47,047 nucleotides of DNA, taken from NCBI GenBank assembly GCA_025361165.1, contig JANYAU010000093.1:1-47047 (forward strand). Direction: 5' to 3'. Both the position numbers and the translations under genes were made by a program. The DNA is from Betaproteobacteria bacterium. Its GTDB lineage: Bacteria > Pseudomonadota > Gammaproteobacteria > Burkholderiales > Thiobacteraceae. The notes beneath the pieces were generated by a model. It ran no database searches and was not told the DNA's origin. It saw nothing but the letters and a program-made list of their open reading frames with translations. Each line of letters opens with the position of its first letter. Positions within the stretch are counted from its first letter, which is position 1. Positions 1-47,047 of the stretch are shown here, piece after piece.

Positions 1-76
1 CACGCTGGGCGACGTTTTTGATGCGCTCGGTCGTGCCGACCGAGGTGCCGCCGTATTTTTGTACGATCAGAGCCAT
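1..76 (-). CDS. lysC: Aspartate kinase, N-terminal fragment
   Basis: Only the first 25 codons are inside the window; the gene continues off the left edge. The minus strand reads MALIVQKYGGTSVGTTERIK, the nucleotide-binding KYGGTSV start typical of aspartokinases, which phosphorylate aspartate in the first step of lysine, threonine and methionine synthesis. The ATG lies at 74-76 with a modest GGA about seven bases upstream. The fragment is too short for the ORF track. The alternative, another amino-acid kinase, is unlikely because the N-terminus matches aspartokinase so closely. Confidence 0.88.
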   Translation of the reverse strand, partial: MALIVQKYGGTSVGTTERIKNVAQR

Positions 77-98
77 GCGTGTTCCAAAAAAAGGACAA

Positions 99-104
99 AT
101 TATA
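99..104 (-). promoter_or_regulatory. Probable -10 box of lysC
   Basis: The minus strand has a perfect TATAAT here, 22 bases before the lysC ATG, so the leader would be short (about 15 bases). No convincing -35 hexamer lies 16-18 bases upstream. The box is seen; its use is inferred. Confidence 0.5.
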
Positions 105-377
105 CCGAAATTGAACACTATAGAGGAATTGGCGGGAACCGCGACGAAGCTTCGTGCAAGTTGTCGATCTCATGACGATTTAGTTTTGGGAGTGATCACC
201 CTACACGCTACGCAGTAAAAAAACCTTAACCACCTGAAGCCATTGATTCATAGGGACGGCAACTTAGGCGCTGCTATGCTAAAATTCACAAAATAGTAAT
301 GAATCGAACCTGGCATTACATTTGCATGTCAAAGCCATAGAACATGTATCTGTAAACTGTTGGAAAAGGAAATATCC
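105..377. other. Divergent intergenic region, lysC / HTH gene
   Basis: No gene is visible in the roughly 300 bases between the two divergent starts. Two perfect palindromes could be operators: ACGAAGCTTCGT at 144-155 and GTGATCAC at 192-199. A TAAAAT at 280-285 is the best -10 candidate for the downstream gene, without a good -35. Function is not established. Confidence 0.35.
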
Positions 378-683
378 ATGAAATTGCTGGAAAAGGTAGT
401 AAATCCGCGGGATGTCCGGCGCAAGCTTGGTCTCAATCAACAAGATTTCTGGACCAAGATTGGCGTCACCCAGAGCGGTGGTTCGCGCTACGAAAGTGGA
501 CGTAAAATGCCCAAGCCGGTGAAAGAATTGCTGCGCTTGGTGCATGTGGAGCAGATCGATCTCAGCCGCCTCAAACGCGAAGATCTCGAAATTATTGAGT
601 ATCTGAAAGACGCTCACCCCGACCTGTATAAAAGCTTGAAAAAAGCGGCCAAAGGCGGGCGTAAGGGTTCCGAAGCGGAATAA
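378..683 (+). CDS. Small helix-turn-helix (XRE-like) DNA-binding protein
   Basis: A 101-residue protein. Residues of roughly 10-45 have the pattern of an XRE/Cro-type helix-turn-helix, with LGLNQQDFWTKIGVTQSGGS followed by RYESGR, as in repressors that pair an N-terminal helix with a recognition helix. The rest is a short charged helical tail ending in a basic stretch (KKAAKGGRKG). I chose the ATG at 378 because AAAAGGAAA lies seven bases upstream; the ORF-track start at 360 is an upstream TTG with no ribosome site. It stands alone between lysC (divergent) and a convergent radical SAM gene, so the target is unknown. It is probably a conserved transcription factor rather than an antitoxin, since no toxin partner is adjacent. 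Confidence 0.75.
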   Translation: MKLLEKVVNPRDVRRKLGLNQQDFWTKIGVTQSGGSRYESGRKMPKPVKELLRLVHVEQIDLSRLKREDLEIIEYLKDAHPDLYKSLKKAAKGGRKGSEAE

Positions 684-702
684 GGGCAATCGTCGGAGTT
701 AG

Positions 703-1566
703 CTACGGAGTAATCCGTACTGCTAACCCCAACTGTTCGATACGCCGTCCCAAATCTTCCAGCCACGCTTGTGGCAGGGCAGAGAGTCGCGGTGCTTCCG
801 GTTGATGGCTCTGGCGTGCGATACCGTAAAGTAATACGCCCTTGAGCTTTACTCCTTGCGCGATCAAGCGCGAAAGAAACGCTAAATAGGCTTGTTGTTC
901 CACGGACGAGGGCGGGATACCGTCGAGTGCAAACATACAGGTTTGCACCCAGCTCGGGCATAAGGATGCGGCAAGCGTTAGGTGTTCCGCGGTTTTCTTC
1001 AGCGACTGGCGCGTGTTGTTGATGCGTGCCATGCCTTCGGGCGCGGCGGAGTCGAGCTTATACCAGACTTCACCCCCCAGTTTGGCCAGGCGTTTCAATC
1101 CGAGTTGCACCGGTTCGCGCGAAATCAAACTGCCGTTAGTGATTAAGACGAGTTTGATCTTGCCGACGAGCGCGAAGCGCTTCATCACGCGGCCGATGAG
1201 TTGAATCACTTCCGGAAATTCTTTAGCGCTGGTCGGCTCACCATTGCCGGAGAGCGCGATATCGTTGAACCGGCGTGCATCTTCCGGTACCCGCGTTTGC
1301 ATAAAATCGCCTTGCAGAATATCGGTCAGCATCGCTGTCAGCTCGGTTTCTAATTGCTTGAGATCAATCCGCGGTGCGGCACCGCGCTTGAGATCCGGCA
1401 CCTGGCAGTAGATACAGCGCCAATTGCAGGCGTTGTTCGGGTTCAGATTAATGCCGACCGACACCCCGCCCGCACGGCGCGACACGACTGGGTAAACATA
1501 AGTCATATGCGAGGCGTCGCGGTCGTGGTCGCGGATCGAAAGTGAGATTTTGCTCGGCTTAGGCAT
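703..1566 (-). CDS. Radical SAM protein, Fe-S oxidoreductase of unknown role
   Basis: A 287-residue protein with the radical SAM cluster motif CNWRCIYC (CX3CX2C) near residue 47, followed by QVPDLKRG. SGNGEPTSAKEF near residue 110 matches the GGE-like SAM-binding segment. Radical SAM enzymes use a 4Fe-4S cluster to cleave S-adenosylmethionine and generate a radical. The cluster spacing and surrounding residues resemble the COG0731-type Fe-S oxidoreductases distantly related to TYW1, not QueE, which is shorter and organised differently. It is divergent from queD with 65 bases between them, which hints at but does not prove a link to modified-base chemistry. The substrate is not known to me. 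Confidence 0.75.
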   Translation of the reverse strand: MPKPSKISLSIRDHDRDASHMTYVYPVVSRRAGGVSVGINLNPNNACNWRCIYCQVPDLKRGAAPRIDLKQLETELTAMLTDILQGDFMQTRVPEDARRFNDIALSGNGEPTSAKEFPEVIQLIGRVMKRFALVGKIKLVLITNGSLISREPVQLGLKRLAKLGGEVWYKLDSAAPEGMARINNTRQSLKKTAEHLTLAASLCPSWVQTCMFALDGIPPSSVEQQAYLAFLSRLIAQGVKLKGVLLYGIARQSHQPEAPRLSALPQAWLEDLGRRIEQLGLAVRITP

Positions 1567-1631
1567 AGTTGCATTCTAAAGCCTAATTCTCGAAATGTTA
1601 TACTGACAAGAATTATGAGTGGTTTGATTCA

Positions 1632-2081
1632 ATGTTAATTACCCGCAGACTCGAATTCGATGCCGGCCATCGTATTCCGCACCACAAGAGCCAATGCCGG
1701 CATCTGCACGGCCACCGTTACGCGCTGGAAATCACGCTTTCGGGCGAAGTGATTGAGACCGAGGGCGTGTCCGAGCAGGGTATGGTGATGGACTTTTCAG
1801 ACGTGAAAGACATTGCGCTGGAGAAAATCGCCAATGTGTGGGACCACGCGTTTCTGGTGTATCGCGGCGATAGCGAAGTGCTCGATTTTCTCAATAGCCT
1901 AGCCGGGCATAAGACCGTCGTGCTGGATAGCGTGCCCACCGCGGAGAATCTCGCGCTTGCTGCGTTCAAAATACTCGAGGCTGCGTATATCGATGTCTAT
2001 GGCGACCATCTGCGGCTCGAACGCGTGCGCCTGTACGAAACACCCAACAACTGGGCCGACGCCGTGCGCGGCCAGATCTAA
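1632..2081 (+). CDS. queD: 6-carboxy-5,6,7,8-tetrahydropterin synthase
   Basis: A 149-residue member of the PTPS/QueD family, which converts dihydroneopterin triphosphate to 6-carboxytetrahydropterin in the queuosine/7-deazaguanine pathway. The zinc-binding histidines are seen in DAGHRIPHH and HLHGHRY, with the catalytic cysteine in [28 protein letters not shown] and the C-terminal LYETPNNW are all family signatures. Length is normal for bacterial QueD, somewhat longer than the E. coli enzyme. TATACT at 1599-1604 may be its -10 box. The ppa gene follows after 11 bases, probably co-transcribed. No queE or queC is in the window. Confidence 0.93.
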
Positions 2082-2092
2082 GGAATAGCAAA

Positions 2093-2641
2093 ATGAATTT
2101 GGATAAAGTTACTTCCGGCCGCGATGTGCCGAACGACATCAATGTCATCATCGAAATCCCGATGCACGGCGATCCGATTAAATATGAAGTGGACAAAGAA
2201 ACCGGTGCCATGTTCGTCGATCGCTTCATGTCCACCGCCATGCACTATCCCTGTAATTACGGTTATGTGCCGCACACGCTATCGGAAGACGGTGACCCGG
2301 TGGATGTGCTGGTGGTAACGCCGGTGGCGCTGATTACCGGTGTGGTGGTGCGCTGCCGCCCGGTCGGCATGCTCAAGATGACGGACGAGGCGGGGATCGA
2401 TGCAAAAATCATCGCTGTGCCCGTCGATAAATTATGCGTCCTCTACAAAGATATCCAAAAGCCGGATGACTTGTCGTCGCTCCTGCTCAGGCAAATTTCG
2501 CACTTCTTCGAACACTACAAAGATCTGGAACCCAATAAATGGGTGAAGGTGGAAGGTTGGGTCGATGCGGATGCTGCAAAAGCGGAAATCATGGCTGGCG
2601 TTGCGCGCTATCAACAGGCCTCGCCGAAACCGAATTTCTAG
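2093..2641 (+). CDS. ppa: Inorganic pyrophosphatase (family I)
   Basis: A 182-residue soluble family I pyrophosphatase, hydrolysing pyrophosphate to two phosphates and so pulling biosynthetic reactions forward. Seen: [18 protein letters not shown] (substrate-binding Lys/Glu), [11 protein letters not shown] and the metal-binding acidic signature DGDPVDVLV, then KWVKVEGW near the C-terminus. Length is standard for bacterial type I enzymes. It is 11 bases downstream of queD, start ATG preceded by AAGGAATAG. Its stop codon (2639-2641) directly abuts the stop of the convergent dnaJ gene, leaving no intergenic DNA for a terminator. Confidence 0.96.
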
Positions 2642-3748
2642 TTATTGCGCGAAAAAATCCTTCACTCTATCCATCCACCCCTTGGCGCGCGGGTTATTGT
2701 CTTGGCCTTGGCTGATGGCCTCTAACTCGTGCAGCAATTCCTTCTGCCGCGCGTTGAGATTGATCGGGGTTTCGATCACTACGTGGCAATAGAGATCGCC
2801 GTATTGTTGGCTGCGTACGCCTTTAATGCCTTTGCCGCGCAGGCGGAATACTTTGCCGGTTTGGGTTTCTTCCGCGACTTTTATTTTGGCCTGGCCGTCT
2901 AAAGTGGGGATATCGATTTCGCCGCCGAGCGCGGCGGTGGTAAAGCTCACTGGCATTTCGCAGTGCAAATCGTCGTGATCGCGTTTGAACACCGGATGCT
3001 CTTTGATCTGGATCATCACATACAGATCGCCGGGTGGTCCGCTGTTGATGCCATGCTCGCCTTCGCCGGAGAGGCGAATGCGGTCGCCTTCGTCCACGCC
3101 GGCGGGGATTTTTACCGACAAGGTTTTATGCTGTTTCACCCGGCCCGCGCCGTGGCACGCGGTACAGGGATCGGCGATGGTTTTGCCGCTGCCGTGACAA
3201 GTGGGGCAGGTCTGCTGAATCGAGAAAAAGCCCTGCTGCATGCGTACTTGGCCGTGGCCGCCACACATGCTGCACGTGGCCGCTTGGGTGCCGGGCTTAG
3301 CGCCGGTGCCTTCGCAGGTCTCGCACACTTCCATGGTGGGAATGCGGATTTTGGTTTCGGTGCCGCGCGCGGCTTCTTCGAGAGAAATTTCTAAGTTGTA
3401 GCGCAGGTCGGCACCGCGATAGACATTGGTGCGGCGTCCGCCGCCGCCACCACCGAAGATGTCGCCGAAAATGTCGGAGAAGGCATCGGCGAAATTACCG
3501 AAGCCTTGTCCGCCGCCGCTGGCATCCATGCCGGCATGGCCAAATTGATCGTACTGCGCGCGCTTGTTGCCGTCGGACAATATCTCATAGGCTTCTTTCG
3601 CCTCTTTGAATTTGTCTTCGGCTTCGTGGCTATCCGGATTGCGATCCGGATGGTGTTTCATGGCGAGCTTGCGGTATGCCTTTTTGATATCGTCTTCGGC
3701 AGCGTCGCGGTTGACGCTCAGCACTTCGTAATAATCGCGTTTGGACAT
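2642..3748 (-). CDS. dnaJ: Chaperone DnaJ (Hsp40)
   Basis: A 368-residue type I Hsp40, the cochaperone that delivers unfolded clients to DnaK and stimulates its ATPase. The J domain occupies residues 1-70 with HPD at 33-35. It is followed by a Gly/Phe-rich linker (about 75-105) and the zinc domain with all four repeats [24 protein letters not shown] and CTACHGAG, then the two substrate-binding beta domains. Nothing is missing. It is last in the minus-strand grpE-dnaK-dnaJ block, separated from dnaK by a palindromic repeat that also contains the DNA just before its start. It ends flush against ppa. Confidence 0.98.
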
Positions 3749-3758
3749 TTAGATCACT

Positions 3759-3828
3759 CGCCACAGAGCACACAAAGGGCACAGAGCTTAACAGAGTCGC
3801 CTCTGGGTTCTCTGTGCCCTCGGTGGCA
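3759..3828. repeat. CACAGAG-type imperfect inverted repeat
   Basis: This fills most of the 89-base dnaK-dnaJ spacer. The left arm begins GCCACAGAGCACACAAAGGG and contains GGGCACAGAG. The right arm, read in reverse complement, is GCCACCGAGGGCACAGAGAA followed by CCCAGAGG. Each arm is made of CACAGAG-like units spaced about 8-10 bases. It can fold into a long hairpin between the two cistrons. It may influence dnaJ translation or messenger stability, but that is inference. Confidence 0.75.
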
Positions 3829-3837
3829 GAAGATAAA

Positions 3838-5757
3838 TTATTTCTGGTCTTTTACTTCTTCGAATTCGGCGTCCACCACGTCTTCATCCGTTTTGCCGCC
3901 AGCGCCAGCGCCCGCGGCACCGCTTGCACCGGCTTGCGCCGCCTGCGCCTGCATTTGCTCGGCGAGTTTGTGCGAGGCAGTTCCCAGCGCTTGCGTCTTG
4001 GCTTCGATGGTTTCTTTGTCGTTGGACTTGAGTGCTTCCTCGGCGTCCTTGATCGCGGTTTCGATGGCGCTTTTTTCATCGGCACTGACTTTATCGCCGT
4101 GTTCAATCAAGGTCTTTTTCACCGAGTGGATCAGCGCATCGCATTGATTGCGCGCATCGACCAGTTCGCGCTGCTTGTGATCTTCCTCGGCATGCGTTTC
4201 GCCGTCACGCACCATGCGCTGGACTTCCTCGTCGGAGAGACCGGAGTTGGCTTTGATGGTGATTTTGGCTTCTTTACCGCTGGCTTTGTCTTTGGCCGAG
4301 ACATGCAGAATGCCGTTGGCGTCGATGTCGAAGGCCACTTCGATCTGTGGCATGCCGCGTGGCGCAGGCGGAATGTCGCCCAGGTTGAACTGACCCAAGC
4401 TCTTATTCGCAGCCGCCATTTCGCGCTCGCCTTGCAGCACCTGAATGGTCACCGCCGTTTGATTGTCGTCCGCGGTGGAGAACACTTGCTGCGCCTTGGT
4501 CGGAATCGTGGTGTTCTTCTGGATCAGCTTGGTCATGACGCCGCCCAGGGTTTCGATGCCGAGCGACAAGGGCGTCACGTCGAGCAACAGCACGTCTTTG
4601 ACTTCGCCTTGCAACACGCCGCCTTGGATCGCCGCACCGACGGCGACTGCTTCATCCGGATTCACATCGCGGCGCGGCTCTTTGCCGAAGAACGCTTTCA
4701 CTTTTTCTTGCACTTTCGGCATGCGCGTCATGCCGCCGACCAGGATCACATCTTCGATATCGGAGATCTTAATGCCCGAATCTTTGATCGCCATCTGGCA
4801 GGGGCCGATGGTACGCTCGATCAATTCCTCCACCAGGCTTTCGAACTTGGCGCGGGTGATCTTCACGTTCAAGTGTTTCGGGCCTGATGCATCGGCGGTG
4901 ATGTAGGGCAGATTCACTTCGGTTTGCTGCGCCGAAGACAACTCGATCTTGGCTTTTTCTGCCGCTTCTTTCAGGCGTTGCAGCGCGAGCATGTCTTTTC
5001 TCAAGTCGATGCCTTGCTCTTTCTTGAACTCATCCGCCAGGTAGTCGATCACGCGCTGGTCGAAGTCTTCGCCGCCCAGGAAGGTATCGCCGTTGGTGGA
5101 CAGCACTTCGAACTGATGCTCGCCTTCGACTTCGGCGATTTCGATAATGGAAATATCGAAGGTGCCGCCGCCCAGGTCGTACACGGCGATTTTGCGGTCG
5201 CCTTCTTTCTTGTCCATGCCGAAGGCCAGCGCGGCCGCGGTTGGCTCGTTGATGATACGTTTAACTTCCAGGCCGGCGATGCGCCCGGCGTCTTTGGTGG
5301 CTTGGCGCTGCGAATCGTTGAAATAAGCGGGCACGGTGATCACAGCCTCCGTGACTTCTTCACCGAGATAATCCTCCGCGGTTTTCTTCATCTTGCGCAG
5401 CACTTGGGCGGAAATTTCCGGCGGGGCCATTTTCTTGCCGCGCACTTCCACCCAGGCATCGTTGTTGTCCGCCTTCACGATGGTGTAGGGCACGAGGCTC
5501 ACGTCTTTTTGCACCATGGGTTCATCGAAGCGGCGGCCGATTAGGCGCTTCACCGCGAACAGCGTGTTCTTGGGGTTGGTGATCCCTTGGCGTTTGGCGG
5601 ACGCGCCAACCAGAATTTCGTCGTTGTCGGTATAGGCAACGATAGATGGCGTGGTGCGCGCGCCTTCCGCGTTCTCGATTACTTTAGGCTTGCCGCCTTC
5701 CATGATCGCGACGCAAGAGTTGGTCGTACCCAGGTCAATGCCGATAATTTTTCCCAT
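3838..5757 (-). CDS. dnaK: Chaperone DnaK (Hsp70)
   Basis: A 639-residue Hsp70. It starts [15 protein letters not shown], the phosphate-1 loop of the ATPase. Further signatures are [26 protein letters not shown] and [11 protein letters not shown]. The interdomain linker [15 protein letters not shown] is followed by the peptide-binding domain, a helical lid, and a Gly/Ala-rich tail ending [14 protein letters not shown], all as in proteobacterial DnaK. The ribosome site is AGAGGAAAG just before the ATG. It has its own sigma-32-type promoter in the grpE-dnaK spacer in addition to readthrough from grpE. Confidence 0.99.
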
Positions 5758-5795
5758 GATTGCTTTCCTCTAAAAAGATAATTGCTTGTTCTGTT

Positions 5796-5824
5796 AAGTG
5801 GGGCGCGCGGTAGGGTTTTTCAAG
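5796..5824 (-). promoter_or_regulatory. Sigma-32 heat-shock promoter of dnaK
   Basis: On the minus strand, CTTGAAA (5824-5818) is followed after 14 bases by CCCCACTT (5803-5796). The known sigma-32 consensus is CTTGAAA, 13-14 bases, CCCCATNT, so only one defined position differs. The start site would lie near 5789, giving a leader of about 30 bases before the dnaK ATG. Confidence 0.8.
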
Positions 5825-5833
5825 CACCCTAGT

Positions 5834-6355
5834 TCAGATTTGCGGCGCTTTGGCCACCGAAACCAAGGCCGGGCGCAGCACCCGCCCATGCAAGACATAA
5901 CCTTTTTGCATCACCATCACCACCGTATTCGGCTCGGCATCGGCTTCCACCATGGCCATCGCCTGATGTTGATGCGGGTCGAATTTTTCGCCCATGGGGT
6001 TAATTTCCTGAATTTGAAATTTGCCGAACACCGTTGCCAGTTGCTTTAAGGTCAATTCAACGCCGCTCTTTAGCGTTTCCAAACTGGCATCCGTGGCAAG
6101 CGTCGCCTCTAGTGCGTCTTTCACTGCGAGTAGCTCGCCGGAAAAGCCCTCGATGGCGAACTTACGCGCACTCTCCGCTTCTTGATGGCCGCGGCGGCGG
6201 ATGTTTTCGGTCTCGGCCTTGGCGTACATCCAAGCATCGTAATGTTCTTGGGCCTTGAGTTCGGCTTCCTTCAGCAGTTCTTCTAAGCTGGGCATAACTT
6301 CCACTTGCGGCGCAGCCGCAGGGTTTTCGGGTAGGGTGTTTTCTTGATTCGACAT
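5834..6355 (-). CDS. grpE: Nucleotide exchange factor GrpE
   Basis: A 173-residue GrpE, which releases ADP from DnaK and so resets the chaperone cycle. It has an acidic, proline-containing N-terminal stretch, a long helix (about 35-90) with [12 protein letters not shown], and a C-terminal beta domain with [18 protein letters not shown] and the ending [11 protein letters not shown], all family signatures. I start it at the ATG at 6355 (MSNQENT), with GGAG seven bases upstream; the ORF-track start at 6406 is a TTG inside the promoter region. It precedes dnaK on the same strand. Confidence 0.97.
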
Positions 6356-6379
6356 GCAATTCTCCAAAGTCTCCGAGGC

Positions 6380-6407
6380 ATATTGGGCTGTGTATCCGCA
6401 TTTCAAG
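6380..6407 (-). promoter_or_regulatory. Sigma-32 heat-shock promoter of grpE
   Basis: On the minus strand, a perfect CTTGAAA (6407-6401) is followed after 13 bases by CCCAATAT (6387-6380), one change from the sigma-32 consensus CCCCATNT. The start site is predicted near 6373, about 18 bases before the grpE ATG. No CIRCE operator overlaps it. Confidence 0.8.
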
Positions 6408-6442
6408 AGCAGGATATGAATGAACTGCGGTGGGATAGCGCG

Positions 6443-7540
6443 CTAGTTTTTCGAACCTAAGGCCAGGGCGCGGCTCCGCGATGATTCTGCAGCTTGGTTG
6501 AGTTGTACGGGGTCTTCCGCTAGCCAGCCTTGCAGATTGCTTAGCGCAATGTCGGTGAGCGCGCGGATCCAATCCGGGCGTTCGTTGAGGCAGGGAATAT
6601 AGTGAAATTCTTTGCCACCGCTGGAAAGAAATGCTACGCGGCATTCCATCGCGATTTCTTCCAGGGTTTCCAGGCAATCGGAAACAAAACCCGGGCAGAC
6701 CACGTCCACGCGTCCGGTGCCCTTGCGCCCCAAATCCTCCAGCGTGGCTTGGGTGTAAGGCTTGAGCCACTCGGCGCGGCCGAAACGCGATTGGAAGGTA
6801 AGCACGAATTGCTCCGGCTTGAGTCCCAATTGTTCCGCAAGCAAGCGCCCGGTCTTTTGGCATTCGCAGTGGTAGGGGTCACCCTTATCGAGGGAGAAAC
6901 GCGGCACGCCGTGGAAACTCATCACCAGTTTGCCCGGTCGGCCGTTTTGCATCCAGTAATCATTGATGCTTTGCGCCAGCGCGGCGATATAGCCTGGGTC
7001 GTCATGGTAATGCTTGATTACACGCAGGGCCGGCAGGTTGCGCGTTTTTTCCAGCGCGGCGAATACCGCATCCAGCGCACTGGCAGTGGAACTGGCCGCA
7101 TATTGCGGGTAGAGCGGAATGACGAGCAGGCGGTCGCAGCCTTGCGCTTTGAGTTTCTTGATGACGCTCTCTACGCTGGGCGTGCCATAACGCATGGCGT
7201 AATCAACCGCGAACGGCGTACGGGTACGCTCGCCAAGATAACCTTGCAGCAGCTTGGTTTGCTTTTGCGTATGTACCAGCAGGGGCGAGCCATCTTGAGT
7301 CCAAATCTGCGCGTATTTCGCCGCGGATTTTTTCGGGCGGGTATTGAGAATAATCAGATTTAGAATCGGCCACCAAGCCAAGCGTGGAATCTCGATCACG
7401 CGCGGGTCGGACAAAAATTCTTTGAGATACGGCCGCAGCGCCGCGGCCGTGGGTGCGGCGGGTGTGCCGAGATTGATCAATAACACCCCGATTTTGGGGA
7501 TCGTTCCGTGGGTGTAGGGCGGCTCAGGGTGGAAAGGCAT
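6443..7540 (-). CDS. hemH: Ferrochelatase
   Basis: A 365-residue ferrochelatase, inserting ferrous iron into protoporphyrin IX as the last step of haem synthesis. [14 protein letters not shown] near the N-terminus, [13 protein letters not shown], the active-site histidine in LVMSFHGVP, the YHCECQKT stretch, [13 protein letters not shown] and the acidic pocket in [11 protein letters not shown] are all seen. Length is typical for betaproteobacteria. The ATG at 7540 (MPFHPEPPY) is preferred to the ORF-track TTG at 7561, which lies in repeat DNA; neither has a good ribosome site. It sits between hrcA and grpE on the same strand. Confidence 0.95.
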
Positions 7541-7560
7541 GGCGAATTGTAAGCGATGCA

Positions 7561-7593
7561 ATTACCGATTACCTAATCACCCAATCACTTGTG
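7561..7593 (-). repeat. Tandem octamer repeat between hrcA and hemH
   Basis: Read on the minus strand right after the hrcA stop there are degenerate 8-base units: GTGATTGG, GTGATTAG, GTAATCGG, TAATTGCA. Only one arm is present; I find no inverted partner nearby. It is distinct in sequence from the other intergenic repeats of the window but has the same location, a gene border. Confidence 0.55.
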
Positions 7594-8619
7594 TTAGTGA
7601 TACGACAGCGCGCTCGACAACAGCTTGGCGGTGATGTCCACAATCGGAATCACGCGGTCATAAGCCATGCGCGTCGGGCCGATCACGCCGACGGTGCCGA
7701 TCACTTGGCCGTTCACTTCATACGGTGCAGTGACCACGCTGCATTCGTCGAGCGGCATCGCGCCCGACTCGCCGCCGATGAAGATTTGCACGCCTTCGCC
7801 GTGCTGGCCGACGGCGAGTAATTGCATCAGCGCGGTTTTTTGCTCGAAGATGGCGAATAGCTTGCGCAGTTGGTTCATATTGCTGGAGAGGTCGTGCACG
7901 TTGAGGAGTTTGCCTTCGCCGGTGATGATGTACTGATCCTGAGATTCGTTGCTCGCCTCGGTGCTGGCTTCGAGCGCGGCGGTCATGAGCGTGGTCATGT
8001 CTTGGCGGATTTGCTTCAGTTCATCGTGTATCGAGTCTTTGACCTGATCTAAGGTGCGTCCCGCGTAATGCCGGTTGAAGAAGTTCGCCGCCTCGATGAG
8101 CTCGGTGGCGGTATAGGTTTGGCCCGGCATCAAGATGCGGTTTTGCACCGTGCCGTCGGTAGAAACCAAAATCATCAGAATGCGTTGTTCGGAGAGATTC
8201 AGGAATTCGATATGACGAATCGCGCTGGAACGCTTGGAGGCCAGCACCACGCCCGCGAACTGGGTGAGATCCGACATTAGGCGCGCAGCGGAGGTGATTA
8301 AGCGTTGCGGTTCGGAAGCATCAAGCTGATTTTCAAACTGCTGGATCTCACTCGACGGCAGTTTTTGCACCGTGAGCAGCGTGTCAATAAACAAGCGGTA
8401 GCCGCGCGGCGTGGGAATGCGCCCGGCGGACGTGTGCGGGCTCACGATAAATCCTAATTCTTCCAAGTCCGCCATCACATTGCGGATGGTCGCAGGGCTC
8501 AAATCCAACCCGGAATATTTGGAGAGGGTGCGCGAACCCACCGGCTGACCTTCGGCTATGTAGCGTTCGACCAGAGTTTTCAGCAGCAGTTGGGAGCGTT
8601 TATCGAGCATGGGATTCAT
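7594..8619 (-). CDS. hrcA: Heat-inducible transcription repressor HrcA
   Basis: A 341-residue HrcA, the repressor that binds CIRCE operators and is kept active by GroEL in the bacteria where it was studied. The N-terminal winged helix shows [48 protein letters not shown] and the [14 protein letters not shown] signature. The rest is the GAF-like domain and dimer arm with [13 protein letters not shown] and [12 protein letters not shown] near the end. Two in-frame ATGs (8619 and 8610) are close; the family usually begins MLDKRSQ, so 8610 is a real alternative. No CIRCE sequence is visible near grpE or dnaK, so its targets, probably groESL, lie elsewhere. Confidence 0.96.
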
Positions 8620-8654
8620 TGTACTGATTTCGGCGATTTAGGGTAGTACCGTTC

Positions 8655-8683
8655 GCGACAACGGCAGCCGCGGCAGCTATAAT
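8655..8683 (+). promoter_or_regulatory. Predicted nadK promoter
   Basis: GCGACA (8655-8660), 17 bases, then a perfect TATAAT (8678-8683). Transcription should begin around 8690, while the nadK ATG is at 8693, so the messenger would be leaderless or nearly so. Confidence 0.6.
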
Positions 8684-8692
8684 CCCGGCATC

Positions 8693-9571
8693 ATGCGTTT
8701 TCCCTTCGAAACGGTTGCCCTAGTCGGCAAATACAATGTCCACGAGATCAGCGGTCCCATCGTCCGTCTCGCCCAGTTTCTGGAGCAGAAGGGCTGCAAG
8801 GTCTTAATCACTGTGCAAACGGCCGACCGCATGGGGATCCCCGGTTTCGACACCGCGCGCCTCGCGGATATCGGCAGGGTCGCGGATTTGGCTATCGTGC
8901 TCGGTGGCGACGGCACCATGCTCAATGTCGCGCGCGTGCTCGCGGATTACGATATCGCCGTGGTCGGTGTGAACCAAGGGCGGCTCGGTTTTCTCACCGA
9001 TGTCTCGGTCGACACCATGTTTGAAACGCTGGAAGAAATACTCGCCGGCAAATTTACCAGCGAAAACCGCTTCCTGCTGGATGTCGTCGTCGAGCGCGAG
9101 GGCGAAGGCGACGCCGTGTTTCATGGCCGCGCTTTCAACGATGTCGTGGTGAGCAAGGGCGCGACCGGGCGCCTGATCGAAACCGAAGTGTTTATCGATG
9201 GCCAATTCGTATATAGCCAGCGTTCTGACGGCATAATCATCGCATCGCCCACCGGCTCCACCGCGTATGCGCTTTCCGCCGGCGGGCCGATTCTGCATCC
9301 GACGCTGGAAGCAATGGTGCTGGTGCCGATCTGTCCGCACACGCTCAGCAACCGGCCCATTGCGGTGCATAGCCATGCTGAAGTCGAGGTGCTGGTGATT
9401 CATGCCGACGATTGCAATGCCAACTTCGATGGCCAGCGCCGCCTGGAGTTGAAACCCGGCGATCGGGTGCGCGTGCGCCGCTCGGATAATTCGCTGTTGC
9501 TGCTGCGCCCGCCTGGGCATAGTTATTACGACATGCTGCGGGAAAAACTCCACTGGGGCGAAAAACTGTAG
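8693..9571 (+). CDS. nadK: NAD kinase
   Basis: A 292-residue ATP-NAD kinase, which phosphorylates NAD to NADP. The catalytic GGDGTML is at residues 71-77. VVGVNQGRLGFLTD, the FNDVVVSKG segment, SDGIIIASPTGSTAYALSAGGPI and the C-terminal ICPHTLSNRPI follow as in the family. Length matches E. coli NadK. It is divergent from hrcA with 73 bases between, and no ribosome site is visible before the ATG, in line with the leaderless prediction. Its stop codon TAG is the start of a GGGGCGAGGC palindrome. Confidence 0.97.
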   Translation: MRFPFETVALVGKYNVHEISGPIVRLAQFLEQKGCKVLITVQTADRMGIPGFDTARLADIGRVADLAIVLGGDGTMLNVARVLADYDIAVVGVNQGRLGFLTDVSVDTMFETLEEILAGKFTSENRFLLDVVVEREGEGDAVFHGRAFNDVVVSKGATGRLIETEVFIDGQFVYSQRSDGIIIASPTGSTAYALSAGGPILHPTLEAMVLVPICPHTLSNRPIAVHSHAEVEVLVIHADDCNANFDGQRRLELKPGDRVRVRRSDNSLLLLRPPGHSYYDMLREKLHWGEKL

Positions 9572-9591
9572 GGGCGAGGCAGGCCTCGCCC
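9569..9591. repeat. GGGGCGAGGC palindromic repeat, copy 1
   Basis: TAGGGGCGAGGC, AG, then GCCTCGCCC: arms GGGCGAGGC (9572-9580) and GCCTCGCCC (9583-9591) are perfectly complementary over nine bases around a 2-base centre. The first three bases are the nadK stop codon. A second copy, differing only at the centre, is at 18612-18634. Confidence 0.85.
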
Positions 9592-9610
9592 AACCCGGAA
9601 CCGACCCACC

Positions 9611-11275
9611 GTGCTGCTTAATCTCTCCGTCAAAGATTTCGTCATCGTCGATCGCATCGAACTCGAATTCGCGTCGGGTTTTACTGTACTCACCGGCGAG
9701 ACGGGTGCGGGCAAGTCGATCCTGATCGACGCCCTCGCCCTGGTGCTGGGTGATCGAGGCGAGGCCTCGGTAGTGCGCGCCGGTTGCGAGCGCGCCGAAA
9801 TCGCTGCGCAATTCGATATCGCCCAACTCAAACCTTTGCAAACTTGGCTCGCCGAAAATGATTTGGCGAATGACGACGGCGAGTGCCTGCTGCGCCGCGT
9901 AGTGGACAGCACCGGCCGCTCGCGCGCCTTCATCAACGGTCACGCTAGCACCTTGCAACAACTGCGCGAGGCGGGCGAATGGCTGGTCGATATACATGGC
10001 CAGCACGCGCATCAATCGTTGCTGCGTTCGGCTGCGCAACGCGCCTTGCTGGATGGTTATGGCGGTTTGACCGATGCCGCGCGCCAAGTCGCCGAAGCCT
10101 ATCGCGCTTGGCAAGAACTGAAACACCAGCGCGAAGCGGGCGAGAGTAATGCCTTGGCTCTGGCGCAAGAGCGCGAAGATATGGTGTGGCGGGTGCAAGA
10201 CCTGGACGCGCTGCAATTCACTGCAGAAGAATGGCAAGCACTCCTGGCTGAACATGCGCGGCTGTCCAACGCCGCTAGCCTCATCGACGGCGCGCGCTAC
10301 GGCGTAGAAACCCTGTCGGAGAACGACGCCTCTCTCATCGCCCAACTATCGAGCCTGATCGTGAAGCTCAATCAATTGCGCGAATACGATAGCGGCTTGA
10401 AAGAAACCATCGATTTGCTGGAGCCCGCCGAAATTCAATTGCAAGAAGCGGCGCATAGTCTCAACCATTATTTACTCAAGCTCGATCTCGACCCGGAACG
10501 CTTGAACGATTGCGAACAACGCCTCAACGCCATCCACAGCGCGGCGCGCAAATATCGCGTCAGCCCCGAGCAATTGCCGGAATTGCTGGAAACCGCGAAG
10601 GCGCGCTTGGCCGCGCTGATCGAAACCGCGGACCCCGAAGCGTTAGCGCGCAAAGAGCAGGAAGCCCAAACCCAATTCGACGGGCTAGCAAAAAAATTGT
10701 CGGCCAGCCGCAAGCAAGCGGCAAAAAAACTCAGCCAAAAAGTGAGCGCCACCTTGCAACAACTTGCCATGGCCGGCGGCGTATTCGAAGTCGGCTTAAG
10801 TCCGGTTGAGGAAGGCGCGAGCTTCGGCTATGAGAATGTCGAGTTGCTGGTTGCGGCCCACCCCGGCACGCCGCCCAAGCCGCTGGCCAAAGTCGCCTCC
10901 GGCGGCGAGTTGTCGCGCATCAGTCTCGCCATCCAAGTTGCCACGATTGACGTGGCAGCGGTGCCCACGCTGATTTTCGACGAAGTGGATGTCGGTATCG
11001 GCGGCGGGGTGGCCGAGATTGTCGGCGGTCTGCTCAAAGACTTGGGTGCGCAGCATCAAGTGCTATGCATTACCCACCTGCCGCAAGTTGCCGCCCAGGG
11101 CCATCAGCATTGGCGCGTAGCGAAAGAAAGCAAAAACGGCGCGACCTTATCGCGGATTGAAACCTTGGATAAAAAAGCGCGCATCGAAGAAATCGCGCGC
11201 ATGTTGGGTGGGGTGGAGATTACCGCGAAGACAAGAGCGCATGCAGCGGAGATGCTCGGGGTCAGTGGGAAATAG
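9611..11275 (+). CDS. recN: DNA repair protein RecN
   Basis: A 554-residue SMC-like ATPase that acts in recombinational repair of double-strand breaks. The N-terminal MLLNLSVKDFVIVDRIELEF and Walker A GETGAGKS (about 29-36) are followed by a long coiled-coil region with a central break. The C-terminal ABC part has VASGGELSRISLAIQV, Walker B TLIFDEVDVGIGG and CITHLPQVAAQ. Length is normal. The start is GTG at 9611, giving the expected MLLxLS N-terminus; the ribosome site is weak. It follows nadK after 39 bases, most of which is the palindromic repeat. Confidence 0.97.
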   Translation: MLLNLSVKDFVIVDRIELEFASGFTVLTGETGAGKSILIDALALVLGDRGEASVVRAGCERAEIAAQFDIAQLKPLQTWLAENDLANDDGECLLRRVVDSTGRSRAFINGHASTLQQLREAGEWLVDIHGQHAHQSLLRSAAQRALLDGYGGLTDAARQVAEAYRAWQELKHQREAGESNALALAQEREDMVWRVQDLDALQFTAEEWQALLAEHARLSNAASLIDGARYGVETLSENDASLIAQLSSLIVKLNQLREYDSGLKETIDLLEPAEIQLQEAAHSLNHYLLKLDLDPERLNDCEQRLNAIHSAARKYRVSPEQLPELLETAKARLAALIETADPEALARKEQEAQTQFDGLAKKLSASRKQAAKKLSQKVSATLQQLAMAGGVFEVGLSPVEEGASFGYENVELLVAAHPGTPPKPLAKVASGGELSRISLAIQVATIDVAAVPTLIFDEVDVGIGGGVAEIVGGLLKDLGAQHQVLCITHLPQVAAQGHQHWRVAKESKNGATLSRIETLDKKARIEEIARMLGGVEITAKTRAHAAEMLGVSGK

Positions 11276-11294
11276 CAAGACGTCTCGACGCTGT

Positions 11295-11720
11295 TTACGA
11301 ACGGTGGGGGCAATTCGCCTTCGTACAATCCACATACAAATACAGCGAGTGTTCGCGAATGGCGAAGCCGCGGTCTTTGGCTACCACCTCTTGGCGTTTT
11401 TCGATTTCGGGATCAAAGAACTCTTCCACCCGGCCGCATTGCAGGCAGACCAAGTGATCGTGGTGGCCGCCTTGGTTGAGTTCGAACACGGCTTTGCCGC
11501 TCTCGAAATGGTGGCGAATCAATAGCCCGGCTTGTTCGAATTGGGTGAGCACGCGGTAGACGGTGGCGAGCCCGATATCTTCATGTTCGTTCAGCAATAC
11601 GCGATAAATATCTTCGGCGGTGAGGTGCCGCTCGCTGCTGGCCTCGAATAAGCTCAGGATTTTGAGACGCGGCAGCGTGGCTTTGAGACCGACGTTTTTG
11701 AGTTCGCTGGGGTCGCTCAT
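11295..11720 (-). CDS. fur: Ferric uptake regulator Fur
   Basis: A 141-residue Fur. It starts [20 protein letters not shown], has the winged helix with [15 protein letters not shown], and the metal-binding dimer domain with [20 protein letters not shown] and a C-terminal CTKANCPH. These residues match iron-sensing Fur rather than Zur or PerR. The ORF track extends it to 12143, but that extension runs through the bamE promoter and coding region on the other strand; the ATG at 11720 gives the family start. It is convergent with recN and divergent from bamE, an arrangement common in proteobacteria. Confidence 0.97.
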
Positions 11721-11788
11721 GAGGGTGCGTCCGAAAGAGGGAGTTGCATATGATACGAGCTTTGCCAGAGGGTAGCCAGGGCGCTTAC

Positions 11789-11818
11789 CTGCCACAAAAG
11801 GATTGCCCGCGCTATAAT
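11789..11818 (+). promoter_or_regulatory. Predicted bamE promoter
   Basis: CTGCCA (11789-11794), 18 bases, TATAAT (11813-11818). The box is perfect and the -35 matches in four of six positions. Start near 11825, giving a 22-base leader. The ORF-track start of bamE (11817) overlaps this -10 box and is therefore rejected. Confidence 0.6.
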
Positions 11819-11846
11819 GGCGCGTCCCATAACGTTCCCACTCCCT

Positions 11847-12326
11847 ATGCGCCGTCTTGCCCCACTGGTTTTGTTGTTTCTCGCTGCGTGTTCCAGCACT
11901 TCGTTCACGTCCTATTTGCCGACGCCTTACAAGCTGGATATTCAGCAGGGCAATGTGATCACCCAGGACATGATGGCGAAATTGAAGCCGGGCATGACCA
12001 AATCGCAGGTGCGCTTTATCCTCGGCTCGCCGCCGATTACCGATATGTTCCACACCAACCGTTGGGACTATGTCTATATCCTCAAAGCGGGCGGCAAGGT
12101 CAAAGAGGAACGCAAGCTCACGCTGTTTTTTGATAACGATCAACTGACGCGCGTGGCGGGCGATGTGGTCCCCGCAACCAAGGAAGATAAAGCGGCAGAA
12201 GATGCAAAGCCGGCCAAGGCACCGACCGAGATTGTATTACAGAAATTCGACCCCAATGCGCCGCCCATTCCGCCGGAGGATGAAAAAGGTTTCTTCGGAC
12301 GCTTGTTGGAAAAGATCGGGTTTTAA
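11847..12326 (+). CDS. bamE: Outer membrane assembly lipoprotein BamE (SmpA/OmlA)
   Basis: A 159-residue lipoprotein of the BAM complex, which inserts beta-barrel proteins into the outer membrane. The signal peptide [17 protein letters not shown] has a lipobox LAAC with the modified cysteine at residue 15. The SmpA/OmlA domain shows [37 protein letters not shown] and [12 protein letters not shown] charged Lys/Glu/Pro tail follows the domain. It is divergent from fur. Its stop TAA is directly followed by the dapB ATG, so the two are probably translated from one messenger. Confidence 0.95.
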
Positions 12327-13152
<826 letters not shown>

Positions 13153-13161
13153 TCGGCTCCT

Positions 13162-13198
13162 AAGAAGCGGAAAAGGCTTGTCGGCCTTCCCGCTTCTT
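13162..13198 (+). promoter_or_regulatory. Hairpin at the 5' end of the carA messenger
   Basis: AAGAAGCGG (13162-13170) pairs perfectly with CCGCTTCTT (13190-13198). After a small AA/C internal loop, AAGGC (13173-13177) pairs with GCCTT (13184-13188), leaving a six-base loop. Only TTTG follows, so it is a poor intrinsic terminator. It lies 28 bases before the carA GTG. A role in pyrimidine/arginine control or in messenger protection is possible but unproven. Confidence 0.6.
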
Positions 13199-13226
13199 TG
13201 TGTATCTAGCGTTCGGAGCCCTAATC

Positions 13227-14363
13227 GTGTCGTTGCCTCGTCTACCCGCCATTCTCGCCCTTGCCGATGGCAGTATTTTCCGGGGCATTTCTATTGGTGC
13301 CGAGGCGGCGACTTCCGGCGAAGTGGTGTTTAACACCGCGCTCTCCGGCTATCAAGAAATTCTCACCGATCCTTCCTACTGCCAGCAGATCGTTACACTA
13401 ACCTATCCGCATATCGGCAATACCGGCACCAACGCGGAAGATGAAGAGGCTGCCAAGATATTTGCGAACGGCTTGGTGATTCGCGATTTGCCGCTGATGG
13501 CGAGTAACTGGCGCAATCAGGAAGGCTTGAGTGATTACCTGAAGCGCCACAACATTCCCGCGATTGCCGATATCGATACCCGTAAGCTCACGCGCATCCT
13601 GCGCGAAAAGGGCGCGCAGAATGGCTGCCTGATGGCGGGCAAAATCGACGAAGCGGCAGCGCTAGCGAGTGCACGCGCTTTCCCCGGATTAGCCGGCATG
13701 GATTTAGCCAAGGTAGTGAGCTGCACGAAATCTTATGCATGGGCGGATTCCACTTGGGTGCGCGGCCAGGGTTTTGCCCAGCACGCCGACCTCAAGTATC
13801 ACGTCGTCGCCTACGATTACGGCATCAAGCGCAATATTTTGCGTATGCTGGTGGAGCGTGGCTGCAAGGTCACGGTGTTGCCAGCACAGGCATCAGCTCA
13901 AGAAGCGCTGGCTTTGAAACCGGATGGCATTTTCTTGTCCAATGGCCCGGGCGATCCGGAACCTTGCGACTACGCAATTAGCGCGATTCGAGAATTGTTG
14001 ACCAGCGGCATTCCCATTTACGGTATTTGTCTGGGCCACCAATTACTGGCGCTGGCCTCGGGCGCGAAAACCATCAAAATGAAATTCGGCCATCACGGCG
14101 CGAATCACCCGGTGCAAGATTTAGATACCAAGCGCGTGATGATCACTAGCCAGAACCACGGTTTCGCGGTGGACGCGGCGACCCTATCCGCCAATGTTCG
14201 GGTTACCCACGTGTCCTTGTTCGATGGCAGCTTGCAAGGCTTCACTCGCACCGACGTGCCGGCATTTAGTTTTCAAGGTCACCCCGAGGCGAGCCCGGGG
14301 CCGCACGATGTGGCGTATTTGTTTGATCGCTTTGTTGATTTGATGAAAGAGCGAAAAGCTTGA
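13227..14363 (+). CDS. carA: Carbamoyl-phosphate synthase, small (glutaminase) subunit
   Basis: A 378-residue glutaminase subunit that passes ammonia to CarB. The N-terminal domain includes [20 protein letters not shown]. The class I amidotransferase domain has the nucleophile cysteine in [15 protein letters not shown] and the His-Glu pair in [13 protein letters not shown], preceded by LSNGPGDPE. The start is GTG at 13227 ([15 protein letters not shown]) with GGAG eight bases upstream; the ORF-track start at 13200 lies within the leader. A palindromic repeat separates it from carB and begins at its stop codon. Confidence 0.97.
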
Positions 14364-14436
14364 ACCGCGAAGGACGCGAAGGAGCGCTAAGTAATTCAAA
14401 AGCATTCCTTCGCGAACCTTTGCGTCCTTAGCGGTG
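14361..14436. repeat. CGCGAAGG-type inverted repeat between carA and carB
   Basis: The left arm reads ACCGCGAAGGACGCGAAGGA then GCGCTAAG. The right arm in reverse complement reads ACCGCTAAGGACGCAAAGGT then TCGCGAAGG. Each arm is a tandem of 9-10 base GCGAAGG-like units. The carA stop TGA (14361-14363) is the outermost part of the element, mirrored by TCA in the other arm. It would form a stable hairpin between two cistrons whose products are needed in equal amounts. Confidence 0.8.
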
Positions 14437-14446
14437 AAAAAGATTT

Positions 14447-17400
14447 ATGCCAAAACGCACTGACATACACAGCATTCTCATCATCGGCGCTGGCCCGATT
14501 ATTATCGGCCAGGCGTGCGAGTTCGACTATTCGGGCGCGCAGGCGTGCAAGGCGCTGAAGGCGGAGGGCTATCGCGTCATCCTGGTGAATTCCAATCCGG
14601 CCACCATCATGACCGACCCCGGCATGGCGGATGTGACTTATATCGAACCGGTCACTTGGCGTTTCGTGGAAAAAATCATCGAAAAAGAGCGGCCCGATGC
14701 GCTGTTGCCGACCATGGGCGGCCAAACCGCGCTCAATTGCGCGCTCGATCTTGCTCGGCACGGCGTGCTGGAAAAATATGGCGTGCAGATGATAGGCGCG
14801 TCGCGCGAAGCGATCGACAAAGCCGAGGACCGCGAAAAATTCAAGCTGGCGATGGAAAAGATCGGCCTGGAGTGCGCGCGCGCGGCGATTGCGCACAGCC
14901 TGGAAGAGGCGCTGCAAGTGCAGGCCATGATCGGCTACCCGACGGTCATCCGCCCCTCGTTCACCATGGGCGGCATGGGCGGCGGCATCGCCTATAATCC
15001 GGAAGAGTTCGTGACGATTTGCGAGCGCGGGCTGGCCGCATCGCCCACCAAAGAATTGCTGATCGAAGAAGCGGTGATCGGCTGGAAAGAATTCGAGATG
15101 GAGGTGGTGCGCGACAAAGCGGACAACTGCATCATTATCTGCGCCATTGAAAATTTAGACCCGATGGGCGTGCATACCGGCGACTCGATCACGGTCGCGC
15201 CGGCGCAGACGCTTACCGACAAGGAATACCAAGTCATGCGCAACGCCTCGATCGCTGTGTTGCGCGAGATCGGGGTGGAGACTGGCGGCTCCAACGTGCA
15301 GTTCGCCATCAATCCTGCGGATGGGCGCATGCTGGTAATCGAAATGAACCCACGCGTGTCGCGCTCCTCCGCCTTGGCATCGAAAGCCACCGGTTTCCCG
15401 ATTGCAAAAGTCGCAGCCAAGCTGGCGGTCGGTTACACCCTGGACGAATTGAAGAACGACATCACCGGCGGGCGCACCCCAGCTTCGTTCGAACCTTCCA
15501 TCGATTACGTGGTGACCAAGGTGCCGCGTTTTGCCTTCGAGAAATTCAAGCAGGCCAATGATAGGCTCACCACGCAAATGAAATCGGTGGGTGAAGTCAT
15601 GGCGATCGGCCGCACCTTCCAAGAATCCCTGCAAAAAGCGCTGCGCGGTTTGGAAGTCGGCGTCGATGGCTTCGACGAAAAGACCCAAGACCGCGATACG
15701 CTGGAAGCGGAAATGGGCAACCCCGGCGCCGAGCGCCTGTGGTATGTGGCGGATGCTTTTCGCAATGGCATGTCGGTGGACGAAGTGCATGCCATCACCC
15801 ATATCGACCCCTGGTTCTTGATTCAAATCGAAGACCTGGTGCGTCGCGAGCAAGCCTTGGCTGGCCACAAATTGGAAGACCTGTCGCACGACGAATTGCG
15901 TGAACTGAAGCGTTGCGGTTTCTCCGACCGCCGCTTGGCGAAATTGCTCAGCACCGATCAACATGCAGTGCGCAAGCGCCGCTGGGATTTGGCGATTCAT
16001 CCGGTATACAAGCGGGTGGATACCTGCGCCGCCGAATTCGCCACCGATACCGCGTATCAATATTCGACCTATGAGGAAGAGTGCGAAGCCAATCCCACCA
16101 GCCGCAAAAAGATCATGGTGCTAGGTGGTGGGCCCAATCGCATCGGCCAAGGCATCGAGTTCGATTATTGCTGCGTACATGCCGCGATGGCGATGCGCGA
16201 GGACGGTTTCGAGACCATCATGGTCAATTGCAATCCGGAAACCGTGTCCACCGACTACGATACCTCCGATCGCTTGTATTTCGAGCCACTGACGCTGGAA
16301 GACGTGTTGGAAATCGTGCGCATCGAAAAGCCAGTAGGCGTGATCGTGCAATTCGGCGGGCAAACGCCGTTGAAATTGGCGCGCGATCTGGAAGCGAACG
16401 GTGTACCGATTATCGGCACCACGCCAGACGCCATCGACTGCGCCGAAGACCGCGAGCGCTTCCAAAAGCTGCTGCATGAGTTGAAGTTGCTGCAACCGCC
16501 GAATCGTACCGCGCGCAGTGGTGAGCAAGCGCTCAAGCTGGCCGAGGAAATCGGTTATCCACTGGTGGTGCGTCCATCGTATGTGCTGGGCGGGCGGGCG
16601 ATGGAAATTGTGCACGAGAAAGCCGATCTCGAACGCTATATGCGCGAGGCGGTGAAGGTCTCGAATAAATCGCCGGTGCTACTGGATCGCTTCTTGAACG
16701 ACGCCATCGAAGTCGACGTGGATGCGATTTGCGACGGCGCGGACGTGCTCATCGGCGGCATCATGGAGCACATCGAAGAAGCGGGAGTGCATTCGGGGGA
16801 CTCGGCATGCTCATTGCCGCCGTATAGCCTGAGCCCGGCACTGCAAACCGAATTGCGTGCGCAGACGGTGCGGCTAGCGCATGCGCTCAACGTCGTGGGC
16901 TTGATGAATATCCAATTCGCGATCCAAGGCGAAACGGTGTTCGTGCTGGAGGTTAATCCGCGCGCTTCGCGCACTGTGCCCTTCGTCTCCAAGGCCTGCG
17001 GTTTGCCGCTGGCGAAAATTTCCGCGCGCTGTATGGCGGGCCAGACGCTTAAATCTCAAGGGGTCTTGCATGAAGTGATTCCACCGTATTTTTCGGTGAA
17101 GGAAGCGGTGTTCCCCTTCATTAAGTTTCCGGGCGTGGATCCGATTTTAGGGCCGGAGATGAAGTCCACCGGCGAAGTGATGGGCATAGCAGATTCCTTC
17201 GGCGAAGCCTTTCTCAAATCCCAAATCGCCGCCGGGATCAAGTTACCGGCATCAGGCAAAGTCTTCATCAGCGTGAAACCTTTGGACAAGCCGCGCGTCG
17301 TAGAAGTTGGCCGCGCCTTGCTGGAGTTGGGCTTTACGCTGTGCGCCACGCGCGGCACGGCCAATGTGATGCAAGCCGAGGGCTTGACGGTGCAAGTGGT

Positions 17401-17656
17401 GAACAAAGTGCCGGAAGGCCGCCCGCATATCGTGGACATGATTAAGAGTAAGGAGATCGCGCTCATCATAAACACCGTAGAAGACAAGCGCGCGATTCAG
17501 GATTCGTTTGCGATTCGCGCTGCGGCCGAGCAGTTTCGCGTCACTTACTACACCACATTAGCCGGTGCGCGTGCCGCAGTTAATGGTATGCAGCACATGA
17601 ACGAATTAAACGTATTTGATCTCCAGGGCTTGCATGCGAGCCTCAACGCCCGCTAG
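14447..17656 (+). CDS. carB: Carbamoyl-phosphate synthase, large subunit
   Basis: A 1069-residue synthetase making carbamoyl phosphate from bicarbonate, ammonia and two ATP for pyrimidines and arginine. Two homologous ATP-grasp halves are seen: [19 protein letters not shown] with [13 protein letters not shown] in the first, and [19 protein letters not shown] with [13 protein letters not shown] in the second. Metal-binding [18 protein letters not shown] and [17 protein letters not shown] follow in each half. The C-terminal 130 residues form the MGS-like allosteric domain. Length equals the family norm. The ribosome site before the ATG is weak and close to the repeat. Confidence 0.99.
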
Positions 17657-17681
17657 CCCACCCTGATAAAAGGAGTGCATG

Positions 17682-18158
17682 ATGAGTAAAGTTCCCTTGA
17701 CCGTGACCGGCGCTGAAAAACTGCGCGTCGAGTTACACACGCTCAAGACGGTAGAGCGTCCAAAAGTGATCGCTGCCATCGCCGAAGCGCGTGCGCACGG
17801 CGATTTGTCGGAGAACGCCGAATACGATGCGGCGAAAGAACGGCAGAGTTTTGTCGAAGGCCGCATTGTGGAGTTAGAGTCCAAGATATCCAACGCGCAG
17901 ATCATCGACCCTAAGCTCCTGGATGCCGAGGGCAATGTGGTATTCGGCGCGACTGTGGATTTGGAAGATATGGCATCCAACCAGAAAGTCACTTACCAAA
18001 TCGTGGGCGACGACGAGGCCGATCTCAAACAAGGCAAAATTTCCATCAGCTCGCTGATTGCGCGCGCCTTGATTGGCAAATACCCCGGCGATGTGGCCGA
18101 AGTGCAAGCGCCCGGCGGCGTGCGCGAGTATGAAGTGCTGGACGTGAAATATATCTAG
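17682..18158 (+). CDS. greA: Transcription elongation factor GreA
   Basis: A 158-residue GreA that rescues backtracked RNA polymerase by stimulating transcript cleavage. The N-terminal coiled coil carries the acidic tip [15 protein letters not shown], and the C-terminal FKBP-like domain has [24 protein letters not shown] and [11 protein letters not shown]. Of two adjacent ATGs I choose 17682 (MSKVPLTV), since AGGAG at 17671-17675 is six bases from it and only three from the first. It follows carB by 25 bases, the order common in proteobacteria. Confidence 0.97.
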
Positions 18159-18164
18159 CGGCCG

Positions 18165-18614
18165 ATGAAAAACCTATCCGTCAGCCTTGCGCTTATCGCC
18201 ATTACCCTGTGGGTCGGCAGCCTCTGGGCGATTGGCGGGATTGCCGCGCCCACGTTGTTTTCCGCTTTGCCCGACAAACAACTGGCAGGCATGCTCGCCG
18301 GGAAACTATTCACGATCGTCGCCTATGTCGGCATCGCGTGTGGCGTTTACTTGCTAATTTTCCGCCTCGCCACCGAGGGGACGCGTGCCTTCAAGCAATG
18401 GTTCTTTTGGATCGTATTGTCGATGCTGGTGCTGACCCTCATCGGCCATTTCGGTATTCAACCGATTATTCAGCACTTGAAAGTGCAAGGCGGTACAGCG
18501 GAGGTGATGCAGAGTATGGTGGCTAGCCGTTTTGCGCGCTGGCACGGCATCGCCAGCATTTTGTACCTGATTCAAAGCCTGCTGGGCTTAGCGCTGGTCT
18601 TAAAAAATCGGTAG
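18165..18614 (+). CDS. DUF4149-type membrane protein
   Basis: A 149-residue inner-membrane protein with four hydrophobic segments, near residues 5-25, 45-67, 75-97 and 128-147. The opening LALIAITLWVGSLWAIGGIAAPTLF and the SRFARWHGIAS motif before the last segment match the DUF4149 family, of unknown function. It starts six bases after greA, so it is likely co-transcribed. The last codon runs into a GGGGCGAGGC palindrome that supplies the stop TAG. No enzymatic residues are obvious. Confidence 0.8.
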   Translation: MKNLSVSLALIAITLWVGSLWAIGGIAAPTLFSALPDKQLAGMLAGKLFTIVAYVGIACGVYLLIFRLATEGTRAFKQWFFWIVLSMLVLTLIGHFGIQPIIQHLKVQGGTAEVMQSMVASRFARWHGIASILYLIQSLLGLALVLKNR

Positions 18615-18634
18615 GGGCGAGGCATGCCTCGCCC
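18612..18634. repeat. GGGGCGAGGC palindromic repeat, copy 2
   Basis: TAGGGGCGAGGC, AT, then GCCTCGCCC: nine-base perfect arms (18615-18623 and 18626-18634). Identical to the copy at 9569-9591 apart from one centre base, and again beginning with the stop codon of the upstream gene. Here it lies between convergent genes. Confidence 0.85.
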
Positions 18635-18647
18635 GCACTGCCTGCAT

Positions 18648-18944
18648 TCAGCGCGGCAAAACCAACTTTGCTTCTGCAGCGCGTTTATATACCACTAAGG
18701 TCTTCCCGATGTGCTGCACCGGCGCGGCGGCCAGGGTTTCGCAAATGGTATTCAGCATGACGTCGCGTTCGTCGCGTTCGTCGTTCATTACTTTAATCTT
18801 GATGAGTTCATGCGCTTTGAGGGCGGCGGCGATTTCCTTGGAAACGGCAGCGCTCAAACCGGCATCGCCTATCATCACGACCGGGTTAAGATGGTGTGCT
18901 TGGGCGCGCAAGAATCGTATCTGGATCGGGTTCAACTTTTTCAT
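18648..18944 (-). CDS. yhbY: Ribosome assembly RNA-binding protein YhbY
   Basis: A 98-residue single CRS1-YhbY (CRM) domain protein. Seen are LNPIQIRFLRAQAHHLNPVV, the glycine loop MIGDAGLS, and AHELIKIKVMNDERDERD, the family pattern for RNA binding; the family associates with pre-50S particles. Length is standard. It is divergent from rlmE, another 23S rRNA-acting gene, with only 16 bases between the start codons, so each promoter must lie inside the other gene. Confidence 0.93.
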   Translation of the reverse strand: MKKLNPIQIRFLRAQAHHLNPVVMIGDAGLSAAVSKEIAAALKAHELIKIKVMNDERDERDVMLNTICETLAAAPVQHIGKTLVVYKRAAEAKLVLPR

Positions 18945-18960
18945 GGCGGCAGTTTAATCG

Positions 18961-19581
18961 ATGAAGCGCACTAAAACCAGCAAAGCCTGGATGCAAAAGC
19001 ATGTTAGCGACCCGTATGTACAGCAGGCCAAACTGCACGGTTACCGTGCGCGCTCGGCTTATAAACTGTTAGAGATCGACGCCAAAGAGCGGCTGCTTAA
19101 GCCAGGCATGCGGGTGGTGGACTTGGGGTCCGCACCGGGTGGCTGGTCGCAGGTGGCGGCACAGAAGGTGGGGCCATCCGGTAAGGTGTTTGCGCTGGAT
19201 TTACTTGAGATGGTCGGCTTGCCTGATGTCATCTTCATTCAGGGCGATTTTACCGAGGCAACGGTGCTGGCTGAGCTTAGCGCTAAACTAAACAGCCAAG
19301 CGGTCGATCTTGTTATCTCGGATATGGCCCCCAATATAAGTGGCATTGCGCTGTCGGACCAGGCAAAAAGCTACTATTTGGCTGAACTTGCACTGGATTT
19401 TGCCGTCCATCATTTGAAACCGGGTGGAGGCTTGCTGGTTAAAGTGTTTCAGGGCGGTGATTTCGATACTTACTTGAAATCCTTGCGCGAGCGCTTTAAA
19501 CAAGTGGAGATACGCAAGCCGGATGCCTCGCGCAACCACAGCAAAGAGGTGTATCTGGTGGGTAAGGATATGAATATTTAA
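18961..19581 (+). CDS. rlmE: 23S rRNA 2'-O-ribose methyltransferase RlmE
   Basis: A 206-residue RlmE (FtsJ/RrmJ), which methylates U2552 of 23S rRNA late in 50S assembly. The SAM site is [15 protein letters not shown]. The catalytic K-D-K-E set is seen in [31 protein letters not shown] and SKEVYLVG. Length is close to the E. coli enzyme. The ATG has no clear ribosome site. It precedes ftsH by 78 bases, the widespread rlmE-ftsH pairing. Confidence 0.97.
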
Positions 19582-19659
19582 TGGTAGAGGCGTATCGCAC
19601 GCCACGGGAATTAGGGTTAGAATGAGTCCAAATTGTCATTTCCTCGTTAAGGAACAGTC

Positions 19660-21552
19660 TTGAACAACACTTTCAAAACTATCGCTATTTGGCTTGTCAT
19701 CGGGCTGGTGCTCATGACGCTGTTTTCGCAATTCACGGCCAAGCGCAACACGGCTGCTTCAGTGGATTTTTCGTCTTTCATGCAAGACGTGAAGGGCAAA
19801 CAAATTGCCGAGGTGCAAATCGACGGCAACACGGTGCGCGGCAAGCGCCAGGACGGCAGCCGTTTTGTGACCTATGCGCCCAACTATATTTGGCTGGTCG
19901 ATGATTTGCTCAAAAGCGGCGTGAAAATCGAAGCCAAGGCGCCGGAAGAGCAATCCTTGCTCACCAATATTTTCATTTCCTGGTTCCCGATGCTGTTGTT
20001 GATCGGCGTATGGGTATTCTTCATGCGCCAGATGCAAGGCGGCGGGCGCGGCGGCGCGTTTTCGTTCGGCAAGAGCCGGGCGCGCATGCTCGACGAATCC
20101 ACCAACGTCATCACCTTTGCCGATGTGGCGGGTTGCGACGAGGCAAAAGCAGAAGTCTCCGAGTTGGTCGAGTTCCTGCGCGATCCGGGCAAGTTTCAAA
20201 AACTCGGCGGCCGCATTCCGCGCGGTGTGCTGATGGTGGGCAGCCCCGGTACCGGCAAGACGCTCTTGGCCAAAGCCATTGCGGGCGAAGCTAAGGTTCC
20301 TTTCTTCTCCATCTCCGGTTCCGATTTCGTGGAAATGTTTGTCGGCGTGGGTGCGGCGCGGGTGCGCGATATGTTCGAGCAGGCGAAGAAAAGCGCGCCC
20401 TGCATCGTTTTCATCGACGAGATCGACGCCGTGGGCCGCCAGCGTGGTGCAGGCTTGGGTGGCGGCAACGACGAACGCGAACAAACACTGAACCAATTGC
20501 TAGTAGAAATGGACGGCTTCGAAGGCACCGCCGGCGTGATCGTGATCGCTGCCACCAACCGCCCCGATGTGCTCGATCCGGCACTGTTGCGTCCGGGTCG
20601 TTTCGATCGCCAAGTGGTGGTGCCGCTGCCGGATATCCGCGGCCGCGAGCAAATTCTCATGGTGCACATGCGCAAAGTACCGATCGCCCCGGATGTGCGC
20701 GCTGACGTGATCGCGCGCGGCACGCCGGGCATGTCCGGCGCCGATCTGGCTAATTTGGTCAACGAATCGGCATTGTTCGCTGCGCGTAGCAACAAACGCC
20801 TGGTGGACATGGAAGATTTTGAACGCGCTAAAGACAAGATTCTCATGGGCGCCGAGCGCCGCTCGATTGTGATGCCCGAGCACGAACGTCGTAATACGGC
20901 TTATCACGAATCGGGTCACGCGGTGGTGGCGCGGCTTCTGCCCACGACCGACCCGGTGCATAAAGTCACCATCATTCCGCGCGGGCGCGCACTGGGCGTG
21001 ACCATGCAGTTGCCGACCGAAGATCGCTATAGCATGGATCGCGAGCACCTCCTGCAAAACATTTCGGTGTTGTTTGGCGGGCGTATCGCGGAAGAGATTT
21101 TCATGCACCAAATGACCACCGGCGCTTCGAATGACTTCGAACGCGCAACTGAAATGGCGCGGCGCATGGTGACGCAATGGGGTATGTCCGATGCCCTCGG
21201 GACGATGGTGTATGGCGACAACGACGGCGAAGTTTTCCTCGGGCGTTCTATTTCTACGCACAAGAACGTGTCGGAAGCGACGATGCTGAAAGTCGATATG
21301 GAAATCCGCCGCATCATCGACGAGCAATATGCGCTGGCGCGGCGCTTGATCGAAGAAAACCGCGACAAGGTCGAGACCATGGCCAAAGCGCTGCTCGAAT
21401 GGGAAACCATCGACGCCGACCAGGTGAACGACATCATGGAAGGCCGTGCGCCGCGCCCGCCTAAGCCAACGCAACCGCCGGCTCCGCCCTCGCAAAGCAA
21501 TACACCCAGCGCACCACCTGCGCCGACGACCACGCCGGCGGAAGAAGTTTAA
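19660..21552 (+). CDS. ftsH: ATP-dependent zinc metalloprotease FtsH
   Basis: A 630-residue membrane AAA+ protease that degrades misfolded membrane proteins and regulators such as sigma-32 and LpxC. Two transmembrane segments (about 5-24 and 100-121) bracket the periplasmic part. The AAA domain has Walker A GSPGTGKT, Walker [10 protein letters not shown] and the second region of homology [20 protein letters not shown]. The zinc site is HESGH with a distal ligand in [12 protein letters not shown]. The tail is proline-rich. The start is TTG at 19660 behind AAGGAAC; no ATG lies before the first membrane helix. Walker A has Ser where GPPG is usual. Confidence 0.97.
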
Positions 21553-21558
21553 CGGCAG

Positions 21559-21626
21559 TACTGAAGACTGAGGTTTAAGGATTGAGAGGGAAAAGCCTCT
21601 CGGTCTCACTCAGTCCTCCATCCTCT
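21559..21626. repeat. GACTGAGG-type inverted repeat before folP
   Basis: The left arm carries GAAGACTGAGG, TTTAAGGATTGAG and GAGAGG. The right arm in reverse complement carries AGAGGATGGAGGACTGAG, TGAGACC and GAGAGG. GAGAGG (21584-21589) and CCTCTC (21596-21601) close the hairpin over a six-base loop. The right arm ends directly at the folP ATG, so the bases before that start are CCTCC-like rather than a GGAGG ribosome site. Confidence 0.7.
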
Positions 21627-22454
21627 ATGTTCTCTTGCGGCCGTTTTACCTTCTCCCTCTCCCGCCCGCTTATCATGGGCATCGTCAATGTCACGCCCGA
21701 TTCGTTTTCCGACGGCGGCCATTTCCGAGATGCCAAACACGCCATTGAATATGCTCTCCAACTGATAGAACAAGGCGCGGATCTGCTCGACATCGGCGGG
21801 GAATCTACCCGGCCCAATGCGGCCCCGGTACCGGAAAAAGAGGAGCTGGCGCGCGTGTTGCCGGTGCTGGAAGGCCTGCGTGATACGGGCGTGGCGCTGT
21901 CAATCGATACCCAAAAACCTGCTGTCATGCGTGCCGCTATCGAAGTGGGTGCGGATATGGTGAACGACGTGAACGCACTGCAATCACCCGGTGCGCTGGC
22001 GGCGGTGGCGGATTCAACTGTCGCGGTGTGCTTGATGCATAAGCAGGGCGACCCGCAAACCATGCAACAGCTCCCTTTGTATTACGATGTGGCGGCCGAA
22101 GTGCGGGCTTTTCTGCAAGCGCGGCTGCAAGTCGCACAGGCAGCGGGCATTGCGCGCGAGCGCTTGGTAATTGATCCCGGGTTTGGTTTCGGCAAGAATC
22201 TTGAGCATAATGTCACCCTGCTCAGACAATTTCATGCACTGACCGATCTCGGCGTGCCGGTGTTGGCGGGCCTGTCGCGTAAATCCATGCTCGGCAAACT
22301 CGCTGGTCTGGAAGTGCATGAACGGGTGCATGCCAGTGTCGCGGCCGCGGTGCTGGCGCTGATGAAGGGTGCGAAGATAGTCAGGGTGCACGATGTGAAG
22401 GCGACGCATGATGCGCTTGCAATCGTTAACGCAATAGAGGGATGGCATGAGTAG
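21627..22454 (+). CDS. folP: Dihydropteroate synthase
   Basis: A 275-residue DHPS joining p-aminobenzoate to the pterin diphosphate in folate synthesis; the sulfonamide target. Seen: [79 protein letters not shown] and [14 protein letters not shown] start it at the ATG at 21627; the ORF-track start (TTG at 21582) is inside the palindromic repeat. No Shine-Dalgarno sequence precedes the ATG. It overlaps glmM by eight bases, as in the conserved ftsH-folP-glmM order. Confidence 0.96.
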
Positions 22455-23808
22455 AAAATATTTCGGCACTGACGGCGTGCGCGGGCGGGTAGGCGAAGCG
22501 CCGATTACGCCTGATTTTGTGATGCGGCTGGGCTACGCTGCAGGGCGTATTTTGGCGGGCGGTGACCGGCGCGTGCGCGGCGAACGGCCTAGCGTCATCA
22601 TCGGCAAGGACACGCGTATTTCCGGCTATATGTTGGAATCCGCGCTCGAAGCGGGCTTATCGGCGGCGGGGGTAGACGTGCTGCTGGTGGGGCCGATGCC
22701 GACGCCGGCAGTGGCGTATCTCACGCGTGCCCTGCGCTGCCAGGCGGGCGTTGTCATTTCCGCTTCGCACAATCCTTATCCCGACAACGGCATCAAATTT
22801 TTTGGCCCGAGCGGCATGAAACTGGCGGACAAAGTCGAGCGCGCGATCGAAGCCGGTCTTGACGAACCCTTGTACTGCATGCCCTCAGATAAGCTGGGCA
22901 AAGCGCGGCGTATTGATGATGCCGACGGACGCTATATTGAGTTCTGTAAAAGCACGTTTCCGAATGAACTGGATTTGCGCGGCATGCGCATCGTGTTGGA
23001 TTGCGGCCACGGCGCGACTTACCACATCGCGCCGTCTGTGTTCCACGAGCTGGGCGCGGAAGTCATTGCCATCGGCGTCAAACCGGACGGGCTCAACATC
23101 AATCTCGACTGCGGTTCGACGCATCCCGAAGCTTTGCAGCGTGCGGTGCGCGAAAACCAAGCCGATCTCGGCATTGCCTTCGACGGCGACGGCGACCGGG
23201 TGATGATGGTCGATGCCGACGGCACGCTCTACGACGGCGATCTCATGCTCTATATCATCGCGCATTATCGCGCTAAGCAGGGTTTGCTCAAGGGCGGTGT
23301 GGTGGGCACAGTGATGAGCAATCTCGGCCTGGAACACGCCTTCGACAAAAATAAAATCCCGTTTGCGCGCGCCGCGGTGGGCGACCGCTACGTGCTAGAG
23401 GTGCTGGAAGAGAAAGGCTGGCAATTGGGCGGCGAATCCTCCGGTCATATTATTTGCCGTGACAAACACAGTACCGGCGACGGCATTATTTCTGCATTGC
23501 AAGTGCTGCATGCGCTACGCGCCGGCAAGCGCACACTGAAAGAAGCGGCCAAGGACGTCACCGTCTATCCGCAAGTGTTGATCAATGTGCCGATCAACAA
23601 GGGCTTTGATTTCCGCGATAGTATTCCGGTGCAAGCGCTGTTGGTCGAGGCCGATACCACGCTCAGAGGCAATGGCCGCGTGCTGTTGCGCAACTCCGGC
23701 ACCGAGCCGGTGTTACGCGTGATGGTGGAAGGCAAGGATTCCAGCGTGGTACAGCAGTGGGCGAAGAGACTCGCCGCGTGTATAGAAGAGTCTGCGCAAA
23801 TCGCCTAA
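22447..23808 (+). CDS. glmM: Phosphoglucosamine mutase
   Basis: A 453-residue GlmM interconverting glucosamine 6- and 1-phosphate for UDP-GlcNAc, peptidoglycan and LPS. The N-terminus [16 protein letters not shown], the catalytic phosphoserine loop [18 protein letters not shown], the metal-binding [11 protein letters not shown], the sugar-binding GGESSGH and the phosphate-binding [15 protein letters not shown] are all present. Length is slightly over the E. coli protein. The ATG overlaps the end of folP, so translation is probably coupled. A hairpin follows two bases after the stop. Confidence 0.97.
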
Positions 23809-23810
23809 TT

Positions 23811-23839
23811 TTCCGCCTCCTGTTGCAAGGGAGGCGGAA
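23811..23839. terminator. Hairpin between convergent glmM and glnE
   Basis: TTCCGCCTCC (23811-23820) pairs perfectly with GGAGGCGGAA (23830-23839) over ten bases around a nine-base loop. It fills the whole gap between the two stop codons. No T-run follows on either strand, so as an intrinsic terminator it is atypical. Confidence 0.55.
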
Positions 23840-26497
23840 TTACCCCAGCAAAGTACCCCACAAGGTTTTTACGCCGGCTATATGCCGCGCCACATGCTCA
23901 GGCGCTACGCGTGCTTCACGCTTTCCCTGCATGCGCTGATGGTGTTGCAGGGTTCTGAATTCGCGATAGGCGGCACGCACCGCTTCCGCCGTTTCTTGCG
24001 CGACTAAATCATATTCCGCCGCGCGCGCAAGCAGCGCCAGGTTGCCAATATTGTCGGCAAGGCTGGGGTAGGCATGCGCGTGCGCTAGCACCAAATATTG
24101 CACTAAGAATTCGATATCGATAATTCCACCCGGATCGTGCTTCAGGTCGAACCAGGCGCTCTTGTTGGGATGCGCATCGCGCATTTTTTCGCGCATGGCA
24201 GATACTTCTTGGCGCAGGGCCGCGGCATCGCGTGACAGACAGACGATCTTGCGCCGGATGCGCTCGAACGCTGTGCCGATGTGTGCGTCACCCGCAACGA
24301 AGCGTGCCCGGGTGAGCGCTTGATGTTCCCAAACCCAGGCTTTTTCTTGCTGATACTGTTCGAATGCCGCGATAGAGCTGACCATTAATCCGGATGCGCC
24401 ATCCGGTCGTAGACGTAAATCGGTTTCATACAGAATGCCCGCGGGGGTGAGGGTGGTAAGCCAGCTATTGATGCGTTGCGCTAGCCGCGCATAATTTTCC
24501 GGCGCGGCGTCATCAGCGTCATCGTACAGAAATACAATGTCGAGATCAGAAGCATAACCGAACTCCTTACCCCCCAATTTGCCGTAGCCGATGATAGCGA
24601 AACCTGGCGTATCCCTATGCTTGCGTGTGAGCGAAGCCCAAGCTAAGCGCAGCACTTCTTTCAAAATACATTCGGCTAAGGCAGTGAGCTCGTCGCTGTG
24701 TATCTCAATCGGCAGCACGCCTTCCAAATCTTGCGCCAAGAGATGAAATGTCTGCGCATGTTTGAAGTGGCGCAAGGTATCCATCTCGCGCTCGGTGCCA
24801 GGAAAATCGTTCAATTCTTCGCGTAAGCGCTGGGCGAGCAGTGGCCAATCGCGCTTTTCCATCAGTGCGTGCGTGTCAAGCAACTCGTCGAGCAGCAGCG
24901 GGTGCTGCGTTAAATAATCCGCTGCCCAGGGGCTCGCGCTACAAACCCGTGCAACATGGGTGAGGGTGTTGGGATATTCGGCCAGGAGCGCAAGATAGGA
25001 TTCGCGGCGACTGATGGCTTCCATGAGGGTGATCATGCGCGCGAGTGTTTCGCTGCCTGCGCCATGGTGCGCGGCTTCTACAATGATGCGCGGCATCAAG
25101 GCATCGAAGCGTGCACGGCTTTCGGTGGGTAGATTGCGATAGCGCTGGCTGTGTTTCACGCGATCAAGTTGTCCGGCGGCCGCAGCGGAATCGGTATAGC
25201 CTAATTGCGCCAGGGCTTCGCTGGCGTCTTCTTCTTTATTCCAGGGCGACGCTTCATCGATAGCTTGCTCGCCGGTGGAAAAAATTTGTTCGAAATACGT
25301 TTCGACCAAGGTGCGCTGAGTATCGAGCAGGCGTTTAAATTCCTCCCAATGACTTGCGCCCATGGCTTGCGCAATCAACGCACGGTCAGTGTCCGAAACA
25401 GGTAAAGCTTGGGTTTGCGCATCATCGAGATACTGTAGGCGATGCTCTAGATTACGTAACAGCGTATATGCCGCATGCAGCTCCCGCACCGTTTTCGCTG
25501 GTAGCAGATTGCGTGCGCCAATGGCATCCAGCGTGGCGCGCGTGGGGCGCAATTGCAGCCCGGCTTCCTTTCCGCCGCGAATCAATTGAAATACTTGGGC
25601 GATGAACTCGACCTCGCGAATGCCGCCGGGGCCGAGTTTGATGTTGTCCGCCAGCTCGCGCCGTGCGACTTCGCGCCGGATTTGCGCGTGCAGGCCGCGC
25701 ATCGAAGCGAATGCACCGTAGTCGAGATATTTGCGATAGACAAAAGGGCGTACCAATTCGTTCAAGCCCGTGGCATCGCCGCTCAGGGCGCGGCCTTTGA
25801 TCCACGCGTAGCGTTCCCACTCGCGGCCCTGGGTGAGGAAATACTGTTCCAGCATGGCGAAGCTCGATACCACCGGGCCGCTCTCGCCATACGGCCGCAA
25901 TCTTAAATCCACGCGAAACACGTAGCCCTCGGGCGTAAGTTCGGACAGCGCTTGAGTGAGCTTCTGGCCGAGCAGGGTAAAGTATTCGTGGTTGGAACGC
26001 GTAGTGGGGCCGCTGCTTGCGCCGTCTTCCGGATAGAGGTAAATCAAATCTACATCGGACGAGACATTGAGTTCACCGCCGCCCAGCTTGCCCATGGCGA
26101 CCACGATCAAATTTTGCTGCTTACCGGACTCTTCGCCGATGGGTGCGCCATAGCTTTGTTGCAGCCAGTGATCGAGATGCCCTAGCGCTTCTTGGATCGC
26201 CAATTCGGCCAACTGGGTGATGCTGGTCATGACTTCGCCCAGATCGGCGCGCCCAGATAAATCGCGTACCATCAGCCGCAACACTACGCGCTTCTTTAAC
26301 GCCCGCAGTGCGCGTTTCAGGCTGGTTTCGTCGCTGATAGCCTGTGCGGCGAGGAAGGCTTGCATCTCGTCACGTTCGAAGGGGCGCTCCAGTCCGGCGT
26401 GCAATTCGTCGCGCAAAGCCGGCTCGGCGGCGAGCAACCGCTGGCCATAACGAGTATGGCGCAGTGCGGCATCAATCAAGGTATCAAGCGCAGGCAT
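23840..26497 (-). CDS. glnE: Bifunctional glutamine synthetase adenylyltransferase/deadenylase
   Basis: An 885-residue GlnE that adds and removes AMP on glutamine synthetase in response to PII and glutamine. Two nucleotidyltransferase halves are seen: VAMGKLGGGELNVSSDVDLI in the N-terminal deadenylase half and IGYGKLGGKEFGYASDLDIV in the C-terminal adenylylase half, each followed by RVDLRLRPYG- or TDLRLRPDGA-type segments and GGIREVEF or GGIIDIEF. It is somewhat shorter than the E. coli enzyme (about 945). I use the ATG at 26497; the ORF-track start is a TTG two codons upstream. It is divergent from acs. Confidence 0.96.
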   Translation of the reverse strand: MPALDTLIDAALRHTRYGQRLLAAEPALRDELHAGLERPFERDEMQAFLAAQAISDETSLKRALRALKKRVVLRLMVRDLSGRADLGEVMTSITQLAELAIQEALGHLDHWLQQSYGAPIGEESGKQQNLIVVAMGKLGGGELNVSSDVDLIYLYPEDGASSGPTTRSNHEYFTLLGQKLTQALSELTPEGYVFRVDLRLRPYGESGPVVSSFAMLEQYFLTQGREWERYAWIKGRALSGDATGLNELVRPFVYRKYLDYGAFASMRGLHAQIRREVARRELADNIKLGPGGIREVEFIAQVFQLIRGGKEAGLQLRPTRATLDAIGARNLLPAKTVRELHAAYTLLRNLEHRLQYLDDAQTQALPVSDTDRALIAQAMGASHWEEFKRLLDTQRTLVETYFEQIFSTGEQAIDEASPWNKEEDASEALAQLGYTDSAAAAGQLDRVKHSQRYRNLPTESRARFDALMPRIIVEAAHHGAGSETLARMITLMEAISRRESYLALLAEYPNTLTHVARVCSASPWAADYLTQHPLLLDELLDTHALMEKRDWPLLAQRLREELNDFPGTEREMDTLRHFKHAQTFHLLAQDLEGVLPIEIHSDELTALAECILKEVLRLAWASLTRKHRDTPGFAIIGYGKLGGKEFGYASDLDIVFLYDDADDAAPENYARLAQRINSWLTTLTPAGILYETDLRLRPDGASGLMVSSIAAFEQYQQEKAWVWEHQALTRARFVAGDAHIGTAFERIRRKIVCLSRDAAALRQEVSAMREKMRDAHPNKSAWFDLKHDPGGIIDIEFLVQYLVLAHAHAYPSLADNIGNLALLARAAEYDLVAQETAEAVRAAYREFRTLQHHQRMQGKREARVAPEHVARHIAGVKTLWGTLLG

Positions 26498-26578
26498 CGG
26501 CAAGAAGCATCTTTTGGTAAGATAGCAGGAACCTAATTCTATGCGGTTTAGCCTAGAACAAGAACTATTGGAGGCCTT

Positions 26579-28546
26579 ATGGCAAACATCGAATCTGTAT
26601 TGAACGAAAATCGCTTATTCCCCCCGAGCGAGGCTTTCAAAAAAAATGCGACTGTTTCCGGCATCGCGGCGTATCAGGCTTTGTGTAAAGAGGCAGAGCA
26701 GGATTACGAAGGATTCTGGGCCAAACGTGCGCGCGACTGGATTCAATGGCACAAGCCGTTTACGCAGACCTTAGACGAGCACGACGCACCGTTTTATAAA
26801 TGGTTCTACGATGGCGAGCTGAATGTCTCCGCCAACTGTCTCGACCAGCATCTGCAATCGCAACCGAATAAAACGGCGATCATCTTCGAAGCTGACGATG
26901 GCAAAGTCACTACCGTCACTTACAAAATATTGCATCAGCGCGTGTGCCAATTCGCGAACGGCTTGAAATCCATCGGCGTGCAGTTGGGTGACCGCGTCAT
27001 CATCTACATGCCAATGAGCATCGAGGCGGTGGTGGCGATGCAAGCCTGTGCCCGCATCGGCGCGATACATTCGGTGGTGTTCGGCGGCTTCTCCGCGAAG
27101 AGTCTGCATGAACGCATCATCGACGCCGGCGCGAAAGTGGTGATCAGCGCCGACGAAGGCTTGCGCGGCGGCAAAAGCGTGCGCTTGAAAGATGCTGTGG
27201 ATGAAGCGATCGCTATGGGCGGCTGCACGACGCTCGAAAAAGTCGTGGTGTATAAGCGCACCGGCAATACGGTCCACTGGAACGCCCAGCATGATGTGTG
27301 GTGGTGTGATCTCACCCAAGGTCAGTCTGAAGTATGCGAGCCGGCCTGGGTGAATGCCGAACATCCTCTGTTCATTCTTTACACCTCCGGATCCACCGGC
27401 AAACCCAAAGGCGTGCAACATGCCAGCGCTGGTTATTTGCTGGGCGCGATCCTGTCCATGAAGTGGGTCTTCGACTACAAACCGGACGACATCTACTGGT
27501 GCACCGCCGACGTGGGTTGGATCACCGGTCACACTTATGTCGCCTATGGGCCCTTGGCGCTGGGCGCGACCCTATTCATGTTCGAAGGCATTCCCACTTA
27601 TCCGCATCCGGGCCGGTTTTGGGAATTGATCCAGAAACACAAAGTGACGACGTTTTACACCGCGCCCACCGCGATCCGCTCCTTGATCAAACTCGGTTCC
27701 GATTTGCCCAGGCAATACGATCTCTCCTCGTTGCGCTTGCTCGGTACCGTGGGCGAGCCGATCAACCCCGAAGCGTGGATCTGGTATCACGAAGTCGTGG
27801 GCCAAGCCCGCTGCCCCATCGTCGATACCTGGTGGCAAACCGAAACCGGCTGCAACATGATCTCGCCCTTGCCGGGTGCGGTGCCGACCAAACCTGGCTC
27901 ATGTACCTTGCCGCTACCGGGCATTCAAGCCGATATCGTCGATGAACACGGCGGCCCGGTGGAAAAAGGCCAAGGCGGTTATCTCGTCATCAAGCGCCCC
28001 TTCCCCTCGCTGCTGCGCACACTATGGGGTGACCCGGAGCGCTTCAAGAAAACCTATTTCCCGCCGGAAATGGGCGGCAAAACCTATCTCGCCGGCGACT
28101 CGGCGCACCGCGATCAAGACGGCTACTTCTGGATCATGGGCCGCATCGATGACGTGCTGAATGTCTCCGGCCATCGTTTAGGCAGCATGGAAATCGAATC
28201 CGCACTGGTGGCCAATGCGCTGGTGGCGGAAGCTGCCGTGGTCGGCAAGCCGCATGAGATCAAAGGCGAAGCGGTCGTGGCTTTTGTAGTGCTCAAAGGC
28301 ATACGCCCCGAAGGCGATGCTGCGAAAAAAATCGTCGCCGAATTGCGCGATTGGGTCGCAAAAGAAATTGGCCCCATCGCCAAACCGGACGAAATTCGCT
28401 TCGGCGACAATCTGCCTAAAACGCGCTCGGGAAAAATCATGCGGCGCTTGTTGCGGGCCATCGCCAAGGGTGAGGAGATCACGCAGGATATTTCGACGCT
28501 GGAAAATCCGGCGATTCTAGAGCAGTTGAAACAAACGGTCGTTTAG
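26579..28546 (+). CDS. acs: Acetyl-CoA synthetase
   Basis: A 655-residue AMP-forming acetate-CoA ligase. The adenylate-forming motif [40 protein letters not shown] and [20 protein letters not shown] are seen. [16 protein letters not shown] forms the hinge to the small domain, and the conserved lysine lies in [14 protein letters not shown], the site usually controlled by acetylation. Length is standard. GGAGG lies immediately upstream of the ATG at good spacing. The gene stands alone, divergent from glnE and convergent with the bactofilin, with a hairpin after it. Confidence 0.98.
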
Positions 28547-28582
28547 TCTTAAGCGACAAGGCGACTTCCCCCTGGGGAGTTG

Positions 28583-28616
28583 CGAGCCCCTTTTGCCACA
28601 TTGGAAAAGGGGCTCG
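28583..28616. terminator. Bidirectional hairpin terminator, acs / bactofilin
   Basis: CGAGCCCCTTTT (28583-28594) pairs perfectly with AAAAGGGGCTCG (28605-28616) over 12 bases with a ten-base loop. The T-run is within the stem rather than after it. A smaller hairpin with a CCCC/GGGG core lies just before it (28564-28580). Placed between convergent genes, so probably serves both. Confidence 0.7.
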
Positions 28617-28623
28617 ATTGAGA

Positions 28624-29217
28624 TTAGCGCCGGCCTACCGAATTTCGCGCAAATCCTAACGACTCGGGCGTGATCTCAGGCGGGGCGGCTTCGTGTTTTG
28701 GCAAGCTAGTCTGCGTTGCGTTGACGGGATCCGCAGCACGGGAGGTTGCGGTGGCCTCGGTGAGCAAACCAATATCACCTGAAATGACGCCGCCTTGCTC
28801 TATGGTTACCGTGCCGTAACGAATCTTGCCCTTTACTTTCCCGGTCGAGCGGATGACGAGATGTTCGCGGACGGTGAGTTCGCCATCGAATAGCCCGCCC
28901 ACTTCCGCGATGTCGATTTCCGCTTTGCCGACGAACACGCCGCTCTCCGAGATGCGGATTTGGCGGCTATTCATTGCGGCTTCTACCCGGCCTTCCACCA
29001 CCAAGATGTCGCAGTTGGTGATTTCAGCACCTTGCAGTTTAATATTCGGCCCGACGATCAATTGGTTTCCTTCTTCTTTCACTGCTGGTTTGGCTGCCTC
29101 CGGTTGCGTAAGGGGTAGCGGCGCAGTACTTGGCAGTTCGCTTTTCGGTGCTTCGGGTGTTGGCGCGCGGGGAATGTTCGACCTGAAGGGTTCGGACTGC
29201 ATATACTTTTTCAACAT
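28624..29217 (-). CDS. Bactofilin-family polymer-forming protein
   Basis: A 197-residue protein. Residues 1-50 are a proline-rich disordered segment. Residues of about 52-150 are the bactofilin (DUF583) beta-helix, with short repeats such as LIVGPNIKLQGAEITNCDIL, VVEGRVEAAM, EIDIAEVGGLFDGELTV and VKGKIRYGTVTIEQGGVISG. The tail is again proline- and alanine-rich. Bactofilins self-assemble into filaments without nucleotides and often scaffold cell-wall or polar proteins; no M23 peptidase partner is adjacent here. The start is supported by GGAG ten bases upstream. Its own 5' side carries strong small hairpins. Confidence 0.85.
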   Translation of the reverse strand: MLKKYMQSEPFRSNIPRAPTPEAPKSELPSTAPLPLTQPEAAKPAVKEEGNQLIVGPNIKLQGAEITNCDILVVEGRVEAAMNSRQIRISESGVFVGKAEIDIAEVGGLFDGELTVREHLVIRSTGKVKGKIRYGTVTIEQGGVISGDIGLLTEATATSRAADPVNATQTSLPKHEAAPPEITPESLGFARNSVGRR

Positions 29218-29710
29218 GGGACGACTTCTCCTCGGTGATGTTTCGGTTAGGTATGTGCATTGCGATGCCGGATCGCATTGCTCCTAAGCGCATCGCAAGA
29301 TATATGCCATTGCATACCGTGCAAGCGATTCAGCTGCTTGGCGAAATCGCCCAGTGTTTACGCGCGATTTTTACCTAAATTTGTCGCTGCTCGACGACAG
29401 CTTTTTCTGTGTGTTGACGCCTGGCTCTTAAGAAACAGACGGATAGTCTGGATACAGCGTGTCGTCGATTAGCGACGTGCTTTAGCGGTAGGTAAAAATC
29501 ATTTTCGAGCTACACCCGTGAGCGAAGATAGGCAGCGCCTATTTCATGCATGACGACGTGTGGCGATGGCGTGTTGCCTAAATGCGTGAATTGCTTGTCA
29601 CGCAAGAAGTGGTGCCCACCATGAGAAAAATATAGGCAGTAGCAACCGTATTACTTTATGTACCCCTGATTTGACGCCAGCGCGCAGCATCCGGGAGGCC
29701 TAGCGCGAGT
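29218..29710. other. Long gene-free region upstream of rpsF, rich in hairpins
   Basis: No convincing gene is visible; the 70-residue ORF at 29260-29472 has no recognisable protein character and crosses the hairpins. Structure seen: TGCGAT/ATCGCA at 29261-29277, extending to nine pairs with one mismatch; a 135-base imperfect hairpin (separate entry); ATAGGC/GCCTAT at 29528-29542; GCGTGA/TCACGC at 29584-29603. Such density suggests RNA-level or mobile-element function. Confidence 0.5.
29366..29500. repeat. 135-base imperfect hairpin element with perfect 12-base ends
   Basis: GATTTTTACCTA (29366-29377) is the exact reverse complement of TAGGTAAAAATC (29489-29500). Inside, GTCGCT (29383-29388) pairs with AGCGAC (29471-29476), and TCGACGACA (29391-29399) pairs with TGTCGTCGA (29460-29468). 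An inner hairpin CAGAC-GGATA-GTCTG sits at 29436-29450. That is 27 pairs in the long stem. It could be a structured non-coding RNA or a miniature inverted-repeat element; no transposase is nearby and no target-site duplication is obvious. Confidence 0.6.
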
Positions 29711-29739
29711 TTGCAAAATACCCGGTAAATCAGTATAAT
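29711..29739 (+). promoter_or_regulatory. Promoter of the rpsF operon
   Basis: TTGCAA (29711-29716), exactly 17 bases, TATAAT (29734-29739), followed by a GC-rich discriminator GCGCGGC. A GC-rich discriminator is a known feature of stringently controlled promoters. The start is expected near 29745, leaving a leader of roughly 100 bases. Confidence 0.8.
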
Positions 29740-29743
29740 GCGC

Positions 29744-29823
29744 GGCTTTCCCAGTCTAGGCTTAAAGGGTCTAGCCGTGAAAAGCCATTTAACCTTGCCT
29801 CACCGTTAAGCACGCGGGAGGCA
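29744..29823 (+). promoter_or_regulatory. Candidate S6:S18-type autoregulatory leader of rpsF
   Basis: GGCTTT (29744-29749) can pair with AAAGCC (29781-29786). Within it CTAGGC and GGTCTAG-side bases (29756-29761 with 29769-29774) form a hairpin with one G-U pair, directly followed by an unpaired CCG (29775-29777). A CCG bulge flanked by a stem and a hairpin is the published description of the S6:S18 binding motif in rpsF leaders. A second hairpin, TGCCTC/GAGGCA (29796-29823), also holding CCG, precedes the ribosome site. Folding is by eye. Confidence 0.45.
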
Positions 29824-29842
29824 TTACCCAGAAGGAGAGTGC

Positions 29843-30238
29843 ATGCGTCATTATGAAATCTGTTTTATCGTCCATCCGGACCAGAGCGAGCAAGTGCCGG
29901 GCATGATCGAGCGTTATAAAGCGACGATCGCCACCCGTAGCGGCGTGATTCATCGCCTCGAAGATTGGGGCCGCCGCCAACTCGCATACCCTATCCAGAA
30001 AATCCACAAGGCGCATTACGTGCTCATGAATATCGAGTGCGATCAAGTCACTTTGGACGAGCTGGAGCATGCCTTCAAATTCAACGACGCTGTGTTGCGC
30101 CACCTCATCATTAAGATGGACGGCCCAATGACTGAGCCTTCGCCGATGATGCGCGAAGAGAAGCCGCGCGAAGAGAGGCCTCGGCCGGTAGTAACGGAGC
30201 GAGTTGTAACCGAGGAGGCGGCAGCTCCTGGAGCGTAA
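29843..30238 (+). CDS. rpsF: 30S ribosomal protein S6
   Basis: A 131-residue S6, which binds the central domain of 16S rRNA as a dimer with S18. [20 protein letters not shown], the [20 protein letters not shown] segment and HYVLMNIEC match the family. The C-terminal tail after residue 95 is Glu/Pro/Arg-rich and lacks fold character, as in many S6 proteins. AGAAGGAGA is well placed before the ATG. First gene of rpsF-priB-rpsR-rplI. The last codons encode EEAAAPGA and hold the GAGGAGG that may serve priB. Confidence 0.97.
30213..30230 (+). promoter_or_regulatory. Ribosome site and CTG codon possibly starting priB
   Basis: AGGAGG (30213-30218) lies nine bases before CTG (30228-30230), which is in frame with the complete PriB domain. 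It is the only well-placed Shine-Dalgarno sequence for priB, and it sits inside the end of rpsF. No ATG, GTG or TTG exists in that frame between the upstream stop at 30207 and the TTG at 30276. Confidence 0.4.
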
Positions 30239-30542
30239 TACGGGGCCTTGCAACCGGACGCAATTATGCGGCCGCTTGGAGACCCGAGGCGCGTTGCGCT
30301 TCAGCCCGGCAGGCGTGGCCTTGGTGGAATTCACCATCGCCCACCGCTCGGAGCAGAAAGAAGCGAATGTGCTGCGCAAAGTGGACTATGTGTTGCACGC
30401 CATCGCGGCAGAGGAAATGGCGCAGAAAATCGCCCAGCTCCCCGCCAAGTGCACGGTGAAAGCTACCGGATTTTTGGCAAAAGCCAGCCGTACCGATTCA
30501 GCGTTGGTGTTGCATGTGCAAAATATCGAATTGATCGAATAG
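30228..30542 (+). CDS. priB: Primosomal replication protein PriB
   Basis: A single OB-fold protein of the PriB family, which binds single-stranded DNA and PriA during replication restart. Homology is clear from [20 protein letters not shown] through [16 protein letters not shown] to the C-terminal HVQNIELIE. The family normally starts at the residue before NR, but here that codon is TGC (30249), not a start. Options are CTG at 30228 (used here, 104 residues), TTG at 30276, which deletes strand 1, or a one-base insertion at 30251 after TTG 30248. The gene is certain; the start is not. It lies between rpsF and rpsR as usual. Confidence 0.75.
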
Positions 30543-30551
30543 AGGTGAACC

Positions 30552-30779
30552 ATGTCACGTCAAATGTTTAAACGTAGAAGGTATTGCCGCTTTACCGCGG
30601 AAGGTATCAAACAAGTGGACTACAAAGATGTGAGTCTGCTGAAGGATTTCATCAACGAAAATGGCCGGATTATTCCGGCGCGGATTACCGGCACCAAGGC
30701 GCGTTTTCAACGCCAGCTGTCGGTAGCGGTGAAACGCGCGCGCTTCTTGGCGCTGATGCACTACACCGATCTGCACTAA
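30552..30779 (+). CDS. rpsR: 30S ribosomal protein S18
   Basis: A 75-residue S18. The N-terminal FKRRRYCRF, the [18 protein letters not shown] core and [27 protein letters not shown] are characteristic. It pairs with S6 on the 30S platform. Length is normal. AGAGGTG lies upstream of the ATG, nine bases after the priB stop. Confidence 0.98.
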
Positions 30780-30789
30780 GGGGCGCGCG

Positions 30790-31239
30790 ATGCAAATTAT
30801 TCTCATGGAAAAAGTCGCCAATCTCGGCCAGCTTGGCGATGTGGTGAAAGTGAAAGATGGCTATGCGCGCAATTTCCTGATTCCTCAGGGCAAAGCGCGG
30901 CGTGCCACGGAAACCAACTTGCAAGCCTTCGAGGCGCGCCGCGCCGAGTTGGAAAAGCAGCAAGCCGAGCATTTGGTGCAAGCCCAAGCGCGCGCCGAGA
31001 AGTTGGAAGGCTTCATGCTGCAGATCACGCAGAAGGCGGGTCCGGACGGCAAACTGTTCGGCTCCGTGACCAACGTCGATATTGTCGAGGCGCTCAAGGG
31101 CCAAGGCTATGAAGTGACTAAAGCCGAAGTGCGCATGCCGCTTGGTCCGCTTAAGCAGATCGGCGATTATCCGATCACTTTAGCGTTCCATACCGACGTC
31201 ACCGCGGCCATTACTGTCTCGGTACTGGGCACAGCGTAA
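30790..31239 (+). CDS. rplI: 50S ribosomal protein L9
   Basis: A 149-residue L9, with its N-terminal domain [36 protein letters not shown], a long connecting helix (about 40-75) and the C-terminal rRNA-binding domain including [17 protein letters not shown]9 stabilises the L1 stalk base and helps limit frameshifting. Last gene of the operon; a strong terminator follows. Confidence 0.98.
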
Positions 31240-31260
31240 TAGTGCGGTTGTTTTGCATGA

Positions 31261-31290
31261 AAAGGGCCGCTTAGCGGCCCTTTTCGTTTG
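31261..31290 (+). terminator. Intrinsic terminator of the rpsF operon
   Basis: AAAAGGGCCGC (31261-31271), loop TTA, GCGGCCCTTTT (31275-31285): an 11-pair perfect stem followed by CGTTT. Classical form. Confidence 0.9.
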
Positions 31291-31354
31291 TCCGGCCAGC
31301 GACTTATAGTAAGCGGCTATTCTGTGCTAACCTGCTTTTTTCCGGCGGTGCTCC

Positions 31355-32725
31355 ATGGGCGATAATCAACTTGACGCGATCAAACTTCCCCCGCATTCGG
31401 TGGAAGCCGAACAATCGGTACTGGGCGGGCTGCTGCTCGAAAACCACGCGTGGGAGCGCATCGCCGATCTCATCACCGAACAAGATTTCTACCGCCACGA
31501 TCATCGCCTGATTTACCGTCATATCACCCGGCTACTCGATGCGAGTAAACCGGCGGATGTGGTGACGGTGTCGGAATCGCTCGAATCCAGCAAAGAATTG
31601 ACTACCGTTGGCGGGCTTGCTTATCTCGGCGCGCTGGCGCAAAACACACCGAGCGCCGCCAACATCCGGCGCTATGCCGAGATCGTGCGCGACCGCGCCA
31701 TTCTGCGCGGCTTGGTGGAAGTCGGTACGAGTATCGCCGATTCCGCCTATAGCCCGATGGGCCGTTCGGCCAGCGAATTGCTTGACCAAGCCGAAGGCAA
31801 AATATTCGAGATCGCCGAGGCCGGTTCGCGCGGCAAGCAAGGCTTCATGGAATTGCAGCCGCTGTTGACGCAAGTGGTGGAACGCATCGACATGTTGTTT
31901 CAGCGCGACAATCCGAGCGATATTACGGGCATCCCCACCGGCTTCACCGACTTGGACCAAAAAACGTCCGGCTTGCAGCCGGGCGATCTGGTGATCGTCG
32001 CTGGTCGTCCGTCGATGGGTAAGACCGCTTTCTCGCTCAACATCGCCGAGCATGTGGCGCTGGAATCGGGCCTGCCGGTTGCGGTGTTCAGTATGGAGAT
32101 GGCCGGCACACAGCTCGTGATGCGGCTGATGGGTTCGGTGGGTAAGCTCGATCAGCATAAAGTACGTACCGGCCGCTTGCAGGACGACGATTGGCAGCGC
32201 TTAACCTATGCGGTAGGTAAGCTCAATGATGCGCCTTTATATATCGACGAATCGGCGGCTTTAACTGCGCTGGAACTGCGCGCAAGGGCGCGGCGTTTAC
32301 ACCGCCAATGCGGCAAGCTGGGCTTGATCGTGATCGACTATATCCAACTTATGTCCGCCACCCGCCAAGGTGAAAACCGCGCCACCGAAATCTCGGAAAT
32401 TTCGCGCTCCTTGAAGGCGCTGGCGAAAGAGCTCGATGTGCCGGTGATTGCACTCTCGCAGTTGAATCGCAGCCTGGAGCAACGCCCTAACAAACGGCCG
32501 GTGATGTCCGATCTACGCGAATCGGGCGCTATCGAACAAGACGCGGATTTGATCCTGTTCATTTACCGCGACGAAGTGTACAACCCGGAAACGCCGGAAA
32601 AAGGCATATCCGAAATCATCATTGGCAAGCAGCGTAACGGTCCCATCGGCACCGTGCGCTTGGCCTTCCTCGGCGAATACACGCGCTTTGAAAATCTGGC
32701 GCATGGAAGCTATCAAGATCATTAG
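31355..32725 (+). CDS. dnaB: Replicative DNA helicase DnaB
   Basis: A 456-residue hexameric helicase that unwinds DNA at the fork. The N-terminal domain begins at KLPPHSVEAEQSVLGGLLLE. The RecA-like domain has Walker A AGRPSMGKTAFSLN, Walker B LIVIDYIQLMS, SQLNRSLEQRPNKRP, DLRESGAIEQDADLILF and the arginine-finger region KQRNGPIGTV. No intein is present. The ribosome site is weak. It follows the rplI terminator, so it needs its own promoter; TATAGT at 31306-31311 is a poor candidate. Confidence 0.98.
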   Translation: MGDNQLDAIKLPPHSVEAEQSVLGGLLLENHAWERIADLITEQDFYRHDHRLIYRHITRLLDASKPADVVTVSESLESSKELTTVGGLAYLGALAQNTPSAANIRRYAEIVRDRAILRGLVEVGTSIADSAYSPMGRSASELLDQAEGKIFEIAEAGSRGKQGFMELQPLLTQVVERIDMLFQRDNPSDITGIPTGFTDLDQKTSGLQPGDLVIVAGRPSMGKTAFSLNIAEHVALESGLPVAVFSMEMAGTQLVMRLMGSVGKLDQHKVRTGRLQDDDWQRLTYAVGKLNDAPLYIDESAALTALELRARARRLHRQCGKLGLIVIDYIQLMSATRQGENRATEISEISRSLKALAKELDVPVIALSQLNRSLEQRPNKRPVMSDLRESGAIEQDADLILFIYRDEVYNPETPEKGISEIIIGKQRNGPIGTVRLAFLGEYTRFENLAHGSYQDH

Positions 32726-32760
32726 CCATAACCAGCAGAGGTCGTGGTAAAAAGCACAAT

Positions 32761-33828
32761 ATGACTCGCCCGATCCAGGCTATCGTTCATCCGTCCGCTC
32801 TCGTTAATAATCTGCTCGTCGCGCGCCAAGCCGCGCCCACCGCCAAAATTCTCGCGGTAGTCAAAGCCAACGGTTATGGCCATGGTCTACTACGGGTAGC
32901 GAAAGCCTTGGAGGAATGCGATGGCTTCGCCGTGCTCTCGCTGGAAGAAGCGGTGCGATTACGCGAGGCCGGTTTTGCGCAAACGATCTTGTTGTTGGAA
33001 GGGGTGTTCGAGGAAGTAGAACTGGCGGTGGTCGCGGAGCATCAGCTCAGCGTAGTCATCCATACCCAAGAACAAATAGAATGGCTGAAACGCGCGTGGT
33101 CGCCGGTGCGGATCGACGTTTTTCTCAAACTGAATACCGGCATGAACCGGCTGGGTTTCTCACCGGAGGCTTTTCCGCAAGCGCTGGCGGCGCTCCAAAC
33201 CTGTCCGGTGCTGGGCCGGATCACGCTCATGACACACTTTGCCTGCGCTGATGAAGCGGCGGGTGTGAGCGAACAGTGCGCACGATTTAATGCATTAACA
33301 CAAGCGCTGGCTTTGCCGACGTGCCTGGCCAACTCCGCCGCCTTGCTGCGCAATCCGGAGACGCATGGTACTTGGGTGCGGCCTGGTATCATGCTCTATG
33401 GCGCTTCGCCCTTCGCTGAGCAGCGTGCGGCGGATTTGGGACTCGAACCCGCGATGAGTTTGGTGTCGAAAGTGATCGCCGTGCAACGCGTAAAGGCCGG
33501 GGCGCGCGTGGGTTACGCTGGCGCCTACACGGCGGAAAGCGATAAGCGCATCGGCGTGGTTGCCTGCGGCTATGCCGATGGTTATCCACGTCATGCGGGT
33601 AGCGGCACGCCGATTTTGGTCGATGGCGTGCGTACCCAAACCCTGGGCCGGGTGTCGATGGATATGCTGTACGCCGATCTTACGCAATTGCCCAATGCGG
33701 GTATCGGTAGTCCGGTCACGCTCTGGGGCGAGAATTTACCCGTTGAGGAAGTGGCGCGCGCCGCAGGCACCATCAGCTATGAATTGTTATGCGCGCGCGC
33801 GGAACGCGTACCATTCGTCGAAGCTTAG
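32761..33828 (+). CDS. alr: Alanine racemase
   Basis: A 355-residue PLP enzyme making D-alanine for peptidoglycan. The PLP lysine is K35 in AVVKANGYGHG. KLNTGMNRLGF, the RPGIMLYGASP phosphate-binding segment, VGYAGAYTA with the catalytic tyrosine region (about 250-257), and GYADGYPR followed by GRVSMDML are seen. Length is typical. It follows dnaB after 35 bases, a common betaproteobacterial order. Confidence 0.97.
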   Translation: MTRPIQAIVHPSALVNNLLVARQAAPTAKILAVVKANGYGHGLLRVAKALEECDGFAVLSLEEAVRLREAGFAQTILLLEGVFEEVELAVVAEHQLSVVIHTQEQIEWLKRAWSPVRIDVFLKLNTGMNRLGFSPEAFPQALAALQTCPVLGRITLMTHFACADEAAGVSEQCARFNALTQALALPTCLANSAALLRNPETHGTWVRPGIMLYGASPFAEQRAADLGLEPAMSLVSKVIAVQRVKAGARVGYAGAYTAESDKRIGVVACGYADGYPRHAGSGTPILVDGVRTQTLGRVSMDMLYADLTQLPNAGIGSPVTLWGENLPVEEVARAAGTISYELLCARAERVPFVEA

Positions 33829-33904
33829 CTACTCTTGCGTTACAGTGGTTTGCGCTTCTTGCGCGCCCTGATATTGTTTAACGAATGCTTTCTTAAGGTT
33901 GCTC

Positions 33905-35266
33905 ATGGCGAAAGCCAAATCCATTTATACCTGCACCGAATGTGGCGGCCAAAGCTTGAAGTGGCAGGGCCAATGCCCGCATTGCAACGCTTGGAATACG
34001 CTGCTGGAAACCATTTCCGAGGCAACGTCCAGCGGCGTCGGCAATCGCTATAGCGCGCTGGCCGCGGACGGCAAGCTGCAAACCCTGGCCGAGGTGGAGG
34101 CGTTAGAAGTACCGCGTGCGCCGACCGGCGTGGCGGAGTTGGATCGGGTGCTGGGCGGCGGTTTGGTGGAAGGCGCGGTGGTGCTGATCGGCGGCGACCC
34201 CGGCATCGGCAAATCGACGCTGTTGTTGCAAGCGCTGGCGCATATGAGCACGTCGCAAAAAGTGCTGTATGTGAGCGGCGAAGAATCGCCGCAGCAGATC
34301 GCATTGCGCGCCAAGCGGCTTGCTCTCAATGCCAGCGCGGTGGGCTTGCTGGCCGAAATAAATTTGGAAAAGATCATCTCCCTGCTCAAACGCGAGCAGC
34401 CCAAAGTGGCGGTGATCGATTCGATTCAAACCGTGTATTCCGAAGCGCTGCAATCCGCGCCGGGTAGCGTGGCGCAAGTGCGCGAGTGTGCGGCGCAGTT
34501 GACGCGCTACGCCAAGCAGGCCGGTACCTCGATGATTTTCGTCGGCCACGTCACCAAGGAAGGCGCGCTCGCCGGGCCGCGCGTGCTGGAACATATGGTG
34601 GATACGGTGCTGTACTTCGAGGGCGAGACCAGTTCCAGTTTTCGCTTGGTACGTGCGTTTAAAAATCGCTTCGGTGCGGTGAACGAACTGGGTGTGTTCG
34701 CTATGACCGAAAAAGGACTGCGCGAAGTGAGCAACCCCTCGGCCTTGTTTCTGTCACATCACGTGCAAGAAGTGCCGGGCTCTTGCGTCATGGTGACGCA
34801 AGAGGGTACACGGCCCTTGCTGGTAGAAATCCAAGCGCTGGTAGACGAAGCCCACGCGCCCAATCCACGCCGGCTGAGCGTGGGTTTGGAGCAAAATCGT
34901 TTGGCGATGCTGCTGGCGGTGCTGCACCGGCATGCGGGCATTGCTTGTTTCGACCAGGATGTGTTCGTGAACGCCGTGGGCGGGGTGCGTATCACCGAGC
35001 CGGCGGCGGATTTGGCGGTGCTGCTGGCGATCGTGTCCTCACTCAAAAATAAACCGCTGCCCGAAAAAATGGTGGTGTTTGGCGAGATCGGTCTGGCGGG
35101 CGAGGTGCGGCCAGTGCAGCGTGGCCAGGAGCGCTTGAAAGAAGCGGCTAAACTTGGCTTCACACGTGCCGTTATTCCAAAAGCAAATAAGCCCAAGCAG
35201 ACGATCGCAGGCATGGAGATCGTTGCAGTGGGGCGCCTGGAAGAAGCGGTTGCGAATTTTCGGTAA
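33905..35266 (+). CDS. radA: DNA repair protein RadA
   Basis: A 453-residue RecA-related helicase that extends branches during recombination. An N-terminal zinc finger (CTECGG and CPHCNAW), Walker A GGDPGIGKSTLLLQ, the RadA-specific KNRFGAVNELGVF, and a C-terminal Lon-like domain (from about 290) with VFGEIGLAGEVRPV. Start at ATG 33905 (MAKAKSIYTC) with AAGG upstream; the ORF-track TTG is two codons earlier. Length matches E. coli RadA. Confidence 0.97.
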   Translation: MAKAKSIYTCTECGGQSLKWQGQCPHCNAWNTLLETISEATSSGVGNRYSALAADGKLQTLAEVEALEVPRAPTGVAELDRVLGGGLVEGAVVLIGGDPGIGKSTLLLQALAHMSTSQKVLYVSGEESPQQIALRAKRLALNASAVGLLAEINLEKIISLLKREQPKVAVIDSIQTVYSEALQSAPGSVAQVRECAAQLTRYAKQAGTSMIFVGHVTKEGALAGPRVLEHMVDTVLYFEGETSSSFRLVRAFKNRFGAVNELGVFAMTEKGLREVSNPSALFLSHHVQEVPGSCVMVTQEGTRPLLVEIQALVDEAHAPNPRRLSVGLEQNRLAMLLAVLHRHAGIACFDQDVFVNAVGGVRITEPAADLAVLLAIVSSLKNKPLPEKMVVFGEIGLAGEVRPVQRGQERLKEAAKLGFTRAVIPKANKPKQTIAGMEIVAVGRLEEAVANFR

Positions 35267-35412
35267 ATCTTCTACAATGACAACGTAATTTTCCATATAT
35301 TTCATATTGCGGAAAATCACAAGATAACAAATGATTAACTGTTAAAACGCGGTTTTCCTCATGCACACTGGGGAGAGGAAGCCCCGCATTATTATCAAGG
35401 TGGTAAAGGAAC
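35267..35412. other. AT-rich spacer with hairpins before the signalling island
   Basis: 146 bases, clearly more AT-rich than neighbours. TTTTCC/GGAAAA can pair over an AT loop right after radA. TTAACTGTTAA at 35335-35345 is a perfect palindrome with one central base. GCGG and TTCCTC before the PP2C gene can pair with GAGGAA and CCGC. No clear promoter hexamers. Confidence 0.35.
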
Positions 35413-36222
35413 GTGGAGGCCACTCAAACCATCGCGCCTGAATGGCGCCCGATTCCGCCGCGTGCGACGCAGCTTGCTTATGCTGCGCGCAGCGATACTG
35501 GTCGCGTGCGCAGCAGTAATGAGGATAGTCTAGAATTCGACCTAGAAACGGGGCTGATGGTGCTGGCGGACGGCATGGGCGGTTGCAATGGCGGCGAAAT
35601 CGCGAGCGCGATGGCGATCAATATTGTTTCGGGCGAGTTTCGACAATTACCTTTAACGTTGCCATCAGACGAAGTGGCGTCAGCCGGTCTGAGTAGTGCG
35701 GCGATGCGCTTGTGTACCGCGATTGCCAAGGCTAATCGCGAGATATATCAGCATGGGCTCATGCAGCCGCAACTTTCCGGCATGGGCACGACACTGGTTG
35801 CAGCCTTGTTTTTAGGCGCGCGCGTGACGATTGCCAGCATCGGCGATTCGCGGGTGTATCGCTTGCGGCAGGGGCACTTCGAGCAACTCACGGTGGATCA
35901 CACTGTGGTGCAAGAGCAAGTTGAGTATGGATTGATTACGCCGGAACAGGCCCGGCTCGCTGGCAGCCGCGGGTTGATCACCCGGGCACTGGGCGTGGAA
36001 GCGGGTGTGGAAGTCGATGTGCAAGAGCAGCCGATACTGCCCGGCGATGTGTTTTTGCTATGCTCCGACGGCTTGTTCGATATGTTGGACGACACGGAAA
36101 TTCAGTTCGTGATTGACCATGCCGGCGGCGACTTGGAAACTGCGGCGGAGCACCTGATTGATGCCGCTAACCACAAAGGCGGTTACGATAATATTTCGGT
36201 GATTTTGGCGCGGGCAGCGTAG
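35413..36222 (+). CDS. PP2C-family Ser/Thr protein phosphatase (first copy)
   Basis: A 269-residue PPM/PP2C phosphatase of the bacterial Stp1/PppA type, which removes phosphate from Ser/Thr residues with two metal ions. Motifs in order: RSSNEDSLEF, the metal-binding VLADGMGG, GMGTTLVAALF, GDSRVYRLR, LLCSDGLFDMLDD and GGYDNISVIL. All metal-binding aspartates are in place. No signal peptide or membrane segment. The start is GTG at 35413 with AAAGGA before it. An FHA gene follows after 38 bases, and a second PP2C-FHA pair lies at 39333-40857. Confidence 0.93.
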   Translation: MEATQTIAPEWRPIPPRATQLAYAARSDTGRVRSSNEDSLEFDLETGLMVLADGMGGCNGGEIASAMAINIVSGEFRQLPLTLPSDEVASAGLSSAAMRLCTAIAKANREIYQHGLMQPQLSGMGTTLVAALFLGARVTIASIGDSRVYRLRQGHFEQLTVDHTVVQEQVEYGLITPEQARLAGSRGLITRALGVEAGVEVDVQEQPILPGDVFLLCSDGLFDMLDDTEIQFVIDHAGGDLETAAEHLIDAANHKGGYDNISVILARAA

Positions 36223-36260
36223 GCTGCGCTTCCGCCACCCTATCTGGCGACGGAAGTGAT

Positions 36261-37016
36261 ATGTCTAAACTGATTATTTACGACCAGGACGGTGCCGCGG
36301 TGCGAGAGCAGCAACTCGATCGCGAGCGCGTCAAGATCGGCCGTCGCGCCGATAGCGACATCCCGCTCGAACATATATCCGTGAGCGGCGAACATGCGCT
36401 CATTACCACCATCCGCAATGACTCTTTTCTGCAAGATCTCGGCAGTACCAATGGCGTGCGCGTGAATGGCAAACTGGTCAAGAACCATCACTTGCAGAAT
36501 GGCGACGAGATCAATATCGCCATCTTTAATCTTAAATATGTGTTCGAACCTTGGGTGATGCCGGAGAGTTCCTGGCCCGACACCGTGACCAACACCCTCA
36601 AGCAATCGGTGATGGCCGCCGCAGGCGCCAATGCGACGCTGCTAGAAATGGGCGTGGATGATAACTTTGATCTGACCCGCGAAATGACCGGCAACCGGAT
36701 GTTCGATAGTCCTGCCGTAGGCAAGGAAGCGACTGCGGTAGCAGAAAGATCGCGGCCCGGCATGCTACGTTTGATGGGCGGGGGGGCGGGAGCGGGTAAG
36801 CAATTGGAGCTGACCAAGCCGGTACTCACATTGGGTAAGCCAGGCATTCAAACTGCGGTGATTGGGAAAAAATCGGCGGGGTACTTTTTGACTTATGTCG
36901 AAGGGGTGAGTTATCCCTTAGTCAATGGTGTCGAAGTTGGCGCGACGCCGTATCCTCTGCAAGATCACGACATTGTCGAGGTGGCGGGGACCCGCCTGGA
37001 GTTTTTTTATAAGTGA
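36261..37016 (+). CDS. FHA-domain protein (first copy)
   Basis: A 251-residue cytoplasmic protein. An N-terminal FHA domain (about 5-95) has the phosphothreonine-binding residues in KIGRRADSDIPL, SVSGEHALI and QDLGSTNGVRVNG. Residues of about 170-251 look like a second, degenerate FHA-type fold, with LTLGKPGIQTAVIGK, GYFLTYVEG, PLVNGVEVG and LQDHDIVEVAGTRLEFFYK. The middle is variable. FHA domains read phosphothreonines made by kinases such as the one at 37474-39036. Co-transcribed with the PP2C gene upstream. Confidence 0.9.
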   Translation: MSKLIIYDQDGAAVREQQLDRERVKIGRRADSDIPLEHISVSGEHALITTIRNDSFLQDLGSTNGVRVNGKLVKNHHLQNGDEINIAIFNLKYVFEPWVMPESSWPDTVTNTLKQSVMAAAGANATLLEMGVDDNFDLTREMTGNRMFDSPAVGKEATAVAERSRPGMLRLMGGGAGAGKQLELTKPVLTLGKPGIQTAVIGKKSAGYFLTYVEGVSYPLVNGVEVGATPYPLQDHDIVEVAGTRLEFFYK

Positions 37017-37042
37017 GCAGTGAGCGGTAAACTAAGCGCCGC

Positions 37043-37462
37043 TTATGGCTTGACCTTGCCGCGCGAGGCCAATTCTGCGCGCACGCCATTATATATTGGC
37101 CCCCACACCGGATGGCCGATTTCAGTAGCTTCTAATTTAAAGCCCGGATCAATTTCGAACGCACGGCGGAATTCGTCGCGGCATTGCTTTTCTTGATTCG
37201 ACGAGCAGTAAATGAAGGCAAGGTATTTGTGGGCCGCAACTTGGTCGGAATTGAACGTGAGCCCCAGATGAAGCGCCTCTTGTAGACTTTTCTGGGCCGT
37301 GCTCAAGTTACCATCCTCATATTGCCGAATGCCGGTATTCAGGGTTTGCTCGGCCTTGCGCGGCGCAAGTTTGTCGATGCCGATCTCGCGCGCAGTTTGC
37401 GAGGCACAGCCAGTGACGAGTAATACAGCGGCGGCCACTATCAGCCAGCGGAACAGTTTCAT
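37043..37462 (-). CDS. TssQ-like TPR lipoprotein
   Basis: A 139-residue lipoprotein. The signal peptide MKLFRWLIVAAAVLLVTGCA gives a lipidated cysteine at residue 19. The mature part is a short TPR-like helical domain with RQYEDGNLSTAQKSLQEAL, KYLAFIYCSSNQEKQCRDEF and FEIDPGFKLEATEIGHPVWG. This last run resembles the TssQ family of type VI secretion-associated lipoproteins, recognised from memory only. Start at ATG 37462 with GAGAG upstream; the ORF-track start (37477) overlaps the kinase stop. It follows the kinase by 11 bases, so the two form an operon. No T6SS structural gene is in the window. Confidence 0.75.
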   Translation of the reverse strand: MKLFRWLIVAAAVLLVTGCASQTAREIGIDKLAPRKAEQTLNTGIRQYEDGNLSTAQKSLQEALHLGLTFNSDQVAAHKYLAFIYCSSNQEKQCRDEFRRAFEIDPGFKLEATEIGHPVWGPIYNGVRAELASRGKVKP

Positions 37463-37473
37463 GGTTTGCTCTC

Positions 37474-39036
37474 TCAATTTTGGAACTTGTATTTTATTTT
37501 ATGCGTGCTGCCGGGTGCGAGATCAATGGTCTTTGAATACGGGCTAAAGGTTGCGTTGACGATCAGAATAGTGTGTTTGCCAGAAGATAATTTCAAATCA
37601 TGCAGAGGCGGGGTAACGCCGAGACGCTGGCCGTCGACGAAGACCTCGCCCCAGGGACTGATGGCCAGCGTGACAGAGGCGTCGCCCATGGCAGTAGGCT
37701 TAGAAATCGTTTCGGATTTTTTCGCGGTATTGATTTTGGCTTTTTCGTTTTTCGTTTTGGTTTTTTCCGTGGCCTGGGTTAAAACCGGCTTGTCCGCCGG
37801 GGTTGCCTCGTGTTTGGTATCGCTAACCTCTTTTGGCGCATCGGCTATGGCAAGTACTGGCGCAGCGGGTTGCGCCGCCGGTGCCGCCTGCTGTGCCATG
37901 CCGGGGCTAAGACTCGTTGCGGGTGGGGCTGCTTGGCTTGACGTTGTGGTCGGCGGCGCGGGTTGTTGTTTGGTCTTGCTCAAAACAACGACTGCAGCAA
38001 AGGTGACAATCATCGCCGGGATTGCGGCATAAAGCATAAAGCGTTGCGTGTTCCACCAACCATCGCGCGAAGCGAGCCCGTTTACGGTGCCAGAGGCGTT
38101 GGCGTTGAGGGGCACTAAGCTGGGCATAATTTGGGTGGTGTCGCCCAAATTCTCGCGCAGCTGCTTGCGGCGCTCCATGCTCTCTTCCGGCTTAGGTTGT
38201 TCACCGGAGGCCGAGATATCCATGGTTTTGTAGCGCTTAAGATCGCGCGCCATTTCCTTGGCATTTTGGTAGCGTTTGTCCGGATGCTTAGCCAGCGCTT
38301 TGAGCACGATAAAGTTAATCGAGTCGGGGATGTTCTGGTTGAAGGCTTTGGGCGGGATCGGCTCATCGTTCAGAATCTGATACATGATGGCGCTGATATT
38401 TTCGCCCGCGAATGGTGTTTTTCCGGCGAGCATTTCATACAGCACCACGCCGAGCGAAAAAATATCGGAACGGCCATCGACGGCTTGCCCCACCACTTGC
38501 TCCGGCGACATGTACTTGGGCGAACCCATCACCATCCCGGACATGGTGCGCGAGGCGGAAGACATTTGCGCGATGCCGAAGTCGGTGATTTTTACCAAGC
38601 CGTTTTTCATCACCATTACATTGGCCGGCTTGACGTCGCGATGGACGATGCCATGTTCGTGCGCAAATCCCAAACCATCGGCGACTTGCGAGGCGATATG
38701 CGTTATTTTTTCGATCGGCAGTACGACACCGGAGTCGAGAATTTCACGCAGTTCCTTGCCTTCCAGGAACTCCATCGCCATATAGGCCACGCCTTCAGTG
38801 CGGCCGACGTCGTAGACAGTGACGATATTGGGATGGTTGAGTTTGCCGGCAGACTGCACTTCACGTTGGAAGCGCTTCTCGAAATTGGCCAGCTCCTCTT
38901 TGGAGAGGTCGAGGTTGATGGTTTTGATCGCGACCGTGCGGTCGATGAGCGGATCTACGGCCTTGTAAACGACGCCCATGGCGCCCTGACCGATCTCCTC
39001 GACGATCACGTAGCGGCCGAGTTTCTCGATGACCAT
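37474..39036 (-). CDS. Membrane Ser/Thr protein kinase with C-terminal PEGA domain
   Basis: A 520-residue Hanks-type kinase. The cytoplasmic kinase domain (about 8-265) has the glycine loop IGQGAMGVVYKA, lysine in VAIKTINL, HRDVKPANVMV, DFGIAQMS, an activation loop rich in Ser/Thr and PKYMSPEQV. One transmembrane helix (about 332-353) is followed by a long Ala/Pro/Lys-rich linker and a PEGA domain (about 450-520, with VTLAISPWGEVFVDGQRLGV) on the periplasmic side. Start at ATG 39036; the ORF-track start is an upstream TTG. It lies between two PP2C-FHA pairs, divergent from the second. Confidence 0.92.
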   Translation of the reverse strand: MVIEKLGRYVIVEEIGQGAMGVVYKAVDPLIDRTVAIKTINLDLSKEELANFEKRFQREVQSAGKLNHPNIVTVYDVGRTEGVAYMAMEFLEGKELREILDSGVVLPIEKITHIASQVADGLGFAHEHGIVHRDVKPANVMVMKNGLVKITDFGIAQMSSASRTMSGMVMGSPKYMSPEQVVGQAVDGRSDIFSLGVVLYEMLAGKTPFAGENISAIMYQILNDEPIPPKAFNQNIPDSINFIVLKALAKHPDKRYQNAKEMARDLKRYKTMDISASGEQPKPEESMERRKQLRENLGDTTQIMPSLVPLNANASGTVNGLASRDGWWNTQRFMLYAAIPAMIVTFAAVVVLSKTKQQPAPPTTTSSQAAPPATSLSPGMAQQAAPAAQPAAPVLAIADAPKEVSDTKHEATPADKPVLTQATEKTKTKNEKAKINTAKKSETISKPTAMGDASVTLAISPWGEVFVDGQRLGVTPPLHDLKLSSGKHTILIVNATFSPYSKTIDLAPGSTHKIKYKFQN

Positions 39037-39072
39037 GTAATTTAAGGAATATGCCGGCAAGTTAGGAGACCT

Positions 39073-39101
39073 AAAGTAGTTTTTATCGGCAACCGTGTCA
39101 A
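39073..39101 (-). promoter_or_regulatory. Predicted kinase promoter
   Basis: On the minus strand, a perfect TTGACA (39101-39096), exactly 17 bases, then TACTTT (39078-39073), a weak -10. The start is expected near 39066, about 30 bases before the kinase ATG. Confidence 0.5.
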
Positions 39102-39172
39102 GTTACTGAACCCCAGCGTGCCTCAAGTTTTGCTACACGCCACCCGTTAAACGGGAGACTGCGCATTGAGTT

Positions 39173-39188
39173 TGGCACAAAAACTGCT
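39173..39188 (+). promoter_or_regulatory. Candidate sigma-54 promoter of the second PP2C-FHA pair
   Basis: TGGCAC (39173-39178), five bases, CTGCT (39184-39188). The GG and GC elements have the exact spacing of the known -24/-12 consensus TGGCAC-N5-TTGCA. A palindrome CCCGTT-A-AACGGG (39143-39155) lies 18 bases upstream. The leader to the ATG at 39333 would be about 130 bases. Confidence 0.5.
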
Positions 39189-39332
39189 ATTTTAAGTAAA
39201 AATCCTTGTGGGGTATAAGGTATTCTAGCTGCATGAACAAAAGTTAAATTATGCCAGCAACGGCAACGGTAACATTTCAAAACGCGTTATACAAATAAGC
39301 CTGCGGTTGCCTAGCGGGAGAGAGTGCGATCG

Positions 39333-40145
39333 ATGAAGCTCAAGCATGCGCTTACCATAGCCAGCGCGACCGACGCGGGCCTGGTTAGAAATTTCAATGA
39401 GGACAGCGTTACGGCCGACGAAGATTCCGGCCTCGTAGTGCTGGCCGACGGCATGGGTGGCTATAAAGCCGGCGATGTGGCGAGCGGTATGGCGACCATG
39501 ATTATTGGCAACGAACTCAAAGAAAAGTTTGCCAAAGGGGTGGGAAAGTCCAACGGTGTGGACTTAGAGACTGAGTTATTGCGCGATGCGGTGAGCCGTG
39601 CCAACCAAGCCATCTATCATGCGGCACACAATAAAACACAGTTTCAGGGTATGGGCACCACCGTTGTCATCACGCTGTTCCGCGATAATATTGTGACTAT
39701 CGCGCACGTTGGCGATTCACGCTTGTACCGTTTACGTAACGACAAATTGGAGCAACTTACGGTAGACCATTCCTTGTTGCAAGAGCAGGTGCAACTGGGG
39801 CTGATATCGACCGAAGACGCCCGGGTTTCGCATAATCGCAATTTGGTGACGCGCGCCTTGGGCGTGAACCAGACGATAGCCGTGGACGTGCGCCAAGAGC
39901 GCTCACAGCCGGGTGACATTTACTTGCTATGTTCCGATGGCTTGAACGATATGGTGGATGACGCCGATATCGAGCTCGCGATGGTGTCGATCAAGGAGAA
40001 TATTCCCTTGTTGGTACAGCAGTTGGTGCTGATGGCCAACGACAACGGCGGTCACGACAATATTTCGGTCGCAGCCATTAAAGTGGAAAAACCGTTTCCG
40101 CTGCGCACCGGATTTTTTTCGCGCTGGTTCAGCGCTCACGCTTAA
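39333..40145 (+). CDS. PP2C-family Ser/Thr protein phosphatase (second copy)
   Basis: A 270-residue PP2C phosphatase, paralogous to the one at 35413. Motifs: RNFNEDSVTAD, VLADGMGGYKAGDVASGMA, GMGTTVVITLF, GDSRLYRLR, LLCSDGLNDMVDD and GGHDNISVAAI; all metal ligands are present. No membrane segment. I choose the ATG at 39333 with GGGAGAGAG upstream over the in-frame GTG three codons earlier. It is divergent from the kinase and followed after 16 bases by an FHA gene, repeating the order of the first pair. Confidence 0.93.
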   Translation: MKLKHALTIASATDAGLVRNFNEDSVTADEDSGLVVLADGMGGYKAGDVASGMATMIIGNELKEKFAKGVGKSNGVDLETELLRDAVSRANQAIYHAAHNKTQFQGMGTTVVITLFRDNIVTIAHVGDSRLYRLRNDKLEQLTVDHSLLQEQVQLGLISTEDARVSHNRNLVTRALGVNQTIAVDVRQERSQPGDIYLLCSDGLNDMVDDADIELAMVSIKENIPLLVQQLVLMANDNGGHDNISVAAIKVEKPFPLRTGFFSRWFSAHA

Positions 40146-40161
40146 ACGAGGTTTTTAAGGT

Positions 40162-40857
40162 ATGGCAAAGCTAGTTTTGAGTTTGAACGGGTCGGTGATC
40201 GGCAATTATTTCCTAGAAAAGGAGCGCTTTTCCATCGGGCGCAAACCAACGTGTGACATTCAGATCAACGACCAGGGTGTGTCCAAGGAGCACGTGGTCA
40301 TTCTCACCGTGGGTAACGATCAAATTTTGGAAGACTTGGGGTCCACTAATGGTACCCAAGTAAACGGACAAGACACTAAACGCCAGATATTGCAGAATGG
40401 CGACGTGATCGAGGTCGGGCGCTACCGCGTAAAATTCGTCAGCCAAAAAGCCATGCCGGATATGGATTTCGACAAGACATTGATGATCCCCGCGTTTGAC
40501 CGCACTAAGCTCAGGCAAGAGGAGGCGGACAAGCGCGGGCCAGACACAGAAAGTATATCCACGGCGGTCGCCAATGCGCGCAACGTCAAAACCATCTTTC
40601 CGCTAGGCGCGGTACACGGGATCAGTGGCGAACTTGCGGGGCAAGAAATCGAATTGGTGCGCGCGATCACTGCTTTGGGTAAACCTGGCAGCAGCGCCAT
40701 TATTAGCCGTCGCCCGGCGGGCTATTTTATTACGCATGTCGCCGGCAAGAAACATCCCATCGTCAACGGCAAAAGCATCGGCGATAGTCCGTTCCCGCTG
40801 GATAATCTGGATCAACTTGAAGTGGGCTTGGACAAACTTCAGTTTTATCTAAAGTAA
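40162..40857 (+). CDS. FHA-domain protein (second copy)
   Basis: A 231-residue protein with the same layout as the first FHA protein. The N-terminal FHA domain shows SIGRKPTCDIQI, GVSKEHVVI and EDLGSTNGTQVNG, so all phosphothreonine-contacting residues are kept. A C-terminal FHA-like half has ITALGKPGSSAIISRRPAGY, PIVNGKSIG and LDNLDQLEVGLDKLQFYLK. TTTAAGG precedes the ATG. It ends six bases from the stop of a convergent SDR gene. Confidence 0.9.
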   Translation: MAKLVLSLNGSVIGNYFLEKERFSIGRKPTCDIQINDQGVSKEHVVILTVGNDQILEDLGSTNGTQVNGQDTKRQILQNGDVIEVGRYRVKFVSQKAMPDMDFDKTLMIPAFDRTKLRQEEADKRGPDTESISTAVANARNVKTIFPLGAVHGISGELAGQEIELVRAITALGKPGSSAIISRRPAGYFITHVAGKKHPIVNGKSIGDSPFPLDNLDQLEVGLDKLQFYLK

Positions 40858-40863
40858 ATCGCG

Positions 40864-41598
40864 TTATGCGGTAAATACCCGGCCATTCTCGTCGCGGCTA
40901 TCCGGCCCTATCAAGTAGAGATAAAGCGGCATGAGGCTTTCCATAGTGGGAAGCTGTTCACGGTTTTCGGCGGGATGGCTGATGAGGCGTTGCGGTGAAC
41001 GCACCGGGCCGGGTACGATGGCATTCATCCGCAAGTGCGGATGGGGCGTGAGTTCTTCCGACCAAATTTTTACTACGGTTTCTACCCCTGCTTTCGATAC
41101 AGCGAACGCGCCCCAGTACGCAGTGGGCGCATGGCCATGGGTCTCCGAGGTAAATACTACTGCGCTGTCCGGCGCGCGCGTCAGTAAAGGCAAGCATGCG
41201 CGCGTCAGCGCAACCGGAGCGGCAAGATTGACGCGTAAAGTCCCCATCCATTGATCCAGTGTTTGTAATGCTAAAGGGACTAAACCCTCAAAGCGTGCAG
41301 CGTTGTGCAAAATGCCGTCGAGCCGCCCGAGCTGGTCGAAGACTGTCTGCGCCATCGCCTTGAATTGTTCATCACTGGTTTGCGCTAAATCCAGTTTGAG
41401 CGCCATGGGCTCCGGGTATCCGGCGTTGACGATTTCGTCGTATACCGCGTCAAGCCGTTTTTGATTGCGACCCAAGAGCAACACGGTAGCACCGTGGTGG
41501 GCGTAGGTGATGGCGGCAGTTTTTCCGATGCCTTGACCAGCGCCGGTGACGAGGATCACGCGGTCCTTTAGCAGATCGGGAGCGGGGGTGTAGTTCAT
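40864..41598 (-). CDS. SDR-family protein (YciK-like) with altered catalytic residues
   Basis: A 244-residue short-chain dehydrogenase/reductase fold protein. The nucleotide motif VTGAGQGIGK, a HNAA loop and the post-catalytic VPGPVRSPQR are present. At the active site it reads TSETHGHAPTAYWGAFAVSK: the YxxxK tyrosine is Phe (codon TTC) and the serine 13 residues earlier is Glu, while the lysine is kept. It resembles YciK-like proteins, whose function is unclear. Start at ATG 41598; the ORF-track start is 24 codons upstream. It lies 107 bases downstream of hpnE on the same strand and may be part of that operon. Confidence 0.82.
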   Translation of the reverse strand: MNYTPAPDLLKDRVILVTGAGQGIGKTAAITYAHHGATVLLLGRNQKRLDAVYDEIVNAGYPEPMALKLDLAQTSDEQFKAMAQTVFDQLGRLDGILHNAARFEGLVPLALQTLDQWMGTLRVNLAAPVALTRACLPLLTRAPDSAVVFTSETHGHAPTAYWGAFAVSKAGVETVVKIWSEELTPHPHLRMNAIVPGPVRSPQRLISHPAENREQLPTMESLMPLYLYLIGPDSRDENGRVFTA

Positions 41599-41705
41599 TG
41601 CGTTTTTATCCAAAAAATGAGCGCGCATTGTAGCTGGTTCCACTGCCGAGTGCGTAGGGGTAGGCCTCAAGAAAGGGCTCGTGCGGCGGGAGCGAGTTCG
41701 ACGTT

Positions 41706-42998
41706 TTATGTCGCGCTAGCGCTTAATACCCGGCGCGCACTATCGATCCCGCTGCGCACCGCGGCTTCCAGCGTGGCGGGATACGCCGAGGCTGTGTAAT
41801 CTCCGGCAAGCCAGAGACCCGGTAGCGGTGTCTGATTGTTCGGGCGAGCTAAATTCGGCGTACAAGCGAAGGTCGCGCGCTTTTCGGCGATCACTTGCGT
41901 CCAGTGCGGTGGCCCCACTAAACCTAATTTCCCTTGTAACTCTTTGGCTACTATCGAAGCTAATTCTGCATGACTCAGTTTTTCATGTGCGCCCTCGGCG
42001 CTAATCACTACCGCCATCAAGCCCGGTTGATTAGTGAGCGCGCCGCGATCGAATACCCATTGGCTGAGGGTTTGCGTTAGCCCCAGCATCGGGAAGCGCA
42101 GGCGTACCGTCGCATCGTATTGCAAATAGACGGTATAGATGGGCTGATAGCGCAGCGCATTGATTTGAGCGATAGCCGCGTGTAAGGGTGCAAGATGTCC
42201 GAGTAAATTTGCGACGCGGTGTGCGGGAACTGCGCAGATCACATGTGAAAAACTTTCCGCATCCTGTGCATGGTGTAGCATGAAGCCTTCTGCTGCAACC
42301 TCGATGCGTTGAATGCGCTGATTGAGACACAAGGTGCCGATGTGAGCATGTAGGTAGCGCGCGGCGGCATCGGGAAACAAACGGCCTAAATCGACGCGCG
42401 GCAGCAACAGGCGGCTGTCGTCGCGCACCCCGAAAAACGCATCACGCAAAACGTTGACGAATACTTGCGCTGCGGCGCTCTGCGGCGGCGTATTGAGTGC
42501 GGCAAGGCATAAAGGGTGCCATAAGTAATCGTTAAGCGCAGTGCTTTGCCGATGTTTGGCTAGCAAGGCTGCGACTGTGAGATCAGGTGCGACGGTGAAT
42601 TGCGCATGCTTGAGTGCTGACAGAAAACGCACGGCAGAGAATTTGTCGCGTAATGAAATGCCCCGGCTGCGCAGCAGCCCTGCTGCCAAATGCCAAGGAG
42701 CAGGTAAGCGTGCGGCGCGCAGATAAAATTCGGGCTCAACTTGCAGCGTGAGTGGCGAGGCGTAACAAGCGTCGCGGATTACGACGCCGACTTGTGCCAA
42801 TAAGCGCAGGGTTTCGCGATAAACACCAAGGAAAATATGCTGACCATTGTCGAGGGCCAGACCGTTTATTTCAACGCGCCGCGCCCGCCCGCCAAGCTGC
42901 GCCGCGCTTTCAAATAGGGTGACCGGAATGTGCTGCTCGGCAAGCGTGACCGCGGCGGCGAGTCCCGCCCAACCGCCACCAATGATGGCAACTTGCAT
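41706..42998 (-). CDS. hpnE: Hydroxysqualene dehydroxylase HpnE
   Basis: A 430-residue FAD-dependent amine-oxidase-fold enzyme. The dinucleotide motif VAIIGGGWAGLAAAVTLAE is at residues 3-21, with FESAAQLGGRARR, DNGQHIFLG and the C-terminal FAD contact LWLAGDYTASAYPATLEAAV. In the known pathway HpnE reduces hydroxysqualene to squalene for hopanoids (or carotenoids). The ATG at 42998 follows the hpnD stop by five bases, and the family start is MQVAIIGGG; the ORF-track extension overlaps hpnD. Function is assigned by motif plus neighbours. Confidence 0.93.
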   Translation of the reverse strand: MQVAIIGGGWAGLAAAVTLAEQHIPVTLFESAAQLGGRARRVEINGLALDNGQHIFLGVYRETLRLLAQVGVVIRDACYASPLTLQVEPEFYLRAARLPAPWHLAAGLLRSRGISLRDKFSAVRFLSALKHAQFTVAPDLTVAALLAKHRQSTALNDYLWHPLCLAALNTPPQSAAAQVFVNVLRDAFFGVRDDSRLLLPRVDLGRLFPDAAARYLHAHIGTLCLNQRIQRIEVAAEGFMLHHAQDAESFSHVICAVPAHRVANLLGHLAPLHAAIAQINALRYQPIYTVYLQYDATVRLRFPMLGLTQTLSQWVFDRGALTNQPGLMAVVISAEGAHEKLSHAELASIVAKELQGKLGLVGPPHWTQVIAEKRATFACTPNLARPNNQTPLPGLWLAGDYTASAYPATLEAAVRSGIDSARRVLSASAT

Positions 42999-43003
42999 AA
43001 TAT

Positions 43004-43837
43004 TTAGCGGAACATCCACGTGCGCCAAGCGATCCACAATTTGCGCAAGGGCGTGAGCGAAATGCGCCGATCGAGCATGTGGTAGCCATCATTTTCAATT
43101 TCATTCAGCAGCGTTTGATAGATCGCAGCCATCACCAGTCCCGGGCGTTGGCCGCGGCGGTCTGTTGGGGGTAATTCGGATAGCGCTTGCTGATAGAAAG
43201 TACGGGCGCGCGCGACTTGGTACGCCATTAAGGCGCGAAACGCCGCGCTGGAATGCCCGGCGAGAATATCGCTGTCCTTCACCCCGAATTGCGCCAGCTC
43301 GTCTTGCGGCAGATAAATACGGTTGCGCCGCGCGTCTTCGCCTACGTCACGGATGATGTTGGTGAGCTGAAACGCCAGCCCCAGATCGTGCGCGTATTTC
43401 AGCGTGTTGCGCTCGCTGTAGCCAAAGATGGCTGCGGCGAGTTGCCCCACCACGGCGGCAACGCGGTAACAATACAGTTGCAGCGTTTTGAAATCGGCAT
43501 AGCGCACGTGTTGTAAATCCATTTCCATGCCATCGATGATTTCTTCGAATTGCTCTCGCGCCAAATCGTAGCTGCGAATTGCCGGCAGCAAAGCCTGGCT
43601 TACCGGATGGCTGGGTTGACCGGCAAAGGTACGCGCCAACTCCACGCGCCACCATTCCAGTTTGGTGCGAGCGAGCGTGGCGTCGCTGCATTCATCGGCG
43701 ATGTCATCCACCTCGCGGCAAAATGCATAGAGTGCGGTGATGGCTGCGCGCCGTTCCCGAGGCAAAAACAGAAAGCTGTAATAGAAGCTGGAGCCGCTTT
43801 TAGCTGCTTTTTCTTGGCAGTATTCGGCCGGCGTCAT
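43004..43837 (-). CDS. hpnD: Presqualene diphosphate synthase HpnD
   Basis: A 277-residue trans-isoprenyl diphosphate synthase that condenses two farnesyl diphosphates to presqualene diphosphate. The first Asp motif is CREVDDIADE; the second region is NIIRDVGEDARRNRIYLPQD. Also seen are YYSFLFLPRERRAAI and YCYRVAAVVGQL. Its ATG overlaps the hpnC stop (ATGA), so translation is probably coupled. Phytoene synthase is a related family, but the hpnC-hpnD-hpnE trio favours squalene synthesis. Confidence 0.94.
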   Translation of the reverse strand: MTPAEYCQEKAAKSGSSFYYSFLFLPRERRAAITALYAFCREVDDIADECSDATLARTKLEWWRVELARTFAGQPSHPVSQALLPAIRSYDLAREQFEEIIDGMEMDLQHVRYADFKTLQLYCYRVAAVVGQLAAAIFGYSERNTLKYAHDLGLAFQLTNIIRDVGEDARRNRIYLPQDELAQFGVKDSDILAGHSSAAFRALMAYQVARARTFYQQALSELPPTDRRGQRPGLVMAAIYQTLLNEIENDGYHMLDRRISLTPLRKLWIAWRTWMFR

Positions 43838-44664
43838 TTAATGCTTACGGCGCGATATAGCATGTAGAGCCAGTCGGCAGGCTTCAATACCGGTCGCGCA
43901 TGAAACACGTCGCCGTGCGCCGCATGTAGTTTTTTCAAAATCCGTTCCCCTCCCATAATGATCAAGCGCATTTCGAGCCCAATGCGGCCTTGGAGTTGTT
44001 TGCCCAAGGGTGCGCCGGCTTGCAGTAGTTTGCGGGTGCGCTCAATTTGAAATTGCATGAACGGCCACCATAGCCCGCTCATCTCACCGCGCGCCAGGTG
44101 TTGTTCGGTGATGCCGTATTGTGCCAGCTCATCTTGCGGCAGGTAAATGCGCCCCTTTTGATAATCGATGGCGATGTCCTGTAAAAAATTGATGATCTGC
44201 AAGGCGGAGCAGATGCCGTCAGAAAGCGCGAGTTGGCGCACATCGGTTTCGCCATATAAGTGCAATAGCAGCCGGCCGATGGGATTGGCGGAGCGACGGC
44301 AGTAGTCCATCACCTCGCCGAAATCGGCATAGCGGGTTTTGCTGACGTCTTGGCTAAAGGCGTCGAGCAGATCGTGAAAATACTGAATCGGGAGTTGGTG
44401 GGTCTGAATCACTTGGGCTAAGTCGTGAAACAATGCTTGTTCGCCCGGCTCGCCGCGCTCGATGCGTATCAGCTCGGTACGAAACCGGTCGAGCTTTGCC
44501 AGCCGTGTCTCGGGCGCGTCTTCACCTTCGTCGGCGAAATCATCAGCCTGCCGCGCAAAGGCATAAATGAGCCTAACCGGGTAGCGCAAGTGGCGTGGTA
44601 ACAGGATCGATGCAACGGGGAAGTTTTCGTAGTGCTGGATGGCGTATTCCACCGGGGGCTCCAT
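43834..44664 (-). CDS. hpnC: Hydroxysqualene synthase HpnC
   Basis: A 276-residue paralogue of HpnD that converts presqualene diphosphate to hydroxysqualene. It begins MEPPVEYAIQHYENFPVAS and has the Asp motifs ARQADDFADEGED and NFLQDIAIDYQKGRIYLPQD, plus DYCRRSANPIGRLLL. The ORF track extends it to 44769, but that runs through the tRNA-Leu gene on the opposite strand, so I use the ATG at 44664. First gene of the minus-strand hpnC-hpnD-hpnE operon. The cyclase gene (shc) is not in the window. Confidence 0.93.
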   Translation of the reverse strand: MEPPVEYAIQHYENFPVASILLPRHLRYPVRLIYAFARQADDFADEGEDAPETRLAKLDRFRTELIRIERGEPGEQALFHDLAQVIQTHQLPIQYFHDLLDAFSQDVSKTRYADFGEVMDYCRRSANPIGRLLLHLYGETDVRQLALSDGICSALQIINFLQDIAIDYQKGRIYLPQDELAQYGITEQHLARGEMSGLWWPFMQFQIERTRKLLQAGAPLGKQLQGRIGLEMRLIIMGGERILKKLHAAHGDVFHARPVLKPADWLYMLYRAVSIK

Positions 44665-44700
44665 AAAATGCGCGTAATTTGAGCGACTTAGGTGGTAAAA

Positions 44701-44729
44701 ATGACGCGGAGGCGCGAATCGAATAAAAT
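44701..44729 (+). promoter_or_regulatory. Predicted tRNA-Leu promoter
   Basis: ATGACG (44701-44706), 17 bases, TAAAAT (44724-44729). The start would fall near 44736, about six bases before the mature tRNA. It may also feed tig. Confidence 0.55.
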
Positions 44730-44741
44730 ACACCATTTTTA

Positions 44742-44827
44742 GCGAAAGTGGCGGAATTGGTAGACGCACTGGATTTAGGTTCCAGCGGGTAACCCCCGTG
44801 GGGGTTCGAGTCCCCCCTTTCGCACCA
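44742..44827 (+). tRNA. tRNA-Leu (anticodon UAG)
   Basis: 86 bases including an encoded CCA. The acceptor strand GCGAAAG pairs with CTTTCGC. The D arm holds GGTAGACGC. The anticodon stem CTGGA/TCCAG encloses TTTAGGT with anticodon TAG. A long variable arm (CGGGTAACCCCCG-like) and GGGTTCGAGTCCC T arm mark a class II tRNA. It reads CUA and related leucine codons. Confidence 0.96.
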
Positions 44828-44853
44828 GATCAATTGATTTTAAGGATAGAACC

Positions 44854-46161
44854 ATGCAGGCACAAGTTGAAAGCATTGGGCAATTAGAGCGGCGCATTCG
44901 CATCTCTATCCCCCTCGCTCAAATCGAAGCAGAGGTGGCAAACCGCCTAAAGCGCATCGCGCGTAGTGCGAAAATCCACGGCTTTCGTCCCGGCAAAGTG
45001 CCGATGAAGATTGTGGCTCAGCAGTACGGCGGCCAAGTGCGCCAAGAAGTGATCTCGGAGGCGGGCAGTCAGCGTATTAGCGATACCTTGCGCGAGCAGC
45101 AAATCAAGATCGCGGGATTACCCCGCATCGAGGCGGCGGCGGATGCCGCCAGCAGCGAGCAATTAGAGTTCACAGCGACCTTCGAGGTTTATCCGGAAGT
45201 GGTGGTCGGTAGCATCGCCAGCGCCAAAATTGAGCGTCCAACGGTTCAAGTCACCGAGAGCGATGTCGATAGTACGATTGATATCTTGCGTAAACAGCGG
45301 GCGACTTTCGCCCTTGTGGAGCGTGCTGCACAGAGCGGTGACCAAGTCGATATCGACTACACCGGCACCGTGGATGGCCAGCCCTTCGCGGGGAATGAGG
45401 CTAAAGGATATGTCGTCACCCTTGGCGAAGGCCGGACATTGGCTGACTTCGACCGCCCGATCGAGGGCATGCAAGCAGGCGAATCCAAGACCTTCGACAT
45501 GACCTTCCCCGCTGATTACCACGGCAAGGAAGTGGCGGGCAAAACCGCGAAATTCGAGGTCAAGGTAAACCGAGTGTTGGCCCCCCAGTTACCGGAGATT
45601 GGCCCGGAACTTGCTCAATCGTTAGGTGTGACGGACGGTGATGTGGCCAAGATGCGTGCTGAAGTGCGTACCAATATTGAACGCGAGATTGAAAAACGGA
45701 TCGATAACAAGGTGAAGGAGCAAGTCATGCAAGCGTTGATTGCGGCCACGCCTTTATCAGTACCGCGCGCCTTGATCGACGCTGAACTGGAACGCTTGAT
45801 ACAGCGCGCGCGCCAAGATTTGCAAGGGCGCGGTATTGCAGCCGACGATATGCCGCTACCAAGGGATTTATTTGAAGCGCAAGCGCAGCGTCGTGTGACC
45901 TTGGGGTTGATTCTCGCTGAAGTGGTCAAGGCGAACGATTTGAGAGCACAGCCGGAGCAAGTGCGTAAGCAAGTTGAGGTGTATGCCGAGAGTTATGAAA
46001 AGCCCGAGCAAGTAGTGGCTTGGTACTATGAAAACCCTACTCAGCTCGCGGAAGTGGAGTCATTGGTGCTGGAGCAGAATGTGGTAAGCTGGGCCTTGAA
46101 ACAAGCGCAAGTGGAAGATAAAGCCACTCCTTTTGATGAGCTGATGGGAATCAATAAATGA
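44854..46161 (+). CDS. tig: Trigger factor
   Basis: A 435-residue ribosome-associated chaperone and peptidyl-prolyl isomerase that meets nascent chains at the tunnel exit. The ribosome-binding tail carries [15 protein letters not shown] (GFRxGKxP signature). The FKBP domain (about 150-245) shows [14 protein letters not shown] and [18 protein letters not shown] long helical C-terminal chaperone domain follows. AAGGATAG lies before the ATG. It starts 26 bases after tRNA-Leu and overlaps clpP by four bases (ATGA), the standard tig-clpP-clpX order. Confidence 0.97.
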
Positions 46162-46808
46162 TCGATCGTTTTATGACTTTCGCTGATCGCAGCGGCTTCG
46201 ACCCGCAGATGCTCGGTTACATTCCGATGGTGATTGAGCAGAGCGGACGCGGCGAGCGGGCTTACGATATTTACTCGCGGCTGCTGAAAGAACGCGTGGT
46301 GTTCTTGGTTGGACCGGTAAATGATGCAACGGCGAATGTGATTGTCGCGCAGCTATTGTTCCTGGAGTCGGAAAATCCGGACAAAGACATTAGTTTTTAT
46401 ATCAACTCGCCCGGCGGCTCGGTGTCGGCGGGTTTGGCGATTTACGACACCATGCAGTTCGTGAAACCCGATGTCAGCACGCTGTGTACCGGCATTGCCG
46501 CCAGCATGGGCGCGTTTCTACTGACGGCAGGCGCCAAGGGTAAGCGTTTCTGTCTACCCAATTCGCGGGTGATGATTCATCAGCCGTCCGGCGGCTTCCA
46601 AGGTCAAGCCTCTGATATCGAGATTCAGGCCAAGGAAATTCTTTACTTGCGCGCGCGGCTCAATGAAATTTTGGCTATGCACACGGGCCAGCCGGTGGAC
46701 GTAATTGAACGCGACAGCGACCGCGACTTTTTCATGAGCGGCGATCAAGCGGTGAGTTATGGTTTGGTGGACAAGGTACTTGCCAATCGCGGTGAAACTT
46801 CGGTTTAA
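46158..46808 (+). CDS. clpP: ATP-dependent Clp protease proteolytic subunit
   Basis: A 216-residue serine protease forming the tetradecameric chamber used by ClpX and ClpA. The catalytic serine is in [14 protein letters not shown], the histidine in [15 protein letters not shown], and the aspartate in the [11 protein letters not shown] region. [21 protein letters not shown] is the oxyanion-side signature. A short N-terminal extension before [20 protein letters not shown] would be processed. Start overlaps the tig stop. Confidence 0.98.
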
Positions 46809-46839
46809 TGTCACTAAACCGTCATCTAAGGGTATGGGT

Positions 46840-47047
46840 ATGAACGACAAAACCGTCAGCAACGATAAGCTCCTTTACTGTTCCTTCTGCGGCAAAAGCC
46901 AGCATGAAGTGCGGAAGCTCATCGCCGGCCCGTCGGTATTTATTTGCGACGAGTGCGTTGATTTGTGCAACGACATCATTCGTGAGGAAATCCAGGGTGA
47001 CCAAGGCACGAAGGCGGGCGGCAGCGAGTTGCCGACGCCGGCCGAGA
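46840..47047 (+). CDS. clpX: ATP-dependent Clp protease ATPase subunit ClpX, N-terminal part
   Basis: Only the first 69 codons are in the window; the gene runs off the right edge, which is why the ORF track omits it. It reads [20 protein letters not shown] with the four zinc cysteines in CSFCGKS and ICDECVDLC, the ClpX zinc-binding dimer domain that recruits adaptors and substrates. Of ATGs at 46834 and 46840, the second is six bases from AAGGG and is preferred. It follows clpP by 31 bases. Confidence 0.95.

Follow-up and report, generated by a model that had tools for sequence, protein, structure and literature searches.

Almost all of the 74-nt spacer between ftsH and folP in the window (the whole 47,047-nt stretch analysed here, from a Betaproteobacteria bacterium) is taken up by a heptamer-repeat hairpin. 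The inverted repeat at this site is real, yet it is no lone palindrome: it is a hairpin made of degenerate tandem heptamers. Judging from the sequences of related genomes, the hairpin rather than its letters appears to be conserved, with place and structure preserved and the units replaced. It probably marks where ftsH ends rather than serving as a special start signal for folP.

All features of the locus lie on the + strand. The upstream gene, ftsH, encodes the ATP-dependent zinc metalloprotease FtsH (19660–21552 in the ORF list; NCBIfam TIGR01241, 885.9 bits, above cut-off) and ends in a TAA stop codon at 21550–21552. It is followed by the spacer (21553–21626) and by folP, encoding dihydropteroate synthase (21627–22454; TIGR01496, 324.5 bits, above cut-off), which begins with an ATG at 21627–21629 and lacks a Shine-Dalgarno (SD) sequence. 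The start of glmM, encoding phosphoglucosamine mutase (22447–23808; TIGR01455, 627 bits, above cut-off), lies inside the end of folP and overlaps its stop. Sequence and pairing place the 5′ purine-rich arm, with the degenerate heptamers ACTGAAG, ACTGAGG, TTTAAGG and ATTGAGA, at 21560–21587. A short centre follows (21588–21605), the inner pairing of which differs between two fold predictions, and then a like array in reverse complement, the 3′ pyrimidine-rich arm (21606–21626), with strong pairing to ~21618.

A first-pass annotation of this DNA had described a palindromic repeat forming the folP leader, and the inverted arms it reported, GAAGACTGAG (21563–21572) and CTCAGTCCTC (21609–21618), were confirmed as 90% complementary. 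The RNA from 21550 to 21660 has a predicted minimum free energy of −37.3 kcal/mol (z −2.81; 2 of 200 shuffles were equally good), and the 74 nt after the ftsH stop, folded alone, give −27.8 kcal/mol with a hairpin z of about −2.5. The right arm had also been taken to run to the base before the ATG. This holds for the heptamer register; in the spacer folded alone, the last paired base is 8 nt upstream of the folP ATG, so that the repeat register extends to the start codon and the pairing does not. In the 21550–21660 fold, ACGGC pairs with GCCGT across the folP start. Self-similarity of the window spacer peaks at lag 7 (z 3.08, the highest of lags 3–15), and the signal is period 7, not the octamer GACTGAGG, which was enriched neither in the window (pattern GGACTGAGG, 4 matches at 1 mismatch versus 5.85 expected) nor genome-wide. 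The one Rfam hit in the window was a tRNA away from the spacer; at the spacer itself nothing was credible or above the gathering cut-off, and no promoter consensus for folP was found within the spacer.

We collected FolP relatives from public genomes and from the genus, family and order, and took the spacer wherever ftsH and folP adjoin, obtaining a comparison set of 118 distinct ftsH-folP spacers. A lag-7 z of at least 2.5 was reached by 33 of the 118, as against 4, 2, 3, 2 and 2 at lags 5, 6, 8, 9 and 10, respectively. The heptamer set used below (n = 35) was defined by this cut and then by eye, removing L214 and L233, which looked like plain hairpins, and adding L002, L007, L017 and L236, evident heptamer hairpins that fell below it. 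In total, ~34 related genomes carry a heptamer hairpin in the ftsH-folP gap; across the heptamer set it begins a median of 3 nt (0–10) past the ftsH stop and ends a median of 3 nt before folP. The first sets, of 22 heptamer spacers and 23 relatives, were picked by eye. These 22 spacers had a mean lag-7 z of 4.88 and a mean lag-14 z of 3.31, with other lags within ±0.7 and a mean hairpin z of −5.8; lag-7 z was −0.11 in 25 comparison spacers. Across the 23 relatives (150 kb of surrounding sequence), 16 of 23 lag-7 clusters sat in the ftsH-folP spacer, and the same survey placed 0/10, 0/61, 1/6, 2/85 and 0/8 clusters there for lags 5, 6, 8, 9 and 10.

The turnover of the unit is clearest within the genus of the window, where the hairpin is present in all eight sampled genomes and the unit is different in each. 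Left-arm units are GACTGAG/GATTGAG in the window, GGTTAAG in L002, GTGAGAC/GTAAGGG in L003, GCGTGAG in L004, GGACTGA in L005, GTGAGGC/GTAAGGA in L006, GGATTCA in L016 and GGCGTCA in L079; more distant genomes use GGTGAAA, GTAGCTG, GTTAGTC, GAAGGGA, GTGAACG and others. The first-pass annotation had named a case against its own claim, namely relatives that share the sequence but show no repeat character; this was looked for, and in the relatives it is the repeat character that persists and the sequence that changes. The order of the arms is only partly special, since the purine-rich arm also comes first in 61 of 73 non-heptamer spacers and, in the window's genome, in 45 of 62 hairpins. All three reading frames have a stop codon in 14 of the 35 heptamer spacers (3.9 expected) and in 10 of the 73 others; as a general cause of period 7 this was rejected, because some units, GGACAGA among them, are free of stop codons. 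In three spacers (L008, L010 and L032) the right arm ends in TG before the ATG (..CTGATG), and the resulting TGA overlaps the folP start codon.

Spacers outside the heptamer set mostly carry a different element. A stem followed by at least five T in seven positions was found in 54 of the 73 non-heptamer spacers versus 7 of the 35 heptamer spacers, which indicates that the heptamer hairpin stands where the ftsH terminator would otherwise be. The ftsH intrinsic terminators of other proteobacteria, exemplified by GGCGGCC-GGCCGCC-TTTTTT in L026, L028 and L049 (GGCGGCC..GGCCGCCTTTTTT), share their position and a G+C-rich hairpin with the window; the window hairpin differs from them in lacking a U-run and in its longer stem, made of heptamers. 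A terminator scan of the window spacer was negative, with no G+C-rich stem plus U-run and no T-run, so that termination at the window hairpin is at most putative. In L246, L066 and L217, which are among the seven heptamer spacers with a stem and T-run, heptamer arms wrap a canonical terminator hairpin, and these spacers may be intermediates of terminator replacement.

With regard to the folP start, the first-pass annotation was right that CCTCC (21615–21619) and ATCCTCT (21620–21626) stand in the SD position without SD character, giving folP a pyrimidine-rich leader of anti-SD type; the pairing it assigned to them with the left half of the repeat occurs in part only, with AGGATTGAG and GAGG in the folded strand. 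Its further claim that the repeat forces an unusual start on folP is weak. SD-like 4-mers upstream of folP are absent from 35 of 35 heptamer spacers and from 61 of the 73 spacers without the repeat, and only 161 of 511 well-supported genes sampled from the window's own genome have one, among start calls that are themselves biased towards SD. Initiation without an SD is therefore nothing unusual here, and the palindrome does not account for it. In close relatives the start is conserved at the ATG corresponding to 21627, 16–17 codons upstream of MGIVN. An alternative in-frame TTG at 21582, with GAGG 8 nt upstream, was discarded, as the extension it would add is not conserved.

We also compared the spacer with the rest of the window's own genome (G000, estimated 93.65% complete), of which 0.8 Mb was sampled. 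No lag-7 excess was detected in this sample, which contained 1 strict array; in the genome, GGACTGAGGACTGAG had six matches at 2 mismatches, two of them the ftsH-folP site itself, against three for the reversed control. Among 237 own-genome post-stop regions, the ftsH-folP region ranks in the top ~2% for lag 7 and in the top 15–17% for stability, and is the sole case in which period 7 and a hairpin are combined. Hairpin strength alone is unremarkable in this genome, many genes having an equally stable post-stop structure. Other repeats were seen as well. Within the window, an intergenic inverted repeat at 3748–3830 (− strand) follows the stop of a gene called at 3838–5757 (− strand); it reads CCACCGAGGGCACAGAGAACCCAGAG..CTCTGTTAAGCTCTGTGCCCTTTGTGTGCTCTGTGG, with CACAGAG-type units of ~8–9 nt, the purine-rich arm first and a fold of −37.0 kcal/mol. 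Elsewhere in the genome, L133 has a palindrome of the CACCTAAT type from an inverted period-8 array (15165–15200), and L119 a tandem-repeat palindrome from a TTCGGGT/TTCCGTT heptamer array (2113–2149).

The explanation we put forward, to which we give even chances, is that a hairpin at the ftsH 3′ end acts as an insulator or weak attenuator in the terminator's stead, and that its repeats are renewed; we infer each functional step, as well as the mutational mechanism, from what the sequences show directly, namely the hairpin, its period 7 and position, the turnover of the unit, the missing terminator signature and the missing SD. The intercistronic RNA hairpin of two convergent degenerate heptamer arrays, purine-rich arm first, would do a terminator-like job without a U-run, separating the ftsH message from folP-glmM and capping it. 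It might hold back ribosomes that come off the ftsH stop codon, a role in line with the proposal that structures right after stop codons are insulators against re-initiation where the gap is at least 25 nt (PMC7518266), and might serve as a protective 3′ end after processing, with attenuation weak at most. Expression of folP-glmM would then come from read-through transcripts, and folP would be initiated de novo just beyond the stem, on the pyrimidine-rich leader that lacks an SD, possibly with help from a ribosome that frays the base of the stem on finishing ftsH. The heptamer unit would be replaced by slippage within the arms and template switching between them, with selection keeping the stem; RNA stems can be created and mended by template switching (PMC8794818). 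A wider version, which we offer tentatively and regard as improbable, is that Nitrosomonadales-type Betaproteobacteria possess a class of gene-boundary hairpins whose arms are rewritten together into new heptamers, with no loss of position, stem or purine-first order. What would be selected in such a class is a sequence-free hairpin, with stems arising via slippage and template switching and able to replace a terminator.

Coupling of folP to ftsH, suggested by the first-pass annotation, has to be split in two. As reinitiation it is disfavoured by the 74-nt gap together with the stable post-stop structure: termination-reinitiation pairs overlap or are separated by a very short gap, the process is nearly abolished by a gap of ~20 nt (PMC10666635), and in a synthetic operon stable structures just after the stop lowered downstream expression (PMC7518266). 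Coupling by hairpin opening, in which the stem hides the folP start until a ribosome terminating at ftsH covers the base of the stem and frees the start, is possible but unlikely, and the same two reports weigh against it as well. In its favour, the stem base lies 0–7 nt past the ftsH stop in 34 of the 35 heptamer spacers (10 in the window). In folding models with the first 12 nt after the stop blocked, the predicted cost of opening the folP start falls by a median of 3.1 kcal/mol, versus 0.2 without repeats; for the window it would drop from 10.3 to 7.9 kcal/mol at 12 nt blocked, and to 5.1 at 15 nt. Such a drop is, however, expected of any stem this close to a stop. Coupling across a gap has a precedent in rpmI-rplT (+52 nt; PMC12548453), but the relatives with a plain terminator manage without any stem-opening geometry.

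The main rival to an ftsH-end hairpin under selection is a mutational or selfish repeat, generated by slippage and template switching in tolerant gaps, with the ftsH-folP spacer an inherited, functionless hot spot. In most of the surveyed bacterial genomes the heptamer is the most frequent long simple repeat, in the account of Mrazek 2007 given in PMC4679880, and array-rich genomes bear many arrays (67 in 305 kb of Gallionella genome G005, in contigs chosen for GGACTGA arrays); arrays at so many loci fit a mutational process as well as they fit function. All 15 clear inverted pairs of G005 begin with the purine-rich arm, and the two arms of L010 are built from different units. Nevertheless, this rival is weakened by the window's own genome, which is almost without other arrays and yet keeps the one at ftsH-folP. 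The hairpin has also been kept in all eight sampled members of the genus despite unit turnover, and the site bears a terminator in other genomes; we consider a purely mutational origin possible but doubtful. A REP/BIME-like element moved by a Y1 transposase (RAYT) would likewise be an extragenic palindrome near a gene 3′ end, and four array-bearing relatives (G001, G004, G005 and G007) of the five genomes searched have Y1_Tnp (RAYT-type) genes, with 3–5 matches each. For the window's own genome, however, this origin is largely refuted and highly improbable: Y1_Tnp (PF01797) was not found in G000 at its estimated 93.65% completeness, the element is not multicopy there, and the unit varies from genome to genome.

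If the account of an ftsH 3′-end hairpin with renewed repeats is true, the site is one where the wholesale rewriting of RNA stems at a held position can be watched, and a natural test of the idea that RNA hairpins are built and repaired by template switching (PMC8794818). It would illustrate, too, how a repeat hairpin can take over from a bacterial terminator. The analysis corrects a tempting misreading of the palindrome as a start signal, and is relevant to the way in which expression of folP-glmM is kept apart from that of ftsH.

Heptamer hairpins as such are already known, and the papers we searched described none that is retained at a single orthologous site while its unit turns over. The closest system is the GGGAATC heptamer of Xanthomonas, with 70–75 convergent pairs per genome in which two close, opposite arrays can form stem-loops; the repeats are mostly intergenic, nearer the upstream gene's 3′ end (28 nt vs 160 nt) and rare between divergent genes (PMC4692102). 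The window spacer shares the 7-nt tandem periodicity, the two pairing arrays in inverted orientation and the intergenic position near the upstream 3′ end. Many interspersed copies of one unit are not seen in the window's own genome, and are seen in some relatives such as G005, which has 58 matches to two GGACTGAG units. Classified G005 elements lie in 24 co-directional, 4 convergent and 1 divergent gaps (background spacers: 106, 11 and 14), and a further 17 elements were called inside genes, some via mis-called starts. Within G005, L165, L164, L162 and L169 carry densely packed inverted arrays of the heptamers GGACTGA, GGACAGA, GGATCGA and GTGGGAA, and several of these arrays fill the entire intergenic gap and end at the next ATG.

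Each Xanthomonas genome has a single multicopy unit that could form G-quadruplexes, and the long repeats occur at different genes in two species (PMC4692102); here, in contrast, there is about one copy in the window's genome, the unit differs in each relative, the site is a single orthologous one, and the units have no G3 tract each. Ribosome termination structures (RTS; PMC7518266) resemble the window spacer in having a stable RNA structure immediately after the stop, with the next gene at least 25 nt away; they are defined by stability alone, without a periodic repeat, and their function, tested in a synthetic operon, is putative for the window spacer. The TAACTGA repeats of Beggiatoaceae (PMC4679880) are likewise heptamers that abut start codons mostly without an SD sequence; unlike the arrays in the ftsH-folP gap, they are direct repeats of one fixed unit, mostly in forward orientation, with only one inverted case.
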